Assembly: GCA_016125165.1 (NCBI GenBank) | Contig: WGMH01000008.1 | Span: 1 to 64,000, forward strand | DNA length: 64,000 bases | Source: Alphaproteobacteria bacterium | GTDB taxonomy: Bacteria; Pseudomonadota; Alphaproteobacteria; Micropepsales; Micropepsaceae | Direction: 5' to 3' | Shown: positions 1 through 64,000 of the stretch, piece by piece | Numbering within the stretch: the stretch's first letter is position 1 | Layout: each line of letters begins with the position of its first letter | Translations under genes and position numbers: made by a program | The notes under the pieces: model-generated | The model's database searches: none | The model's input: the letters and a program-made list of their open reading frames with translations, nothing else | What the model was told of the DNA's origin: nothing

Positions 1-1275
1 ATAGACCGGAAGATCGTGGCGCTCCTTGAAGGTGATGCCGTAAAGCTGTGTGGCAGCATAAAAAACGCCATTGATGAGAACATTGTTGAGTTCGAAATAG
101 GGCTTCAGCTCGCTCTCATCGAGATCGTATTTCGCCTTGCGGACCTTCTCGGCATAGAGCTGCCAGTCCCAAGGTTTCAGATCGAAGTGCTTGCCGGACT
201 TGTCGATCATCTTCTGGATTTCACGCGCTTCTGCCGCCGCCTTCTTCGCGGTCGCGGGCACGAGTTGGCCGAGGAATTTCTCGACCGCCTGCGGCGTTTT
301 CGCCATCTGATCGTAGAGGGCATAGTCCGCATAGCTGGGATAGCCGAGCAGCTTGGCCTTTTCGGCGCGCAATTGTGCGATTTCCGAAATGATGGCCCGC
401 GTGTCGTTTTCGTCGCCCTTTTCGGTGCGTGTCCACGAATTGTTGAAGAGCTTCTCGCGCGTTTCGCGGTTCGTCAGTGAGATAAGCTTGGGCTGCTGCG
501 TCGTGTTCTGCAGCGGCAGCACATATTTGCCCTTCAGGCCCCGTTCCTCGGCAGCCTGCGCGGCAGCGGCAATCTCGCCATCGGTCAGGCCAGCAAGATC
601 AGCCTTGTCATCGACGACCAGAGCACCCGCCTTGGCGCCCGCTACCAGCTTTTGCTGGAAGGATGTTTCCAGCGCGGCATCCTTCTGGTTGATCTCACGA
701 AGCCGCACCTTGTCGGCTTCCGACAGCAGCGCGCCGGCATGGACGAAGCCTTCGTAGTTCACCTTTAAAAGCTGCAGCGATTCCGGATCGAGGTTGAGCT
801 TGTCGCGCTGATCGTAGATCGCCTTTACGCGTGCAAAGAGTTTGGGATTGAGAAAGATCGCATCGCTGTGGGCAGCCAGCTTGGGGGCAAGTTCGGTTTG
901 CGTCTTGTCCAGCGTGTCGTTGGTATTGGCCTGCACGACAGCAAAGAACGCGTTGGCGGCGCGCGTGAGCATCGCCCCAGAAACTTCCAGCGCCACGATG
1001 GTGTTTTCAAAAGTCGGCGCTTCACTGCTGTTGGCGATAGCGTCGATTTCGACAATTTGCTGCTTCATGCCCTCTTCGATGGCCGGGCCATAGTCCGTGT
1101 CCTTGATCTGATCGAAGGGTGGCGCTTCCAGCGGGAGCGTACTCGGCTTGGCGAACGGATTTTCGCGAGCCGGCGCAACTGCAACCGGTGCGGTGGGCGG
1201 CGTTGTTGAACAAGCGGTAAGTGCAAGCGCCGTTGTGGCCACAGCGCCCAGCAGCAAGACTTTCGTGCGATGCAT
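1..1275 (-). CDS. dcp: Peptidyl-dipeptidase Dcp-like M3 metallopeptidase, lipoprotein (3' end outside window)
   Basis: The first 425 codons of an M3-family oligopeptidase are present; the gene runs off the left edge of the window. The product would remove C-terminal dipeptides from oligopeptides. The start at 1275 opens with a short charged n-region, a hydrophobic stretch and a lipobox ending LALTAC (Cys at about residue 21), so it is probably an envelope lipoprotein. The sequence then follows the Dcp/oligopeptidase A helical N-domain, including the stretch reading NPFAKPSTLPLEAPPFDQI that opens the domain. Family members are about 680-720 residues, so the HExxH zinc site lies in the missing part and cannot be checked here. 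The family is clear from the N-domain; Dcp rather than oligopeptidase A is likely because of the export signal. Confidence 0.85.
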   Translation of the reverse strand, partial: MHRTKVLLLGAVATTALALTACSTTPPTAPVAVAPARENPFAKPSTLPLEAPPFDQIKDTDYGPAIEEGMKQQIVEIDAIANSSEAPTFENTIVALEVSGAMLTRAANAFFAVVQANTNDTLDKTQTELAPKLAAHSDAIFLNPKLFARVKAIYDQRDKLNLDPESLQLLKVNYEGFVHAGALLSEADKVRLREINQKDAALETSFQQKLVAGAKAGALVVDDKADLAGLTDGEIAAAAQAAEERGLKGKYVLPLQNTTQQPKLISLTNRETREKLFNNSWTRTEKGDENDTRAIISEIAQLRAEKAKLLGYPSYADYALYDQMAKTPQAVEKFLGQLVPATAKKAAAEAREIQKMIDKSGKHFDLKPWDWQLYAEKVRKAKYDLDESELKPYFELNNVLINGVFYAATQLYGITFKERHDLPVY

Positions 1276-1565
1276 AAGATGACCTTTGGTTAATGTGCGG
1301 AATCCACCGCGGAAGGCCGGATTGAATATCACTGCTTCCCCGGTGGGAAGAATTAAGTGCGGAACGGAGCCATGCCGTGGATCCGCCCCTTCGCAACATG
1401 TGCGCAGTTCCTGACCAAATGCGCATGCGAAAGCGTTAGGGACGGCGCGCGCGGATTTTGATTTCGCGCCGTGCCGGCGGGAACTCTGCCCCTAAGAGGA
1501 CACACGGCAGGCCGGCCCAGAAGGGTACCTCCCCCCGGATACACGTGAACACACCTATACGTTGT

Positions 1566-2891
1566 ATGAGTATCAGACCTCTGGCAGAGTGGCGGGCGGG
1601 GATGCTCGGGGGAGGGGGCACGATTGCGGAGACCGCCATCGACGGCGGCGAGCGCTATTGGACCTTTATTAGCTATAGCCACCGCGATGCCGCATTCGGA
1701 CAGAGCCTGCCCAGGCGTCTGGAATTCTATGCCCTGCCCCGCCGCCTGGCGGATCGGACGGGGCGTTCGGGCTGGGTGCCCCAGCGGCTGGCGCCCATTT
1801 TCCGCGACCGCGATGCCGATCATCAGCGCAGCGAAGCAGAGGGACTTGTGGACTTCATGCTCATCGATCTGGGGACAAGATTGAAAGGCGTGGGCCGGCC
1901 GGACGTGATAACGGTCGTGAACGCGCGGGCGCTGACACATTACGGCAATCAGGACCTGAGCCACCTGCCCGCGGATTCGCTGGAACAGCGGGCGCACATT
2001 CTGCATGCCATGGGAGAGGACGACGAGACGCGCGGAAATCACGAAGCCGCGCTGAAGAAATTTCGCGAGGTCCGGCGCACCATGGAAGCCCTGCTCGCCG
2101 CCGCCCCGAACGATCCGGAACGCATCTTCAATCATGCGCAAAGCGAATTCTGGATCGGGTTTGTTGAATACAATCGGGGCCAATACCAAAAGGCGAAGCC
2201 CGCGTTCGAGGCATACAGGAGGCTCGCCGGCAATCTCGTTCTGCTTCAACCGCGAAACCCTCGTTTCCTCAAGGAAGACTCATATTCCGAGGGAAATCTC
2301 TGCTCAATCGCACTCAAACCACCCAAGGACCCACACGCGGCTCTCAGATGCTGCACCTCGGCACTCACCCACATGGAAGTGGCTGCGCGGCAATTGGGCT
2401 ATCCCGATGGCGCTATGGACGACCTTGTGAACCGCTATGGGTGGGTATCGGAGGCCCATCGCGCTTCCGGCGACATGACCGCCGCGTTCAGGCAGCGTGA
2501 ATCTCAAGAAGCACTCCTGCGTCAGCTGATGCGCAAAGATCCGCAAAACATGGCCTACAAGAGCGAATGGATCGCGACGCAAAGAATTATGGCGTGGATG
2601 GAATATTGGCGCGGCGACATGCCTGAAGCAATCGGCCGGATGAAACGCGCCGCACAGGCCATCGACGAACTTGCAGAATTCGACCGCATCAATGCCCAAT
2701 GGGAGAAACAACGCCAGGCGATCGAAGCGGATATGATGAAATTGTCGAACTACGAGAATATCAGGAGCAATCGACGAAGAACGTCTCTTGAAGAAGCCGG
2801 TTTCCTTAAACCCAACCTCCCAACCAACAGAGATGTCGAACCGCTCCCAAAATCGGGAAGCACGCATTCAAATATTCTTACAGTGACCTAA
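1566..2891 (+). CDS. TIR-domain/repeat protein with an apparent internal deletion
   Basis: An open frame runs from 1458; the family-like part begins near residue 67 of that frame, so 1566 or 1602 is a likelier start than 1458. It opens like the alphaproteobacterial TIR proteins (FISYSHRD, then a basic segment and PIFRDRDA). Just after that, at about 1821-1851, it jumps to the downstream segment of the same family (DFMLIDLGTRLKGVGRPDVI) and continues as TPR-like helices. The second half of the TIR domain, including the region with the catalytic Glu, and the usual membrane and linker segment are absent. The reading frame stays open through the junction. It may be a decaying gene or a shortened, NADase-dead protein. 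The C-terminal ~60 residues are low in recognisable structure. It has no obvious operon partner. Confidence 0.6.
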   Translation: MSIRPLAEWRAGMLGGGGTIAETAIDGGERYWTFISYSHRDAAFGQSLPRRLEFYALPRRLADRTGRSGWVPQRLAPIFRDRDADHQRSEAEGLVDFMLIDLGTRLKGVGRPDVITVVNARALTHYGNQDLSHLPADSLEQRAHILHAMGEDDETRGNHEAALKKFREVRRTMEALLAAAPNDPERIFNHAQSEFWIGFVEYNRGQYQKAKPAFEAYRRLAGNLVLLQPRNPRFLKEDSYSEGNLCSIALKPPKDPHAALRCCTSALTHMEVAARQLGYPDGAMDDLVNRYGWVSEAHRASGDMTAAFRQRESQEALLRQLMRKDPQNMAYKSEWIATQRIMAWMEYWRGDMPEAIGRMKRAAQAIDELAEFDRINAQWEKQRQAIEADMMKLSNYENIRSNRRRTSLEEAGFLKPNLPTNRDVEPLPKSGSTHSNILTVT

Positions 2892-2949
2892 GAACTCAGC
2901 ATCGACCCAAAGAATGGATCGTTCAATCCCAGCCTTGTTCGCGTCAATC

Positions 2950-3010
2950 CGCCACCGCCCAGATTGGGCAATAGCGCGGGAATTGTTACGCCCCGCGCAG
3001 GGCGGTGGCG
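2950..3010. terminator. Inverted repeat between convergent genes
   Basis: Two perfect 11-base arms (CGCCACCGCCC at 2950-2960 and its complement at 3000-3010) flank a 39-base loop. They lie exactly between the ends of the TIR-like gene (2891) and the M49-like gene (3012). There is no T-run on either side, so an intrinsic terminator is only suggested by the position. The loop is long for a terminator hairpin. Confidence 0.35.
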
Positions 3011-3011
3011 A

Positions 3012-4544
3012 TCAAATCTTGTCCGGATAGACCGGCGCGATATCGACCGGAATGTCCTTGAGCGTAGCGATGACAGCACGAGCGTTGTCGTCGAGATGCG
3101 CATAGGTAGCGAAGAACGCGACCATGCCGGGATAGTCTCCGTCACCCTGACGGCGTACGATTTCAGCCACGAGATCGCCAATGCCCGCTTCCATCGCCGC
3201 TTCGTTCACGCGGAAGCGCCGTTCCTTTGCATCCCACGTGAATGCGCCCTTGGACTTCAGATAGCCATATTGGAGCGCGGCCCCGCGGCCATGGGCTTCC
3301 TCATCGCCCCAGCGCACGGCGCGGAAAATTCCGGCGAGATAGGTGACCAGAAGTTGGGGCTTTTCGATGACGGGGATCTCGCCCTTCCGCATCATGAACA
3401 GCACGTTATAGACGCCCATCACGTCGGCCTTGGCTTCTTCCGCAGTGCCACCGATGTCTTTCATCTCGGCATCAACAGTGGTCTCTCGGCCGTTCACGGT
3501 GATGCTGCCCGGTCCAAGGCTGTGAGACAGTTCGTGGAACAGTGTTTCAAAGGTCATATACTTCTGGTTCACCAGACCAGCCTGATCGGCAACCAGCGCC
3601 CGCGCCGCAATCGGCTTCAGGATGCGTTCGTACTTCGCACCCAGAACGTTGGAGAGAATGACCTTCTTCGCGCCCTTGGCTTCGCGCACGCGCTCGTCGT
3701 TCGGCAGGTTGAAGGCAACCGTCTGCGGGCCGCTGAGATTGTCGCCACCGCCGTGAATTTGTTCGGCCACGGCAATGGGTGAAGCACTCCCGCGTTTGAA
3801 GTTCTTGTAGCGATCATCCACCGGAAGGTTTTCTTCCATGTCACGCAGATAAGATTTGAATTTCTCCTGCGCCGCACTTTCCTTTGGGTCCTTCAGCGTG
3901 ACAAACGCTTCAAATGCGGTCTTCTGGCCATAAAGTTCATCGGTATAGGTTTCATAGGGACCAATGGCGATCTCAATCGGCGTTCCTTGCAGATCCATCC
4001 ATGCCATTTCGGATTCGAAATAGTCGTTGGTGCGGAAGGCTTTGGCGCGCAGGGAAAGAAAGCGCTTGAGGCTGGCGTTGGTGGTGACAGCGGCGGCCTG
4101 ATCGAGGAGCGATGCAGCTTTCTCAAGTTCGGCTTTGTATTCAAGGTTGTAAGGTACGGCGACGAGCGCATCGCCCTTTTTGCGTATCACCGTATAGCCA
4201 TCCATCAGGGCGGCCTTTTGATCGGGATGTGCTGCGAGATAGGCTTCAAACTGTCCCTTGGTAAGACCGGCAGGATAGAATCCATGGCCGGGACCGTCCG
4301 CGCCATCCGCCGCCTTGCACTGTTTCACAAAGATGGCGCTCATCTCATCAGCCGCCTGAATGAGAAGATTCACGACCTGACGCTCTTCGCTGCTCAGGAA
4401 CGCGGTCTCCGGTTTCATGTCTATGGCGGCATAGCCGGGGGAGGTCGCGCCTGGACATTCGGTGGCGACAGAGGCCGTGTCTGCAAACGCAGGCGTGGCA
4501 GCGGCGGAAGCCAGAAGAAGCGCGATCAGCGGGAACTTGCGCAT
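3012..4544 (-). CDS. Secreted M49-like (dipeptidyl-peptidase III-related) zinc peptidase
   Basis: The start at 4544 gives 510 residues with a clean signal peptide (MRKFPLIALLLAS, cut near AFA, residue 21); an in-frame ATG at 4556 is an alternative. A zinc motif HELSH sits at residues 337-341, followed by SLGPG, and a downstream EEAKAD (369-374) supplies the third ligand. That order of HExxH then E-x-x-x-D on a following helix is the dipeptidyl-peptidase III layout; DPP III itself usually has the longer HExxxH. Relatives are often annotated as M49 or as Nudix-family proteins by error. The likely role is periplasmic peptide degradation. It has no close operon partner, and the 81-base gap to the divergent transglycosylase holds both promoters. 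Confidence 0.75.
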   Translation of the reverse strand: MRKFPLIALLLASAAATPAFADTASVATECPGATSPGYAAIDMKPETAFLSSEERQVVNLLIQAADEMSAIFVKQCKAADGADGPGHGFYPAGLTKGQFEAYLAAHPDQKAALMDGYTVIRKKGDALVAVPYNLEYKAELEKAASLLDQAAAVTTNASLKRFLSLRAKAFRTNDYFESEMAWMDLQGTPIEIAIGPYETYTDELYGQKTAFEAFVTLKDPKESAAQEKFKSYLRDMEENLPVDDRYKNFKRGSASPIAVAEQIHGGGDNLSGPQTVAFNLPNDERVREAKGAKKVILSNVLGAKYERILKPIAARALVADQAGLVNQKYMTFETLFHELSHSLGPGSITVNGRETTVDAEMKDIGGTAEEAKADVMGVYNVLFMMRKGEIPVIEKPQLLVTYLAGIFRAVRWGDEEAHGRGAALQYGYLKSKGAFTWDAKERRFRVNEAAMEAGIGDLVAEIVRRQGDGDYPGMVAFFATYAHLDDNARAVIATLKDIPVDIAPVYPDKI

Positions 4545-4628
4545 GGGGAAATCCATATGTGGAGTGCGCGGGGTTCTTAGCCCGCCCCCATATGTGGCGG
4601 CAACCTGGGACATGGTAAACTCACCTTG

Positions 4629-5486
4629 ATGATGAAATATCTCGTCCGCATTCTTCGCGCTGTTCCGGAAGGCATCTGGATCAGCATCGCCGTCATCGTG
4701 CCAAGCCTTCTGGGCGCAATGAATGTGATCGTGTTCGCCATGCGCGAACCGCCACCGCAGCGGATTGTGGCCGCAGCCCCGGAGGAACTGTCCAATCAAG
4801 GCGACACAGCCGAACAGTCCGCCGGACCTTCGCCCTTCGAATTGGAGGATGCGATGACGTTCTCGGAGCGCATGAAGCGATGGGATCCGCTGGTTGAAAA
4901 AGCTGCGAAACGTTTCAATGTTCCCAAAACCTGGGTGCGAGCGGTGATTCAGGTGGAGAGCGGCGGACGCACCATGCTGGCCGAAGACGAACCCATCGTT
5001 TCGAGCATGGGCGCCATGGGGCTGATGCAATTGATGCCGGAAACCTATGACGAAATGCGAAGCATCTACCGTCTCGGCAATGATCCCTTCGATCCGCAGG
5101 ACAACATCATGGCGGGTACGGCCTATCTGAAATGGCTGCACGGCAAATACGGCTATCCAGCCATGTTCGCCGCCTACAATGACGGGCCGGGCAACCTTGA
5201 AGCACGCATGGTCAGCGGCGGGTTGCTGCCACAGGAAACGCGCGATTATTCCGTGCGCATCGCCAAGGCGCTTGGCAAGAAGAACCTGCAGGCACGTTTC
5301 ACGCGACCCAATGGCGAAACGATCTACATCGACGCGGCGGCCGCGACGGCCGTGCGCGCACCGTTTCCGGGCGAATATGCCCCCGGGGTGCGCGCGGTGA
5401 TCGTGTTGGGACGGCGTGGACAGGGCGTTGCCGAAAGCCTGCCGCTTGCACGCGCCATCGTTCGCTCCTATGGCGGGCGAACCTAG
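4629..5486 (+). CDS. Membrane-anchored lytic transglycosylase (SLT domain)
   Basis: About 285 residues. An N-terminal hydrophobic segment (IWISIAVIVPSLLGAMNVIVF) anchors the protein. A variable linker leads into an SLT domain: KTWVRAVIQVESGGR carries the catalytic Glu, GAMGLMQLMPET is the second family motif, and FAAYNDGPGNLE is the third. The enzyme would cleave peptidoglycan glycan strands with formation of 1,6-anhydromuramic acid in the periplasm. Several starts are possible (TTG 4626, ATG 4629 or 4632) and the Shine-Dalgarno signal is weak. The next gene starts 11 bases after the stop on the same strand, so the two are probably co-transcribed. Confidence 0.88.
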   Translation: MMKYLVRILRAVPEGIWISIAVIVPSLLGAMNVIVFAMREPPPQRIVAAAPEELSNQGDTAEQSAGPSPFELEDAMTFSERMKRWDPLVEKAAKRFNVPKTWVRAVIQVESGGRTMLAEDEPIVSSMGAMGLMQLMPETYDEMRSIYRLGNDPFDPQDNIMAGTAYLKWLHGKYGYPAMFAAYNDGPGNLEARMVSGGLLPQETRDYSVRIAKALGKKNLQARFTRPNGETIYIDAAAATAVRAPFPGEYAPGVRAVIVLGRRGQGVAESLPLARAIVRSYGGRT

Positions 5487-5497
5487 GGAGTATTCGC

Positions 5498-5953
5498 GTG
5501 ATCGAAATCTACGTGGACGCCGATGCCTGTCCGGTGAAACGCGAAGTCGAAGACGTGGCCCGGCGCCATGGGCTTATTGTTCACATTGTCAGCAATGGCG
5601 GCATCCGGCCGAGCGCGGATCCCATGGTGAAAACCGTGATTGTGCCCGCAGGTGCAGATGCGGCGGATAACTGGATCGCTGACCATGTCCAGCCGAACGA
5701 CATCTGCATCACTGCTGATATTCCACTGGCATCGCGCTGTCTGAAGGCGAATGCCTTCGCGCTTGGCCCCAAGGGGATTGCCTTCACCAATGACAGCATC
5801 GGCCATGCGCTTGGCATGCGCGATCTGCACCAGCATCTGCGCGAGTCGACGGGCACGCAGACCTACAATGCGGGCTTCACCAAGCAGGACCGCTCGCGAT
5901 TTCTGAATGCGCTGGAGAACGCGATTCAGGCCGCAAAGCGAAAGCGCGGCTGA
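5498..5953 (+). CDS. yaiI: UPF0178/YaiI-YqxD family protein
   Basis: 151 residues starting with GTG, preceded by a GGGAG-type ribosome binding site at the end of the transglycosylase gene. The start IYVDADACPVK and the stretch ITADIPLASRCL are hallmarks of the UPF0178 (DUF188) family, which has a PIN/NYN-like fold with conserved acidic residues. The biochemical role of the family is not established, though a nuclease is often proposed. It is full-length for the family. It follows the transglycosylase closely, but that pairing says little about its role. Confidence 0.9.
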   Translation: MIEIYVDADACPVKREVEDVARRHGLIVHIVSNGGIRPSADPMVKTVIVPAGADAADNWIADHVQPNDICITADIPLASRCLKANAFALGPKGIAFTNDSIGHALGMRDLHQHLRESTGTQTYNAGFTKQDRSRFLNALENAIQAAKRKRG

Positions 5954-5959
5954 CGACCG

Positions 5960-7462
5960 CTACTCAGCCGCCATCGCTTCGGGTGCCGGCGCAGGGTTGG
6001 CCGTGGACCGGGGCGAGGTGAATTCGAGCGTGCCATCATCCACCTTGCCATAGCGCAGCGTCATCATGTCGAGCGCATAGTTCTGGTAGAGCTTCCATGG
6101 CGCTTTGGAACCCTGCTTCGGCAGCACATCACGCGCGCGCTGGACATAGCCCGAGGAGAAGTCGAGCCAAGGAGCCTCTTCGACCGACGCATCGCGATGC
6201 GGCACGGCGATTTTTGCACCTGTGCGATCCATGTGGTTGAGGATGCGGCAGACATATTCGCAGGTGAGATCGCATTTCAGCGTCCACGAGGCGTTGGTAT
6301 AACCAAAGGCGGACGCCATATTGGGAACGTCCGAATACATCATACCCTTGTAGGACATGGTCTGGCCCATGTCTTTCTTTTCGCCATCGACGAACACTTC
6401 CATGCCACCGAGCATGATGAGCTTGAGGCCTGTGGCCATGACCACCACATCGGCTTCCAGCTCCTTGCCGGATTTCAACTTCAGGCCCCGGGAGGTGAAG
6501 CATTCGATGTGATCGGTCACCACCGAGGCGGAGCCGCTGCGAATGGCTTCAAACAGATCGGCATCTGGAACGAGGCATAGGCGCTGATCCCAGGGATTGT
6601 AGTGCGGCGTGAAATGCGTGTTCACATCGTAATCGGGACCAAGCTCCTGCCTGACCATGTTGATGAGATACTTCTTCACCTGCTCCGGCTTCTTGCGGGC
6701 CATGTTGAAGAAATACATGCCGAACAGAACATTGCGCCAACGTGTGATGCCATAGGCCAGTTTGGCAGGAAGATTGCGCCGCAGCCAGTTGGCGAAAGCA
6801 TCTTCAGCAGGTCGCGACACCACATACGTGGGTGAACGCTGCAGCATGGTGACATGCGCTGCGCGCTTCGCCATTTCGGGAACAACCGTGACCGCCGTGG
6901 CGCCGCTGCCGATCACCACTACCTTCTTGCCTGTGTAATCAAGATCTTCCGGCCAGAACTGGGGATAGGCGATCTTGCCGGTAAAGCTTTCGACGCCGGC
7001 GAACTCCGGCACGTAGCCAGTGTTGTAATCGTAATAGCCACTGGCCATGAAGAGGAAATTGCAGGTGAAACGCGCTGGCGCTTTCTGTGCGCCCTGCTCC
7101 ACATCGACAGTCCATGTCGCGGTTTCGCTCGACCATGACGCGCGCTTGACCAGCGTGTTGAACCGGATGTTCTTGTCGATGCCGTTATCAGCAGCGGTCT
7201 CGCGCACATATTTGCGGATCGATGGGCCATCAGCGATGGCCTTGGCCTCTTCCCACGGTTTGAAGGAATAGCCGAGGGTATACATGTCGGAATCCGAACG
7301 GATGCCGGGATAGCGAAACAGATCCCATGTGCCGCCGATGGCATCGCGGCCTTCCAGGATCACATAATTCTTGCCGGGGCAGTTCTTTTTGAGGTGATAG
7401 CCTGCACCAATGCCGGACAGACCGGCACCGACAATCACCACATCGAAATGTTCAACAGCCAT
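5960..7462 (-). CDS. Flavin-containing (Baeyer-Villiger/EthA-type) monooxygenase
   Basis: 500 residues. The FAD Rossmann motif VGAGLSGIGAG is at 11-21, EGRDAIGGTWDLFRYPG follows at 37-53, and the NADPH motif VIGSGATA is near 183-190. The fold and order match class B monooxygenases close to mycobacterial EthA, which oxidise ketones and thioamides using NADPH and O2. The Baeyer-Villiger fingerprint F-x-G-x3-H-x3-W-P is present at 160-171 with perfect spacing, but the conserved His is Tyr166. The gene is divergent from recQ across 126 bases and ends 6 bases from yaiI, tail to tail. The substrate cannot be inferred. Confidence 0.88.
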   Translation of the reverse strand: MAVEHFDVVIVGAGLSGIGAGYHLKKNCPGKNYVILEGRDAIGGTWDLFRYPGIRSDSDMYTLGYSFKPWEEAKAIADGPSIRKYVRETAADNGIDKNIRFNTLVKRASWSSETATWTVDVEQGAQKAPARFTCNFLFMASGYYDYNTGYVPEFAGVESFTGKIAYPQFWPEDLDYTGKKVVVIGSGATAVTVVPEMAKRAAHVTMLQRSPTYVVSRPAEDAFANWLRRNLPAKLAYGITRWRNVLFGMYFFNMARKKPEQVKKYLINMVRQELGPDYDVNTHFTPHYNPWDQRLCLVPDADLFEAIRSGSASVVTDHIECFTSRGLKLKSGKELEADVVVMATGLKLIMLGGMEVFVDGEKKDMGQTMSYKGMMYSDVPNMASAFGYTNASWTLKCDLTCEYVCRILNHMDRTGAKIAVPHRDASVEEAPWLDFSSGYVQRARDVLPKQGSKAPWKLYQNYALDMMTLRYGKVDDGTLEFTSPRSTANPAPAPEAMAAE

Positions 7463-7588
7463 CTGCGCGCTTCCCTCGCGTAATTGGAGGTGGAGTATCT
7501 CCGAAGGCCCTCACAATGACAATATGTCAGTTGTCCCGGCGAGACGGCTTTGACAGGGTGACACCGCAGCGCAACCGGGGATTCGCCC

Positions 7589-9415
7589 ATGCGTTCCGCC
7601 CCGGCGCGACGCGACATCAAGCATGACGTGTTGAAAGCGGTTTTCGGCTTCGAGGGCTTTCGCCCGGGGCAAGAAGCCGCCATCGATGCCGTTCTGTCCG
7701 GGCAAAACGTGCTTGCCGTCATGCCGACAGGCTCCGGCAAGTCTTTGTGCTTTCAGGTACCTGCATTGATGACGGGCGGGCTGACCATTGTCGTCTCGCC
7801 GCTGGTGGCGCTGATGCAGGATCAGGTGGCGGCGCTAAGGCTGGCGGGCGTGGCCGCCGATACCATTAATTCCGCAAAGCCGCGCGATGAGAACGTAGCG
7901 GTCTGGCGTCGTGTGGCGGCGGGTGAAACACGGCTTCTCTATCTTTCGCCAGAACGGCTGATGACGGAACCCATGCTTGCGGCGCTGGCGCGGCTAAAGG
8001 TGTCCTTGATTGCCGTGGACGAGGCGCATTGCATTTCGCAATGGGGCCCCGCGTTTCGGCCGGAATACGAAGCGCTCGCCCGGCTGGCCGACACTTTTCC
8101 GCGTGTTCCCATCATCGCTCTGACGGCGACTGCGGATGAAGCCACCCGCGCGGATATTGCTGCACGCCTCTTCGGCGGAAAAGTCGAACAGATCGTGCTG
8201 GGCTTCGATCGGCCCAATATCCGCATGACGGCGGAAGCCAAGAATGGCGGTAAACAACAGGTTCTCGACTTCGTGCGCGCGCACCGAGGACAGAGCGGGA
8301 TCGTCTATTGCCTCTCGCGCAAGAAGACAGAAGCCATGGCCGCATTGCTGAACGAAAACGACATCACTGCTCTCGCCTATCACGCGGGCATGAGCAAGGA
8401 AGAACGCGAGACCAACCAGAACCGGTTCATGACCGAGCCTTCGCTGGTGATGGCGGCTACCATCGCTTTCGGCATGGGCATCGACAAATCCGATGTGCGC
8501 TTCGTGCTGCATGCTGACATGCCCGGAAGCCTCGAAGCCTATTATCAGGAAATCGGCCGTGCGGGCCGCGATGGCGCAAACGCACGCGCCCACATGCTTT
8601 ACGGGCAGGGCGATATTCGCATGCGCCGCATGTTCATCGATGATGAAGATGCAGGCGAAGAACGGCGCAAGCGCGAGCACAAACGTCTGGCAGCGCTTGT
8701 ATCCTACTGCGAAACGCAGAATTGCCGGCGGCAGATTCTGCTGTCCTATTTCGGTGAATTGTCTGCGCCCTGCGGCAACTGCGACAACTGTCTCAGCCCT
8801 GCCGGGCTATCGGATGGAACAAAGGATGCCGCACTTGTGCTGCAGGTGGTTGCCCGCACGGGCGAGCGATACGGCGCTGCGCATATCGTGGACATTCTGC
8901 GCGGGGCCAATACGGAAAAAGTGACGGCAGCAGGTCATGCTTCCCTGCACCAGTTCGCAGAGGGCCGTGCCCGAAAGAAAGAGGTATGGTCCTCGCTAAT
9001 TCGCCAGCTTGTTGCGGGTGAATTCCTGCATCACGACATAGACGGGTTCGGCGGTTTGAGCCTTCTGGACAAGGGGCGCGCGCTTCTGGACGGCAAGCAA
9101 TCCTTTCATCATCGACCACACATGGCGCAAACACCCGCGCGCCGGGGACGTGATGACAATGCCAGTGCAAACATGTCCGGGGAACAGGCGCAGCTTCTGG
9201 CCGAACTGAAGAAATTGCGGTTCTCCATCGCCGCGGCGCGCAAGGTGCCAGCCTATCTGATCTTCTCGGACCGTTCGCTGATCGACATGGTTCGGCTTTT
9301 GCCGCGCAACGCGGACGAATTCGCGCTTGTCAACGGTGTAGGCACGTCAAAGCTGGAGGCGTTCGGCCAGCAGTTTATCGCCGCGATTTCGAAATTCCAC
9401 GCTTCGCGGTCGTGA
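7589..9415 (+). CDS. recQ: ATP-dependent DNA helicase RecQ
   Basis: 608 residues, the usual length for a three-part RecQ. The helicase core has Walker A (MPTGSGKS, 45-52), the DEAH box (144-147) and motif VI (QEIGRAGRDG). The RecQ-C zinc site is made by the Cys of CRRQILLSYFGE and CGNCDNC. The C-terminal ~75 residues look like an HRDC domain. RecQ unwinds DNA in 3'-5' direction and works in recombination and fork repair. In the aromatic-rich loop the usual WGHDFR reads WGPAFR. The start is an ATG in agreement with homologues. The last 41 bases overlap the end of the opposite rhodanese gene. Confidence 0.95.
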   Translation: MRSAPARRDIKHDVLKAVFGFEGFRPGQEAAIDAVLSGQNVLAVMPTGSGKSLCFQVPALMTGGLTIVVSPLVALMQDQVAALRLAGVAADTINSAKPRDENVAVWRRVAAGETRLLYLSPERLMTEPMLAALARLKVSLIAVDEAHCISQWGPAFRPEYEALARLADTFPRVPIIALTATADEATRADIAARLFGGKVEQIVLGFDRPNIRMTAEAKNGGKQQVLDFVRAHRGQSGIVYCLSRKKTEAMAALLNENDITALAYHAGMSKEERETNQNRFMTEPSLVMAATIAFGMGIDKSDVRFVLHADMPGSLEAYYQEIGRAGRDGANARAHMLYGQGDIRMRRMFIDDEDAGEERRKREHKRLAALVSYCETQNCRRQILLSYFGELSAPCGNCDNCLSPAGLSDGTKDAALVLQVVARTGERYGAAHIVDILRGANTEKVTAAGHASLHQFAEGRARKKEVWSSLIRQLVAGEFLHHDIDGFGGLSLLDKGRALLDGKQSFHHRPHMAQTPARRGRDDNASANMSGEQAQLLAELKKLRFSIAAARKVPAYLIFSDRSLIDMVRLLPRNADEFALVNGVGTSKLEAFGQQFIAAISKFHASRS

Positions 9416-10304
9416 CCACCGGCAAGTTGGGGTCGGACTGCCAGTCTCGATAGCTGAGATAGTAGAGCCGGACCTTGGGGAATGCCGCGATCACAGCCGC
9501 CGAAGCTGCCAGTGATGAACGTGCGCCATCCTGACAATAGAAAATCAGCGTCTTGTCTGGATCGGCGCCATACCTGTTGAACGCCTTGCGAAGGCCGACA
9601 GCACCCATGAGACGCGCGACATCCTTCGGATCGAACAGAACCTGAAGCGGAATATTGATGGCACCGGGAATGTGCCCGCCGCGCGTGACGGGCGGAACCA
9701 GCTTCTTGCCGCTGTATTCTGCGGGGGTGCGCACGTCGATAAGCATTACGTCGGGATTTGTCAGGGCCCTTTCCACTTCCGCGCGCGACGCGATGGGAAC
9801 AGGCGGTTGCACGACGTGCGCCAGATAGTTGGCGGGAATGGGTGGCGTGGGCCCTGTCTGAGCCTTCAGTTTTCCGTTCGCTATCAGCTTTTGAATGGCG
9901 GGCCAGCCGCCGTTCACCAGCACCGCGCTGTAAACGCCATAATGGGAGAGAAGATAGCGCACGCGTGAGGCGAACTTCAGCTCGCCATCATCATACACCA
10001 CCACCGAGCGGCCCGGCCCGACTCCGATGCCGCCGATGTTGTGGCTCCATAAGGTGAGATCGTCGATCTTCTGCTGGCTGTAGCTGTCGGCAGTCCAGTC
10101 GTCCTGATCGACGCCGATCACACCCTGAAAATAGCCGGACGGATTCTCGGCGAGTTTCGACTGCACCGAGATCACGAGCGGATGCACATTCTCAAGATAG
10201 CGCGGCAAGTCCTCCGCCTCGATGACAAAGCGCGGACGGTCTGCGGCGGAAGCGGAACAGGCAAAAGCAGCAGCAACTATGACGGCTTTCACGAAGGTCT
10301 TCAT
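9375..10304 (-). CDS. Periplasmic two-domain rhodanese (sulfurtransferase)
   Basis: 309 residues. The start at 10304 has a good ribosome binding site (GGAGAGG, four bases upstream) and opens with a signal peptide cleaved near residue 20 (SASA|AD). Two rhodanese-like domains follow. The first has no clear active-site Cys; the second has DVRTPAEYSGKK, GHIPGAINIP and an active loop CQDGARSS with Cys257. The enzyme would move sulfane sulfur, as in thiosulfate or 3-mercaptopyruvate sulfurtransferases, but in the periplasm. It is a single gene, tail to tail with recQ. Confidence 0.85.
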   Translation of the reverse strand: MKTFVKAVIVAAAFACSASAADRPRFVIEAEDLPRYLENVHPLVISVQSKLAENPSGYFQGVIGVDQDDWTADSYSQQKIDDLTLWSHNIGGIGVGPGRSVVVYDDGELKFASRVRYLLSHYGVYSAVLVNGGWPAIQKLIANGKLKAQTGPTPPIPANYLAHVVQPPVPIASRAEVERALTNPDVMLIDVRTPAEYSGKKLVPPVTRGGHIPGAINIPLQVLFDPKDVARLMGAVGLRKAFNRYGADPDKTLIFYCQDGARSSLAASAAVIAAFPKVRLYYLSYRDWQSDPNLPVVTTAKRGISKSRR

Positions 10305-10429
10305 GGGCCTCTCCTGCAATGTGCCGAGCCTAGGCCAAGGCCGTACCGGTAACCAGACCGGCCATGGCAATTTGCGGGGCACAGCGCCTGTGATAGAGAC
10401 GCCTTCGCAATCCGTCCCAGGACACGCTT

Positions 10430-10957
10430 ATGCGCATTTCGAAGGCTGCCGTTTTCACAATCCTCGTTCTCGGCATGATCCCGCTCGGCGGATGCGGGGA
10501 CAAGGAACAGAAAGCCGAGACACAGAAGGCGGAAAAAACCATGACCTACGATCTGAGCGCAGGCTCGAACCAGAAATATCTCGCCGAGAATTCCGCGAAG
10601 GACGGCGTAAAAACGCTGCCGAGCGGCCTGCAATACCGCATCATCAAATCTGGCGCGGGCAGTTCGCCGACAAGTGGAATGGACATGGTGACCGTGACTT
10701 ACAAGGGCTGGTTGATCGACGGCACCGTGTTCGACCAGACCGGACCCGGCCAAACGGCAAAATTCCCCGCTGGTCGCCTGATCCCAGGCTGGGTGGAAGC
10801 CCTGCGGATGATGAAGGAAGGCGATGAGTGGGAACTGACGATCCCCTCCAACCTTGCCTACGGCTCGCAAGGCGCTGGCGATGTGATTCCGCCGGATCAG
10901 ACGCTGGTGTTCCAGATGGCGCTGCTCAAGGTGGATCACCAGACGCCGCCGCAATAA
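10430..10957 (+). CDS. FKBP-type peptidyl-prolyl isomerase, lipoprotein
   Basis: 175 residues. A lipoprotein signal ends LGGC (Cys22), followed by a Lys/Glu-rich linker and an FKBP domain (YKGWLIDGTVFDQT, GWVEALRMMKEGDEWELTIPS, LAYGSQGAGDVIPPDQTLVF). It would speed proline isomerisation in the envelope, probably as a folding helper like FkpA or Mip. The FKBP core residues that line the ligand pocket (Y, D, F, W, Y) can be traced in the motifs. dusB starts seven bases after the stop, so the pair is probably one transcript. Confidence 0.9.
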   Translation: MRISKAAVFTILVLGMIPLGGCGDKEQKAETQKAEKTMTYDLSAGSNQKYLAENSAKDGVKTLPSGLQYRIIKSGAGSSPTSGMDMVTVTYKGWLIDGTVFDQTGPGQTAKFPAGRLIPGWVEALRMMKEGDEWELTIPSNLAYGSQGAGDVIPPDQTLVFQMALLKVDHQTPPQ

Positions 10958-10964
10958 GGACGCG

Positions 10965-11972
10965 ATGCAAGTGGGCATCTCCATCGGCGGCGTTGCAATC
11001 GCTGGCCGCGCGCTGATCGCGCCGATGACCGGCGTATCCGATCTGCCGTTCCGCAGGGCCAGCGCGCGGCTCGGTGCATCCTATGTCGCGACGGAAATGG
11101 TAGCCTGCGAGAGCTTTGCGCGCGGCCGGCCTGATGTGGTGCGCCGCGCGGCGGTAGGTGACGGGCTTCCGCTGATGGTCATTCAGCTTGTGGGCCGAGA
11201 TCCGCACTGGATGGCACAGGGAGCACAACTGGCCGAGGCGGCAGGCGCGCACATCATCGACATCAACATGGGCTGTCCCGCCAAGGAAGTGACAGGCGCG
11301 CTCTCCGGTTCGGCGCTGATGCGCGATCTGGATCTGGCTTCGCGCCTGATTGCTGCAGCCGTGAATGCGACATCGTTGCCCGTGACTTTGAAAATGCGTC
11401 TGGGCTGGGACAATGCCAGCCGCAATGCGCCAATACTTGCCGCGCGTGCTGAAGCGCTGGGGGTCAAGGCCATCACCGTGCATGGCCGCACACGGCAGCA
11501 ATTCTATACCGGTAGCGCGGACTGGCGCGCGATCGCTGAAGTCAAGCAGGCGGTGAGCGTGCCCGTGATCGTCAATGGCGACATCGTGGATGCACACAGC
11601 GCCCGCGAAGCGCTGGCGCAATCTGGCGCAGACGCGGTGATGATCGGCCGCGGTGCCTATGGCCGGCCGTGGATTTCAGCGGCAATCGATGCTGCTTTCC
11701 GAGATGAAACATATTGCGAGCCTGATGTGGAACAGCGCTTGGGCATCGTTCTGGACCACACGCGCGATTGCATGCACTTTTATGGCGAAGCCTTCGGCCT
11801 TCGCATGTTTCGCAAGCATCTGGGCTGGTACATCGCGCGTGCACCCTGGCCGGCGGATGAGACGGCGCGCCGTTCGGCAAAAGCTCACCTTTGCCGGATG
11901 GAGCGCGCGCAGGATATCGAGGACAGCCTGCTTGCGCTGTGGCATGGCGAAACGCTGGCGGAAGCGGCTTGA
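10965..11972 (+). CDS. dusB: tRNA-dihydrouridine synthase B
   Basis: 335 residues, family length. The FMN barrel starts with LIAPMTGVSDLPFR; the catalytic Cys104 lies in NMGCPAKEVTG; the conserved KMRLGW, HGRTR and NGDI segments follow, and IGRGAYGRPW closes the phosphate-binding site. It reduces uridine in the D-loop of tRNAs. In many alphaproteobacteria dusB heads the dusB-ntrB-ntrC block; here a saccharopine-dehydrogenase-like gene on the other strand follows instead. It is probably translated from the FKBP transcript. Confidence 0.93.
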   Translation: MQVGISIGGVAIAGRALIAPMTGVSDLPFRRASARLGASYVATEMVACESFARGRPDVVRRAAVGDGLPLMVIQLVGRDPHWMAQGAQLAEAAGAHIIDINMGCPAKEVTGALSGSALMRDLDLASRLIAAAVNATSLPVTLKMRLGWDNASRNAPILAARAEALGVKAITVHGRTRQQFYTGSADWRAIAEVKQAVSVPVIVNGDIVDAHSAREALAQSGADAVMIGRGAYGRPWISAAIDAAFRDETYCEPDVEQRLGIVLDHTRDCMHFYGEAFGLRMFRKHLGWYIARAPWPADETARRSAKAHLCRMERAQDIEDSLLALWHGETLAEAA

Positions 11973-11975
11973 CTA

Positions 11976-13076
11976 TTACGCTTCACGAATGCCGGTGACG
12001 ATACCGCGCGCAGCAAAGACTTTCTCAAAATCCGCAAGTGACAGTTCGTTGATCGCAGGTCGTGCTCCATATGATGGCGGCACGCCGTCAAGAGCTTTGC
12101 GAACAAGAATCGCCACACCGATGGACGGAATGAAGGGCCCCCGGTCGTCCTCTGCAACCAGGTGCCACGCACGTTTGCGCAGAGCACCGACGGCATCCAT
12201 GCCCCCCACCTCCACGAACATGCCACCGCGATGGTCACCCCAGCGCAACCGGCGCGTCGCCCAATACATGAGGTGCGAGAGCGGAGAGAGTGTGGGCAGG
12301 ATGCGCAATCGCACAAGCCACGCACAGCCGATCAGTGCCCAGTGCAGTACTTCCGGCGAAGGACCTGCACCGAACCAGACATGCCGGATTTCCGGAAAGA
12401 GCTTTTGCAGCAGAATATCATCCGGCACCGATACGCGTGAAAACAGCACATCGCGCAACGGCGAATGGCCTGGCAGTCCAATGGTGCGCCGAATTTGCGC
12501 GGTGAAGGCATAGCCGCTGGCGCGCTGTCCCGCCTGCGCCGCCATGGCCCGTATCACGTTCTCCCCCACACCCGCGCGCGGCGATGGCGCTATGCCTCCA
12601 CAAACAGACGTAACAGCGCGATAGCCCTGCGCGAGGTGACGAATGACAGCAGAGGACAACGCGGGGAGCGTGGACACGCCGGAGATCGCAAATACACGCG
12701 CGCGCACGGCCACGGGATCGAAGCGCGCGATGCCGGATACGAATTCCGGTGAGTCCGCCAGATCGATGTAGGAAATCTGTCGCGCGATGCAGGCTTCCAC
12801 GAGCCTGTGCCCGTATTCCTGAAACGGCCCGCTGGCATCGACAACGATATCGACCATCAGAGCAGCAAGCTGGCAATCGAGATCGCCATCGCGGTCGAAG
12901 AAAGCAGGAACCAACTGCGCCCTCGCAGCACGCGAAACGCAGAAGCGCTGAGCCTTTTGCAAATTGCGCCCCGCTACGATCAATGTGAGACGCGGTTCGT
13001 CTTCAAGCAGGCTCACAAGGCGGCCGCCGAAGGTGCCATAGCCGCCAACGATCAGGATCCTTAAGGCACAGGTCAT
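11976..13076 (-). CDS. Saccharopine dehydrogenase-like NAD(P)-binding protein
   Basis: 366 residues. The N-terminus ILIVGGYGTFGGRLVSLL is a Rossmann nucleotide-binding motif, and the body follows the SDR-like saccharopine dehydrogenase N-domain family (AGRNLQKAQ, VVDASGPFQEYGHRLVEACI, YIDLADSPEFV). A hydrophobic segment near residues 245-265 hints at membrane contact. The substrate is unknown; relatives include trans-acting enoyl reductases and lysine-pathway enzymes. The ATG at 13076 overlaps the stop of the upstream GNAT gene by four bases (ATGA), so translation is likely coupled. Confidence 0.8.
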   Translation of the reverse strand: MTCALRILIVGGYGTFGGRLVSLLEDEPRLTLIVAGRNLQKAQRFCVSRAARAQLVPAFFDRDGDLDCQLAALMVDIVVDASGPFQEYGHRLVEACIARQISYIDLADSPEFVSGIARFDPVAVRARVFAISGVSTLPALSSAVIRHLAQGYRAVTSVCGGIAPSPRAGVGENVIRAMAAQAGQRASGYAFTAQIRRTIGLPGHSPLRDVLFSRVSVPDDILLQKLFPEIRHVWFGAGPSPEVLHWALIGCAWLVRLRILPTLSPLSHLMYWATRRLRWGDHRGGMFVEVGGMDAVGALRKRAWHLVAEDDRGPFIPSIGVAILVRKALDGVPPSYGARPAINELSLADFEKVFAARGIVTGIREA

Positions 13077-13675
13077 AAGGCGATGCCGAAGAAGATCACG
13101 TCATAGGGTGACTGCAGGCGAGATATTTCGGAGAATCCATAAGCTCGATAGAAGCGTACCGCGCGAGCATTGGAGATACCCACGCCCAGATGCACGCCCT
13201 TCACGCCCCGCGCGCGCATCGCCCCCAACCAATGATCGATCATGTGCCTGCCCATGCCTTTTCCCTGCAGGCGCGGTAGAAGATCGATATGCAGATGCGC
13301 GGGCCAGGACTCGCTGAGCTTACGCGGCGTGCGCGGCGGGTGATGGAAGTGACGTATCATCCGCGCATCGAATTCGCTTTCGCCGGAGCCTTCGGGATAG
13401 CGCGCACGCAATTTTGGCCACCATTCGCTCTCCAGCCGTTTCTCGAATCTGTAGGTGTCGGCAGCGCCGATCACATAGCCCGCGACGCCTTGTTCATCCT
13501 CGGCCACGAAACAACTCTGCGGCTCCAGCGCGCCATAAGGCCCGGCATAAACATGGCCTATGACCCTCGGATCTCGATAAAGATGCGTGGCATCGGCACC
13601 CGCCAGACCGGTTTCAAGGCAGATGCGATACAGCGCATCTTCGTCCTCGGGGCGATAGGGGCGGACCGTTGCCAT
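13073..13675 (-). CDS. GNAT-family N-acetyltransferase
   Basis: 200 residues from the ATG at 13675; an open frame extends further upstream but has no family signal. The start VRPYRPEDEDALYRICLETG is the typical GNAT beta1-alpha1, and the acetyl-CoA loop reads RLQGKGMGRHMIDHW, followed by HLGVGISNARAVRFYRAYGF. The middle has an insertion like that in the acetyltransferases related to bacterial O-GlcNAcase-linked domains. The substrate is unknown. It overlaps the next gene by four bases, so the two should be made together. Confidence 0.85.
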   Translation of the reverse strand: MATVRPYRPEDEDALYRICLETGLAGADATHLYRDPRVIGHVYAGPYGALEPQSCFVAEDEQGVAGYVIGAADTYRFEKRLESEWWPKLRARYPEGSGESEFDARMIRHFHHPPRTPRKLSESWPAHLHIDLLPRLQGKGMGRHMIDHWLGAMRARGVKGVHLGVGISNARAVRFYRAYGFSEISRLQSPYDVIFFGIAL

Positions 13676-13733
13676 CGATTCCTTCCGTTCCAGCGAAAGC
13701 ACTCTAAGATGCACCGCGCGGGAGGCAAAAGAC

Positions 13734-14567
13734 ATGACACAAAATCTTGCGCAGCAACTGGGATACGGCGCAGATGAGCGCCTTGCCATCTTCAATTGCG
13801 ACGACCTGGGTTCAAGCCTTTCGGCCAATCTGGCGTGCGAAGAGGCTCTGCGGCGCGGGTTTGCAACCAGCGCTACCTTGATGGTGCCCTGCCCTTGGGC
13901 GCGAGAGGCGGTGGAGCGCTGCAAAGACCTCGACATCGGCGTGCACCTGACGCTGACGAGCGAATACCCGCTGTACCGCTGGCGTTCCATGACAGGGGCG
14001 GCCTCCTTGCATGATGCAGACGGGTTTCTCCCGCGCACGGCGCAGGAGGTGTGGGCAAAGGCGGATCTGCGCGCCGTCGAAGCGGAATGCCGGGCGCAGA
14101 TTGATGCTGCGCTTGGTTGGGGTCTCGATGTGACGCATCTGGATTCGCACATGGGGACGATGCAAATGCAGCCAGAATATTTTTCCATCTATATGAAACT
14201 GGCGAAGGACTACCGCCTGCCGCTTCGCATGGTGAGCACGGGAGCCGAACGTCATTTGGGCTTTGCCTGCCGCGAACTGGCGCGACAAAACGGGATACTC
14301 TTCATCGACCATTTTGTTCTGCAATGGGGACAGACCACGCACATGGTGATTGAGAATGCCATTTCGAAAATGCGCCCCGGGGTAACGGAATTTTGCCTGC
14401 ACCCAGTTCTGGATGGCCCGGAGCTTCATGCCTATGACCCGACCCAGGCGCATATCCGCGCGCATGATCATGCCTGCGTAATGGACGAAGGTCTGGCGCA
14501 TGATATCAAGCGGGCGGGCATCCGATCCATTAGCTTCCGGCCTTTGCGCAATGCGATGCGGGGATGA
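13734..14567 (+). CDS. YdjC/ChbG-type carbohydrate deacetylase
   Basis: 277 residues. The metal-site motifs are present in order: NCDDLGSS (21-28) supplies the Asp pair, DIGVHLTLTSEYP the first His, and THLDSHMGTMQ the next. This matches the ChbG/HpnK/YdjC family, which deacetylates acetylated sugars such as chitooligosaccharides or hopanoid sugars. There is no signal peptide, so it acts in the cytoplasm. It is divergent from the GNAT gene across 58 bases, a shared promoter region. The sugar substrate cannot be told from the sequence. Confidence 0.85.
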   Translation: MTQNLAQQLGYGADERLAIFNCDDLGSSLSANLACEEALRRGFATSATLMVPCPWAREAVERCKDLDIGVHLTLTSEYPLYRWRSMTGAASLHDADGFLPRTAQEVWAKADLRAVEAECRAQIDAALGWGLDVTHLDSHMGTMQMQPEYFSIYMKLAKDYRLPLRMVSTGAERHLGFACRELARQNGILFIDHFVLQWGQTTHMVIENAISKMRPGVTEFCLHPVLDGPELHAYDPTQAHIRAHDHACVMDEGLAHDIKRAGIRSISFRPLRNAMRG

Positions 14568-14594
14568 AGCGTCAATGCCGAATCGGGAATTGTC

Positions 14595-16391
14595 TTAGCG
14601 TCGCGCCAGTTCCTCGCGCAGCATTTCAAGTTCGAGCCAGCGTTCTTCGGCTGCCGAAAGCTCGGCTTCGGAGGCGGCCAGTTTATCGGAGAGAGCCGCG
14701 AATTTCTTCGCATCGCGCGCGTACAACCCCGGATCCGAGAGCTTTTCCCGGTATGCCGCGATATCACGCTCCAGCGCGGTCATTTTTGCTGGCAACGTCT
14801 CGAGCGCATGCTGATCAGAGAAGGTGAGCTTCCTGCGGGGCGCTTCACTGCGGGTCCTTGATTCTTTCGGCTTCGATGGCTGCTGTTCGGCCCTTGCGGA
14901 AACGCCTTCACCGCGCTGCGCCACCAAATCGCTATAACCGCCGGCATACTCGACGAAGCGGCCAAGCCCTTCGGCCATCAACACCGAAGTGGCGACGCGA
15001 TCGAGAAAATCGCGGTCGTGGCTGACGAGCAGCACTGTGCCGGGATAGTCATCGATCAACTCTTCCAGGAGGTCGAGTGTCTCCAGATCCAAATCATTTG
15101 TTGGTTCGTCAAGCACGAGAAGATTGGACGGTGTGGCGAGCGCCTTGGCCAGCATCAATCTTGCGCGCTCTCCGCCAGATAGAACCCGCACGGGGGTGCG
15201 CGCCTGTTCTGGAGTGAAGAGAAAATCCTTCATGTAGGTAACCGCGTGGCGGCGATGGCCGCCAACATCCACAAACTCACGCCCGCCTGTCAGGACATCG
15301 GAAAGCGAAGCGGCATCGTCCAACACCGCGCGAGTCTGATCCAGCGTGGCGAGCATCACATTGCTGCCAATTTTTATGACGCCACTGTCGGGAGAGAGCC
15401 TACCGGTCAGAAGGTTGATGAGGGTGGTCTTGCCCGCTCCGTTCGGGCCAACAAGACCAAGCCGGTCGCCGCGCGCCACGCGGATGGAAAAATCCTTTAC
15501 CACAGCGTTTTCGCCATAGGATTTGGAGATTCCTTTCGCCTCGATCACCAGCGAGCCGGTGTTGTTGGCGTCGGAAACCGCAAAATTCACGTTGCCCTTT
15601 GCATGAACCTGCTCGCGCCGCTCCCGGCGCATGGCGTTCAACTTGGCAAGGCGGCCCTGATTGCGCTTGCGGCGGGCAGTGACGCCGTACCGCATCCAGT
15701 GCTCTTCGGCCGCGATGCGGCGATCAAGCTTGTGACGCTCCAGCTCCTCCTGCTCCAGAACCTGATCGCGCCAGACCTCATAATCGCCAAAGCCCTTCTC
15801 CAGCCGCCGCGTTCGCCCGCGATCGAGCCAGACCGTGGCCCGCGACAGATTTTGCAGAAAGCGGCGGTCGTGGCTGATGAGCACAAGCGCACCGCGAGAG
15901 GCGCGCAGCTCTTCTTCCAACCATTCGATCGCGGGCAAATCCAGATGGTTTGTCGGTTCATCCAGCAGAAGAATGTCGGGCGCCGAGGCAAGGACTCGCG
16001 CCAGAGCCGCGCGGCGTGCCTCCCCGCCCGAAAGGCTGGCGGTGTTCTCGCCACCGGTCAGGCCGAGCTTTCCCAGCAGGTAATGCGCCCGGCTGACGTC
16101 ATCTCCTGGCGCAAGGCCGGACTCCACATAGGCGAACACATCAGCGAAGCCAGACAGGTTCGGTTCCTGCGGCAGATAGCGGATGGTTGCGCCGGGCTGG
16201 GCGAAGCGCGTTCCGTCTTCAGGTTCTATCGTGCCAGCCGCAATCTTGAGCAACGTCGATTTGCCAGATCCGTTGCGGCCAACAAGACAAAGCCGCTCGC
16301 CCGGCCCAACCGACAATTCCGCATTCTCCAGAAGCGGCACGCTGCCGAAAGCCATTCGGATGTTTTGCAACAGAAGTAGGGGCGCGGCCAT
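14595..16391 (-). CDS. uup: ABC-F ATPase, Uup type
   Basis: 598 residues from the ATG at 16391; the frame is open further upstream without family signal. Two ABC domains with no membrane segment: Walker A GRNGSGKST (38-46) with LSGGEARRAA, and Walker A GPNGAGKTT with LSGGERARL, plus LLLDEPTNHLD and LVLDEPTNDLD. A Lys/Glu-rich linker lies between and a coiled coil closes the C-terminus, as in Uup. ABC-F proteins act on the ribosome; Uup also affects branched DNA and transposon excision. It ends 28 bases from the YdjC gene, tail to tail. Confidence 0.92.
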   Translation of the reverse strand: MAAPLLLLQNIRMAFGSVPLLENAELSVGPGERLCLVGRNGSGKSTLLKIAAGTIEPEDGTRFAQPGATIRYLPQEPNLSGFADVFAYVESGLAPGDDVSRAHYLLGKLGLTGGENTASLSGGEARRAALARVLASAPDILLLDEPTNHLDLPAIEWLEEELRASRGALVLISHDRRFLQNLSRATVWLDRGRTRRLEKGFGDYEVWRDQVLEQEELERHKLDRRIAAEEHWMRYGVTARRKRNQGRLAKLNAMRRERREQVHAKGNVNFAVSDANNTGSLVIEAKGISKSYGENAVVKDFSIRVARGDRLGLVGPNGAGKTTLINLLTGRLSPDSGVIKIGSNVMLATLDQTRAVLDDAASLSDVLTGGREFVDVGGHRRHAVTYMKDFLFTPEQARTPVRVLSGGERARLMLAKALATPSNLLVLDEPTNDLDLETLDLLEELIDDYPGTVLLVSHDRDFLDRVATSVLMAEGLGRFVEYAGGYSDLVAQRGEGVSARAEQQPSKPKESRTRSEAPRRKLTFSDQHALETLPAKMTALERDIAAYREKLSDPGLYARDAKKFAALSDKLAASEAELSAAEERWLELEMLREELARR

Positions 16392-16498
16392 GGGGAGAAT
16401 TCGGATTTGCGCGGGTCTTCTAGCATGATCGCCCGCTCTGGAAACCTTGAACGCGCGCCGCACTGGCGCGGATTGGCAAAGCGGCCTAAAGACGGCAC

Positions 16499-17716
16499 AT
16501 GACGCCAGATATTCCCCCCGAATTCCGCCTGCTGGTGGCGGCTTCTCGCTGGCCGCACGATGCACGCAGCATTACGGCGGTGAAGGCTGCAGCGGACGAA
16601 GCCATCGACTGGGAGCATTTTCTGCGCGTGGCGACACGGCATCGCGTCGCGTCTCTTGCATATTCCGGCCTGAAAAGTGCGCAGGTTACGCCGCCGCCGG
16701 AAATCGCGAAATTGCTCGAAGCCTTCTCGATCCGGCAGGCGGGTCACAGCATGCATTTGGCCCATGAGGCAATGCGCATTCGCCGGGCGCTGGAAGAAAA
16801 ATCCATCGAACCGCTTTTCGTGAAAGGCGCCACGCTCGGAATGCTGGCGTATGGATCGATGGTGCTGAAGCAGGGCCGCGACATCGATGTTCTGGTGAAG
16901 CGCAGTGAGGTTTTCCCGACCCTCGAAATCCTGCGCGGCTTCGGTTACGAGCCAATCCACTTTGTTCCATCCGAACCCTGGCAGATTGAACCATGGATGG
17001 ACATGACAAAAGATCTGGAGGTCGTGGACCGATCGCGCGGCATGTCGGTGGAAATTCACTGGAAGCTGTCGGACAACAACGCTTTCTCGCGCACGCTGGA
17101 AAAACACTATGCCGCGCGCGAGATATCGCTCGGCTCCGGCATGAGCCTGCGCACGCTGGATCAACGGATTTTCGTGATCTATCTGTGCATACACGGCGCA
17201 CGTCACGCGTGGTTCCGGCTCAAATGGTCTGCGGATCTGGCGGCCATCTTCGCGCGCGCCACGCCTGCCGAACTTCAGGACTACGCCGCGTTCGCCAAGG
17301 AATGCCGAATGGAAGGGTGCTTCGCGCAGGCCATTCTGCTATGCGACAGCCTGTTTGAACTCGAAAATGTGCGGTCGATGGCAGAGCATTTCCGCAAGTC
17401 GCGCCGCTACAGGCTTTTGGAACGCATCGCCCTGCATATGATGACCTTGGGCAAGGGCGCGACCGAGGTGTGGGACGTTCGCTATGGCTCGGTGCCGCAA
17501 ATCTTTTCGCAGTTCATCGTTGGTGATGATGCCTCCTATTTCTGGAATGAGGTGCGTTCGCGCTTTGTGACAATTACGGACGTGGAAGAGCTGCGGTTGC
17601 CGCGCCACCTGACCTTCCTGTATCCGCTTCTGCATATACCGCTGGCAATCGGCCGCCGACTGCGCGACCGTGGCTTCATGCAACGCAGCGCACCCGTGGA
17701 AGCCAAGAAGACCTGA
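16499..17716 (+). CDS. Nucleotidyltransferase family protein (PF14907 type)
   Basis: 405 residues. LFVKGATLG (106-114) and KQGRDIDVLVK (124-134), with the paired acidic residues D128 and D130, are the nucleotidyltransferase core; VEIHWKL near 184-190 gives the third acidic residue. This is the uncharacterised nucleotidyltransferase family that often lies in exopolysaccharide and RiPP clusters, including lasso-peptide clusters with HPr-kinase-like tailoring enzymes. It converges on an ABC exporter with only four bases between the stops, and the lasso-type B2 gene is two genes further. A role as a tailoring enzyme is inferred from this setting alone; its target is unknown. Confidence 0.82.
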   Translation: MTPDIPPEFRLLVAASRWPHDARSITAVKAAADEAIDWEHFLRVATRHRVASLAYSGLKSAQVTPPPEIAKLLEAFSIRQAGHSMHLAHEAMRIRRALEEKSIEPLFVKGATLGMLAYGSMVLKQGRDIDVLVKRSEVFPTLEILRGFGYEPIHFVPSEPWQIEPWMDMTKDLEVVDRSRGMSVEIHWKLSDNNAFSRTLEKHYAAREISLGSGMSLRTLDQRIFVIYLCIHGARHAWFRLKWSADLAAIFARATPAELQDYAAFAKECRMEGCFAQAILLCDSLFELENVRSMAEHFRKSRRYRLLERIALHMMTLGKGATEVWDVRYGSVPQIFSQFIVGDDASYFWNEVRSRFVTITDVEELRLPRHLTFLYPLLHIPLAIGRRLRDRGFMQRSAPVEAKKT

Positions 17717-17720
17717 ACGG

Positions 17721-19487
17721 TCACGACTTGCGGACGGTTACGCGACCCGATTCAAATTCGAGCACCATATCGCAGCGCGCCAGACTTTCCGGGCGATGGG
17801 TTATCATCACGATGGTCATGCGCGGTTCCAATGCAAGCAGCCGATCCAGAATCTGCCGCTCCGCAGTCTGATCGAGCGCATTCATCGCTTCATCGAGGAT
17901 AAGAAATTTCGGCTTGCGCAGAATGGCGCGCGCCAGCGCGATGCGCTGACGTTCCCCGCCGGACACCGTGGAACCACGCTCTCCCAATTCCGCATCGAGG
18001 CCCAGGAGATCACGGCGTATGATCGCATCAGCGCCAGCAAGCGCGAGCGCATCCCACATTTCCACATCACTCGCATCGGGCCGGACCCACGTCAGATTGC
18101 GACGGATCGTATCGTGGAAAAGGAATGGATCCTGCGAGACATAAGACAATCCTGCCCGAAATCCATCCAGCGCCTCGGCTTTTAGCGCGCGCGCACCTAG
18201 CAGAATCTCGCCGCCATCTGGTTCGATCAACCCGACCAGAAGATCGGCAAAGGTGGTCTTTCCGGAGCCGGATTGTCCTGTGATACCAACAAATGCTCTT
18301 GGCGCAATCGTGAGCGAGACATCCTGCACGCCAGCGTGATGTTCGCCACCTTCATCCGTGTGCCGGTACGACACCGCGCGGAATGTTACCGGCTCCTGCG
18401 CCGAGGCAGGCACGTTTGCATTGGCCGAATGTGGCGCATCGGACCGCAATTCTGCTTCAAGCTGCTTGATCTTGTCGAAGGCCGGCAGGCTGTTTGCGAG
18501 TTGCTGCAGGCCTTGCTGGATCTGTGTGAGAGGTCCAGCCGTGCGTGCCAGAATTACAAGGAATGCCACCAGCACGGCAGGCTGCGTGTCCAGCAGGCCG
18601 ACACCGATCAGGATAATCGCGGCGGCGGCAAAGGCTGGTGCAATGTTGAGGATCAGGCGGCTGCGGCTTTGTTCCAGAACATACTCGATCTGCCTCTGTG
18701 CCATCGCATGAAGTGTCTGATGGGCTTCGTCGACGAAGCGCGACTGCAGATTTTGGCTCACCGCCAGCTTAAGGCCGCCCAGGAATTGGGTCGTCGTATC
18801 CATCAGGCGCAGGGATGCCGTCGAGAAAATTGCGCCGAGCGAATGGGCCCGCGCCAATGTGCGCGTGATGCCAAATATCCCGATCGCGAGCAACACTATG
18901 GCCAATCCGGTGAGTGCGGGAGACAGAACCCAGGCCAGGATCACCTGAGCAATCAGCAGCACCACCGAGATGGTACATTGCAGCGCAACGGCGGTTGCCA
19001 TTGCCACATTGCCGATTTCCCCGCCCATGGCATGAACGACACGCGCATGCCGAAGGCCCAGAACGCGGTCCCAGCTTGCCGAAGCCAGCGAGCGCATGAG
19101 CTGCTCGCGCTGGGCCTCCAGAAAATACACACGCAGCTGCGTGATCCGGACATCGCGCCAAAGCATCACAAGTCCGCGAAGAATCATCAATGCGATGAAG
19201 ATCGAAAACAGCAGTGCAAGCTGGCCGAGATGGCTGTGAATTCCGGTATGCGCCAAGGCGTCCTGCACGTGATGATGTAGTGCATCGCCCCCGACAGCTG
19301 GCGTCAGAACCACGCTGAGAAGCGGAATGAGCAGAACGATGCCAATGCTTTCCAGAACGGCGCCTACGGCCATGAGCAATCCGGCCCACACGATCTTCCT
19401 GCCGGAGAATTCAACGAAGCCACGTATAAAGGTCACGGCGGAATGCCGAAGCGACGACGCGGCTTCAGGGACTTGGGGCGCGGACAC
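17721..19487 (-). CDS. ABC exporter (fused membrane and ATPase domains), RiPP-type
   Basis: 588 residues from a GTG at 19487 that has AAGGAA five bases upstream; the open frame before it lacks family signal. Six membrane helices occupy roughly residues 25-320. The ATPase has Walker A GQSGSGKTT, signature VSGGERQR, Walker B FLILDEAMNALD with the catalytic Glu, and the H-loop ITHRPES. There is no N-terminal C39 peptidase. It follows the B2 gene by 35 bases on the same strand, as McjD-type exporters do in lasso-peptide operons, so it probably exports a modified peptide. A general lipid or polysaccharide flippase is the alternative. Confidence 0.85.
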   Translation of the reverse strand: MSAPQVPEAASSLRHSAVTFIRGFVEFSGRKIVWAGLLMAVGAVLESIGIVLLIPLLSVVLTPAVGGDALHHHVQDALAHTGIHSHLGQLALLFSIFIALMILRGLVMLWRDVRITQLRVYFLEAQREQLMRSLASASWDRVLGLRHARVVHAMGGEIGNVAMATAVALQCTISVVLLIAQVILAWVLSPALTGLAIVLLAIGIFGITRTLARAHSLGAIFSTASLRLMDTTTQFLGGLKLAVSQNLQSRFVDEAHQTLHAMAQRQIEYVLEQSRSRLILNIAPAFAAAAIILIGVGLLDTQPAVLVAFLVILARTAGPLTQIQQGLQQLANSLPAFDKIKQLEAELRSDAPHSANANVPASAQEPVTFRAVSYRHTDEGGEHHAGVQDVSLTIAPRAFVGITGQSGSGKTTFADLLVGLIEPDGGEILLGARALKAEALDGFRAGLSYVSQDPFLFHDTIRRNLTWVRPDASDVEMWDALALAGADAIIRRDLLGLDAELGERGSTVSGGERQRIALARAILRKPKFLILDEAMNALDQTAERQILDRLLALEPRMTIVMITHRPESLARCDMVLEFESGRVTVRKS

Positions 19488-19522
19488 GGAATTCCTTTCG
19501 ACTAAGGAGGCGCCGTCCTTGC

Positions 19523-19972
19523 TCACGCTGGCGTGCCGGGGAAGGACGCCAAGAGACGGAAACGGCTTTCCGATTCGCAGCCGATGATCGGTACATCGCC
19601 ATCCTTGATCCAGACATGGGCCAAAAGTCCCTCGTCGGGATCCAGCACGGCGCCATAATGCATGATTGACGGAACGCCCCGGCGACGGATCATCCAATGC
19701 ACGCTGAGGCCTCGTTCAAAGCACATGGCGCGCCACGGTACGCGGTCTGCCCATGCCACCACGGCCCAGCGGATGCGGCGGATTTCGGGCAGGCGTTCCT
19801 CCTGTGGCAACAGCCGGCCGGTCGGCGCGCTCGCGACCTGCGCAATGCGCTTGAACGGCACCAGCCGAATTGCGATGGAGGCGAGCACGAGCACGAATCC
19901 GGCCTCCGCCAGCAGCGCTTTGTCGCGCCAGGAGGAACGTCCAATCGTTTTCAACCCGCTGAGAATGCGCAT
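19523..19972 (-). CDS. Lasso-peptide biosynthesis B2 protein (transglutaminase-like leader protease)
   Basis: 149 residues from the ATG at 19972; a GTG at 20011 would add 13 residues. A hydrophobic segment (FVLVLASIAIRLVPF) leads into the PF13471 core: WADRVPWRAMCFERGL with the candidate nucleophile Cys84, VHWMIRRRGVPS, and LLAHVWIKDG with the candidate His119. These are the signatures of lasso B2 proteins, which remove the leader peptide after a PqqD-like B1 protein binds it. The third triad residue is not clear: the expected Asp region reads IIGCESES. No B1, cyclase or precursor gene is adjacent. It heads an operon with the ABC exporter. Confidence 0.85.
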   Translation of the reverse strand: MRILSGLKTIGRSSWRDKALLAEAGFVLVLASIAIRLVPFKRIAQVASAPTGRLLPQEERLPEIRRIRWAVVAWADRVPWRAMCFERGLSVHWMIRRRGVPSIMHYGAVLDPDEGLLAHVWIKDGDVPIIGCESESRFRLLASFPGTPA

Positions 19973-20069
19973 CGTTGCTGGAAATTGCCGCTTTTTTCCT
20001 TGTGTGCGCACAAGATATCAGGCCCCTGCCCGGTGAGGCCAGACCCACGGCCGGATTGGTGAATGTCGA

Positions 20070-21125
20070 CTAAGCGAACCGCTCCGCAATCAGATTTGCG
20101 GCGCGTTCGGATATAGCAGGCGAGGTCTGCATGCCATAGCCGCCCTGCCCCACCAGCCAGAAAAAGTCCTTCGCGGCTTCATCGAACGCGAAGTGCGGCG
20201 TGCGATCCGGCGTGAAGGTGCGAAGACCCGCCCAGCGGCGCACAATGCGACGCACCTGCATGGTGGTGGCTTCCTCGATGCGATGCGCGATGGTCGCGAC
20301 ATCGATTTCTTCCGGCTGCGCATCGCAGGGCTCGGAAGGCGTTTCGTCCTCCGGAGAGGCGAGAAAATTCCCGGCATCCGGCTTGAAATAGAACTGGCTT
20401 GTCGCAGCCATAACGACCGGCCAATCGACGATATCATAGCCATCAGGTGGAGCGATCATCACGGCGGTACGGCGGAGCGGCATCAAACCCAAGTCGCCGA
20501 GACCGGCGAGACGCCCGATCACCCCGCCCCAGGAACCGGCGGCATTCACAACGATGGGCGTGCGATAGGTTTCTTCGCCCGCACGAACCGTCCAGCCCTG
20601 CGCACCGTATTCGACACCCTTCACGTTCCGTCCGGTCAGAATTTCCGCGCCGCCGCGCAGCGCCATGCGTCGGAAGCCTTCAAATAGCGCATGAACATCG
20701 ATATCGGCCGTTCGCGGCTGGAATGCGAATTTGGAAAACCGGTCCCGGCGCAGGATAGGAACAAGCCCAAAAACTTTCTCCGCATTGATGGGCTGCACAT
20801 CCTCGGGGCTTTCGGCAAGCAACAGATCGATATGTGGTTCCTCACCAGGCTGCGCCACTGCAATAGTGGCCCTTCGATGAAAGAGCGGCATATCGGTGAA
20901 GCCTTCGGGTGGCTTCTCAAAGAAGGGCCGCGACTCGCGCGTCCATTCCCGCACTTTGGCGTTGCCATAGGCGTCCACGAACATCGCTGCGGAACGCCCC
21001 GTGGTGTGATAGGCAAGCTGGTTCTCGCGCTCCAGCAGCAGCACCTTCGCACGGCCTGCGAGTCTGCCGGCCAGCGACACGCCGGCGATGCCCCCGCCGA
21101 TGATGATCACATCCGGTTTTTTCAT
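20070..21125 (-). CDS. FAD-dependent D-amino-acid dehydrogenase (DauA-like)
   Basis: 351 residues from the ATG at 21125. The FAD motif VIIIGGGIAGVSLAGRLA opens the protein; TTGRSAAMFVDAYGN and the C-terminal FFWLVGQGGYGMQTSPA are typical of the DAO family near D-arginine dehydrogenase. The enzyme would oxidise D-amino acids to 2-oxo acids and pass electrons to the respiratory chain. It is upstream of the lasso-type B2 gene on the same strand, with 97 bases between, so co-transcription is possible but not shown. A D-aminoacylase-like gene lies 1.2 kb away and could feed it. Confidence 0.85.
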   Translation of the reverse strand: MKKPDVIIIGGGIAGVSLAGRLAGRAKVLLLERENQLAYHTTGRSAAMFVDAYGNAKVREWTRESRPFFEKPPEGFTDMPLFHRRATIAVAQPGEEPHIDLLLAESPEDVQPINAEKVFGLVPILRRDRFSKFAFQPRTADIDVHALFEGFRRMALRGGAEILTGRNVKGVEYGAQGWTVRAGEETYRTPIVVNAAGSWGGVIGRLAGLGDLGLMPLRRTAVMIAPPDGYDIVDWPVVMAATSQFYFKPDAGNFLASPEDETPSEPCDAQPEEIDVATIAHRIEEATTMQVRRIVRRWAGLRTFTPDRTPHFAFDEAAKDFFWLVGQGGYGMQTSPAISERAANLIAERFA

Positions 21126-21196
21126 GGACCGACGTCCCAATCTTGCTGTGACGGTTTCATCACGAACGGCATCGCGGCACAATGCGGCGCAGACGC

Positions 21197-22282
21197 ATGA
21201 AGGGTATGAGCATGATGATCAGGTCTGTTCTCGCCGCGCTTCTGATTCTGGCAGGGTCGAGCACAACATTGTCGGCGGAACCCGCGACAAAGGAAGGGGA
21301 AATTGCCGTTTCGCATTTCAAATTCGGCACCGGCGAAACTCTTGCGGAACTGAGGCTTCATTTCACCACGCTCGGCACGCCAAAGCGCGACGCCAGCGGG
21401 CGCGTGACCAACGCAGTATTGGTGTTGCATGGAACGGGCGGATCGGGCCACCAATTCCTACGGCCACAATTTGCCGATGTCTTGTTTAAAGCGGGAAGAC
21501 TGCTGGATCCAGCGAAGTATTACATCATCCTTCCCGACGATATCGGGCACGGAAAATCCTCCAAGCCGAGCGACGGGCTACACGCGAAATTTCCGCACTA
21601 CGACTATAGTGACATGGTGCGCGGCGAAATGGCTCTGTTGAAAGGACTAAAGGTCGATCATCTGCGGCTGGTCATGGGAACATCCATGGGCTGCATGCAC
21701 GCCTTCATGTGGGGTGAAATGTATCCGGACTTCGTCGATGCGCTGATGCCGCTTGCCTGCCTTCCGGTCGAGATCGCGGGCCGTAACCGGCTGTGGCGAA
21801 AAATGACAATGGACGCGATCACGTCCGACCCCGCGTATATGGGCGGCGAATACATGTCTGAGCCGAAAGAAGGTCTTCGCACCGCCGTGGACATGCTGCT
21901 GATTGCGGGCAGCGCGCCGATCCCGATGCAGAAGGATCTGCCCACGCGAGATGCCGCCGATTCGTATTACGAAAAGCAGATGACGGCTCGGCTTGGCGAT
22001 CTCGATGCCAACGACCTCCTCTATCAGGTGGATTCCTCACGCAACTACGATCCTTCACCCAAGCTCGAAACGGTCAAGGCGCAGGTGATGTGGGTGAATT
22101 CGGCGGACGATTTCATCAATCCGCCGGAGCTCGGCATCGCTGAGAAGGAAGCCGCCCGCCTGAGGCGCGGTACCTATGTGCTGATCCCCGCGAGCGAGCA
22201 AACGCACGGACACGGCACGCACACATGGGCCGAGCTTTGGCAAGACAGGCTGCAAGAGCTTCTGGAGAAAAGCGCGCAGTAG
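21197..22282 (+). CDS. Secreted alpha/beta hydrolase, homoserine O-acetyltransferase (MetX)-like
   Basis: 361 residues from the ATG at 21197; a start at 21182 is possible. A signal peptide (RSVLAALLILAGSSTTLSA) leads to a MetX-fold hydrolase: nucleophile in MGTSMGCMHAF, Asp in WVNSADDFINP, and His in HGHGTHTW. Secretion makes a role in methionine synthesis unlikely; such exported relatives are usually annotated as hydrolases of unknown substrate. It ends six bases from the opposite D-aminoacylase-like gene. It is divergent from the D-amino-acid dehydrogenase across 71 bases. Confidence 0.8.
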   Translation: MKGMSMMIRSVLAALLILAGSSTTLSAEPATKEGEIAVSHFKFGTGETLAELRLHFTTLGTPKRDASGRVTNAVLVLHGTGGSGHQFLRPQFADVLFKAGRLLDPAKYYIILPDDIGHGKSSKPSDGLHAKFPHYDYSDMVRGEMALLKGLKVDHLRLVMGTSMGCMHAFMWGEMYPDFVDALMPLACLPVEIAGRNRLWRKMTMDAITSDPAYMGGEYMSEPKEGLRTAVDMLLIAGSAPIPMQKDLPTRDAADSYYEKQMTARLGDLDANDLLYQVDSSRNYDPSPKLETVKAQVMWVNSADDFINPPELGIAEKEAARLRRGTYVLIPASEQTHGHGTHTWAELWQDRLQELLEKSAQ

Positions 22283-22288
22283 CGGACG

Positions 22289-24037
22289 CTACTTCGCGTA
22301 GGTCCAGTCACTCGCCGAAGCGCGACAGCCGCCATCCCTGTAACCAGTCCAGGCACGGCCGCGCACGAAGCGGCCCGAATGTGCGCCGGTGGGCTCGCCG
22401 TCTTTCAGCGCCTGCACGCCGTTGACAAACACATCGGAGACGCCGGTGGCGAATTGCTGCGGCTCGTCATAGGTCGCGTGGTCCTGCACCGTGTCGGGAT
22501 GGAAGATCACCAGATCGGCAAAATAGCCATCCTTCAGCATGCCGCGATCCTTCAACGAGAGATTGGAGGCCGGCAGCGCGGCCAGCTTGCGGATGGCCTC
22601 CGGCAGACTGATGACTTTGTCGTCGCGCACATATTTGCCGAGTACGCGCACGAAATTGCCATAGGCGCGCGGGTGGGAATTCTTCTTCAGAAACACACCT
22701 TCTGGCGCCTGCGCCGCTTCATCCGAGCCGAAGCTGACGAAGGGCAACGCCACTTCCTTCGCCACGTTTTCTTCTGACATCAGGAAATAGGCTACATCCA
22801 CGCGCGTGCCGTCTGCGATGATGAGATCGATAATAGTGTCTTCGGGACTGGTGCCACGCATCTTGGCGACCGCCGCGAGCGTCTTGCCCGTGAGCGGCTT
22901 CAGCTTCTCGGTCTTGAAGCCGAGCAGCAGCGTCCCTTCAGGACCGGCGAGGCGGTAGAGGTTCTCGTATTTCGCGTCGGGATCGCGCATTTCGGCGAGC
23001 ACCCTGGCGCGGTTTTTTGGATTCTTCAGACGCTCCACCCATTTCTCCACGCCGCCGGCCTGCACCCACACGGGCATCGCCGCATCGAGACCTGTGGCAC
23101 CTGCGGTGTAAGTGTACATGTCGGCGGTGACGCGAACGCCGGAGGCGCGCGCCGCTTCGATCTTGGCGACGAGTTCGGGCAACTCGCCCCAATAGGGCTG
23201 GCCGCCCAGCTTCATGTGATACATCTCCACCGGCACATGCGCCTTCCTGCCGATCTCGATCAGTTCGTCGGTCGCGCCCATGATGTCGCGGCCTTCGCTA
23301 CGCATATGCGAGATGTACATGCCGCCGCATTTGCCCGCTTCGCTCGCAAGCGCGATCAGCTCCGGCGTCTTGGCGTAGTTGTCGGGCGCATAGATCAGCG
23401 AAGAACCGACACCGAGCGCGCCTTCCTCCATCGCCTGATGCACAAGCGCCTGCATGCGCGAGAGTTGTTCAGGGGTGGGATCCACATCCTCTTCGCCGAG
23501 TTCGTTCTCGCGCACCGTGGCCGCGCCGACGAAGGAGGCGACGTTCGGCGCGATTCCCTGCCGCTCAAGCCGCGAGAGGTAGTCGCCCAGCGTCGTCCAA
23601 TCGACGGTGTATTTGATGTCCTGCTGGCGGCGGGTCATGGCGGCCCGCATCGCTCCGTTGATCGGACCCATCGAGGTACCCTCGCCCATAACTTCGAGCG
23701 TTACGCCCTGACGCAGATCACTCTGGCCGCGGCCGTCGACGAGAAGGCTCTCGGTCGCCCAGCTCAGCATGTTTACGAAACCGGGGGAGACGGCCTTGCC
23801 CTTGGCGTCCACGACCTTCGCCGCTTTGCCGGGGGCATGGGGGCCGACATAGACGATACGATCGGCCTTGATGGCGACGTCGCCCACGAATCCGGGTCCG
23901 CCAGAGCCGTCGTAGACCGTGCCCCCGGTGATGAGAATGTCATAGTCCGGCACCGGCTTTCCGATGGCGGAAGGGCCGAGAAGGAGGGTGGCGCCCAAAA
24001 GCGCTCCCAAAACAAAGACTTGGCCAGATATTCGCAT
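22289..24037 (-). CDS. Secreted N-acyl-D-amino-acid deacylase-like amidohydrolase
   Basis: 582 residues from the ATG at 24037, with GAGG eight bases upstream. A signal peptide precedes the domain [17 protein letters not shown], which is the amidohydrolase beta-sandwich. Later His residues are present ([19 protein letters not shown]), and FGSDEAAQ sits at the usual Asp. The first metal motif is different: where the family has HTHxD, this protein reads [13 protein letters not shown], and the Cys ligand site reads [10 protein letters not shown] known subfamily has this form. It would act on N-acyl-D-amino acids or a related substrate in the periplasm, with an altered metal site. Confidence 0.8.
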
Positions 24038-24206
24038 CACACCCCCTCACAGCGCCCGGAAACGGGCCGGGGAGCAGCTTACACCCGCGAAACCGGGCGG
24101 AAATGCCGGGATTCCGGCCCCAAGATATCTGCCGGGGTTTCTGGACAGGGCCAGAACCATCTGGTATCACCCGCGCCTCTTAAAACCTGCCACCGGAGCC
24201 TTTGCT

Positions 24207-24419
24207 TTGCAGATCATCGTTCGCGACAACAATATCGACCAGGCGCTGAAGGCGCTGAAAAAGAAGATGCAACGTGAAGGCATCTTTCGCGAGATGAAGC
24301 TGCGCGGCCATTACGAGAAGCCGAGCGAACGCCGCGCCCGCGAACGCGCCGAGGCGATCCGCCGTTACCGCAAGCTGCAGCGCAAGCGCATGCAGCGCGA
24401 GGGCCTGCTGCCGAAATAA
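24207..24419 (+). CDS. rpsU: 30S ribosomal protein S21
   Basis: 70 residues starting at a TTG with GGAG eight bases upstream. The first residues ([19 protein letters not shown]) match the S21 N-terminus, which shows that this TTG and not an upstream codon is the start. The Arg/Lys-rich tail is typical of alphaproteobacterial S21. S21 helps the 30S subunit select mRNA starts. A clear intrinsic terminator follows. It is a single-gene unit here, without the dnaG-rpoD neighbours seen in gammaproteobacteria. Confidence 0.93.
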
Positions 24420-24443
24420 GGTACGCACGCATCTAAGTTTCCG

Positions 24444-24478
24444 AAAGGCCGTCCGCTCCGGGCGGCCTTTTGCTTTTT
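24444..24478 (+). terminator. Intrinsic terminator of rpsU
   Basis: An 11-base stem (AAAGGCCGTCC pairing with GGGCGGCCTTT, one G-T pair) with a short loop is followed by a T-rich tail. It starts 25 bases after the rpsU stop and fits a rho-independent terminator. Confidence 0.85.
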
Positions 24479-24538
24479 GCAGATCATGTTGAATGCGCGT
24501 ATTTGCATTGTGCAAGCAACATAGAGCATCGATATTTC

Positions 24539-24943
24539 ATGGCTCGACTGATCTCGGCATTGTTTCCGGGCGTGCTGACCGCGTTCGTGATACGTGGCGC
24601 GTTCGAATGGATTGGCCTGCAAATCTGGGTCTCCCAAATACCGACGGCAGATGGAGAATTTCTGCTCTTTTCAGATTTTATAGGATCATTGCCAAGTTCG
24701 GCGTTCGCTTTTTTTGTTGCGGAAGTAGTCGCAGCTTCGTTCTGTTCGAGCGCCGTTACCACATTCGTCGCGCGGCGTGGCTTATGGCCGGGACTGCTGA
24801 CGGGCGCCGCGTCCATGATTTCTATTTTGGCGGGTTCGACCTTCGCTCCCCAGCCAGCTTGGATGATTGCGACCAATCTCACAGTCGCTGCTATTTCGGC
24901 TACTGCAGCAGCTTTCCTGTTTGTGACAACTAAGCGGGCGTGA
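24539..24943 (+). CDS. Small membrane protein of unknown function
   Basis: 134 residues with four predicted membrane helices (LISALFPGVLTAFVIRGAFEWIG, the AFAFFVAEVVAAS segment, LLTGAASMISILAG, and WMIATNLTVAAISATAAAFLFV). I do not recognise the family. The local base composition is somewhat lower in GC than the neighbours. Its last 14 bases overlap the end of the opposite regulator gene. It begins about 60 bases after the rpsU terminator, so it should have its own promoter. Confidence 0.55.
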   Translation: MARLISALFPGVLTAFVIRGAFEWIGLQIWVSQIPTADGEFLLFSDFIGSLPSSAFAFFVAEVVAASFCSSAVTTFVARRGLWPGLLTGAASMISILAGSTFAPQPAWMIATNLTVAAISATAAAFLFVTTKRA

Positions 24944-25562
24944 TGCGATAGGCGCAGCGAGATGCGCCAGCGAGAATGTGGCTGGTGCGTTCCACTTTCG
25001 CATCCTTGCCGAGAATGCGCTGGAAGAGTGAAAGCTCCTCGCGGCAAAGGCCCTGACAAACACGCGCCGCCACGCAGACGGGGCAATGATTCTCTACGAG
25101 CACATAGGCCTCGCCATCCTTCTTCACAGCGGCCATGTAGCCTTCGCGTTCGCGGATTTTGGCAAGCGCATCGAGCCGCGCCTTCAAGGTCTTCTTGCCA
25201 TCCATCGCCGTGCGATAGGCCTGTTCCTGATCGGCGGTGCGCAGCTTCAAGAGCTTGTCCACGCCTTCGTCGCCGAACGCCTTCTTCATCTGGCCGAGTA
25301 GTTCGGCCGCCAGCGCGGAATGCGAATCGGGAAAATGTGCTGCGGCTTTCCCGGTGGTCTGCCACAGCTTGACCGGGCGGCCCCTGCCCGCGCCCGCCGC
25401 GCGCGGGGCGGCGGTTTCGGCAACAAGGCCATCCTCTGCCAGTGCATAGAGATGCTGGCGTACGGCCATGGGCGTGACGCCGAGGCTTTCGGCCAAGGCA
25501 TCGGCAGACAGGGGGCCATCGCGTTTGACGAGGTCCAGAAGGCGGGATTTCGCGGATTCCAT
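24930..25562 (-). CDS. Winged-helix regulator with a four-Cys (probable Fe-S) motif, COG2345/SufR-like
   Basis: 210 residues from the ATG at 25562. The N-terminal helix-turn-helix (GPLSADALAESLGVTPMAVRQHLYAL, residues 16-41) is followed by a wing with a Gly/Arg/Ala-rich loop. Near the C-terminus four Cys at 160, 163, 169 and 173 (C-x2-C-x5-C-x3-C) form a motif seen in predicted iron-sulfur regulators of the SufR group. The gene is divergent from the Rieske fusion gene across 91 bases that hold two matching operator-like sites. It probably controls itself and that gene according to iron-sulfur or redox state. Confidence 0.82.
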   Translation of the reverse strand: MESAKSRLLDLVKRDGPLSADALAESLGVTPMAVRQHLYALAEDGLVAETAAPRAAGAGRGRPVKLWQTTGKAAAHFPDSHSALAAELLGQMKKAFGDEGVDKLLKLRTADQEQAYRTAMDGKKTLKARLDALAKIREREGYMAAVKKDGEAYVLVENHCPVCVAARVCQGLCREELSLFQRILGKDAKVERTSHILAGASRCAYRITPA

Positions 25563-25577
25563 GGTCCGACAATTTCT

Positions 25578-25632
25578 AAAGCGAATACTTGCTTTAATCA
25601 AGCGGTCAGTCTAATTTATAAAGTATATACTT
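25578..25632. promoter_or_regulatory. Two operator-like sites between the regulator and the Rieske gene
   Basis: The sites AAAGCGAATACTT (25578-25590) and AAAGTATATACTT (25620-25632) share AAAG-n3-ATACTT and are 42 bases apart, four helical turns. The second is part of a perfect 14-base palindrome, AAAGTATATACTTT (25620-25633). They lie in the 91-base gap between two divergent genes, one a DNA-binding protein, so they are good candidates for its binding sites. Confidence 0.5.
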
Positions 25633-25653
25633 TCATAAAAGAGAGGGCGCGCC

Positions 25654-27228
25654 ATGTTCACCGCCACACGGATTTCCGTTTCGGACCTGAAAGACAAGCG
25701 GCGCAAGGTGATCCGCCGCGACGGCAAGCAAATCCTTCTCATCGCACATGAAGGCGGCATCTACGCCATCGCCAACCGCTGCCCACACGAAGGCTATCCC
25801 TTAAGTGAGGGAACGGAAGGGCCGGGCTGCGTTCTCACCTGCAACTGGCACAACTGGAAGTTCGATCTTCAGACTGGCGAGGCGTTGGTGGGGCGAGATC
25901 CGTTGCGTACCTATCCGGTGCACATCGCGGGCGGCGAAATCCATCTCGATCTCTCCGATCCAACGGCCGGCGAACTGCGCGCGCGCGCGCTGAAAGGCCT
26001 TGAGGCGGCGGTACAGGATGTGGACATGCCGAGGATCGCCCGCGAAGTGGCACGGCTGGAACGGGCAGGCTTCGATGCGCGCGATGCGATGATCCACGCA
26101 ATAGTCTTCCGCAATGCGCATCTGGAGGACGGCATGACCCACGCTTACGGAGCGGCGGCGGACTGGCTTCTGCTTTCAGAGAATGCGTCAACACCAGAGA
26201 AACGCCTGCTCGCACTGATCGAGCCGATTTATCATCTTGCATGGGACACACAGGGCGCGGATAGCTTTCCTTATGCCGATGGCGTGCGCGATTGGGACGC
26301 GAACGGATTTGTCTCCGCTGTAGAGGCGGAACGGGAAGCCGATGCCATCACCTTTGTGCGCGGCGCGGTGCGTGACGGAATCGCCTATGCCGATCTGATG
26401 CCGGTCTTCGGCGCGACGGCGCTGGCGCACTATGCCGATTTCGGCCACAGCGCGATTTATGCGGTCAACACCGGCACGCTGATCGAACGGCTGGGCGAAG
26501 AAGCCAAGCTGCCACTACTTCTGGCACTGACCCGCAGCATCGTGCGCGCCACGCGCGAGGAGCGGCTTCCCGAATTCCGTTTCTATGACAAGGCGCTGTT
26601 GCGCTGGAGCGGCGGCGGTGGCGATGTGCCAATCACGGCAAGCGACCTCGTGCTTCTTTCCATCGACGGCATTCTGGAACGGGTGCTGCAATCCGCGCGG
26701 CGTCCCAACGCCGAACTGTTCGATGCGCTGATGGGAGCGGCCGCATGGAACCTGATGCATTTCGATCTTGCCGTCGATCAGGTAAGCGATAACGCCATCG
26801 CCGACAATGTAAGCTGGCTCGATTTCAGCCACGCGCTCACCTTCGCGAGCGCGGCGCGACAGATTTGCGGTGTCCGCGCCAATCTTCGGCCGCGCGCGCT
26901 GCTGCAAATGGCACTGTTCGTGGGGCGCAACACCAAATATGTGCGCGAAACCAGCGATGAAGCGCGCTGGGAGGTGAAGGACCGAGATGCTTTTCTCGCG
27001 CGCGAGACCGAAGCACTTTACGACCATGGCAGCCCCGAACCCATCATCGCCTGCCATCGCGTGAAGATGATTGGGGCATTGAAAACGGAGTTGGCCGCCG
27101 CGCCGGATGCGCCCTGGGCCGATGCGATGTGCGCAGGTGTGAACAGATTTCTTAACTCTCCAATCAAACGCCATCATGGACTTCGCACCGCGAGCCAAGC
27201 GCTTGATTTCGTGACGAAAGAGGCGTGA
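25654..27228 (+). CDS. Rieske [2Fe-2S] protein fused to a large unrecognised helical domain
   Basis: 524 residues; a good ribosome binding site (GAGAGGG) precedes the ATG. The first ~100 residues are a Rieske ferredoxin domain with CPH (43-45) and CNWHNW (63-68), the four cluster ligands. The remaining ~420 residues are mainly helical and have scattered His residues (YHLAWD, HYADFGHSAIYAVN, MHFDLA, FSHALTF, HHGLRTAS) but no family I recognise. There is no signal peptide. The electron acceptor and substrate are unknown. A membrane-protein gene starts two bases after the stop, and the divergent neighbour is an Fe-S-type regulator, so the group forms a small redox locus. Confidence 0.8.
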   Translation: MFTATRISVSDLKDKRRKVIRRDGKQILLIAHEGGIYAIANRCPHEGYPLSEGTEGPGCVLTCNWHNWKFDLQTGEALVGRDPLRTYPVHIAGGEIHLDLSDPTAGELRARALKGLEAAVQDVDMPRIAREVARLERAGFDARDAMIHAIVFRNAHLEDGMTHAYGAAADWLLLSENASTPEKRLLALIEPIYHLAWDTQGADSFPYADGVRDWDANGFVSAVEAEREADAITFVRGAVRDGIAYADLMPVFGATALAHYADFGHSAIYAVNTGTLIERLGEEAKLPLLLALTRSIVRATREERLPEFRFYDKALLRWSGGGGDVPITASDLVLLSIDGILERVLQSARRPNAELFDALMGAAAWNLMHFDLAVDQVSDNAIADNVSWLDFSHALTFASAARQICGVRANLRPRALLQMALFVGRNTKYVRETSDEARWEVKDRDAFLARETEALYDHGSPEPIIACHRVKMIGALKTELAAAPDAPWADAMCAGVNRFLNSPIKRHHGLRTASQALDFVTKEA

Positions 27229-27229
27229 C

Positions 27230-27727
27230 ATGCGCGACGACATTCTCATCCGGCTTTCCGGTCTTACGGCATTGGTTGGCGGCCTTCTGCGCGTTGCTAG
27301 CGCGTCCACCATCGGCATGTTCGATGAGCACGTACTGGCGCTTTCCTATTTTGCGACCGATCTTATGCTGGTGTTCGGACTGACAGGCATCTACCTCAAT
27401 CATCGCAGCATGGTCGGATTTTCAGGCCTTGTGGGGCTCGCAACCGCCATCAGCGGGCTCTTGATGGTGCGCAACGCCGAGCTCTTCGGCGGCTACCAGA
27501 CCAGTGCCGCCGTGGCGCTGCTCGGCACCTCGATTTTGGCCATCATGCTTCTGCTACGTACCGCAATGCGGTTTGCGCCGCTGATATGGCTCGCGGCCTT
27601 CGCGCTCGGCCTTGCCGCAACAACGGTTCCGCTTGCAGGCGTTGCGGCTGGCGTGGCGTTCGGGCTTGGCTTCGCGGTCGCAGGCGGCGGACAGATGCTC
27701 AAGCCGGGACACAGTCCGCACAAATAG
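27230..27727 (+). CDS. Membrane protein of unknown function, partner of the Rieske fusion
   Basis: 165 residues with about five membrane helices (for example LTALVGGLLRVASAS, LMLVFGLTGIYL, LVGLATAISGLLMV, VALLGTSILAIMLLL, LIWLAAFALGLAATTVPLAGV). I do not recognise the family. It starts two bases after the Rieske stop, so translation is probably coupled. It could anchor or serve as a redox partner of that protein. The final 29 bases overlap the end of the opposite CDF gene. Confidence 0.65.
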   Translation: MRDDILIRLSGLTALVGGLLRVASASTIGMFDEHVLALSYFATDLMLVFGLTGIYLNHRSMVGFSGLVGLATAISGLLMVRNAELFGGYQTSAAVALLGTSILAIMLLLRTAMRFAPLIWLAAFALGLAATTVPLAGVAAGVAFGLGFAVAGGGQMLKPGHSPHK

Positions 27728-28667
27728 CGACTTCAATCGTAACGTGAGACAGGCCGGGGTAGCTGGAGCGCAATTCCCGTTTGATCGCTTCTGCGCTGGT
27801 TTCGTCGGCACTGACGAGCGAAACGATCAGACTGTGATGACCCGGGCCCACGCGCCACAAATGCAAATCGGCGACACGCGCACCGAGCTTTTGTTCCACC
27901 ATTGCGCGGATATCCCGCGCCAGCTCGGGATCGGCTTCAGCGTCGAGCAGAACCATCGCGCTATCGCGCAAAAGCCCGAAGGCCCAGACGCCGATGACGA
28001 TAGCACCAAGAATCCCAACTGCGGGATCAAGCCATGAGGCGCCGTAGTAGTAGCCTCCGATTAGCGCAACCAGCGCCAGCACCGAGGTGACCGCATCAGT
28101 CAGAACATGCACATAGGCCGCGCGCATATTATGGTCATGGTCCCCTTCATGCGCATGATCATGTCCGTGTTCATGGGAGCCTTGCAGGATCAGCGCGCAC
28201 ACAAGATTGACGCCCAAGCCAATGGCGGCAACCAGAACCGCAGGACCATATTCGATGGGACCTGGTGAAATAAGACGTTCAACGGATTCGAAGGCGACGC
28301 CAAATCCTGCAAGTCCCAGCACGATGGCGCTGGAAAACGCTGCCAGATCACCGAATTTTCCAGAACCGAAGGTGAAACGTGCGTGTCCCGAATAGCGGCG
28401 CGCGAGCCAATAGGCACCAGCCGCCAAGCCAAGCGCGCCCACATGGGTTGCCATGTGAATGCCGTCAGCCAACAGCGCCATGGAGCCATAGGCGGCACCG
28501 GCCACGATCTCCACCACCATGAACAAGGCTGTGACATACATCGCAAGACGCGCACGCGCTTCCGCGCGCTCGTGCCCATGGGCGAGGAAGCGGTGATCGT
28601 GGGTCCAGAGCCCATGATCGTGGCTGCGCAATGCTTCGTGGGCGTGATCGTGCTGCACCATATCCAT
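27699..28667 (-). CDS. dmeF: Cation diffusion facilitator, DmeF-like
   Basis: 322 residues from the ATG at 28667 (the ATG at 28661 is also possible). The His-rich N-terminus (HDHAHEALRSHDHG, THDHRFLAHGHE) is typical of DmeF. Six membrane helices follow with the zinc-site pattern LLADGIHMATH in helix 2 and HVLTDAVTS in helix 5, and a second His-rich loop (HEHGHDHAHEGDHDH) lies between helices 4 and 5. The C-terminal metallochaperone-like domain ends VAICADC. The protein would export Co, Ni or Zn by proton antiport. The usual DmeR regulator is not adjacent. Confidence 0.88.
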   Translation of the reverse strand: MDMVQHDHAHEALRSHDHGLWTHDHRFLAHGHERAEARARLAMYVTALFMVVEIVAGAAYGSMALLADGIHMATHVGALGLAAGAYWLARRYSGHARFTFGSGKFGDLAAFSSAIVLGLAGFGVAFESVERLISPGPIEYGPAVLVAAIGLGVNLVCALILQGSHEHGHDHAHEGDHDHNMRAAYVHVLTDAVTSVLALVALIGGYYYGASWLDPAVGILGAIVIGVWAFGLLRDSAMVLLDAEADPELARDIRAMVEQKLGARVADLHLWRVGPGHHSLIVSLVSADETSAEAIKRELRSSYPGLSHVTIEVAICADCVPA

Positions 28668-28719
28668 CAATATAGGCGCTGCTTGCGCATACGAAAACCG
28701 TGATGGCAGTGCGGTGAAA

Positions 28720-29199
28720 TCAGAGAAACTTGCGCAATTCCAATTGATAAGGCTTAAAGCCCTGCGCCAGATAGACGCGTTCAGCATTGGCATTGGCGCT
28801 CAGTACCCCGATGCGCATTACTTTCAGGCCGCGGCGGCGGGCTTCATCCTCGCAAGTCTTGATGAGCGCCGGACCGACACCACGCTTACGTGCGCGCTCC
28901 TCGACAAAAAGTTCAGCGACATAGCCGACATCCCGCTGACCGGTCACCACATAGGCGGGCGCCTGACCCGGCACAAAGACGGCCCAGCCGATGGGTCCTT
29001 CGTCATCTTCCGCGATGAAGGCGCAGCCATTTTCCTTCTGCATGCGGTCATAAAGGACCGCAAAATAGTCATCGCCGACACCTGCGTCGATGCGCCGGTC
29101 AGGATCCAGCGCATGCTCAAACGCCTGCAAGGCATTGATGAATGCCACGCCGATATGTGTGTCAGCCGGAAAGACAGCCGCGCGGATGCGAATGCTCAT
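28720..29199 (-). CDS. GNAT-family N-acetyltransferase
   Basis: 159 residues from the ATG at 29199. The acetyl-CoA loop reads FVEERARKRGVGPALIKTCEDEARRRG in outline, and SANANAERVYLAQGF is the typical C-terminal GNAT motif. The substrate is unknown. It lies 35 bases downstream of the anchored-protein gene on the same strand and 52 bases from the CDF start, also on the same strand. Confidence 0.8.
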   Translation of the reverse strand: MSIRIRAAVFPADTHIGVAFINALQAFEHALDPDRRIDAGVGDDYFAVLYDRMQKENGCAFIAEDDEGPIGWAVFVPGQAPAYVVTGQRDVGYVAELFVEERARKRGVGPALIKTCEDEARRRGLKVMRIGVLSANANAERVYLAQGFKPYQLELRKFL

Positions 29200-29234
29200 G
29201 CGCCCATTCTCTTGAAATCGGCGCGACGCCCCGC

Positions 29235-29687
29235 TCAGGACTTCTGGTAAAGCGTCTCGCCCGCGTTGTTCTTGACGTTGAATAGCGTGAGGCACTTGTC
29301 ATCGGCCATATCATCGCATTCCACGTCCACAAGAATGGTGAATTTGGTCGCGCCATCACCGGCACGGCAGATGACGCGCTTCTCGTTATCCGTCTTCTCG
29401 GAATCCTTGCTTTCGATCTTGCCGGTATAGGGGATCACGCCATAGTCGAGCACACGATCGACCGTCGCCTCGCATACGGTGCGCATGGCGAGCTTCGCCT
29501 TTACCGGATCATTCGCATATTTCGCGGGGACCGATTTGTGGAAAAACAGAAAATAGCCGCCGAGGCCAAGCACCAGAACGACTGCCAGAGCCACGCCACC
29601 CAGCACATAGGGATTGCTGAACAGGCTCGCGGGCTGCGGCGCCGCATAGGGCGCTTGGGGCTGCTGGTCCGGGGGCACGTCTGTCAT
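29235..29687 (-). CDS. Anchored hypothetical protein with a Pro-rich N-terminus
   Basis: 150 residues. A Pro/Gln-rich N-terminus (DVPPDQQPQAPYAAPQPAS) is followed by one membrane helix (YVLGGVALAVVLVLGLGGYFLFF) and a small exported domain with four Cys (VCEATV, RVICRAG, VECDDM, KCLTLF) that could form two disulfides. I do not recognise a family. It follows pntB by 86 bases on the same strand. Confidence 0.6.
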   Translation of the reverse strand: MTDVPPDQQPQAPYAAPQPASLFSNPYVLGGVALAVVLVLGLGGYFLFFHKSVPAKYANDPVKAKLAMRTVCEATVDRVLDYGVIPYTGKIESKDSEKTDNEKRVICRAGDGATKFTILVDVECDDMADDKCLTLFNVKNNAGETLYQKS

Positions 29688-29773
29688 AGGGCGGTCCTGA
29701 CGATATTGCGGGGGCGAAGATAGAGGGCGGCGCGGCCCGCGCCAACCCCAATTTCGTCAATATATGCGGGCAG

Positions 29774-31177
29774 TTAACCGAGCGATTTGACGATCTCTTC
29801 GGTCATCTTCTTGGCGTCCCCGAAGAGCATCATGGTGTTATCGCGAAAGAACAGCTCGTTTTCCACGCCGGCATAGCCCGAACCCATGCCACGCTTAACG
29901 AACAGCACGGTCTTGGCCTTTTCCACATCCAGAATCGGCATGCCGAAGATGGGGGACTTCGGGTCGGTCTTGGCGGAAGGATTTGTTACGTCGTTGGCAC
30001 CTATGACATAGGCCACATCCGCCTGTGCAAACTGGGAGTTGATGTCTTCCAGCTCGAACACTTCATCATAGGGCACATTGGCTTCAGCCAGCAGGACGTT
30101 CATGTGGCCTGGCATGCGGCCCGCCACGGGATGGATGGCGTAGGAAACCTTGACGCCTTCTTTCTTGAGAATGTCGGCCATCTCGCGCACGGCGTGTTGA
30201 GCCTGCGCCACGGCCATGCCGTAGCCCGGCACGATAATGACCGAGCCCGCATTCTTCATGATGAAGGCGGCGTCTTCCGCGCTGCCCTGCTTCACCGGCC
30301 GCGCTTCCACCTTGCCGCCCGCTGTCGCCGTCTCGCCGCCAAAACCGCCAAGGATGACGGAGATGAACGAGCGATTCATGCCCTTGCACATGATGTAGGA
30401 CAGTATCGCGCCTGATGACCCCACAAGCGCGCCGGTGATGATGAGGGCCGTATTTTCCAGCGTGAAACCGATGCCCGCAGCCGCCCAGCCCGAATAGGAA
30501 TTAAGCATCGACACGACGACCGGCATGTCCGCGCCACCGATCGGAATGATGAGCGTGATGCCAAAAATGAAGCTCAGAACAGCGATGGCCCAGAACATCC
30601 AGGGCTGCTGGTCCATGCAGAACCAGATCACCAATCCGACAATGGCAGAGAAGATGACGATGTTCAGGACGTGCCGCGCAGGCAGGAGAATCGGCGCGCC
30701 CGACATGTTGCCGTTGAGCTTGGCGAAGGCGATGAGCGAGCCGGCAAAGGTGATGGCGCCAATCGCAAGCCCGAGGCTCATCTCCACCAGGCTCTGGGTG
30801 TGAATCGCCCTAGGCTCGCCAATGCCATAGGCTTGGGGCGCATAGAGCGCGGCGGCGGCGACAAGCACGGCCGCAAGGCCGACCAGCGAATGGAAGGCGG
30901 CAACCAGCTGCGGCATCGCCGTCATGGCAATGCGATTGGCAATCACGGCGCCGATGGCCGCGCCAATGCCAAGACCGACAGCGATCATGCCCCAGGTCAA
31001 TGCATCGGAGACGCCCGCAACCCACAATGTGGTCACGATCGCGATGGCCATACCGATCATGCCGTTGCGATTGCCCGCGCGCGACGTGGCCGGAGAGGAA
31101 AGCCCGCGCAACGCCATGATGAAGAGCACGCCCGAGACGAGATAGAGCAGCGCCGCGATATTCGGATTGGCAGTCAT
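29774..31177 (-). CDS. pntB: NAD(P) transhydrogenase subunit beta
   Basis: 467 residues. The N-terminal two-thirds is a bundle of membrane helices; the C-terminal NADP(H)-binding domain III has GYGMAVAQAQHAV, IHPVAGRMPGHMNVLLAEA and GANDVTNPSAKTDPKSPI. With PntAA and PntAB it forms the proton-translocating transhydrogenase that makes NADPH from NADH using the proton gradient. It follows pntAB by four bases and ends the transhydrogenase set. Confidence 0.97.
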   Translation of the reverse strand: MTANPNIAALLYLVSGVLFIMALRGLSSPATSRAGNRNGMIGMAIAIVTTLWVAGVSDALTWGMIAVGLGIGAAIGAVIANRIAMTAMPQLVAAFHSLVGLAAVLVAAAALYAPQAYGIGEPRAIHTQSLVEMSLGLAIGAITFAGSLIAFAKLNGNMSGAPILLPARHVLNIVIFSAIVGLVIWFCMDQQPWMFWAIAVLSFIFGITLIIPIGGADMPVVVSMLNSYSGWAAAGIGFTLENTALIITGALVGSSGAILSYIMCKGMNRSFISVILGGFGGETATAGGKVEARPVKQGSAEDAAFIMKNAGSVIIVPGYGMAVAQAQHAVREMADILKKEGVKVSYAIHPVAGRMPGHMNVLLAEANVPYDEVFELEDINSQFAQADVAYVIGANDVTNPSAKTDPKSPIFGMPILDVEKAKTVLFVKRGMGSGYAGVENELFFRDNTMMLFGDAKKMTEEIVKSLG

Positions 31178-31181
31178 CGCT

Positions 31182-31493
31182 TTACTTCTCTTTTTTCTTG
31201 TACATGGCGAGCATGCGGGCGGTCACAAGGAAGCCGCCGAAAATGTTCACCGAGGCGAGGATCAGCGCGAAAAAGCCGAACAGCTTGGACATCCAGTCCT
31301 CGCTCGTGAGCGTCGCAACCGAAACGGCCAATAGCGCGCCCACAACGATCACGGAGGAAATGGCGTTGGTCACGCTCATCAGCGGGGTGTGCAGCGCAGG
31401 CGTGACCGACCACACCACGAAATAACCCACGAAGATCGCCAGCACGAAGATCGACAGGCGAAAGATGAACGGATCGGCTGTGAGGTGTTCCAT
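31182..31493 (-). CDS. pntAB: NAD(P) transhydrogenase subunit alpha part 2
   Basis: 103 residues with three to four membrane helices (FRLSIFVLAIFVGYFVVWSV, SSVIVVGALLAVSVATL, LFGFFALILASVNIFGGFLVTARML). It carries the N-terminal half of the membrane domain II that is part of PntA in Escherichia coli; a separate gene is usual in alphaproteobacteria. It lies four bases from both flanking pnt genes. Confidence 0.95.
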   Translation of the reverse strand: MEHLTADPFIFRLSIFVLAIFVGYFVVWSVTPALHTPLMSVTNAISSVIVVGALLAVSVATLTSEDWMSKLFGFFALILASVNIFGGFLVTARMLAMYKKKEK

Positions 31494-31497
31494 CGTA

Positions 31498-32628
31498 CTA
31501 GCCCTTCAATGCCGGATGCACGATTTCGCCATCGCGCGTGAGACCCGCGCCCTTCACGATCTCGTCGTCCCAGTTCAGCGCCAATGCGCCGGTTTTCTTG
31601 TCCACGATGAGACTGACGAAGTTGAAGAGGTTTCGTGCATAGAGGCTGGAAGAATCCACGGCGAGCCGCGCGGGCAGATTGGTGTGGCCCATGATCGTCA
31701 CGCCATGCGCTTCAATCACTTCATCGGCCTTGGTGAGCGGGCAATTGCCCCCCTGCTCTGCCGCGAGATCCACGATCACCGAGCCAGGTTTCATCGTCTT
31801 CACCATCTCTTCGGTCACGAGCACCGGTGCCTTGCGCCCTGGAATGAGTGCCGTGGTGATGACGATGTCCTGCTTCCTGATGTGCTCGGCAACAAGGGCT
31901 GCCTGCTTGGCCTGATACTCCGCGCTCATCGGCTTGGCATAGCCCGCAGCGGTCTCGGCCTGCTTGAATTCATCATCGATCACAGCAACGAACGTTGCAC
32001 CGAGGGACTCTACCTGTTCCTTGGTGGCGGGGCGGACGTCGGTTGCCGAAACGATGGCGCCAAGCCGGCGCGCCGTGGCGATGGCCTGAAGACCAGCAAC
32101 GCCCACGCCCATGATGAATGTGCGCGCAGGAGCAATCGTGCCAGCGGCCGTCATCATCATCGGAAATGCCCGGCCGAAAGCGGCAGCGGCGTCAATCACC
32201 GATTTGTAACCGGCCAGATTGGCCTGAGAGGACAACACGTCCATCGCCTGTGCCCGCGAGATGCGCGGGATGAATTCCATTGCGAAGGCCGAAACGCCCT
32301 GAGTGGCCAGCTTCGCAATGGCATCGTTCTCGGTGTACGGAGCAAGAAGACAGGCCAGCACGGCCCCCTTCTTCATGGCCGCAGTTTCCGCCTGATCGGG
32401 GCCGCGCACTTTCAGCACAATGTCCGCATCGGCGAGCGTACCTGCAAAATCGGTGGCGATGGCAGCGCCCGCTCCCGAATAATCAGCATCGGCAAAGCGT
32501 GCAGCTGCGCCAGCGCCGGATTCCACGACGATTTCGAGCCCGAGCCCCTTGAGCTTCTTTACCGTTTCCGGTGTTGCAGCCACACGCGTTTCACCGGCGC
32601 GGCGCTCTTTCAATATTGCGAGTTTCAT
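31498..32628 (-). CDS. pntAA: NAD(P) transhydrogenase subunit alpha part 1
   Basis: 376 residues. It is the soluble NAD(H)-binding domain I: MKLAILKERRAGETRVAATP at the start, SRAQAMDVLSSQANLAGYKSV, the dinucleotide fold IMGVGVAGLQAIATARRLGA, and VIVDLAAEQGGNCPLT. Three split subunits replace the two of E. coli. It begins the transhydrogenase set, 19 bases after the cox subunit IV gene. Confidence 0.97.
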   Translation of the reverse strand: MKLAILKERRAGETRVAATPETVKKLKGLGLEIVVESGAGAAARFADADYSGAGAAIATDFAGTLADADIVLKVRGPDQAETAAMKKGAVLACLLAPYTENDAIAKLATQGVSAFAMEFIPRISRAQAMDVLSSQANLAGYKSVIDAAAAFGRAFPMMMTAAGTIAPARTFIMGVGVAGLQAIATARRLGAIVSATDVRPATKEQVESLGATFVAVIDDEFKQAETAAGYAKPMSAEYQAKQAALVAEHIRKQDIVITTALIPGRKAPVLVTEEMVKTMKPGSVIVDLAAEQGGNCPLTKADEVIEAHGVTIMGHTNLPARLAVDSSSLYARNLFNFVSLIVDKKTGALALNWDDEIVKGAGLTRDGEIVHPALKG

Positions 32629-32647
32629 GGCGCGCGAGCGTTTCTGC

Positions 32648-32803
32648 TCAGCCGGAGTGCGTGCGGAAGAACGCGAGCAGGATCATGAGCACGACGATGC
32701 TGACGGTCGTCCATTTGACGAGGCCCGTGAAGCCTGCCCAAGTCCTCTGTTGCTCCCGGATATCCATTTTGCCGGATTCGTAGTGCCCGGTGTCTGCAGC
32801 CAT
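32648..32803 (-). CDS. aa3-type cytochrome c oxidase subunit IV
   Basis: 51 residues, shorter than most gene finders look for. The protein starts ADTGHYESGKMDIREQQRTW, then has FTGLVKWTTVSIVVLMILLAFF, a single membrane helix, and a short tail. This is the bacterial oxidase subunit IV family (PF07835), which sits beside the catalytic subunits in the membrane. GGGGA five bases before the ATG supports the start. The gene commonly lies next to pntA in alphaproteobacteria, far from the main cox operon. Confidence 0.88.
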   Translation of the reverse strand: MAADTGHYESGKMDIREQQRTWAGFTGLVKWTTVSIVVLMILLAFFRTHSG

Positions 32804-32888
32804 GGTCGTCCCCAATCGGTATGCGCGAAGTGGCCGGACTATAGCAAAGGGGGTCCGGGGGGCAACGGCACTGCAGCAAAAATGAGCG

Positions 32889-33848
32889 TCAAATACGGCG
32901 TGTGGGTGTGGAATGGTCCCAATCGGCCAAAAGTGCCCGCAACGCGGCCACCATCGCGAGCGGCTGATCCAGCATGACGTGGTGTTGCGCCTGTGGAATC
33001 TCTACAACCGGCGCGGACCGGCCAAGCATATTGAACATGTATTCGCCAATCTCCGGGGGCAGGAGCACGGAGTTTTCGCCGCGGAAGATGGCAATGCGGC
33101 AGCGGGTTTCCCGCAATCGCTGGGCGGTGTCACCAATCGAAAAGCGCCGCCAGATCGCCGGGTCGAACTTCCAGGTGAACCCACCTTCCACCGCTTTCAG
33201 CGAATGGCGGGCAACCCAATCGACAATATAGAGATTGTCGCAGCCCTGTGGCGGCATAAGACGGAAGCGGGCTAGCGCAGCGGCCAGCGTGGGGTACACG
33301 CGGTGCGGCTTGATCTCCCGGTTGGGCGGACCGCCCTCGCGGTCCGGCGGGTTCACCGGCGAATCGACGATCACCGTTCCCGCCAACCGGTCCCCATGCA
33401 GCGCCCCGGCAAGAATTGTGACGAAGCCGCCGAAGCTGTGGCCGACAATAATGGGGGGCTCACCGGGGCCGAACATTCCCGCCGCTTCACACACGGCCAG
33501 TTGCTCACGCGCGAACAATTCCATGGAATAGCCTGAGCGCCATCCGGAATCGCCCATGCCGGACAAATCCATTGCCGCAACATTGTAGTCTCGCGCCAGA
33601 AATGGCGCGATGAAGCTCCACCAATAGGCATGCGCGGCATTGCCATGCACAAGTAGAAGACCGGGGCGAGACCGATCACCCCAGCGCAGGTAGTGTATCG
33701 CCGCCCCCTCGACATCCACATACGCACTCTCAGGGATGACATTGACGGCCGACGCAAACCATTCGGGCGCGGAAGGCGAAACGCCCGCAAATACAGCAAG
33801 CGGCCCTTCGCTCTGCATGTAGGTTTCACGCGTCGACTTTTCAGACAT
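32889..33848 (-). CDS. Alpha/beta-fold hydrolase
   Basis: 319 residues. The fold shows VHGNAAHAYWW (oxyanion region), the nucleophile elbow GHSFGGFV, and QAQHHVMLDQP with the catalytic His; the acid is probably the Glu of FRGENSVLLP. There is no signal peptide. It starts one base after the stop of the thioesterase gene, so the two are probably translated together. The substrate is unknown; an ester or lactone of a CoA-pathway product would fit the neighbour. Confidence 0.85.
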   Translation of the reverse strand: MSEKSTRETYMQSEGPLAVFAGVSPSAPEWFASAVNVIPESAYVDVEGAAIHYLRWGDRSRPGLLLVHGNAAHAYWWSFIAPFLARDYNVAAMDLSGMGDSGWRSGYSMELFAREQLAVCEAAGMFGPGEPPIIVGHSFGGFVTILAGALHGDRLAGTVIVDSPVNPPDREGGPPNREIKPHRVYPTLAAALARFRLMPPQGCDNLYIVDWVARHSLKAVEGGFTWKFDPAIWRRFSIGDTAQRLRETRCRIAIFRGENSVLLPPEIGEYMFNMLGRSAPVVEIPQAQHHVMLDQPLAMVAALRALLADWDHSTPTRRI

Positions 33849-33849
33849 G

Positions 33850-34314
33850 TCAAAGGCGCCGGTGTGTAATCGGGCCCTGGCGCTTGCCCAATGTCTTGAA
33901 GATACCCGTTCCTGTCAGGATGTCGCGGTCACCGCACCAGATGCGCCCCTTCACGGTGAATATGTCGTCATCAACGCCGATCACTTCGCCGGTGCCTTCC
34001 ACCCAATCGCCCAGCTTCGCCGCGGATAGAAAATCCGTGACAAGCCGCACCGTGACCCAATAGCGATCTGGCTTCACCAGAGAAACAATATGGCCGAAGG
34101 CTGTATCGGCGAAGGCCATGAGCATTCCGCCATGGCAGTTCATCATGCCATTGGTGTGGTGCTCGCAGACCTGGAATGCGCGCGTATAACCACCACCAGG
34201 CTCATTGCGTTGATAGAGCGGACCCATTTGGCGGCCAAAGCCGCGGAACCATTCCATGCGCCGGAACCCCTCGGGGATTATCGGCCGGTCTTCATCGAGC
34301 AGATCGTCGGTCAT
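33850..34314 (-). CDS. PaaI-type hotdog thioesterase
   Basis: 154 residues with the hotdog signature [22 protein letters not shown] in its central helix and a C-terminal [20 protein letters not shown] strand pair. This family hydrolyses acyl-CoA thioesters, often phenylacetyl or other aryl-CoA. It is followed by the hydrolase gene after one base and preceded by DUF2332 with a 17-base gap, so it is the third gene of a four-gene unit. Confidence 0.85.
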
Positions 34315-34331
34315 GCCTTAAGCTCGCACCA

Positions 34332-35378
34332 TCAGGCTCGCCATTCAATCCAAGCCCCGTGAGGCTGGCAATCGGCGAGCAGCTTCGCCTCCCGCATACC
34401 GTCGTGATAGCGGATGAGCGAAAGCTGGGCGCCGAAGGTGCGTGCGCGATCTTCCTGCTCGAAAGACAGCCGAAAAACCGGGCGGCGGAGACCAGCGACT
34501 GTGAGCAAGTCTTCCACCGTTTGCCGCATCTCGCGGCTGAATTGATAAAGCGCGATGGTGTGGAACACACAGACCGGCTCATTTTCGGGAATTCCCCGCA
34601 AAACAGGCAGGAGGTTATCCAGCGCGTCACCGGGGCGGATTTCGATGACGTCCTCAGTGCTACGATATTGCGCGATGGCCTGATCGAGACGGGCGAGGCG
34701 CGCAGGCAAATCCGGCCAGATCAACGCGCGCAACCAGTCGCGATCGCCTTCGTCATTGAGATCGACAGGATTGAGTTCGAGCCCAATGCGCCGGGCCACC
34801 GGTGGAACGTTGCCGAGCGGTGGCACGGCGTTTCCACGCAATTCACAATCGAGCAGCAGCGCACCATCGGTAACGCTTTCGGCAACAACCACACCACCGC
34901 GCAAGAAGCGCACACCATAGCGATCCCAGATGAGGTTGAGGCCCGCGCTTGGGCCAATCTCTATGATGTTGAGCGGCGCACCGGCTTTCTCAGCGACAGC
35001 ACGAAGGCCCGGATGCAGCAACGCGCTACGCCCAACTTCGTTCGTATTCGTCACGCGCGTTTCGATCAGGGACGAGATTTCGCTTTCGTGCAGCTTCACG
35101 AAATCCGCGAATTCTGGAAATGGGTCTTCTTCCGTAGGCGAGGACGATCCTCCCAATGTCGCATAGAAGCGCGCGAGCGGGTGCGCACGTCCTCGCAGCA
35201 GCAGGAAATGCACGGCTCCGAGGATCATGTTGGCGTGAGGTTGACCTGACCTTGCGCGTGCGGCGAGCGAGCGCAACTCCTCGCTCTCACCAATTGCGAG
35301 AGCAAGGCGAGCATAGAGCGGGGAGACTTCCGAAGCTTGTGCGGCCCAGTAGCGCCAATAGTCCGGCTTGTCGCTCAT
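34332..35378 (-). CDS. DUF2332 domain protein
   Basis: 348 residues. The whole length fits the DUF2332 family (PF10094), including EVGRSALLHPGLRAVAEKAG and NIIEIGPSAGLNLIWDRYGV, the latter resembling a SAM-binding methyltransferase motif I. No activity has been established. The ATG overlaps the stop of the UbiB-like gene by four bases (ATGA), which suggests coupled translation. Confidence 0.82.
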   Translation of the reverse strand: MSDKPDYWRYWAAQASEVSPLYARLALAIGESEELRSLAARARSGQPHANMILGAVHFLLLRGRAHPLARFYATLGGSSSPTEEDPFPEFADFVKLHESEISSLIETRVTNTNEVGRSALLHPGLRAVAEKAGAPLNIIEIGPSAGLNLIWDRYGVRFLRGGVVVAESVTDGALLLDCELRGNAVPPLGNVPPVARRIGLELNPVDLNDEGDRDWLRALIWPDLPARLARLDQAIAQYRSTEDVIEIRPGDALDNLLPVLRGIPENEPVCVFHTIALYQFSREMRQTVEDLLTVAGLRRPVFRLSFEQEDRARTFGAQLSLIRYHDGMREAKLLADCQPHGAWIEWRA

Positions 35379-36736
35379 GCACCCTCCGGAAGCGGCACGC
35401 CTGCCGCCTTAAACGTTTCGCGCTGACGTTCGGCAAGCGCGGTGACATCGAAATCCGCGATTTCCTCTTCGAAAAGATTGTGGAAGTTCAATTCCGCGCG
35501 CAGGCGGATGAGAGCGCCGCCCAGCCCGACAGCCGCACGATCCATGAACACGAATTCGCGTGGCACCCGCACACCGCCAATCTTCTTCAGACGCGCATGC
35601 ATGTCGTTGGCCTGCTTCAGACCATACTCGGCAGCGGAGACACCATTGTCGACAATGCGCACGCGATCATCGAGCAACGGATCAAAGATGAACCCCGCCC
35701 ACATGTTGAGTACCGAGACAAGTTCTGGGTCAATTTTCCTGAAGCCCCAGGCCCGATATGCCTTCGCTGCCGCCTTTTCATCGTTGCGCTGAATGGCACG
35801 GTAAAGGTCGATCACACCTTCCACGAAAGAGGGTGAGAACGTCCGTATGCAGCCGAAATCCAGCAGGTTGATGCCGCCATCCTCGCGCACCGAATAATTG
35901 CCCAGATGAGGGTCGCCGTGGATCGCGCCAAAGCGCGCGAACGGTCGCCACCACGCCTTGAACAATGCGGTAGCCACGGCATTGCGCGTTTCGCAGTCCG
36001 CGTTTTCAATTGCGGCAAGCGGTCTGCCATCCAGCCAGCTCATCGTGAGCAGGCGCTTGGTCGTGAGGGCAGGGACCGGAACCGGAATGGCAATGTCGGC
36101 ACGATCCTGGAGCATCGCGCGATAAAGGCGCATGTGCGCGGCCTCACGCGCGTAATCGAGTTCTTCGGCGAGCCTTTGGGCGATCTCCTCGCCGATCTCA
36201 CGGGTGTCGATCGTGCCGTCCACGCTTCGTTGAAGCTGAAGGATTGTCTTGAGTTGACGCACATCCGCCTGCACGGCCGCGCCCATATCGGGATACTGCA
36301 ACTTTACCGCAAGCAATGTTCCGTCCTTGGCCACGGCGCGGTGCACCTGTCCCAATGAGGCTGCATGCGCGGCATTTCGATCGAAGCTCTTGAACTTCTT
36401 TTCCCAATCAGCGCCGAGCTCGGCCATCATGCGGCGCTTGACGAAGCCTGGGCCCATCGCTGGCGCATTTGACTGCAGCTGGATGAGTTCGCGCGCAACT
36501 TCCGCCGGCAATACGCCCGGAACAGTCGCCACAAATTGCGCCACTTTCATCACAGGCCCGCGCAAATTTCCCAAAACGCGTGTGAGATCAGCGGCGTTCG
36601 CGGCACTCATCGCCTGCGTGCCGGCCAGCGCGCGGCCCGCGCCGCGGGCAGCCACTCCCGACAGACCGGCGGAAACGCGCGCAAACCGCGAGAGCCGTCG
36701 CACAAGCCCGTCTTCGTTGTCAGTGTCCTTTACCAA
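35375..36736 (-). CDS. AarF/ABC1/UbiB-family atypical kinase
   Basis: 453 residues. It has the ABC1 kinase-like core: Lys in LLAVKLQYPDMG, the AELDYAREAAHM helix, IHGDPHLGNYSV as catalytic loop, and LLDFGCIRTFS as the metal-binding DFG. The signature KxGQ motif in the N-terminal extension reads K64-V-A-Q67. Family members support ubiquinone synthesis; the transhydrogenase and oxidase genes downstream fit a respiratory setting. It begins a run of same-strand genes down to pntB. Confidence 0.85.
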   Translation of the reverse strand: MVKDTDNEDGLVRRLSRFARVSAGLSGVAARGAGRALAGTQAMSAANAADLTRVLGNLRGPVMKVAQFVATVPGVLPAEVARELIQLQSNAPAMGPGFVKRRMMAELGADWEKKFKSFDRNAAHAASLGQVHRAVAKDGTLLAVKLQYPDMGAAVQADVRQLKTILQLQRSVDGTIDTREIGEEIAQRLAEELDYAREAAHMRLYRAMLQDRADIAIPVPVPALTTKRLLTMSWLDGRPLAAIENADCETRNAVATALFKAWWRPFARFGAIHGDPHLGNYSVREDGGINLLDFGCIRTFSPSFVEGVIDLYRAIQRNDEKAAAKAYRAWGFRKIDPELVSVLNMWAGFIFDPLLDDRVRIVDNGVSAAEYGLKQANDMHARLKKIGGVRVPREFVFMDRAAVGLGGALIRLRAELNFHNLFEEEIADFDVTALAERQRETFKAAGVPLPEGA

Positions 36737-36848
36737 ACATTCACCATCGCGAGCGAAACCCGAATTCCTGCTCCAAAGCGGGACTTTTTAAATCCACCTT
36801 TACCAACCACAAGCAATCCTGCGCTGCGAATTATGAAAGTGTCCCGCC

Positions 36849-38363
36849 ATGGCGCAGACTATTCTGATTGTTGATGACGATCCCGTACAGCGCCGGCTGC
36901 TGGAAGCGGCCATCACACGCTCCGGCATGAATGTAGTGACCGCGCCAGGCGGCACGCCAGCACTGGAGCTTATCAAAGGTCCGCGCGGCGAACAGATATC
37001 TCTCATGCTGCTTGATCTGGTCATGCCAGACATGGACGGCATGGCAGTTCTAGCGGCTCTGCGAGGTACCCATCCGGATCTTCCAGTCATTGTTCTGACC
37101 GCCAAGGGGGGGATCGATTCCGCGGTGGAAGCCATGCGGGCGGGCGCCAGCGACTTCCTCGTAAAACCTGCGAGTCCGGAACGCATTACCGTTTCGATCC
37201 GCAATGCGCTCAAGATCGGCGTCCTGTCAGGCGAAGTAACCCGCCTGAAGAAGAAGACAGAGAACCGCCTTGTGTTTGAAGACCTGATCGCCTCCAGCGC
37301 GGAGATGAAGCAGGTAATACGGCTCGGCCAGCGAGCGGCACAATCCAACATTCCAATCCTGATTGAAGGCGAATCCGGAGCAGGCAAGGAATTGATCGCG
37401 CGCGCCATTCAGGGTTCATCCGAACGCGCGGGCAAACCTTTCGTGACTGTGAACTGCGGCGCGATTCCGGAAAACCTCATCGAATCCATCCTGTTCGGCC
37501 ATGAAAAAGGTTCCTTCACCGGGGCCACCGACAAACACCTCGGCAAATTCCAGGAAGCCGATGGCGGCACTCTGTTCCTCGACGAAATTGGTGAACTGAG
37601 ACTCGACATGCAGGTGAAGCTGCTACGCGCGCTGCAGGAAGGCGAAGTCGATCCTATCGGCTCCAAACGGCCCGTCAAAGTCGACGTGCGAATCATCTCC
37701 GCCACCAACCGCGATCTGGCGCAGCTGACGCGCGAAGGGTTGTTTCGGGAAGATCTCTACTACCGCCTGAATGTTTTCCCGATTTTCGTGCCGCCATTGC
37801 GCGAGCGAAAGGATGATATTCCGGCGCTGGCGCAGCATTTCATCGCACGCTTTGCCGCCGAGGAAAGCAAGCCCGTGAGCGGCCTGACACTGGAAGCGAC
37901 AGATCTGATCAAACGCTTCGGCTGGCCGGGCAATGTGCGCCAACTCGAGAACACGATCTTTCGAGCGGTGGTTCTTTGCGATGGCGTAATGCTGGATGTA
38001 TGCGACTTCCCGCAGATTGCCGCGGCAATGGGTGTCGAAGCCGGCGTCCGTCGCACGGTGGCTGCACCCATGGCCAGCGAGCCACAGGCCTTTGTTCCGG
38101 GCGGACCTCCGGTCATTGCGGCACAGCCCGTACATGCCGCCTCGCCTTACGCACTTTCAGCGACTGACGGCGCGGGTCACATGCGCAAACTGGATGAGAT
38201 CGAATCCGAGATCATCCGCCTTGCCATATCTCGCTATGAAGGTCACATGTCCGAAGTGGCGCGCAGACTCGGCATCGGCCGGTCCACGCTCTATCGCAAG
38301 CTCAAGGAATTGGGTCTGGATACAGGCGAAGAAGCGGAAGAGCCGAAGCGCGCAGCGAGCTGA
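36849..38363 (+). CDS. Response regulator with AAA+ and Fis domains (NtrC type)
   Basis: 504 residues. Receiver: the acidic pair in LIVDDDPV, the phospho-acceptor Asp in LLDLVMPDMDG and the Lys of FLVKPAS. AAA+ domain: Walker A GESGAGKE, the loop GSFTGA where sigma-54 activators have GAFTGA, and Walker B LFLDEIGEL. A Fis-type helix-turn-helix (MSEVARRLGIGRSTLYRKLKELG) ends the protein. It should act with a histidine kinase encoded elsewhere. The promoter region is shared with the UbiB-like gene. It ends three bases from gapR, tail to tail. Confidence 0.92.
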   Translation: MAQTILIVDDDPVQRRLLEAAITRSGMNVVTAPGGTPALELIKGPRGEQISLMLLDLVMPDMDGMAVLAALRGTHPDLPVIVLTAKGGIDSAVEAMRAGASDFLVKPASPERITVSIRNALKIGVLSGEVTRLKKKTENRLVFEDLIASSAEMKQVIRLGQRAAQSNIPILIEGESGAGKELIARAIQGSSERAGKPFVTVNCGAIPENLIESILFGHEKGSFTGATDKHLGKFQEADGGTLFLDEIGELRLDMQVKLLRALQEGEVDPIGSKRPVKVDVRIISATNRDLAQLTREGLFREDLYYRLNVFPIFVPPLRERKDDIPALAQHFIARFAAEESKPVSGLTLEATDLIKRFGWPGNVRQLENTIFRAVVLCDGVMLDVCDFPQIAAAMGVEAGVRRTVAAPMASEPQAFVPGGPPVIAAQPVHAASPYALSATDGAGHMRKLDEIESEIIRLAISRYEGHMSEVARRLGIGRSTLYRKLKELGLDTGEEAEEPKRAAS

Positions 38364-38366
38364 TGC

Positions 38367-38612
38367 CTATCGGCGCATGCCAAGCGCGCTCATGTACAGA
38401 TCGAGAATGGCTTCCTGCTCCTGAAACTCGGCCTTGTCGAGTTTCCGGAGGCGCACGACCTGACGCATGATCTTCGTATCAAAGCCCTGCCCCTTCGCCT
38501 CGGAATAGACCTCGCGGATATCGGCAGCGAGCGCAGCCTTTTCTTCTTCAAGTCGCTCAATGCGCTCGATGAAGGAACGAAGGTGCTCTTTCGCGAAGCC
38601 TGATTTGGCCAT
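38367..38612 (-). CDS. gapR: GapR-family nucleoid protein (DUF2312)
   Basis: 81 residues: an N-terminal coiled helix ([20 protein letters not shown]), then [29 protein letters not shown]. This is the DUF2312/GapR family of alphaproteobacteria. GapR binds overtwisted DNA ahead of replication and transcription forks in Caulobacter. The length and sequence are typical. It stands between the response regulator and the DUF1244 gene, a conserved neighbourhood. Confidence 0.93.
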
Positions 38613-38685
38613 CGTACGATCCTCAAATTGCGAAGGGCGCGGAAGCTAGCCCCTGCCCAGAGGCCTCGCAACTGTATTGCTGCCG

Positions 38686-39774
<1,089 letters not shown>

Positions 39775-39851
39775 GGCTTTTCCACCCTAGACCGGCTTTG
39801 CGCGCGCGTTGACAGCTTTGTGCGCATGGGCGACACCATTGCGTTAACGCC

Positions 39852-40253
39852 ATGCGACGCACCCTGACTGCTCCACTTCTTGCCGCCCTTATACTGGCCT
39901 CTTCGCCAGCTTGGGCCGATTTGAAGGTCTGCAACCAGACGGTCAGGCCGATGAAGGTTGCGCTGGGGCGCTTCAACGGCACGGACTGGATGAGCGAAGG
40001 CTGGTGGACCATAAGCCCCAGGAAATGCCGCGCCATCCTCTCGGGAAAGCTGGACGCTCGTTACTATTACCTGTTTGCAAGCAACGGCGGGGCAGGAAGC
40101 TGGGACGGAAACAAGAGCTTCTGCGTTGCCACTGGAAATACCTTTCAAGCCATCGGTCGGGGTTCCTGCGCGGCGCGGGGCTTCGACCGGAAGGGCTTTT
40201 TCGAAGTGGATACGGGAACCAAAACCGACTTCACGCAATCGCTATCCGATTAG
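39852..40253 (+). CDS. Secreted DUF1036 protein
   Basis: 133 residues. A signal peptide (RRTLTAPLLAALILASSPAWA) precedes a DUF1036 domain (LKVCNQTVRPMKVALG, GWWTISPRKCRAIL, YYYLFASN, FCVATGNTF). The family is found mainly in alphaproteobacteria, commonly next to pyk as here, 14 bases ahead of it on the same strand. Its function is unknown; it is probably a periplasmic protein with disulfides between its Cys residues. Confidence 0.88.
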   Translation: MRRTLTAPLLAALILASSPAWADLKVCNQTVRPMKVALGRFNGTDWMSEGWWTISPRKCRAILSGKLDARYYYLFASNGGAGSWDGNKSFCVATGNTFQAIGRGSCAARGFDRKGFFEVDTGTKTDFTQSLSD

Positions 40254-40267
40254 GTTAGGGTCGCCTC

Positions 40268-41689
40268 ATGCGACGCAGACGCAAGACCAAGATTGTAGCC
40301 ACCGTTGGCCCCTCGTCCTCTTCGCCAGAGCAGCTGAAAGCGCTGTTTGAAGCTGGCGTGGACGTGTTCCGCATCAATATGAGTCATACTTCGCACGTCT
40401 TGCTTGGCGAGCTTTACGGCCGCATCCGCGCGCTGGAGGCCGAGGAAGGGCGCCCGATCGCCATTCTTGCCGATTTGCAAGGACCCAAGATCCGATTGGG
40501 TACGTTGCCCGGTGGAAAATTGATGCTCAGGGAAGGTCAGCGGCTCAAACTGGTGCGCGAATCTGCGTCCGATGATCCCAATGTCCTGCCTGTACCCCAC
40601 GCCGAAGTGTTTTCCGCCCTCAGGCAGAAGCACGGCCTCCTGATCGATGACGGCAAGGTGCGCCTGCGCACCTTCGCGGCAAAACCCGACTCCGCAGAAG
40701 CCATCGTGGAGATCGGCGGCGAGGTCAAGGATCGCAAGGGCATCAACCTGCCTGATACGCTTCTTCCTGTCTCAGCCATGACGGAGAAGGATCGCGCCGA
40801 CCTTTCCGCCGCGTTGGAACTGGGCGTGGACTGGATAGCGCTTTCCTTTGTACAGCGGCCCGAAGATGTTGCGGCACTGCGCAAAGAAGTGCGCGGGAGG
40901 GCCGGCGTTCTGGCCAAAATCGAGAAACCCAAGGCGCTGGAGCAACTCGACGCCATCATTGAACTATCCGATGCGCTGATGGTGGCGCGTGGAGATTTGG
41001 GTGTGGAGCTTCCGCCCGAAGCCGTGCCCGGTCGCCAAAAGCAGATCATCCGCGCAGCGCGCAGTGCTGGAAAGCCGGTGGTTGTCGCAACACAGATGCT
41101 GGAATCCATGCTGCAGTCGCCCGTGCCGACACGCGCTGAAGTCTCAGACGTGGCAGGCGCGGTGTTCGAAGGTGCAGACGCCGTAATGCTTTCGGGCGAA
41201 ACTGCTTCGGGCCAATATCCGGTTGATGCAGTCTCGATGATGGACCGCATCGCGCAGGCTGCCGAAGCCGATCCGCTCTATCAATCCATCGTGGATGCAC
41301 AGCGCGGCACGCCGGAAGAGACCACCGCCGATGCTATCATGCACGCCGTGCAACAGGTGACCCACACCATTCACGCGCGTGCCATCGTATGCTGGACGGG
41401 TTCCGGCTCGACAGGGCTTCGCGCCGCACGTGAGAGACCCGAAGCACCCATCATTGCACTGACACCCAGCGAGCAAACCGCACGCCGGCTTTGCATAGCT
41501 TGGGGTCTTCATTGTGTGCTGACAGAAGATGCACACGATCTGGATGATGTGGCCGAACGCGCGGCCAGCATTGCCTATCGCGAAGGTTTTGCGGGCGCGG
41601 GAGAGCGAATTGTCGTTACGGCAGGCGTGCCCCTCGGCACACCCGGATCGACGAACCTGCTGCGCGTTGTGTTCGTGGGTGGAAGCTAG
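40268..41689 (+). CDS. pyk: Pyruvate kinase
   Basis: 473 residues. Signature parts are ATVGPSSSSPEQL and FRINMSHTSH at the N-terminus, LADLQGPKIRLG, the ADP/metal region AKIEKPKALEQLDAII and MVARGDLGVELP, and the allosteric C-domain. It makes pyruvate and ATP from phosphoenolpyruvate. The length is normal. Its TAG stop shares the CTAG palindrome with the stop of the opposite TPR gene, a four-base overlap. Confidence 0.97.
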   Translation: MRRRRKTKIVATVGPSSSSPEQLKALFEAGVDVFRINMSHTSHVLLGELYGRIRALEAEEGRPIAILADLQGPKIRLGTLPGGKLMLREGQRLKLVRESASDDPNVLPVPHAEVFSALRQKHGLLIDDGKVRLRTFAAKPDSAEAIVEIGGEVKDRKGINLPDTLLPVSAMTEKDRADLSAALELGVDWIALSFVQRPEDVAALRKEVRGRAGVLAKIEKPKALEQLDAIIELSDALMVARGDLGVELPPEAVPGRQKQIIRAARSAGKPVVVATQMLESMLQSPVPTRAEVSDVAGAVFEGADAVMLSGETASGQYPVDAVSMMDRIAQAAEADPLYQSIVDAQRGTPEETTADAIMHAVQQVTHTIHARAIVCWTGSGSTGLRAARERPEAPIIALTPSEQTARRLCIAWGLHCVLTEDAHDLDDVAERAASIAYREGFAGAGERIVVTAGVPLGTPGSTNLLRVVFVGGS

Positions 41690-42276
41690 AGTTCCTGACC
41701 TTCCACCGCACGAGACAATTCGCGCACATGGCGATCGAGGCCGGGCAGGTGTGGATCGAGCGCGAACGCGCGGCGCAGCATCTGCAAGGCGGCTGGCTTG
41801 TTCCCATACTCATCGAGCATGTTGCCGAGCGCCATGAGCGCCACGAAGTTGCGCGGATTGAGCTGCACGGCCTTTTGCAGGGCAATCATGGCGTTGGCAT
41901 CATCGCCACTCGCGGCCAGCAATTGCCCGCGCCGGTTCCAGGCTTCGGCATAGTTGGGCGCAAAACCGATGATCGCAGTATAGAGCTTGCCCGCGGTTTT
42001 TGAATCGCCTGCTTCGAGCGCCTGATTGCTGCGTGACATCAGAAGATCAATGCTCGGGCTACCCGTATGCTCAAACGCACTCTGAATGCGCGCCTCGAGC
42101 GCTTGCGCTTCCTCTTCCGTTCCGGCTTTCGCGAGCTGCTGAAACAACTTGTCAAGTTCGGCTTGCGGATTCGGCTGTTTCTGCACCGGCTTTGGCGGAA
42201 TCTGCTTAGGCAAAGGCTGGCCCACCGCGGGAAGCGGCGAAAGCACAAGCGCAAGAAGTGCGACGGCCATACGCAT
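41686..42276 (-). CDS. Exported TPR-repeat protein
   Basis: 196 residues. A signal peptide (MAVALLALVLSPLPAVGQ) leads to a Pro/Lys/Gln-rich linker and about three TPR units (AGKLYTAIIGFAPNYAEAWNRRGQLL, AMIALQKAVQLNPRNFVALMALGNML, ALQMLRRAFALDPHLPGLDRHVREL in outline). Likely a periplasmic scaffold. It ends inside the pyk stop and follows glcF by nine bases on the same strand, so it may be the last gene of the glc transcript. Confidence 0.75.
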   Translation of the reverse strand: MRMAVALLALVLSPLPAVGQPLPKQIPPKPVQKQPNPQAELDKLFQQLAKAGTEEEAQALEARIQSAFEHTGSPSIDLLMSRSNQALEAGDSKTAGKLYTAIIGFAPNYAEAWNRRGQLLAASGDDANAMIALQKAVQLNPRNFVALMALGNMLDEYGNKPAALQMLRRAFALDPHLPGLDRHVRELSRAVEGQEL

Positions 42277-42285
42277 AGGAAAAGC

Positions 42286-43557
42286 CTAATCCACGGCTTT
42301 CAAATGCGCCAGTGCTGGCGGAACGGGTCCGCCTTCCGACCAGTCCAGAAGCTCTGCCAGATGCAGCACTGGCGGCGCGTCCGCGCCGGAAAGATGATGA
42401 AGGCAGCCGATGTTCCCCGACACGATCACATCGGGTTGAAGTGTGCGAATGTTGCCGAGCTTGCGCGCGCGAAGGGCGCCGGAAAGTTCGGGCTGAAGCA
42501 GGCTATAGCTTCCCGCCGATCCGCAGCACAGATGGCCTTCCGGAACGGACAGAACCTCATGCCCGGCGGTAGCCGCCAATGCCTCCCCCTGTCCAGCGAG
42601 CCGCATGCCGTGCTGAAGTGAGCAAGCCGCGTGATAGGCAACGCGCAGTTCACTCGGCGGCCTGGCGGATTTGGGCTCCGCCAGCTCGGTGAAATCGCGC
42701 ACCTTCGCTGCAAACGCCGTAGCGCGCGCATGCCAATGCGCGTCGGCGCGAAAGAGATCGGCATACGACTTCATGTGCACGACGCAGCCTGTGGCGCCAA
42801 TGGAAACATGCGCGGCGCCGTTTCTCTCGAATGCTTCGATGGCACGTTTGGCGAAGTCGCGCGCTTCGTCCTCGCGGCCAAGATGATGGGCTACCGCGCC
42901 GCAGCAACCTGCGCCTTCAAGCGCAACGGCGGTGATGTCTCGCCGCGCCAGCACGCGCGCGATGGCGGGGTCGATGGATGGAGCCAGCACGCGCTGCACG
43001 CAGCCGGGCATCGCGGCGACACGCATCGCATCGGACGAAGTTTCGAGCGTGAAGGTGTCGGGTGCATCAGATTGTGCCTTCCGTGCAACCTCCGCCATCG
43101 CACCTAGCGCACCGGGCAACCGCCGCGAAATCGGCGCGAAGAGGCGCGCCAGCATCATACCGAAACGCATCAGCGATGGGCGCACGGACATGTTCGCCAC
43201 AAACCCGCGCAGAAGCCGCTCGGAAAGCGGGCGGCGGTAGTGCGTTTCGATATGTGCGCGCGCGGTGTCGATGAGCTCCGCATAGTCCACACCGGATGGG
43301 CATGCGGTGCGGCAGTTGAGGCATGACAGGCAGCGGTCGATGTGATGAACGGTTTCTGCGGAAGGAACCGCATCCGCCTCCAGCATTTCCTGCATCATTA
43401 CGATGCGGCCGCGTGGCCCATCGCGCTCATCGCCAAGCAGCACATAGGTGGGGCATGTGGCGGTGCAGATACCGCAATGCACGCAGGCGCGCAACGCGCG
43501 CTCGGCGGCGGCAAGATCGGGATCGGCGAGTTGTGCGAGCGAGAAGTTCGTGCGCAT
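42286..43557 (-). CDS. glcF: Glycolate oxidase iron-sulfur subunit
   Basis: 423 residues. Two ferredoxin-like motifs bind [4Fe-4S] clusters: CVHCGICTATCP (from residue 25) and CLSCLNCRTACPSG. Two Cys-rich CCG-type domains (GAGCCGAVAHHLG and HLCCGSAGSYSLL) follow, as in succinate:quinone-type heterodisulfide reductase relatives. It passes electrons from GlcD to the quinone pool. It overlaps glcE by one base (TGATG). Confidence 0.95.
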   Translation of the reverse strand: MRTNFSLAQLADPDLAAAERALRACVHCGICTATCPTYVLLGDERDGPRGRIVMMQEMLEADAVPSAETVHHIDRCLSCLNCRTACPSGVDYAELIDTARAHIETHYRRPLSERLLRGFVANMSVRPSLMRFGMMLARLFAPISRRLPGALGAMAEVARKAQSDAPDTFTLETSSDAMRVAAMPGCVQRVLAPSIDPAIARVLARRDITAVALEGAGCCGAVAHHLGREDEARDFAKRAIEAFERNGAAHVSIGATGCVVHMKSYADLFRADAHWHARATAFAAKVRDFTELAEPKSARPPSELRVAYHAACSLQHGMRLAGQGEALAATAGHEVLSVPEGHLCCGSAGSYSLLQPELSGALRARKLGNIRTLQPDVIVSGNIGCLHHLSGADAPPVLHLAELLDWSEGGPVPPALAHLKAVD

Positions 43558-44708
43558 CAGAGTCCCATCCGGCCGGGATTGAAGAGGCCGAGAGAATCAA
43601 AAGCAGCTTTGACCGATAGTGAAAGCGCGCGCTCCTGTTCGGACATTGGCGGGAATGCGAATTGGCGCGCCGCATCGCTACCGCGAACCAATCGCGCATG
43701 ACCGCCATGCTTTGCCACGAGCGCATGGCGCGCGACAGCATCTTCGCTTTCAACGTCCAGCATCCACAAAGCCGCGCCACCCCAGTCAGCGAGCCAGCGT
43801 TTGGGCTTCCATGCCGCGATCAGCGCCATCGCTTCCGTTGCCGGTAGCTGCACACGCCAGACATTGTCCTCAGCCTGCGCCATCACGGCCGCAGAGGATG
43901 TGCGCGCCAGCACGGCATCGCCGTTCGGAACATCGGTGAGTGAACCACGCCCCACCATTGCTCGCAGCATCTCGCGCTTGCGGGCAATCGAGGCACTCGA
44001 TCCTTCAATACGAATGGTGGCGATGCCAGAGGATGCATCATCATGCCCCGGAACGAATGTGAGCGCGGTTGGAGATATGCCGCTGGCCAGCACTTCGCGC
44101 ATCAAGTTGAGGGCGCGTTCGGCCATCACATCGTAGATCGCCAGCGACCACACATGTTGGGGGCGCGGGAACACGCGCAGTGTGACTTCGGTGAGGACGC
44201 CGAGCGTTCCCATCGCGCCGCAGACGAGCTTCGGCAGGTCGAAACCGGTGACGTTCTTCACGACGTCACTTCCTGCGCGATAGGCCTTGGCGAAACTGTT
44301 AACCGCGCGATAGCCGAGCAGCGAATCCCGCGCGCGCCCAAAACGCACGGCTGCGGCGCCGTTGGCATCGGCGCTGAGCGCGCCGCCGATGGTGGTGATG
44401 CCGGGCGTGGTGCCATAGAGCGCGGCCCAATCGGACGGTTCGAAGCCGAGGCGCTGGTTCTTCTCTGACAGCACCGCATTGATCTCGGAAACCTTGGTGC
44501 CCGCGCGCACCTTCAGGATCAGTTCTTCGGGCTCGTATTTCACGATGCCGGAGATGCCTGAAATGTCGAGCACGTCATCCGCTTCTACCTGAGCACCAAA
44601 GCCGCGCCGCGTGCCGCCGCCGATGATTTCCAGCGTGCGCCTCTTATCGCGCGCCGCAGCAACGGCATCGATCACATCGGCTTCGCTGGCGGCTTTGATC
44701 GTGGCCAT
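43557..44708 (-). CDS. glcE: Glycolate oxidase FAD-binding subunit
   Basis: 383 residues from the ATG at 44708. It is a shortened FAD-binding type-4 domain: IIGGGTRRGFG, LILKVRAGTKVSEINAVL, TIGGALSADANGAAAVRFG, KNVTGFDLPKLVCGAMGTLG, and it lacks the GlcD C-terminal linker. It forms the oxidase with GlcD and GlcF. Both ends overlap the neighbours by one base (TGATG), so translation of glcD-glcE-glcF is coupled. Confidence 0.94.
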   Translation of the reverse strand: MATIKAASEADVIDAVAAARDKRRTLEIIGGGTRRGFGAQVEADDVLDISGISGIVKYEPEELILKVRAGTKVSEINAVLSEKNQRLGFEPSDWAALYGTTPGITTIGGALSADANGAAAVRFGRARDSLLGYRAVNSFAKAYRAGSDVVKNVTGFDLPKLVCGAMGTLGVLTEVTLRVFPRPQHVWSLAIYDVMAERALNLMREVLASGISPTALTFVPGHDDASSGIATIRIEGSSASIARKREMLRAMVGRGSLTDVPNGDAVLARTSSAAVMAQAEDNVWRVQLPATEAMALIAAWKPKRWLADWGGAALWMLDVESEDAVARHALVAKHGGHARLVRGSDAARQFAFPPMSEQERALSLSVKAAFDSLGLFNPGRMGL

Positions 44709-46192
44709 CAGAACCTGGGCAGGTTGGCGAAGGGCATGCGGCCCTGATGCACATGCAAGTGGCCCTGCTCCACACAGGCCGACAGCGTGGGGAACACCTT
44801 GCCGGGATTGAACAGGCCCCGCGTGTCGAAGGCGCATTTGAGACGCTGTTGCTGGGCCAGATCCTCTTCGGCGAACATCACATCCATCAGGTCGCGCTTT
44901 TCTACGCCAACGCCATGTTCACCGGTGAGCACGCCGCCCACATCCACGCACAGTTTCAGGATCGCTGCGCCAAAGGCTTCAGCGCGTTCCAGTTCGCCCG
45001 GCTTCATCACGTCATAGATGATGAGCGGGTGCAGATTGCCATCGCCCGCGTGGAACACATTGCAGAAGCCGAGACCGAACTCCCCGCTCATTTCGGCCAT
45101 GCGCGCGAGCACGCGGGGCAATTCCTTGCGGGGGATCGTGCCATCCATGCAGAGCATGTCGGGCGCGAGGCGGCCCATCGCCGGGAACGCCGCCTTGCGG
45201 CCAGCCCAGAGCCGCGCACGCTCGGTTTCATCCTGCGCTATGCGGATATCGTGTGCGCCAGCCGCGCGGGCCAGGACTGTGAGGCGTTCGGTGTCTTCAT
45301 CCACTTCGCTCGCCAGGCCATCGAGTTCGACGATCAGCACACCAGCAGCATCGCGCGGATAGCCGGGCGCGCAGTGATCTTCCACCGCGCCGATGCAGGC
45401 CCTGTCCATGAACTCCATCGCAGCGGGGATGAGACCGGCAGCGATGATGTCGGCAACGCATTGCCCGGCAGCGGGCACATCGGCGAAGGCGAGCAATAAT
45501 GTGCGGGTGGCTTCGGGCTTCTTGAGGATGCGCAAGGTCGCTTCCACGACCACACCCAGCAAACCCTCCGAGCCCGCAACGACGCCGAGGAGATCGTAAC
45601 CCGCAGAGCCGGGCGCCTTGCCACCGAGGCGGATGCGTTCGCCGCCGGGCAGCGCCAGTTCGACACCCAGAAGGTTATGTGTGGTCAACCCGTACTTCAG
45701 GCAATGGATGCCACCGGAATTCTCCGCCACGTTGCCGCCAATGGTGCAGGCGATCTGACTGGAGGGATCGGGCGCGTAGTAGTAGCCCGCCTTCTCGACG
45801 GCGCGGGTGATGTTCAGGTTCGTCACGCCGGGTTCGGCCACAACACAGCGGTTGTCCAGATCGATCTCGACGATACGGTTCATGCGGCCCATGCCGATGA
45901 GGATTCCATCCGCCGAGGGCAGCGCGCCGCCGGAGAGCGAAGTGCCCGCGCCGCGCGGCACGATGGGAATGCCTTCATCCGCCGCATAGCGCAGCACCGC
46001 GGAGACTTCTTCTTTGGTCTTGGGCAGCACAACGGCGAGCGCCGAGCGGCGGTAGGCGGTGAGCGCATCGCCATCGAACGCGGCGAGGCCGGAACGGTCG
46101 GCCACCACACCATCGGGCACCAGACGCAACAACGCCGCCACGATGGAATCGCGGCGGGCGAGAATGGAGGGATCGGGTTCGGGAAGCTGCAC
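44708..46192 (-). CDS. glcD: Glycolate oxidase catalytic subunit
   Basis: 494 residues from a GTG. FAD-binding type-4 domain (PIVPRGAGTSLSGGALPS, TIGGNVAENSGGIHCLKYG, KAPGSAGYDLLGVVAGSEG) with the VAO-type C-terminal cap (HAGDGNLHPLIIYD, LTGEHGVGVEKRDLM, ALKCAFD-like end). It oxidises glycolate or another 2-hydroxy acid to the 2-oxo acid. No GlcC-type regulator or glycolate transporter is next to it. rpmJ lies 38 bases upstream. Confidence 0.95.
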   Translation of the reverse strand: MQLPEPDPSILARRDSIVAALLRLVPDGVVADRSGLAAFDGDALTAYRRSALAVVLPKTKEEVSAVLRYAADEGIPIVPRGAGTSLSGGALPSADGILIGMGRMNRIVEIDLDNRCVVAEPGVTNLNITRAVEKAGYYYAPDPSSQIACTIGGNVAENSGGIHCLKYGLTTHNLLGVELALPGGERIRLGGKAPGSAGYDLLGVVAGSEGLLGVVVEATLRILKKPEATRTLLLAFADVPAAGQCVADIIAAGLIPAAMEFMDRACIGAVEDHCAPGYPRDAAGVLIVELDGLASEVDEDTERLTVLARAAGAHDIRIAQDETERARLWAGRKAAFPAMGRLAPDMLCMDGTIPRKELPRVLARMAEMSGEFGLGFCNVFHAGDGNLHPLIIYDVMKPGELERAEAFGAAILKLCVDVGGVLTGEHGVGVEKRDLMDVMFAEEDLAQQQRLKCAFDTRGLFNPGKVFPTLSACVEQGHLHVHQGRMPFANLPRF

Positions 46193-46230
46193 GGCGCCTG
46201 ACTCAACGCATCAGGCAAAGGCTAGCACGC

Positions 46231-46356
46231 TTATCCCTGGCGGGCCTTGAAGCGCGGGTTCTTCTTGTTGATGACATAAGTCCGGCCGCGACGGCGGATA
46301 ACGCGACAATCCTTGTCACGTTTCTTGAGCGAGCGCAGGGAATTCCGGATCTTCAT
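46231..46356 (-). CDS. rpmJ: 50S ribosomal protein L36
   Basis: 41 residues: [20 protein letters not shown] then [21 protein letters not shown]. This is the 41-residue form without the zinc-binding Cys set (a single Cys remains), common in alphaproteobacteria. Too short for many gene callers. It stands alone between glcD and the transglycosylase lipoprotein gene, with no ribosomal-protein operon around it. Confidence 0.93.
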
Positions 46357-46493
46357 GACACGCCTTCAAAATGCCGCGGCGAGGCTTTAGGCCCGCCGAA
46401 AGAGGCGCGGAAACTACTGATCGACCCCCGCCCTGTCAACGCCAGATTCCCGCCATGCTATGAGGGGGAATCGCCCACCCGCCGGGAGCCCGC

Positions 46494-47795
46494 ATGCGCC
46501 GCTTTTTCCCCGTTTTCCGCCCTTTTTCCTCGCGCCTGATGGCGCTTCGGACTGGGGCGCTTCTGGCCTGCGCCATGTTGACCGCCTGCGCGGCAGGGGT
46601 TCCCACGCCGACGCCGCGGGCGATGACGGCGGAGCAGAAGCTGGCCGCCGAACAGGACGCCAAGTTCGCGGCCTTCGTGCGGGACTTCAAGGCCACGGCC
46701 ACGGCGGCGGGCATCAAGGCTTCGGTCTATGACCGCGCCATGAGCGGCATCAGCCGCAATGCGCGTGTGCAGCAGCTGAACGAGAAGCAGCCGGAATTCG
46801 CCAAGCAGATCTGGGAATACCTCGACGGCGCCGTGTCGGAGACGCGCATCACCAAGGGACAGGAGATGCTGGCGGCCTATCCCACCGTGCTTGCCAATCT
46901 GGAGACACGGTATGGCGTGCCAAAGGAAATCCTCATCGCGGTGTGGGGCCTTGAGAGCAACTACGGCACGCTTCAGGGCAGCTTCAACATGTTCGAGGCG
47001 CTGGCGACGCTCGCCTATGACGGCGCACGCACCGACTATGCCCGCCGCGAACTCATCGCCGCCCTGAAGATGATGCAGCAGAACGGCTACGCGCCTTCGC
47101 AGATGACATCCTCGTGGGCCGGGGCCTTCGGCAACACGCAGTTCGTTCCTTCCACCTTCCTCGACCTTGCCGTCGATGGCGATGGCGACGGTCAGATCGA
47201 CCTGTGGCGCTCCCCCGCCGACGCGCTCGCCTCCGCCGCACATCTTCTGGCCAACGCCGGCTGGGATCGCGGCAAGGCATGGGGCTACGAAGTCATGCTG
47301 CCCAAGGGCTTCGCCTATGAGAATGCCGAAGTGGACAACAAGAAGCCGGTCAGCGAATGGAAACGGTTGGGCATCGTGCGCGCCAACGGACTTTCGCTTC
47401 CGGACATCGCCGATCAGGCGTCCATCTTCGTGCCTGCGGGTGCGCGCGGACCGGCGTTTCTGTTGCTGCCGAATTTCTATGTCATCCTGAAGTATAACAA
47501 CGCCTCCTCCTATGCGATCGCCATTGGCCATCTCGCCGACCGGCTGCGCGGCGGTTCGCCGCTCATTCACGGTTGGCCGCGTGCCGAATTGCCCCTCTCG
47601 CGTGACCAGCGATTCCAGTTGCAGCGCGACCTGAAGGCGCTCGGCTACGATCCCGGCGCCATCGACGGGTTGATCGGCAAGAATGTGCGCGCGGCGCTGC
47701 GCGGCTATCAGAAGGATCGCGGCATGACTCAGGACGGTTTCGCGACCCTCGATCTGCTCGCGCGAATGGACGACGAAGTGGCGAAGAAGAAGTGA
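46494..47795 (+). CDS. Lytic murein transglycosylase, MltB-like lipoprotein with peptidoglycan-binding domain
   Basis: 433 residues. A lipoprotein signal ends LTAC (Cys32). The transglycosylase domain follows with the catalytic Glu in AVWGLESNYGTLQGSFNMFE and AGAFGNTQFVPSTFLDLAVD. The C-terminal ~70 residues are a peptidoglycan-binding type-1 repeat (LQRDLKALGYDPGAIDGLIG). It would cleave glycan strands from the outer-membrane side. A GC-rich palindromic repeat starts two bases after the stop. Confidence 0.9.
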   Translation: MRRFFPVFRPFSSRLMALRTGALLACAMLTACAAGVPTPTPRAMTAEQKLAAEQDAKFAAFVRDFKATATAAGIKASVYDRAMSGISRNARVQQLNEKQPEFAKQIWEYLDGAVSETRITKGQEMLAAYPTVLANLETRYGVPKEILIAVWGLESNYGTLQGSFNMFEALATLAYDGARTDYARRELIAALKMMQQNGYAPSQMTSSWAGAFGNTQFVPSTFLDLAVDGDGDGQIDLWRSPADALASAAHLLANAGWDRGKAWGYEVMLPKGFAYENAEVDNKKPVSEWKRLGIVRANGLSLPDIADQASIFVPAGARGPAFLLLPNFYVILKYNNASSYAIAIGHLADRLRGGSPLIHGWPRAELPLSRDQRFQLQRDLKALGYDPGAIDGLIGKNVRAALRGYQKDRGMTQDGFATLDLLARMDDEVAKKK

Positions 47796-47796
47796 A

Positions 47797-47938
47797 TCAC
47801 CTCCCCCTCGTGGGGAGGTCGGCGAACCGAAGGTGAGCCAGGTGGGGGGCTCACTCACCGTCGGCACCAACCCCCACCCGAAAAATCCCTCGCCCGATTG
47901 GCGCGCGATTCTTCGACCTCCCCACAAGGGGGAGGTAA
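47797..47938. repeat. GC-rich palindromic element with two hairpins
   Basis: Two short hairpins, each with perfect 8-base arms ACCTCCCC/GGGGAGGT, lie at 47799-47819 and 47916-47936; the whole element is an imperfect inverted repeat, the outer arms matching at about 22 of 23 bases. The form is that of a small dispersed intergenic repeat. It fills the gap between the convergent transglycosylase and MFS genes. Confidence 0.75.
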
Positions 47939-47944
47939 TTTCCC

Positions 47945-49294
47945 TCACCCTTTCGGGAACGGCGTGTCGTTGCTTTCGTCCACAAGCTCCGGCTCGGGGG
48001 GAATTTCGCCTGCGTTGTAGAGCACCGGCGACAGCCGCTGCGCCGCCATCAGCGCCACCATCATCACCGCGCCGAACCCGTAGGGCAAAAACGGCGACTG
48101 CTCGTACATCCAGCCGACGAACGGGCCGAAGATGAAACCTGCCGCACCCGCCGCGTTGAGGATGCCCGCCACCGCGCCCTGTTCGTGTGGCGACACTGCG
48201 AGGGTTGCGCCCGATGTGAAGCCCGGCCGCGCCATGCCAAAGCCAAGACCCGCACAGATGAGCGCGAGCACCACCACCGAAAAATCGGTTGCCACCAGCA
48301 GCAGCAGGTTGGAGCAGATGGCGATGCCAATGCCCCAGAAGGTGAGCGTGCGTGCGCTGATCTGGAATCGCTGCACCACCACGAACTGCGCGAACAGTGC
48401 GGCCAGCGACGAGGCCATCAGCGCATAACTCGTATACTGCGTGGCGGTGTGCGTATCCTGCTTCAGAACATCCATGATGTAGAAAGCGATGGTCTGCGTG
48501 GGAATGGAAGCCACCAGACTGAGAACAAGGCCGAACAGCGCGAACGGCAGCATGCGCTCGTCGTACCATTTCACCGAACTTTTCGGGCGGTGCGCGCCCT
48601 TGGGCGCCGTGCGTTCGGGCAGGAAATACCAGATTGCCAATGCGCTCGCGACCGCCATGGCCGAGATGAAATAGAACGGCGCCAGAAGATCGACGATCGC
48701 CAGCGCCGAACCGATGGCCGGGCCAAAGGTGACGCCGAAGGCGAACGCCATCGAGGTGATGGCAACGCCCTTCAGGCGCTCGCGCGGTGTCGTGCGGTCC
48801 GCCACATAGGCCAGCGCCGCCGATGATGTTCCCGAACCGAAGGTGCCGAAGATCGCGCGCGAGGCGATCATCAAAGGAAAGACGAGAAAGAGCGGAATGA
48901 TCCCCGCCATGCCCGCGTGCATCGACGTCGCGAAGGCCGCGAACGAAATCGCAAAGGCCGACAGGCCGAGCAGCATCACCGGCTTGCGGCCCCAGATATC
49001 GCTGCGTCTTCCCCAGAACGGCGCGGCGAACACCCAGATCGCTGCGGAGACCGCGAAGATCGATGTGACCTGCAGCGGCGAAAGCCCAAGCTGCCGGGCG
49101 ACCGGCGGCAGGATGGTGTAGATCACCGATTGCCCCGCGCCCATGCACACCAGACTGATGAACAGGATGACGAAAGCACGCTGGCGTTCTGCGGGCGTTG
49201 TGGCGGTGAGGACACCGTGGGTTTTGAGCGCGCCAGTATGCGGCTCTGGTTGCGGCTCCAACTGCTTGCTGTGATCGTCGTAGGGGCTTGGCAT
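47945..49294 (-). CDS. MFS transporter
   Basis: 449 residues from the ATG at 49294, which has GAGAGA six bases upstream; a GTG at 49321 would add nine residues. Twelve membrane helices. The MFS loop 2-3 motif is present (FWGRRSDIWGRKPVMLLG), as is the helix-5 region SPHEQGAVAGILNAAGAAGF in the second half. The family resembles the TetA/multidrug antiporters (DHA type), so drug or metabolite efflux is likely. Its 5' end overlaps the frame of a phage-like remnant. Confidence 0.88.
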   Translation of the reverse strand: MPSPYDDHSKQLEPQPEPHTGALKTHGVLTATTPAERQRAFVILFISLVCMGAGQSVIYTILPPVARQLGLSPLQVTSIFAVSAAIWVFAAPFWGRRSDIWGRKPVMLLGLSAFAISFAAFATSMHAGMAGIIPLFLVFPLMIASRAIFGTFGSGTSSAALAYVADRTTPRERLKGVAITSMAFAFGVTFGPAIGSALAIVDLLAPFYFISAMAVASALAIWYFLPERTAPKGAHRPKSSVKWYDERMLPFALFGLVLSLVASIPTQTIAFYIMDVLKQDTHTATQYTSYALMASSLAALFAQFVVVQRFQISARTLTFWGIGIAICSNLLLLVATDFSVVVLALICAGLGFGMARPGFTSGATLAVSPHEQGAVAGILNAAGAAGFIFGPFVGWMYEQSPFLPYGFGAVMMVALMAAQRLSPVLYNAGEIPPEPELVDESNDTPFPKG

Positions 49295-49544
49295 CTGCTC
49301 TCTCGGGGGCAGCGAAACCACCCCAAAGGAGCGAAGCCGTCAAGGCAACACGGTGCTTTTCGATGCGCATTGCAGCGTTGCGCCGCGCGATCTCCAGTTC
49401 GGCGCGGGCCATCGCGATGCGGGCGCGGCGGCGAAAATCATTCAGCCAGGCACGGCGCTGGCGCATGGCGCGAGTAAGGCAGCCGGTTTTGACGGCGTTG
49501 CGGTTGCCGGGTTGACCGCCACGCTTCCGCTTTGCGGGTTCCAT
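49295..49544 (-). pseudogene. Remnant of a phage-like small terminase-type protein
   Basis: An open frame starts at 49544 with KRKRGGQPGNRNAVKTGC, a motif seen at the start of phage terminase small subunits and related island proteins, then a basic helical stretch up to about residue 62. After that the frame stays open but runs into the MFS gene on the same strand with no family signal, so the original 3' end is probably lost. It follows the next gene after 11 bases. Confidence 0.4.
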
Positions 49545-49555
49545 GACGGAGCGGC

Positions 49556-49984
49556 CTATTCGTTTTCCGGAATCGCGGGAGCCCCCTCCCCCTCTGGCCG
49601 GGCGAGATCCACCCGCTCCACGCGGATGACCTGCCGCTTCTCGTCGCTGAGGGCGCCGCGCAGCCGCCCAATGGTTTCAGCGATGCGGATGCCCATGTCC
49701 GTGGCGCTTTCGAAATTGCGCAGACATTGGGTGTGCTGGGTTCCATAGGCAGGCGTGGCCAGAATGCTGGCGCTGCCGCGTGCGATCTCGCGGGCCTCGA
49801 CCAGCAGGGCCTTCAGCACGGCTTCGATCTCCACATCCGCGAGCACATCGACCTCGGTGCGGAAGGCGGTGAGGTCGATGTTGGGGATGACGACCGGTTC
49901 GGGCGGCGGCTTGCGATAGCCGGAGGCGATCTCCTCCTGCATCCAGTCGGGGAGCGATTCCAGGGATTCCGGGCTTGAGGGCAT
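49556..49984 (-). CDS. Hypothetical protein, partner of the phage-like remnant
   Basis: 142 residues from the ATG at 49984. No family recognised. It has a Pro-rich segment (YRKPPPEPVVIPNID), a long helical middle (VEIEAVLKALLVEAREIARG) and an acidic, Pro-ending tail. It sits 11 bases upstream of the remnant on the same strand, an order seen in prophage-like patches. The predicted protein is soluble. Confidence 0.5.
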   Translation of the reverse strand: MPSSPESLESLPDWMQEEIASGYRKPPPEPVVIPNIDLTAFRTEVDVLADVEIEAVLKALLVEAREIARGSASILATPAYGTQHTQCLRNFESATDMGIRIAETIGRLRGALSDEKRQVIRVERVDLARPEGEGAPAIPENE

Positions 49985-50493
49985 GGCGGCTTGTCTCCAT
50001 TTGGGGGTTGGAGACGGATATGGGGAGAGTTGATGTAGGATTAAAGGCACATTTGAGGAAATATTCTTACTCTCTGAAGCCGCGGCGCTACCGCACGAAA
50101 GGATGATTCACGCGGAGGCCGCGGAGGCGCAGAGCAGTGCGGGAATGTGGAACGTGAACGATCAGCCGCTTCGATATTTGTGCCGGATTCGCAGGGATGG
50201 CCCGCTGTTGGGAACCATGACATCTCATCTTGTGAAGTGCGAGACGATGATGTTCTCGCATTCAATGCGAGCGGCTTCGCACATTCAAATACAACCACAG
50301 AGCATGGTCACACGCGCGCACACATGCCTGACGTGTTGAAGCGCGTGTGTTCTGAAGCATCGGAGCCACAGCCCACATCATTCAATATGCAACTACCCAT
50401 TTTGGGCCGGGTTACTCTGGCCGCCCTTTGCTGCGAACCTCCAAGATGCGCGGTGCGTCTTGCGCGCATTGTGGCGGCATGAGGGGAACGAGC
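49985..50493. other. Non-coding stretch upstream of the precursor gene
   Basis: About 500 bases without a gene I can support. It holds a small perfect inverted repeat TCGCATT-C-AATGCGA (50256-50270) and a longer hairpin with CACACGCGC (50309-50317) and GCGCGTGTG (50341-50349). Short frames here show no family signal. The hairpins could affect transcription toward the downstream 50-codon gene. Confidence 0.5.
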
Positions 50494-50646
50494 ATGGGCG
50501 TGAATGGAGATCGTGCGGCAAGCAACACGGACGAATCGGGCAAGCCACGCGAAGATTGGATGACACCGAAACTCACGCGGCTCGATCTGGGCCTCGCCAT
50601 GGCGGACCATGGGGAAACTCACTTTGACGGTCTCGGATTTTCCTGA
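50494..50646 (+). CDS. Candidate RiPP precursor peptide with a W-x2-P-x-L leader motif
   Basis: 50 residues. The ATG has AGGGG seven bases upstream. The N-terminal ~20 residues are polar; then D-W22-M-T-P25-K-L27-T-R-L follows, matching the Y/W-x2-P-x-L leader signature that PqqD-like recognition proteins bind in lasso and related precursors. The C-terminal end ADHGETHFDGLGFS is short, Gly-rich and has Asp/Glu/His residues, so it could hold the core. Leader and core boundaries are not clear. No modification gene is adjacent; a lasso-type B2 and exporter lie 30 kb away. The gene is convergent on pbpC with five bases between. Confidence 0.6.
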   Translation: MGVNGDRAASNTDESGKPREDWMTPKLTRLDLGLAMADHGETHFDGLGFS

Positions 50647-50651
50647 TGCCG

Positions 50652-52745
50652 CTATTCCTTCAGCCGTTTGAACCGCACGCTGGAAATGGCGCTGCGGCCT
50701 TGTGCGTCAACCACGGTGATGCGTGAGAGGCCTTCGCCGGTGGGTGTGAACAGCACCGGCTGAAAGCGATCGAAACTGCCGAGGAGCGCGCCATCCACCA
50801 GCCAGGTGAGCGGACCGCGCCCGCCATCGGCTTTCAGCTGGATGGATTTCTCGTTCGCGTTTGGCGCGGGCAATGGCAGCACCGCGCCATTGGGCGGAAA
50901 GGCGATGGTGGGCGGCGGCACCGATGTTTCTGCGGTTTGCGCGGGGGCCTGTTCGCGCGTGAAAAGCCGCATGCCGGCGGGAAGCTGATCGGTGGCGCGC
51001 GCCATGATCGCGCCTTGCGGAATGCGCGGATCGGGCCGCCGGTCGCGCGGCAGTAGCCCAAACATTTTCAGAAGAATGGGGGCGGCGGTTTCGCGGCCGA
51101 TGTGATCGGCGCGCGGCGCGCCGTCGGGGCGGCCCGTCCAGACGCCGACGGTGTAATCGTTCGAGAAGCCGACCGACCATGCATCGCGAAAGCCATAGGA
51201 CGTGCCGGTTTTGAACGCGATGGTGCGGCGGCGCGAAAGCCCCTGCCCCATCGCCCAGCCTTCGGGCAGCGACACGCCGGAGAGAATGTCGCGCAGATAG
51301 TACGCCGCGACCGCGCCGAAGAGGCGATGCGGCGGCGCCTGTTTCTCATCTTCCAGATAGCGGAGCGCGTGCGCGGTGCCGCCATTGGCGATGCCGGTGT
51401 AGAGCATGGTGATATCGGCCAGATCGATGCCGAGACCGCCGAGCGCGACCGGCAGGCTTGGGCCTTCGTCGGCTTTCGGAAACGAGATCGCGGCCCCGGC
51501 ATTGGAAAGCGCATTGGTAAAACGCAATGGCCCGACGCGATCCAGCACCATCACGGCGGGAATGTTGAGCGACATGCGCAGCGCATCGCGCGCGGTGACC
51601 GCGCCCTGGAACGCGCCATCGAAATCGCGCGGCGCATAATCGCCGAAGGTGACGGGCTCGTCGGTCATCAGCGTTTGCGGATGCAGGATAAGATCGTCGA
51701 AGGCGAGACCATAGATGACCGGCTTGAGCGCGGAGCCGGGCGAGCGCGCGCGATTGGCAAGATCGATCTGGCCTTCCTTGCCCCAATAATCTGTGCCGCC
51801 GACATAGGCGCGCACGCCTTGGGTCTGGTTGTCCACCACGACGATGGCGAGCGCGCCGCCATCATCGGAATAGGCGCTTTCCTGCGCGGCGAGTCGCTCG
51901 GCGGCTTCCTGCAACGACGCATCAAGCGTGGTGACGAGGCGCGTCGTGCCCTTGTGTTGCAGCACAAGACGCTGCGCCAGATGCGGCGCGGTGAGCGGCA
52001 TCGCCTGACGCGCGAAGGCGACGCCGAGTTTCTTTGCAACATTCGCATCGCTCGCGGTAACGACGCCTTCGCTCACCATGCGATCCAGGACCTTGTCGCG
52101 GCCCTTTTTCGCGCGGATGGCATGGCGATCCGGCCGCTGGCGTTCGGGCGATTGCGGCAGCGCGACCAGAAGCGCCGCTTGCGACAGATCGATGGCATCG
52201 GGGTTCTTGCCGAAATAGGCAAGCGAGGCCGCGCGCACGCCTTCGAGATTGCCGCCGAAGGGCGCGAGCGTGAGATAGATCGAAAGGATCTCGTCTTTCG
52301 AATAGCGCTCTTCGAGCTGGATGGCGCGCACCATCTGGAACAACTTGGTACCGATGCTGCGCGGGCGCGGCTCCAGCAATCGCGCCGCCTGCATGGAGAG
52401 CGTGGACGCTCCGGAAACAATATGCCCGGCACTCACATATTGCAGCGCCGCGCGGAAGACGGCGGCGGCATCGACGCCGAAATGGGAATCGAAGCGCTTG
52501 TCTTCATAGGCCTTGAGGAGTTCGAGATAGCGCGCGTTCACATCGCGCGGATTGGTTTTGAGCCGCCAATAGCCGGTATCGGTGAGAAAGGCGCGCAGGA
52601 GCACGCCATTCCTGTCCACCACCTCGGGCGAGACATGGGTGTAGCGCGTCATGTCCGGCGGATTCGCGACATCCGCCGTGGCAAGCGCAAGCACGACGCC
52701 GAGCGCTGCAAAGACGATAGGGATGAGGCGATGCGACGAAAACAT
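50652..52745 (-). CDS. pbpC: Penicillin-binding protein 1C
   Basis: 697 residues from the ATG at 52745. An N-terminal hydrophobic anchor is followed by a glycosyltransferase 51 domain (AYEDKRFDSHFGVD with the catalytic Glu, SGASTLSMQAARLL) and a transpeptidase domain with SPGSALKP, SLN and KTGTSYGFRDAW. The C-terminal ~90 residues are the BiPBP-type extension. It polymerises and cross-links peptidoglycan. Downstream of the alpha-2-macroglobulin gene on the same strand, as in the classical yfhM-pbpC pair; a repeat lies between them. Confidence 0.93.
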   Translation of the reverse strand: MFSSHRLIPIVFAALGVVLALATADVANPPDMTRYTHVSPEVVDRNGVLLRAFLTDTGYWRLKTNPRDVNARYLELLKAYEDKRFDSHFGVDAAAVFRAALQYVSAGHIVSGASTLSMQAARLLEPRPRSIGTKLFQMVRAIQLEERYSKDEILSIYLTLAPFGGNLEGVRAASLAYFGKNPDAIDLSQAALLVALPQSPERQRPDRHAIRAKKGRDKVLDRMVSEGVVTASDANVAKKLGVAFARQAMPLTAPHLAQRLVLQHKGTTRLVTTLDASLQEAAERLAAQESAYSDDGGALAIVVVDNQTQGVRAYVGGTDYWGKEGQIDLANRARSPGSALKPVIYGLAFDDLILHPQTLMTDEPVTFGDYAPRDFDGAFQGAVTARDALRMSLNIPAVMVLDRVGPLRFTNALSNAGAAISFPKADEGPSLPVALGGLGIDLADITMLYTGIANGGTAHALRYLEDEKQAPPHRLFGAVAAYYLRDILSGVSLPEGWAMGQGLSRRRTIAFKTGTSYGFRDAWSVGFSNDYTVGVWTGRPDGAPRADHIGRETAAPILLKMFGLLPRDRRPDPRIPQGAIMARATDQLPAGMRLFTREQAPAQTAETSVPPPTIAFPPNGAVLPLPAPNANEKSIQLKADGGRGPLTWLVDGALLGSFDRFQPVLFTPTGEGLSRITVVDAQGRSAISSVRFKRLKE

Positions 52746-52751
52746 CACTTT

Positions 52752-52890
52752 GCTCTTCTCCCTCGCTCCCGTTGGGGGAGAGGGCCGGGGTGAGGGGCCG
52801 TCACGCAGATGTTGGACACCGTGCCTGCGGCACCAACCTCTCATCCTACCCCCCCTCCCCCGCCGAAGCGGGGGCGAGGGAACACCGGAG
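52752..52890. repeat. GC-rich palindromic element between the alpha-2-macroglobulin and pbpC genes
   Basis: An imperfect hairpin (CCCTCGCTCCC at 52760-52770, GGGGGAGAGGG at 52774-52784) and a second with CCCCCGC (52857-52863) and GCGGGGG (52868-52874) flank a stretch with no gene. It resembles the repeat near 47.8 kb in composition and layout. It could attenuate read-through from the upstream gene into pbpC. Confidence 0.6.
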
Positions 52891-55800
52891 TTACTGCTTC
52901 ACCGACATCGTGCCCATCGTCGTGCGGCCCATGATCTCCGGTGTGTACATGTCTTCCACCACGCCGGCGGGCATCGCGAAGGTGCCGGGTACTGTCGCGC
53001 GCGCAATGTAAGCGAGCTTGAACGATGGCGGCGGCGGCACGGGTTTGCCCGCTTCGGGGCGCGGCTGATACATCGAACCGATGTTGAACGCGGCGACATA
53101 GCGGTCGTCGCGCGCATCCTGAAGGTTCGTGTAGGTCAGGCTGCCGAGGAACGGATAGGCCTTGCCTTCATCGCCGGAGATGGTGGATTCGATCTCAAGC
53201 CCGGCGGGCAGAAGGTCGAGCGCGGCCAGCTCGCGGTAGAAGTTGTTCGCCATCGTGCCTTCGAGCACCACGATCACGCGATCATTCTGCTTGAGGGCAG
53301 CAAGATCAGCGGGCGAGCCGTCCACCGTCCACACGCTCTTGTGGAGCGAGAGACCTGACGCGATTTCCGGCAGCGGCGCGGAAGGCGTGCCCTGCACCGA
53401 CACCGAACGCCACACCGGTGCATCGCCCCGGTTGGCGATGACGATGCCGCCGTTCAGCGCGCCGAGCGACGGCGACAGATGCACCGCGTTCTTCACCAGC
53501 ATCGCGGGCTTGCCGTTCAACGTGATGTTGAGCGGCTCGCGTTCCTTGGAAAGCTCATAGGCCGCGCGCAGCATCCATGCCTTTTCCTGCGTGGTGGTGG
53601 CGTTGAGGCGCATGTCCACATCGTTGGTGCGCTTCATCAGGGCGGGAACGAGCTGCGGGGTGCCGCCTTCGAGCGCCAGATCGGTGGTGGCCGCCAAATC
53701 GCGCACGAACGAGCCGTAATTGTCCTGGCTGTAGGTGAGCGGGTTGGCGTTCATCAGGATTTGCTTGGCGCGGCCAAACGCATAGGCCGAGCGCGCCTTG
53801 TCGCCCGCTTGCGCGGCAGCGGCGCCGGTGAGCGACGCGGCGATGGCGTTGTTCCACTCCCCGCCGCGCATGTCGGAGAAGTAGCGCAGATCCGACAGGT
53901 TCACTTTGCCCGCGCGCGCCAGCACATAGAAGGCATAGGCGCGTTCGGCGTCGTCAAACGAATCCGACGAGGCAGTGTTGCGCAGCCAATTGTCGCCGCG
54001 CGTGAGCGCATCGTTCGGAACGACGAAGTTCTTCGCTTTCGCCTGATGCAGGAAATCGAGCGCGAACACGCTGATGAACGGATCGGCACTGCCGCCCGGT
54101 CCCCACATGCCGAAATCGCCGGAGTAGTTCTGCATGTCCAGAACATTGTCGATGGCTTCCTGCACACGCGCGCGCAACGCCGCATCCTTCGGCAATCCGG
54201 CAAGGGCCGCCAGATCGTTGAAGTAGAGAAGCGGCATGGCCCGGCTCGTCGTCTGCTCGATGCAGCCGAAGGGATATTTGTCGAGCCAGCGCAAAAGGCC
54301 CGGAATATCGCTGTAGCCGTGGTTCGAGGAGATGTTGATGCCGACATTGGCAGTGGACGGCACGATGTTCGCAACAAGCGCGCCGTTGGCGGTGTAGGTC
54401 TGGCCGTTGCCGAGCACCTGCACATCCTGCGAGGCGATATCGAGCTGCGGCGCGCGGATCTGGATCTGCCAATCATGCGCGACCTTGAAGCCGTTCGGTC
54501 CTTTCACATTCAGCATCACCTTCGCGATGCCAAGACCCTTGCCGGTGATGACCACCGGCAGCAGCACGCGCTGGCCCTTGGCGAGCGTGCGCGTGAGCAC
54601 GGTTTGCGGCGCGCCCGCTTCAAGCCCGGCGGGGCCCGATGTTGTGATGGTGGCGGTGTAATCGCCCGACGGCCCTTCGACATTGTTCATGTTGAGGGCG
54701 GCTTCGGCGCGGTCGCCCGGCGCGAGGAAACGCGGCAGCACGATATCGGCAACCACCGGATCGCGCACGGTGAGCGGACGATCCGCATGGCCAAGCTTCT
54801 TGTTCGTCCAAGCCACGGCCATCAGCCGCAATTCGCCGTTGAAATCCGGAATGTCGAGCGGGATTTGTGCCATGCCACCCGCGCCGACTTTCACAAGACC
54901 GGAGAACAGCGCGACGGTGCGCGTGGGTACCACGGCAAGCGGACGGCCGCCAAAGGCGTCGCCACCGAATTTCAGCGCACCGACGGGGGCCTTTTCCGGC
55001 TTGATGAGGCGGCCGAAATCATCGCGCATGCCGACACCGAGGCTGCGTTTGCCGAAATAGTATTTGTTGGGATCGGGCGAAGCGAAATCGGTGAGCTGCA
55101 GGATGCCTTCATCCACCGCCGCCAGCGTGACATAGGCTTCCTCGCCACCTTCGATGCCCTTCACGGTGACAGGCACAACGAGACGCTGGCGTGGCGTGAT
55201 CTTCTGCGGGCCACCAATCAGCGTTTGCAGCGTGCGCGGCGCATTGTCGACGCCGAGCCATACCACGCCGATCGAGCGCACGGGCTCGCGGCCCGTGGCC
55301 TGATTGAGCGCGCGGTAATGGGTGACCAGCACATAAGCGCCCGGACCCCATTCGGCTTTCACCGGGATGTCGATGCTGGTGCCCGAGGCAGGCGCTTCGA
55401 TCAGATGCGATTCAAACACCTTGTCGCCTGCAACCACGACAAGCGCCTGCCCATCGGACGACGGCTTGATGGTGACATGCGCGGTTTGACCGGCCTGATA
55501 GGCAGGTTTGTCGGCGGCGACCGGAATACGATCCGGGCGATCGCCTGCCGCGCTTGCGGCCCAGCCCGAATAGAACCGATAGGAGGTTGCTGCGCCAGAT
55601 TTCGTATCGGTGATCGTGAGGCGATAGGTGCCCCAAGGCATCGCCTGCGAGAGTTTGGCGGGCGCGCCGGTGCCGATGTTCATGGTTCCGGAAGTGATGA
55701 GACGGTCGCGCGTCGTGGATTGGTACTTCCACGAGCCATTGTCCTGATACCATTGATAGGACGTGACCTCGCGCACCCAGGAGAAGGTGAGACCGTTCAG

Positions 55801-57780
55801 TGCGATGCGCTTGCCATCGCCATCGACCGCAACGGCTTCAAAACCCGCCTTCGCATTTTCGGCAATGGAGTCTCCATCGAAATCCGGGCGCAGGCCGATG
55901 AACACATTGCGCGTGCGCACCGGCACTTCGACCGACTTGTCGGTGGTGCGCCCGCCCGGCTCATGGATCGACACCAGTGCCACGGCTTTGAGCGGCAAGG
56001 TGGTGTCGGCCAGATCGCCGATCGAGCCGACGACTTCGGAGACACCCGCCGCATCGGATTCCGGCACGGTGAGCGCAACGACGACATCGGAGAAGGAATC
56101 GTCCACGCGGCCGAACTGGTAGTGCTTGAACGCCTCGAAGGGCTGCGCATCCACGGTGATGCGCGCGCTGCCATCGCCGGACAGCCCCGAGGCGGGCGCG
56201 CCATAGAGGAAGCGGCTTTCCACCTTGACGGTCATGTCGGTGTTCGGCGCGAGCACTTTCTGCTCCGGCGTGAGCGTGACCTTCAGGCGCTGGGGAATGA
56301 AATCGGCAACATCGAACTGCACGCGGCCAACCGGCGCGGCTTTGGTGTCGATATAGGCCGCAATCTGCCAGCGCCCGTGCGGAGATGTGTTGCGCAGGGG
56401 AACGGACCAGCGCGCGCTGCCCGCCGCGAGCTGATCGCCGCGCAGCGTGGTGCGCGCCACTTCCAGACCATCAGGGCGCGTTGCAATGAGCGTGAGCGGC
56501 GCGGTGATGGCCGCGCCCACGCGGTCACGCAGCATGGCGACGCTGTGAACCGTTTCGCCAGGGCGATAGACGCCGCGCTCGGTATAGACATAGGCATCGA
56601 CCGGCCCGGGCGTCGCGCGCCCGCCGACACCGCGATCGGTGAGATCGAAGGCCGGGCGGCGCAGATCAAGGAACGAGAAATCGCCGCCCTTGCCATAGGC
56701 CATCACGACAACCGGCTCATCGCCGCCGGTGCCACGAAACAGGCCCGCATCGAAATCGGCGCGGCCATTGTCGCCCGTCATCACGGTTTGCAGCACATTG
56801 TTGTTGCGCGCGACCAGCGTGAGTTTGACGTTGGCCATCGCGCGGCCGCTCGCATAGGAGCGGGTGAAAGCGGATAGACCGCCCGCGCCCTGGAAGGTGG
56901 TGAGCGCGATATCGGAGGCGATCACCCATTGCGAGGCCATTTCCTCTGACGAGTAATCGTCAGCCGCTTTTTTCTTTGCAGCGTCGGTCGCGATCAGCAC
57001 ATAGGCGCCCGGCTTGTCGGCCTTCAGCATGTCGCGGATCGGGACGAGCGTGACGACGGATTCGTTCTTGACGTTCTGAACCTCCATCGTGCCAGTCCAC
57101 ACAACGGAGCCCTGATTGTTTTCGAGCTGGGTCTCGTCCCAGTCGTACATGGTGGTCTGATCGACCACGCCGGTTTCGATCTGCGAGAGCAGGCGGTCGC
57201 CGACGCGCACGATCTTGAGGCTGAGCTTGTCGACGTTCACCGTGGTGACGGGCACGCCTTCCATATTCTCGCGCGGCAGAACGATGCCGCCAGCGAAGCG
57301 GATGATGGCGGGCTTGTCGCGCAGTTCGACGGGGACGGTCTCTTCCTCGACCAGCTTCATGCCGCGCGCGGACGGAAGTCCCTTCTTCAGGGTCACATTA
57401 TACGTGGCGTTGAATTCCAGGCCCGCCATGCAGAGGCGGTTGTCGATCGCATGCAGGGCGACGCGCGTCTCGGGATCAACGCTGAGATAGTCTTCGTAAT
57501 GCGTCTTGCCGGAGACATCGAGCTTCTGGGTGAAAACGAGGCAGGCTTCGGCCTTGGCCTTGGTGGTATCGATCTCCAACCGGCGGAAGGCAAAATCGGC
57601 TTCCTCGGCCTCTTCGCCCGGATTGGTCGCGACGGTGCCCGTTATGGACGACAGACCCTGGCTCACGCGTTCGAAGAAGCCGGAACCTTCCTTGCCGCCA
57701 CCGAGAAAATACAGCGCGCCAACCACAACCAGCACGACAGCCACCGCCGCCGCGCCACCGATATAAATCCGCCGGTCCAT
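52891..57780 (-). CDS. yfhM: Bacterial alpha-2-macroglobulin
   Basis: 1629 residues from the ATG at 57780. A single N-terminal membrane helix anchors the protein; then MG-type repeats and a bait region follow, with the thioester motif GCIEQ at about residue 1174, inside the alpha-alpha toroid domain. The protein would trap peptidases in the periplasm. It lies upstream of pbpC on the same strand, and the pair is thought to protect and repair the cell wall together. The frame on the opposite strand, though long, is a shadow. Confidence 0.95.
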   Translation of the reverse strand: MDRRIYIGGAAAVAVVLVVVGALYFLGGGKEGSGFFERVSQGLSSITGTVATNPGEEAEEADFAFRRLEIDTTKAKAEACLVFTQKLDVSGKTHYEDYLSVDPETRVALHAIDNRLCMAGLEFNATYNVTLKKGLPSARGMKLVEEETVPVELRDKPAIIRFAGGIVLPRENMEGVPVTTVNVDKLSLKIVRVGDRLLSQIETGVVDQTTMYDWDETQLENNQGSVVWTGTMEVQNVKNESVVTLVPIRDMLKADKPGAYVLIATDAAKKKAADDYSSEEMASQWVIASDIALTTFQGAGGLSAFTRSYASGRAMANVKLTLVARNNNVLQTVMTGDNGRADFDAGLFRGTGGDEPVVVMAYGKGGDFSFLDLRRPAFDLTDRGVGGRATPGPVDAYVYTERGVYRPGETVHSVAMLRDRVGAAITAPLTLIATRPDGLEVARTTLRGDQLAAGSARWSVPLRNTSPHGRWQIAAYIDTKAAPVGRVQFDVADFIPQRLKVTLTPEQKVLAPNTDMTVKVESRFLYGAPASGLSGDGSARITVDAQPFEAFKHYQFGRVDDSFSDVVVALTVPESDAAGVSEVVGSIGDLADTTLPLKAVALVSIHEPGGRTTDKSVEVPVRTRNVFIGLRPDFDGDSIAENAKAGFEAVAVDGDGKRIALNGLTFSWVREVTSYQWYQDNGSWKYQSTTRDRLITSGTMNIGTGAPAKLSQAMPWGTYRLTITDTKSGAATSYRFYSGWAASAAGDRPDRIPVAADKPAYQAGQTAHVTIKPSSDGQALVVVAGDKVFESHLIEAPASGTSIDIPVKAEWGPGAYVLVTHYRALNQATGREPVRSIGVVWLGVDNAPRTLQTLIGGPQKITPRQRLVVPVTVKGIEGGEEAYVTLAAVDEGILQLTDFASPDPNKYYFGKRSLGVGMRDDFGRLIKPEKAPVGALKFGGDAFGGRPLAVVPTRTVALFSGLVKVGAGGMAQIPLDIPDFNGELRLMAVAWTNKKLGHADRPLTVRDPVVADIVLPRFLAPGDRAEAALNMNNVEGPSGDYTATITTSGPAGLEAGAPQTVLTRTLAKGQRVLLPVVITGKGLGIAKVMLNVKGPNGFKVAHDWQIQIRAPQLDIASQDVQVLGNGQTYTANGALVANIVPSTANVGINISSNHGYSDIPGLLRWLDKYPFGCIEQTTSRAMPLLYFNDLAALAGLPKDAALRARVQEAIDNVLDMQNYSGDFGMWGPGGSADPFISVFALDFLHQAKAKNFVVPNDALTRGDNWLRNTASSDSFDDAERAYAFYVLARAGKVNLSDLRYFSDMRGGEWNNAIAASLTGAAAAQAGDKARSAYAFGRAKQILMNANPLTYSQDNYGSFVRDLAATTDLALEGGTPQLVPALMKRTNDVDMRLNATTTQEKAWMLRAAYELSKEREPLNITLNGKPAMLVKNAVHLSPSLGALNGGIVIANRGDAPVWRSVSVQGTPSAPLPEIASGLSLHKSVWTVDGSPADLAALKQNDRVIVVLEGTMANNFYRELAALDLLPAGLEIESTISGDEGKAYPFLGSLTYTNLQDARDDRYVAAFNIGSMYQPRPEAGKPVPPPPSFKLAYIARATVPGTFAMPAGVVEDMYTPEIMGRTTMGTMSVKQ

Positions 57781-57908
57781 GAAATCCCCCGAAGCGCGCA
57801 TTGTTTGCGTGCATTCAGACTAGCGCCGCGCACGATGCGCGGCAATTCGATGGCGACGTTGACAAGCGAAAATGGCGCAAGAATGACGTTGCGCGAAATA
57901 TCTCACAT

Positions 57909-58487
57909 TTATGCGGCTTGCGCGGCGCCCGTCATCTTCGCGCGAATCGCGCGGCGCACCATCACGCGCATGGAGATGTATTGCAGCGCAAACAGGCCCA
58001 GTTGCACGGATATCGGAACGAAGGCGGTATACCAGGCCCAGATTTTCGGACCCAGCAGGAAGGCGACGGCCAGATTGGCGAACGACAGCGCGAACAGCGA
58101 CAGCGCCCAGACATATCCCCAGATTCGTGGAACCAGCGGGGACAGGTTTTCCGTCACAATGGACGGCAGATAGCGCGCCATCCAGTTGCCGCGCAGCATG
58201 ACGCACCCGATGGCAAAGGCGCCGATGCTCGGCTTGACCATGACAAAGCGCGCGTCATGGGTGAGCAGGGTTGCGGTGCCGAGCACAATGACCAGGAACA
58301 GACTCATCCATTGCATCGGCTCGATCTTGCGGCTGCGCGCACGGAAATAGACGAACTGGCCGATGCCCGTGGCAATGCCCGCCAGCGTCGCCCAGATGAT
58401 GTTGTCGAGCGCGACATAGAAGGCGATGAAAACGATGGTCGAGAGAAAATCCGACGCCAGCGGTCTGAGGGCCTTAAGCAGAAACAT
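57909..58487 (-). CDS. IspZ/YciB-like membrane protein
   Basis: 192 residues with about five membrane helices. The order LSTIVFIAFYVALDN, then GIATGIGQFVYF, FLVIVLGTATLLTHDARFVMVKPSIGAFAIG and a C-terminal helix pair fits the intracellular septation protein A family (PF04279, IspZ/YciB). That family links to envelope synthesis and cell division. The match is partial, so the call is tentative. It stands alone between the alpha-2-macroglobulin gene and a hairpin repeat. Confidence 0.65.
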   Translation of the reverse strand: MFLLKALRPLASDFLSTIVFIAFYVALDNIIWATLAGIATGIGQFVYFRARSRKIEPMQWMSLFLVIVLGTATLLTHDARFVMVKPSIGAFAIGCVMLRGNWMARYLPSIVTENLSPLVPRIWGYVWALSLFALSFANLAVAFLLGPKIWAWYTAFVPISVQLGLFALQYISMRVMVRRAIRAKMTGAAQAA

Positions 58488-58573
58488 CGCGGTACTCGCC
58501 TTGTGCCGCCTGTGCGGCGGCTAGGTGGATGGACAGGCGGAGGGAACGGGAGCCAGCACGCCCCCTCCGCCTG

Positions 58574-58596
58574 CCTCCCCCGTTTTACGGGGGAGG
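58574..58596. repeat. Perfect GC hairpin
   Basis: CCTCCCCCG and CGGGGGAGG flank a five-base loop. It lies between the carotenoid oxygenase (ends at 58640) and the IspZ-like gene on the same strand. It has the look of the other GC-rich elements of this window and could also slow read-through transcription. Confidence 0.6.
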
Positions 58597-58639
58597 AGGT
58601 TCTAACGGTTAGATGCAGCGACACGCCGTCTGGTTGCGC

Positions 58640-60052
58640 CTAGGCGCCGACCCAGTTGCCGTGGAAGCCGAACGGAATGCGGCGCGGCAGATGGGCGGTG
58701 GCGACAGGGCCTTTCGTAATGTCCGTCGCATCGAAGACGACGAAGTCACTGGTGTCGGTGGCGCCGCGATAGAGCGTGGCCACAAGCCAGCCATCGCCTT
58801 CCGGCGCGCCTTCGCTGCGCGGCACGAACACCGGCTCGCCCGGCGCTTCGCCTTCGGCGAACGGATAGACCGCGCGCTTGCCCGTTTTGTGATCGACATG
58901 GGCGATGGCGTTGAACAGCACCTTGCCATTGTCCTTCGTGTTCGCGGCAAAGTAGCCATGGCGATAGGACAGCGCGGTGCGGCGTTCGTCGAGGCGCGGG
59001 AATTCGCCCTGAAGATCATCGATCGGCGTGCGCTTGATGGTGTTGGAATTGTCCGACAGATCGAATGTCCAGCGCACCAGCTTGGCGGAGGTGTTCTTGC
59101 CCGGCGCGCCATCGGCCATCGGGAAGAGCGGCGCGATGGGATATTCCATCACGTCGCAATAGATCCTGTCGCCGTCTTCCCACGAATTCATGGGATGGAA
59201 GACATAGCAGGCATCGGTGGTGAACCAGCGGATGGAATCGATCGGCGCATCGCGGCGCAGAACGCCCACATGGCTGCCCTTTTCCGGCTCCCACGCGAAG
59301 GCAGGCTTGCCGCTCATGGCGCGCTGCAGGCTGCCGGTGAGCGGCAGGATGGGAAAGAGCGCATGATGCTCGGTGACCATGAAGTCATGCACCATGGATG
59401 AAATCGGCGCTTCAAAGGTGTCGAGACGGGTGACCTTGCCCGCCTTGTTCACCGTGCCATAGGCCATGCCCGCGCCGAGCGGCATGTCGCCCACGCTATA
59501 GCCGAAGAACACCATCTCGCCGGTGACGGGATCCATCTTCGGATGCGCGGTGAAGCGCTTGGCGCGGCCCGCATATTCAACATAGCCCCTGGAGGCGAGC
59601 GTTTTGGGGTCCAGCTCGAACGGCTCATGGCCTTCTTCAAGCGCCAGCAGCCTGCCCGCATGAAACACGATGTTGGTGTTGGCGACGCCGCCATCCTTGC
59701 CCATCACCGAAGGATCGGTGGTCATCGGATTGCCAAAGGTGCCGAACAGCGATTTGCCCGCTTCGTGCTCCAGCTCATATTTCGGCGTGTGCACATAACG
59801 GTTCTTGTAGGAGACCTTGCCGTCTTCGACGAAGAACGCGTGGATCATGCCATCGCCCGCGAACCAGTGATGGTTCGGATCGCGCGGTTCGAACTGCGGA
59901 TTGGGACCGTTGCGGTAATAGGCGCCGGAGAGCCCCTTGGGCATTTCGCCGGTGATCTTCAGATCGGCGAATTCATCCTCGCTGCGCAGGGGCGCGAAGT
60001 TTCCGGTGAGATAGGGATTGATGCGGCCATGGATATTGGTTGGTGCGTTCAA
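58640..60052 (-). CDS. Carotenoid oxygenase
   Basis: 470 residues from a TTG with GGAGGAGG six bases upstream. Seven-bladed propeller of the carotenoid-cleavage family, with four candidate iron-binding His: HPKMDPVTGEMVFFGY, SSMVHDFMVTEHH, FHPMNSWEDGDRIY and FGFHGNWVGA at the end. Also typical are YRNGPNPQFEP and GLSGAYYRNG near the start. It cleaves a carotenoid, apocarotenoid or stilbene C=C bond. A TetR gene is divergent from it, with a palindromic site between, and no carotenoid synthesis gene is near. Confidence 0.9.
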   Translation of the reverse strand: MNAPTNIHGRINPYLTGNFAPLRSEDEFADLKITGEMPKGLSGAYYRNGPNPQFEPRDPNHHWFAGDGMIHAFFVEDGKVSYKNRYVHTPKYELEHEAGKSLFGTFGNPMTTDPSVMGKDGGVANTNIVFHAGRLLALEEGHEPFELDPKTLASRGYVEYAGRAKRFTAHPKMDPVTGEMVFFGYSVGDMPLGAGMAYGTVNKAGKVTRLDTFEAPISSMVHDFMVTEHHALFPILPLTGSLQRAMSGKPAFAWEPEKGSHVGVLRRDAPIDSIRWFTTDACYVFHPMNSWEDGDRIYCDVMEYPIAPLFPMADGAPGKNTSAKLVRWTFDLSDNSNTIKRTPIDDLQGEFPRLDERRTALSYRHGYFAANTKDNGKVLFNAIAHVDHKTGKRAVYPFAEGEAPGEPVFVPRSEGAPEGDGWLVATLYRGATDTSDFVVFDATDITKGPVATAHLPRRIPFGFHGNWVGA

Positions 60053-60082
60053 GGGGGGCCTCCTCCGGCGCTGCGGCGTTTT

Positions 60083-60106
60083 ATACGTTGTAAATTTATG
60101 ATGTAT
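60083..60106. promoter_or_regulatory. TetR-type operator-like palindrome
   Basis: A 24-base imperfect palindrome, with ATAC at the left end, GTAT at the right end and the perfect core TAAATTTA, matches at 9 of 12 base pairs outward from the centre. It lies in the 101-base gap between the divergent carotenoid oxygenase and TetR genes. The position fits an operator for both. Confidence 0.5.
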
Positions 60107-60153
60107 GCGATAGCTCTTTTCAAGACCCGCTTCGCCGTTTTTTTGGAAAAACC

Positions 60154-60792
60154 ATGCCCCGCCCCCTTTCCACCGCAGAAATCGAGGATTTCCGGGACCG
60201 CCTGTGCGAGGCGGCCACCCAGATTTTCGCCGAGCGGGGCACCGCGGGCTTCACCATGCGCGAGCTGGCCAACCGGGTCGGCGTCTCGCCCATGACCCCC
60301 TACCGCTACTTCCGCGACAAGGACGAGATCCTCGCCGCCGTGCGCGCACGCGCCTTCGACGCCTTTTCCGCCGCGCTCGAAACTGCGTTTGCCACGGGCA
60401 AGGACGTAACTGCGCGCACGGCCGGTGCGGGCCGCGCCTATATCGACTTCGCCTTCGCGCACCCCGAAGCCTATCACCTGATGTTCGACATCCTGCACGA
60501 TGTCGAAGGCCGCTATCCCGATCTGGCCCGCGCCGAAGAACGCGCGCGCGCCACCATGACCCGGCACATCCATCCGCTGGTGGATGCAGGCATCCTGCAC
60601 GGCGATCCGGTGCTGATCGGTCACGTCTATTGGACGGCGCTGCACGGTGCGGTGATGCTGAAACTCTCCGGCAAACTTTCCGAGGAATATGATTTCGACG
60701 TGGTCGTGAACGAAGCCATGCGCGTGATCACGCTCGGCTATTCCAGCGACAGCGGCATGGCGACGAGTCTTCTGCGCGAAAGGCATTCTTAG
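60154..60792 (+). CDS. TetR-family regulator
   Basis: 212 residues. The helix-turn-helix is at the N-terminus (TQIFAERGTAGFTMRELANR, VGVSPMTPYRYFRDKDEILAAV), followed by a ligand-binding helical domain. The gene is divergent from the carotenoid oxygenase, with a palindrome between, so it probably represses that gene until a carotenoid-like or aromatic ligand binds. No other function is suggested. Confidence 0.88.
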   Translation: MPRPLSTAEIEDFRDRLCEAATQIFAERGTAGFTMRELANRVGVSPMTPYRYFRDKDEILAAVRARAFDAFSAALETAFATGKDVTARTAGAGRAYIDFAFAHPEAYHLMFDILHDVEGRYPDLARAEERARATMTRHIHPLVDAGILHGDPVLIGHVYWTALHGAVMLKLSGKLSEEYDFDVVVNEAMRVITLGYSSDSGMATSLLRERHS

Positions 60793-60841
60793 GAATTTGT
60801 TGAGCATGATGTTCCCCTGAACGGAGCGGGGGCTCGGCTTC

Positions 60842-61321
60842 ATGCGGCTGGAACATTCTCACAAATCGCTGGGGACACCGGCGCATGCGATCGCGGCACG
60901 CGAGGCGGCGGGCGTGCAGTATGGCGCACTGCCCTGGCGCATCACCGAACGCGGGTTTGAAATTCTTCTGGTCACCACGCGCCATTCCGGCCAATGGATC
61001 GTGCCAAAGGGCTGGCCCATCGACGGCGCATCGCCCCACGCGAGCGCCGAACACGAAGCGCTGGAAGAAGCCGGTGTGCTGGGTGAAATCGGCGAAACCG
61101 CAATCGGCGCCTTCCGGCATAATAAAAAGCGGAAGAACACGACGCTGCGCTGCGATGTGCGCGTCTATCCCCTGCGTGTGACGCATCAGCGCGCCGACTG
61201 GCCGGAGAAGTCCGAACGCAGGGCGCGCTGGTTCAGGCTGAGCGATGCGCGCGCCGCCGTGCGTTCCAGCGAACTGAAAGCAATCATCGAATCCCTCGCC
61301 GCGACCCTGCGCAGGCACTGA
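60842..61321 (+). CDS. Nudix hydrolase, alphaproteobacterial subfamily
   Basis: 159 residues. The Nudix region IVPKGWPIDGASPHASAEHE then ALEEAGV keeps the G and EExGV ends, but the E before and the R of the REUxEE core are A and H; this form is common in a subfamily resembling diphosphoinositol polyphosphate phosphohydrolases. Substrate unknown. It follows the TetR gene by 49 bases, and the PfkB kinase starts 72 bases later. Confidence 0.82.
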   Translation: MRLEHSHKSLGTPAHAIAAREAAGVQYGALPWRITERGFEILLVTTRHSGQWIVPKGWPIDGASPHASAEHEALEEAGVLGEIGETAIGAFRHNKKRKNTTLRCDVRVYPLRVTHQRADWPEKSERRARWFRLSDARAAVRSSELKAIIESLAATLRRH

Positions 61322-61393
61322 GGTTCCCACACTGAACCTGACGGTGTGGATCGGCGTTTGCTTCACATGCAGGCGCCGCGCTATGGATTTCGC

Positions 61394-62335
61394 ATGACCG
61401 AAAGGATCGTCACGCTCACGCTCAATCCGGCCATCGACATTGCGACGATGACGCAGAAGCTGAGCCCATTCGACAAACTGCGCTGCGATCCGGAGCGGCG
61501 CGATCCCGGTGGCGGCGGCATCAATGTGGCGCGCGTGATCCTGCGGCTGGGCGGCAATGCGCTGGCGGTGTTTCCCGCCGGCGGCGGCACGGGCGCGATG
61601 CTGGAACATATGCTGCGCAAGGAAGGGCTTGCCGTCCGTTCCGCGCAAATCGACGGCACCACGCGCGAAGATTTTTCGGTGATCGAGCGGGCCAGCGGAA
61701 ACGAATACCGTTTCGTGATGCCGGGTCCTGTGCTGAGCGACGGCGAATTGTCGGCGTTGCTCGATACCGTGCTGGCCGAGGCGGAGGGCGGCGCGGTTGT
61801 GGTGGCGAGCGGCAGTCTGCCGCCTCATACGCGCGCAAGTTTCTACGCCGAGCTTTCTGCCGCGCTGAAGGCAAAGGGCGCAAAGCTCGTGCTCGACACT
61901 TCCGGAACGCCGCTGAAGCTGGCGCTGGAGGAAGGCGTGTGGCTCGTCAAACCGAACCGCACGGAAATCTCCGAACTCGTGGGCACACGTCTGCGCGGCG
62001 TCAATTCGTGGTGCAAGGCGGCCCGGGACATCGTGACCAGCGGCAAGGCGCAAATCGTGGCGCTTTCCATTGCCGCCGAAGGCGCTTTGCTGGTCACCAG
62101 AACCGGCTGCTGGCATGCGCACGCACCCGCAATCAAACCGGTGAGCACGGTGGGCGCAGGCGATTCTTTCCTTGGCGCACTGATCTGCTCGCTGGCTTCC
62201 GAACGTGAGCCAGCCGATGCGTTGCGCCATGCGGTGGCGGCAGGTTCGGCGGCGCTGCTGGCACCGGGGACCGAACTTGCACACACCGAAGGCATTGCAC
62301 AGATGCTGGAACAGACCTCGGTTGAGCCGCTTTAA
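61394..62335 (+). CDS. pfkB: 6-phosphofructokinase/1-phosphofructokinase, PfkB type
   Basis: 313 residues from the ATG at 61394, where the family N-terminus begins (TLTLNPAIDIATMT). Ribokinase-fold motifs follow: GGGGINVARVILRLGG, VKPNRTEISELVG, and GAGDSFLGAL with the catalytic Asp. Close to E. coli Pfk-2; it phosphorylates fructose 6-phosphate or 1-phosphate. There is no PTS gene nearby, so the 1-phosphate form is less likely. It ends two bases from the opposite carboxylesterase gene. Confidence 0.88.
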   Translation: MTERIVTLTLNPAIDIATMTQKLSPFDKLRCDPERRDPGGGGINVARVILRLGGNALAVFPAGGGTGAMLEHMLRKEGLAVRSAQIDGTTREDFSVIERASGNEYRFVMPGPVLSDGELSALLDTVLAEAEGGAVVVASGSLPPHTRASFYAELSAALKAKGAKLVLDTSGTPLKLALEEGVWLVKPNRTEISELVGTRLRGVNSWCKAARDIVTSGKAQIVALSIAAEGALLVTRTGCWHAHAPAIKPVSTVGAGDSFLGALICSLASEREPADALRHAVAAGSAALLAPGTELAHTEGIAQMLEQTSVEPL

Positions 62336-62336
62336 T

Positions 62337-63896
62337 CTACGGGTTCTTGCTTTCACCGAACGACGCGCCGCGCACGGCGCTATAGACGCCATCAAAAACT
62401 TCGAGCGGCGGACGGTTTGCGACGGTGCCGGTTGAGACCGGATCGCCCAGATATTGGACACGCTGATCGGTGCCCGTGAACGCGGGCCATTGCGGCAGCC
62501 CCGCACCATTCGGGTTTCCGCTCCGCACGAAGTTCACCCAATAGGATGCCATCGTATCGGCAAGCTTTCGATCCGCCGCTGTCCAGCGCCATGGCGCCTG
62601 ATCCAGATGATCGAACATGTACCAGAGTTCGGCGAAGTGGCTTGGGCCCCAATGCGCATAGATGGAATCATTCGGGAACGGCGGGTTTTGTGTGAAGTGA
62701 TAGTAGTAGACAGCACTCTTGTTTTCGGCGGCGCCGAGACGCGCCCAGGCCCACATGTCCCAGCCGAAACGCAGATCGCGTTCGAACGCCAGGCGCGAAG
62801 TCTTCGCTTCGGCATCGCTTGAATACGGATAGGCCTCGAGCAAAGGCGGCGGCAGCGGGCCCCAATGCTTTGCGATTTCCGCGTCGTAGGTTGCTGCGGT
62901 TACATCGCCGAGCCCGGACACCAGCGAGCGCGCTTCGTCGGCGTTGGAGCCGATCAGCATCGGAACATCGGCTGCAGCGCCCGATACAAACGCATCATAT
63001 GGCGATTGCGGTAGCACATAAGGTTCGATGACCGGATGCGTGATCAAACCGGCCTTGCCCTTCAACAATTGTGCGGCCGGCAGCTTGCGCAACTCCGCAA
63101 GCGAGGCTGCGCCGACGGAGGCAGCATAGGCCTCGCCATCTTTCTCGGCATTGGCGAGTTGATATCCGGGCGCAAGCGCGGTGGGCTCGAACAAGCCACC
63201 GCTTTGGCCGATGGCGCGCGCGAACAATCCCTTCGCCAGCGGAGACGCCAACAGCATGCTGACCGACATGGCCCCCGCGGATTGACCGGCAATCGTCACC
63301 TTGTTTGGATCGCCGCCGAAATTTTCGATGTTTTTCTGGACCCATTTGAGCGCCGCGACCTCATCGAGCAACGCATAATTGCCAGATGATCCATGTGCGG
63401 ATTCGCGGGAAAGTTCGGGCAGCGCGAGGAAGCCGAACGGCCCAACGCGATAGGCAATCGTGACCACGACAATATCGCGCCGCGCCAGCCTGTCGCCCCA
63501 ATAGAGCGGCATGGAAGCCGAACCGTTGGAATAGCCGCCGCCATAGATCCACACCATGACGGGCAGCTTCTTCGCATGCGCGGGCGCCCAGACGTTGAGA
63601 TAGAGGCAATCCTCGCTCACCATTGGCGGAGCTTCGCCAGGCATGGAAACGCCCTCCTGCATGCAGGCAGGCGCAAAGGCGGTGGCATCGCGCACGCCGG
63701 GCCACGGCTTTACCGGGTCTGGCGCGTGCCAGCGGAGCGGACCCACCGGCGGCGCGGCGAAGGGAATTGCCTTGAAGATGGAAAGCCCATCTTCCTCCAC
63801 ACCGCGCACGCGCCCCGCGTCGGTCTGCACCGTCGCAGCGCGCGCGCTTGGCAGCGTCAAAGCCAGAACGGCCGCCGCCATCGCCAGAAATTTCAT
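62337..63896 (-). CDS. Secreted type-B carboxylesterase
   Basis: 519 residues from the ATG at 63896. A signal peptide (MKFLAMAAAVLALTLPSARA) precedes the esterase fold: oxyanion residues YGGG at 118-121, EDCLYLNVWAP, the nucleophile elbow GQSAGAMS with Ser206, and HFAELWYMFDH as the likely His region. It hydrolyses an ester in the periplasm or outside the cell; the substrate is unknown. The 104 bases upstream hold its promoter and no other gene. Confidence 0.9.
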   Translation of the reverse strand: MKFLAMAAAVLALTLPSARAATVQTDAGRVRGVEEDGLSIFKAIPFAAPPVGPLRWHAPDPVKPWPGVRDATAFAPACMQEGVSMPGEAPPMVSEDCLYLNVWAPAHAKKLPVMVWIYGGGYSNGSASMPLYWGDRLARRDIVVVTIAYRVGPFGFLALPELSRESAHGSSGNYALLDEVAALKWVQKNIENFGGDPNKVTIAGQSAGAMSVSMLLASPLAKGLFARAIGQSGGLFEPTALAPGYQLANAEKDGEAYAASVGAASLAELRKLPAAQLLKGKAGLITHPVIEPYVLPQSPYDAFVSGAAADVPMLIGSNADEARSLVSGLGDVTAATYDAEIAKHWGPLPPPLLEAYPYSSDAEAKTSRLAFERDLRFGWDMWAWARLGAAENKSAVYYYHFTQNPPFPNDSIYAHWGPSHFAELWYMFDHLDQAPWRWTAADRKLADTMASYWVNFVRSGNPNGAGLPQWPAFTGTDQRVQYLGDPVSTGTVANRPPLEVFDGVYSAVRGASFGESKNP

Positions 63897-64000
63897 GTGT
63901 CCCTCTCCGTGCATCCTGTGCGGAGGAGATGAGGCTGAGGCGCGATATTTCCAAGCTTTCCGCGGTTCGCTTCAGACCGCTTCCGGTTCGGGCCGTCACA

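Follow-up and report, generated by a model that had tools for sequence, protein, structure and literature searches.

Does a 50-codon gene with no modification enzyme at its side encode a lasso-type RiPP precursor and, if so, which enzymes might serve it? The question is raised by a frame at positions 50494–50646 (plus strand) of the window, as we call the whole 64,000-nucleotide stretch of alphaproteobacterial DNA analysed here. The initial annotation, made from the sequence alone, described a 50-codon gene with a ribosome binding site, a W22/P25/L27 motif and no adjacent modification enzyme, took it as a candidate for an orphan lasso-type RiPP precursor, and named, by inference, a B2 protease and an ABC exporter at 17.7–20.0 kb as its natural partners.

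A short gene without adjoining modification enzymes

The frame is translated into MGVNGDRAASNTDESGKPREDWMTPKLTRLDLGLAMADHGETHFDGLGFS, followed by the stop codon, and contains W22, P25 and L27. A ribosome binding site, GAGGGG, is read at 50481–50486 (plus strand), 7 nt before the ATG, and our in-house hexamer gene caller chose the same start. The leader carries W22-M-T-P25-K-L27 (50557–50574), the predicted PqqD/RRE-binding motif, and the gene closes with a conserved tail, A37–S50 (ADHGETHFDGLGFS, 50602–50643), which we propose as the core; its boundary is inferred from the spacing in the family and is not shown. Within the tail, D45 (codon 50626–50628) is the inferred candidate for the acid of a ring with A37, and the sequence ends in Ser50 (codon 50641–50643). 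Five base pairs separate the stop codon from that of a convergent gene for a pbpC-like penicillin-binding protein (50652–52745, minus strand; named by reading, without a family search), which lies outside the pathway. Upstream, on the opposite strand, are an MFS-like gene and a 142-aa gene, likewise named by reading; the latter, of unknown kind, occupies 49556–49984 (minus strand) between the MFS-like gene and the precursor, and is not called at the corresponding site of a related genome, G021.

No modification enzyme adjoins the precursor, and no JmjC, 2OG-Fe(II) or TPR/hydrolase partner was seen next to it. Both sequence readings of the initial annotation, the gene with its ribosome binding site and motif and the absence of an adjacent enzyme, are upheld. 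A Pfam scan of the precursor (P0001) gave no match at E ≤ 0.01; in an NCBIfam scan of nine peptides, eight were without match at E ≤ 5 and the ninth (L036:7977–8174) had a weak off-family match (E 0.032). The sequence itself, an orthologue, codon comparison and family profiles, all described below, show that the 50-codon frame is a genuine gene.

Purifying selection on the tail

A single-sequence search of 195 genomes, including its own, returned one clear short-frame match, in G021 (E 3.5e-6); the next best, in G191 (E 0.0034), is a frame that was left unread. A two-row profile run over the 96 genomes of the bacterial family found no second orthologue. Scanning a named genome collection with the precursor gave contig JAFEEQ010000008.1 of a metagenome-assembled genome as the sole match. 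The G021 relative lies at the same site, convergent with pbpC, and is 42% identical overall with a near-identical tail: the last 14 residues share 12 identities, the tails ADHGETHFDGLGFS and ADHGESHFDGIGFS (G021) differing only by T/S and L/I exchanges, and the leader has diverged except for W-x2-P, here in the form W-x2-P-x-M, and a few other residues. The last 16 codons comprise 8 identical ones, 5 with synonymous and 3 with non-synonymous differences (pN 0.11, pS 0.58), and random placement of an equal number of changes gave so few residue changes in only 45 of 20,000 trials. The remainder of the gene shows pN 0.65 and pS 0.77, with non-synonymous differences in 27 of 34 codons. The tail is thus under purifying selection between the two species, whereas the leader has drifted outside W, P and a handful of residues, a pattern that fits the tail as core.

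At the level of the site, occurrence is patchy. A pbpC match is present in 64 of the 96 genomes, and a motif-bearing peptide was found at 2 of the 30 pbpC loci returned, those of the own genome and G021; this survey was a motif scan, from which a relative without the motif would escape. Lack of conservation of the frame or motif in relatives would have refuted the original claim; tested here, this outcome was not met, with the qualification that the direct orthologue at the pbpC site is confined to one other species. The peptide might alternatively be a small regulatory or structural product of the pbpC/MFS neighbourhood and no RiPP precursor at all, in line with its position between these genes in both species. 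However, the remaining 28 pbpC loci have no such peptide, and its family relatives adjoin quite different genes, which makes this reading highly improbable.

A dispersed precursor family

Two profiles were built from this gene and cluster-borne precursors: A3, from seven precursors, and A4, of 40 rows. With A3, the own genome and G021 each give 11 matches and G046 gives 12; most are short frames lying far apart, and all 34 keep W/Y-x2-P, the spacing and the terminal Ser. We fetched 41 A3 matches, namely the remaining 29 of these three genomes and 12 chosen from others; 37 carry the signature and four lack it. With A4 at E ≤ 0.02, matches occur in 10 of the 96 genomes: 11 in the own genome, 16 in G021, 15 in G046, four in G009, three in G028, two each in G027, G052 and G066, and one each in G087 and G003. 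The G003 match, inside a frame of 321 codons, is attributed to chance. Of 11 further A4 matches that were read, eight carry the signature, which brings it to 16/16 in G021 and 14/15 in G046; in the own genome all 11 profile matches have W-x2-P, the spacing and the terminal Ser. Nine of these 11, the precursor at 50494–50646 among them, have no maturation gene nearby. Weak A3 and A4 matches in other genomes were read only in part. Three weak matches of the earlier two-row profile (G052 C10, G028 C1 and G046 C1:4516488) later proved to be family members; its best weak match, L040 (E 0.0036), runs antisense to an isoleucyl-tRNA synthetase-like frame and was rejected as chance. Collectively, the gene, the family to which it belongs and the genome-wide dispersal of that family are shown.

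Across 385 sampled genomes of the class, two from outside the bacterial family have a match at E ≤ 1e-4 (L260 and L261), a lower bound in that at most 20 candidates were scored per genome. A sulfotransferase-like gene adjoins the L260 precursor, with a cyclase-like match in the locus, and that of L261 stands next to an apparent enoyl-CoA hydratase gene.

All nine genomes whose A4 matches (E ≤ 0.02) are genuine carry PF14907, a domain present in 22 of the 96 (Fisher p 3.8e-7). This association is partly circular, because PF14907 genes led to some of the precursors that seeded the profile; when the five seed genomes are left out, matches remain in 5 of 17 genomes with the domain against 0 of 74 without it (p 1.3e-4; counting the G003 match raises this to 7e-4).

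A conserved signature with diverse cores

The signature was derived from 55 retained sequences. Dropped beforehand were six without the signature (L225, L226, L227, L229, L275 and L277), L276 (no in-frame W-x2-P), L154 (with Ala as its last residue) and, from the sulfotransferase-type clusters, the precursors with Y- or W-x2-P (L036, L080 and L081). All 55 end in Ser; the first motif residue is W in 52 and Y in three; the distance from W to the end is 27–31 in 54; W+13 is A or S in 49, W+14 is E or Q in 43, and an acid stands at W+22 or W+23 in 52, its full range in the alignment being W+22 to W+25. The last 14 residues form 52 distinct tails. The terminal Ser is no artefact of the search, because 29 of the 33 fetched matches whose alignment stops before the last profile position still end in it (23 of 23 in the own genome, G021 and G046), the four exceptions being dropped rows. 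The cluster-borne candidate L154, with its Ala, indicates that peptides of the wider group need not end in Ser.

Three side observations concern the cores. A near-invariant core end, GPEILILLS or close to it, is joined to differing leaders in more than one genome (L145, L197, L200, L203, L208, L210, L218 and L271), in contrast to the otherwise variable cores. L276 (G009, C67, about 62.2 kb) has the GPEILILLS tail beside a PqqD match without an in-frame W-x2-P, possibly through a frameshift or sequencing error. In G052, L223 and L274 have different leaders and identical final 20 residues (LATEDAELRRHGSPDLTVNS), apparently a recent duplication of the core.

We defined a strict signature as W/Y-x2-P, terminal Ser, a W-to-end distance of 27–30, A/S at W+13 and an acid at W+22/23. 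It occurs twice in the window, in the precursor at 50494–50646 and in one Tyr-type match on the minus strand; neither 100 dinucleotide-shuffled versions of the window (6.4 Mb) nor 100,557 real bases from 28 pbpC loci of other genomes contain it. This bears on the most sceptical reading, that the gene is a chance open frame. In its favour, the hexamer caller gives the 50 codons only a weak coding score (3.5); against it stand the conservation of the tail, the family matches and the absence of strict signatures from the shuffles, so that chance can be practically ruled out.

Related precursors within complete lasso-type clusters

The initial annotation had proposed looking for relatives of the gene beside PqqD, cyclase, HPr-kinase-like or nucleotidyltransferase genes. 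Such neighbours, and B2 and ABC genes as well, are found in related genomes. In G046 (L147), a precursor ending in WQRPALRKLDARDAELTGLNLTDNAVFS adjoins genes in the order AsnS-HprK-PqqD-B2-NTase-ABC, and similar precursors lie among such lasso genes in other arrangements at L145, L151 and L153. G021 has the same enzyme order as L147 at a contig end (L079), where the cyclase frame is short (554 aa); its precursor, we infer, would lie past the contig end. Kinase-like genes are named by similarity, that of L079 scoring 29.3 bits in Pfam, under the cut-off of 33.3. G021 has seven PF00733 matches, of which one is of the 50% kind described below, five align at 26–34% and one is unread. With the same precursor type beside lasso enzymes in relatives and 11 family members in its own genome, the claim of an orphan lasso-type RiPP precursor is supported.

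Lasso-type enzymes at separate loci of the same genome

Every lasso enzyme type (B1, B2, cyclase, kinase-like, NTase and ABC) is encoded in the own genome, at separate loci. The window itself holds an NTP_transf_5 nucleotidyltransferase, a PsmN-like candidate (16499–17716, plus strand; PF14907 E 1.1e-45; 33% and 38% identical to the cluster genes of G021 and G046, respectively), an ABC exporter of the D-type of lasso clusters (17721–19487, minus strand; ABC_tran; 47% identity to the cluster ABC genes of G021 and G046) and a B2-type Transglut_core3 leader peptidase (19523–19972, minus strand; PF13471; 33–35% to the cluster B2 of G021 and G046). On this contig, C11, the NTase-ABC-B2 group lies 30.5 kb from the precursor at 50.5 kb, and a PqqD-B2-kinase group follows at 80.7–84.6 kb, about 30 kb away on the other side. 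Altogether there are three B2-like genes (C11 at 19.5 kb, in the window, C11 at 83.3 kb and C2 at 779.5 kb) and three PqqD genes (C2, C8 and C11 at 80.8 kb). Kinase-like genes on C11 (about 84 kb), C8 and C2, named solely by their 33–47% similarity to cluster kinases, show H, GxxGxGKS and DD motifs. Of five Asn_synthase matches, two, on contig C7, belong to one subfamily; they are about 50–53% identical to the cyclases of L147, L145 and L079, and about 28% to the cyclase on the own C2. Directly before the C7 cyclases (L077) stand two more precursors with W-x2-P-x-L and C-terminal Ser. Two cyclases of the C7 subfamily thus face 11 precursors in this genome, and one was found for 16 in G021.

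The cognate enzymes remain unidentified because the genome offers three candidates each for PqqD and B2 and no fewer than three for the kinase. The proposal that the B2 protease and ABC exporter at 17.7–20.0 kb are the natural partners is accordingly upheld only in part: they are plausible and not unique, given the three B2 genes and the location of the best cyclases on another contig. As sole partners the enzymes at 16.5–20.0 kb are not favoured; this stretch has no cyclase.

Two further loci deserve mention in their own right. A second lasso-like system on C2 (L036:4981–11616) comprises cyclase, PqqD, B2, kinase-like and sulfotransferase-like genes and several Y-x2-P precursors, three of which end in GPS or GPT; its cyclase is about 28% identical to the C7 type. 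The PqqD, B2 and kinase-like genes of C11 lie within an apparent glycosyltransferase/sugar-nucleotide locus (L034:14371–19748 and L035:2–5737, at 78–90 kb) that includes a nucleotidyltransferase-aminotransferase fusion.

Genomic context of the dispersed precursors

Orphan flanks were tested with 15 marker proteins. At the own loci L193–L198 (eight precursors), these revealed no lasso enzyme within about 2.6–3.3 kb, apart from a generic 32% ABC match in L197; lasso-enzyme genes are present in the flanks of L203, L208–L212 and L220. One neighbour recurs at six loci, a protein of 345–459 aa with 34–64% mutual identity that appears to join TPR and alpha/beta-hydrolase parts (L194:3494–4756, L202:1513–2892, L204:1778–3055, L215:2919–4232, L216:3229–4266 and L224:2804–4117). 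Five of these genes are convergent with the precursor within 8 bp, and that of L202 is divergent at 87 bp. In the model of the L194 protein (mean pLDDT 82, pTM 0.81), a TPR-like array of helices precedes an alpha/beta hydrolase that has a GxSxxG elbow; PDB matches of the model are partial (OGT-like TPR, esterases and prolyl tripeptidyl aminopeptidase), and Pfam gives these proteins at best weak TPR or hydrolase scores. It is conceivable that they are cognate isopeptidases or esterases. As a separate observation, several cores adjoining these genes have TG-x2-S-x-A/T-D in common. JmjC_2 proteins are encoded beside L203, L218 and L222, and a TPR/2OG-Fe(II) protein beside L201; we tentatively consider these oxygenases as candidates for private hydroxylation.

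Two other regularities were sought and rejected. A shared upstream motif of the precursors is unconvincing, the top 7-mer occurring in seven sequences against a maximum of six in 50 shuffles; and targeting to the 3′ ends of convergent genes, with 14 of 25 convergent cases (among 32 precursors) within 20 bp, is ordinary against a background of 38/57.

The scattered genes could be relics of lasso clusters that have lost their enzymes and are retained by chance. Consistent with this, most have no enzyme nearby, the orthologue at the pbpC site is patchy (2/30 loci), for 7 of the 29 members read in the own genome, G021 and G046 the chosen start is without a 4-base Shine-Dalgarno string, and L271 has no ATG or GTG ahead of the motif except a GTG immediately before W. 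On the other side, all 34 A3 matches of the three genomes keep motif, spacing and terminal Ser, the 29 members read start with ATG (23) or GTG (6), the tail is under purifying selection between two species, the marker search found no enzyme remnants in most flanks, and every enzyme type persists elsewhere in the genome. We consider decay unlikely.

Proposed maturation in trans

In our preferred reading, the precursor at 50494–50646 is most probably an orphan lasso-type RiPP precursor, one member of a dispersed family whose maturation in trans would fall to a few enzymes that all members share. The individual steps are inferred; neither transcript nor peptide nor mass is known. W22-x2-P25-x-L27 would be bound by a stand-alone PqqD protein (B1/RRE), and an HPr-kinase-like enzyme would phosphorylate the C-terminal Ser50, to whose phosphate the NTP_transf_5 protein may attach a sugar. 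The B2 protease would then cleave between residues 36 and 37, with Ala35 as position −2, the Asn-synthetase-like cyclase would link the new N-terminus, A37, to D45 (core position 9) in a macrolactam that leaves the tail GLGFS, and the ABC exporter would secrete the product.

The boundary in this scheme rests on taking W+13 as position −2, from which it is inferred that cores begin at W+15 with the acid at position 8 or 9, here a core of A37–S50 and a ring of A37–D45; D45 is position 9 only given this unproven core start. Several points speak against the choice. In published clusters YxxPxL occupies −17 to −12 (PMC10368454), which puts the core start at W+17 rather than W+15; under the proposed cleavage the penultimate leader residue is Ala35, the usual Thr being absent, and Thr(−2) is reported as replaceable by Ile or Val (PMC10368454); and core residue 1 varies across the family. 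Nor is the precursor clustered with lasso genes, although clustering is a usual trait of lasso systems and no chemical requirement; B1 (PqqD), B2 and the Asn-synthetase-like cyclase are all in the genome, none adjoins the precursor, and their action on it is not shown. In favour of the tailoring steps, a kinase (PadeK) phosphorylates the C-terminal Ser of its precursor, a residue that shows extreme conservation among clusters with a kinase gene, and PsmN attaches a hexose to the phospho-Ser (PMC9266682, PMC8498205). The features of a PadeK-type system are present here, in Ser50 and the genome's own HPr-kinase-like genes (by similarity), as is the prochlorosin-like feature of numerous unlinked precursors that belong to one family and differ in their cores (11, 16 and 14 in three genomes).

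A closer rival accepts processing by RRE, cyclase and kinase and holds that the product is a branched or linear phosphopeptide and no threaded lasso. Sequence alone does not reveal threading, the alignment leaves ring size and core start variable (acid from W+22 to W+25), and the core would have just 14 residues; however, the enzymes of the complete clusters are the lasso set, and the acid at W+22/23 in 52 of 55 sequences fits core position 8 or 9. This alternative remains possible.

Returning to the lasso reading, a bolder form of it can be stated, which we consider slightly less likely than not: one or two substrate-tolerant cyclases, with a small set of B1, B2, kinase and nucleotidyltransferase proteins, may turn 11–16 scattered precursors with different cores into C-terminally phosphorylated (or phosphoglycosylated) lasso peptides, a natural combinatorial library that would be to lasso chemistry what the prochlorosins are to lanthipeptides, some precursors having private tailoring partners (JmjC-type hydroxylases, or the TPR and alpha/beta-hydrolase protein). 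The scattered arrangement would allow one enzyme set to yield many different products. If this is true, the sequence tolerance of lasso enzymes becomes directly testable with native substrates, and a cyclase set that naturally takes a dozen cores would offer a ready-made scaffold for lasso libraries. The recurrent C-terminal Ser predicts phospho- or phosphoglyco-lasso products, which can be checked by mass spectrometry.

Comparison with known systems

The open-access literature searched yielded no description of lasso precursors that are dispersed or orphaned; subscription papers were mostly outside this search, and a 2026 review of interlocked peptides (PMC13352647) was consulted by key word only. 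RiPP and lasso mining mostly looks beside cyclases, so most of the present precursors would be missed.

The closest known systems are those of the paeninodin type (PadeA/PadeK; SyanK) and pseudomycoidin (PsmK/PsmN), which share with our family the aromatic-x2-P-x-L leader and the C-terminal Ser, and with its complete clusters the B1 (PqqD-like), B2, C, K and N genes and the exporter D. Unlike theirs, the present precursors are mostly stand-alone and scattered, at 11, 16 and 14 in three genomes; they mostly have Trp for Tyr, Ala or Ser for Thr at the proposed −2 position and a core start at W+15, and their products are unknown. BsfA, a lasso precursor with Ile(−2) whose cluster has K and N genes, shows that Thr(−2) is not obligatory; it differs from the present precursor in being clustered, in its Gly1-Asp8 ring and in a kinase that targets Ser3 (PMC10368454). 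The genomic arrangement has its counterparts outside the lasso peptides. For the prochlorosins, one enzyme, ProcM, likewise serves many precursors with diverse cores (about 30 ProcA), some encoded away from the modification genes (PMC11667668, PMC4603692), yet the chemistry is that of lanthipeptides, the enzymes are unrelated, and substrate tolerance is shown for ProcM and not here. In the heterocycloanthracins the precursor gene is likewise apart from the cyclodehydratase in most clusters (PMC4603692), whereas the chemistry is that of azoles and the same paper does not describe a multi-precursor repertoire. What appears new here, with the prochlorosins and heterocycloanthracins as the known parallels, is the occurrence of lasso-type enzymes together with a scattered repertoire of many precursors.
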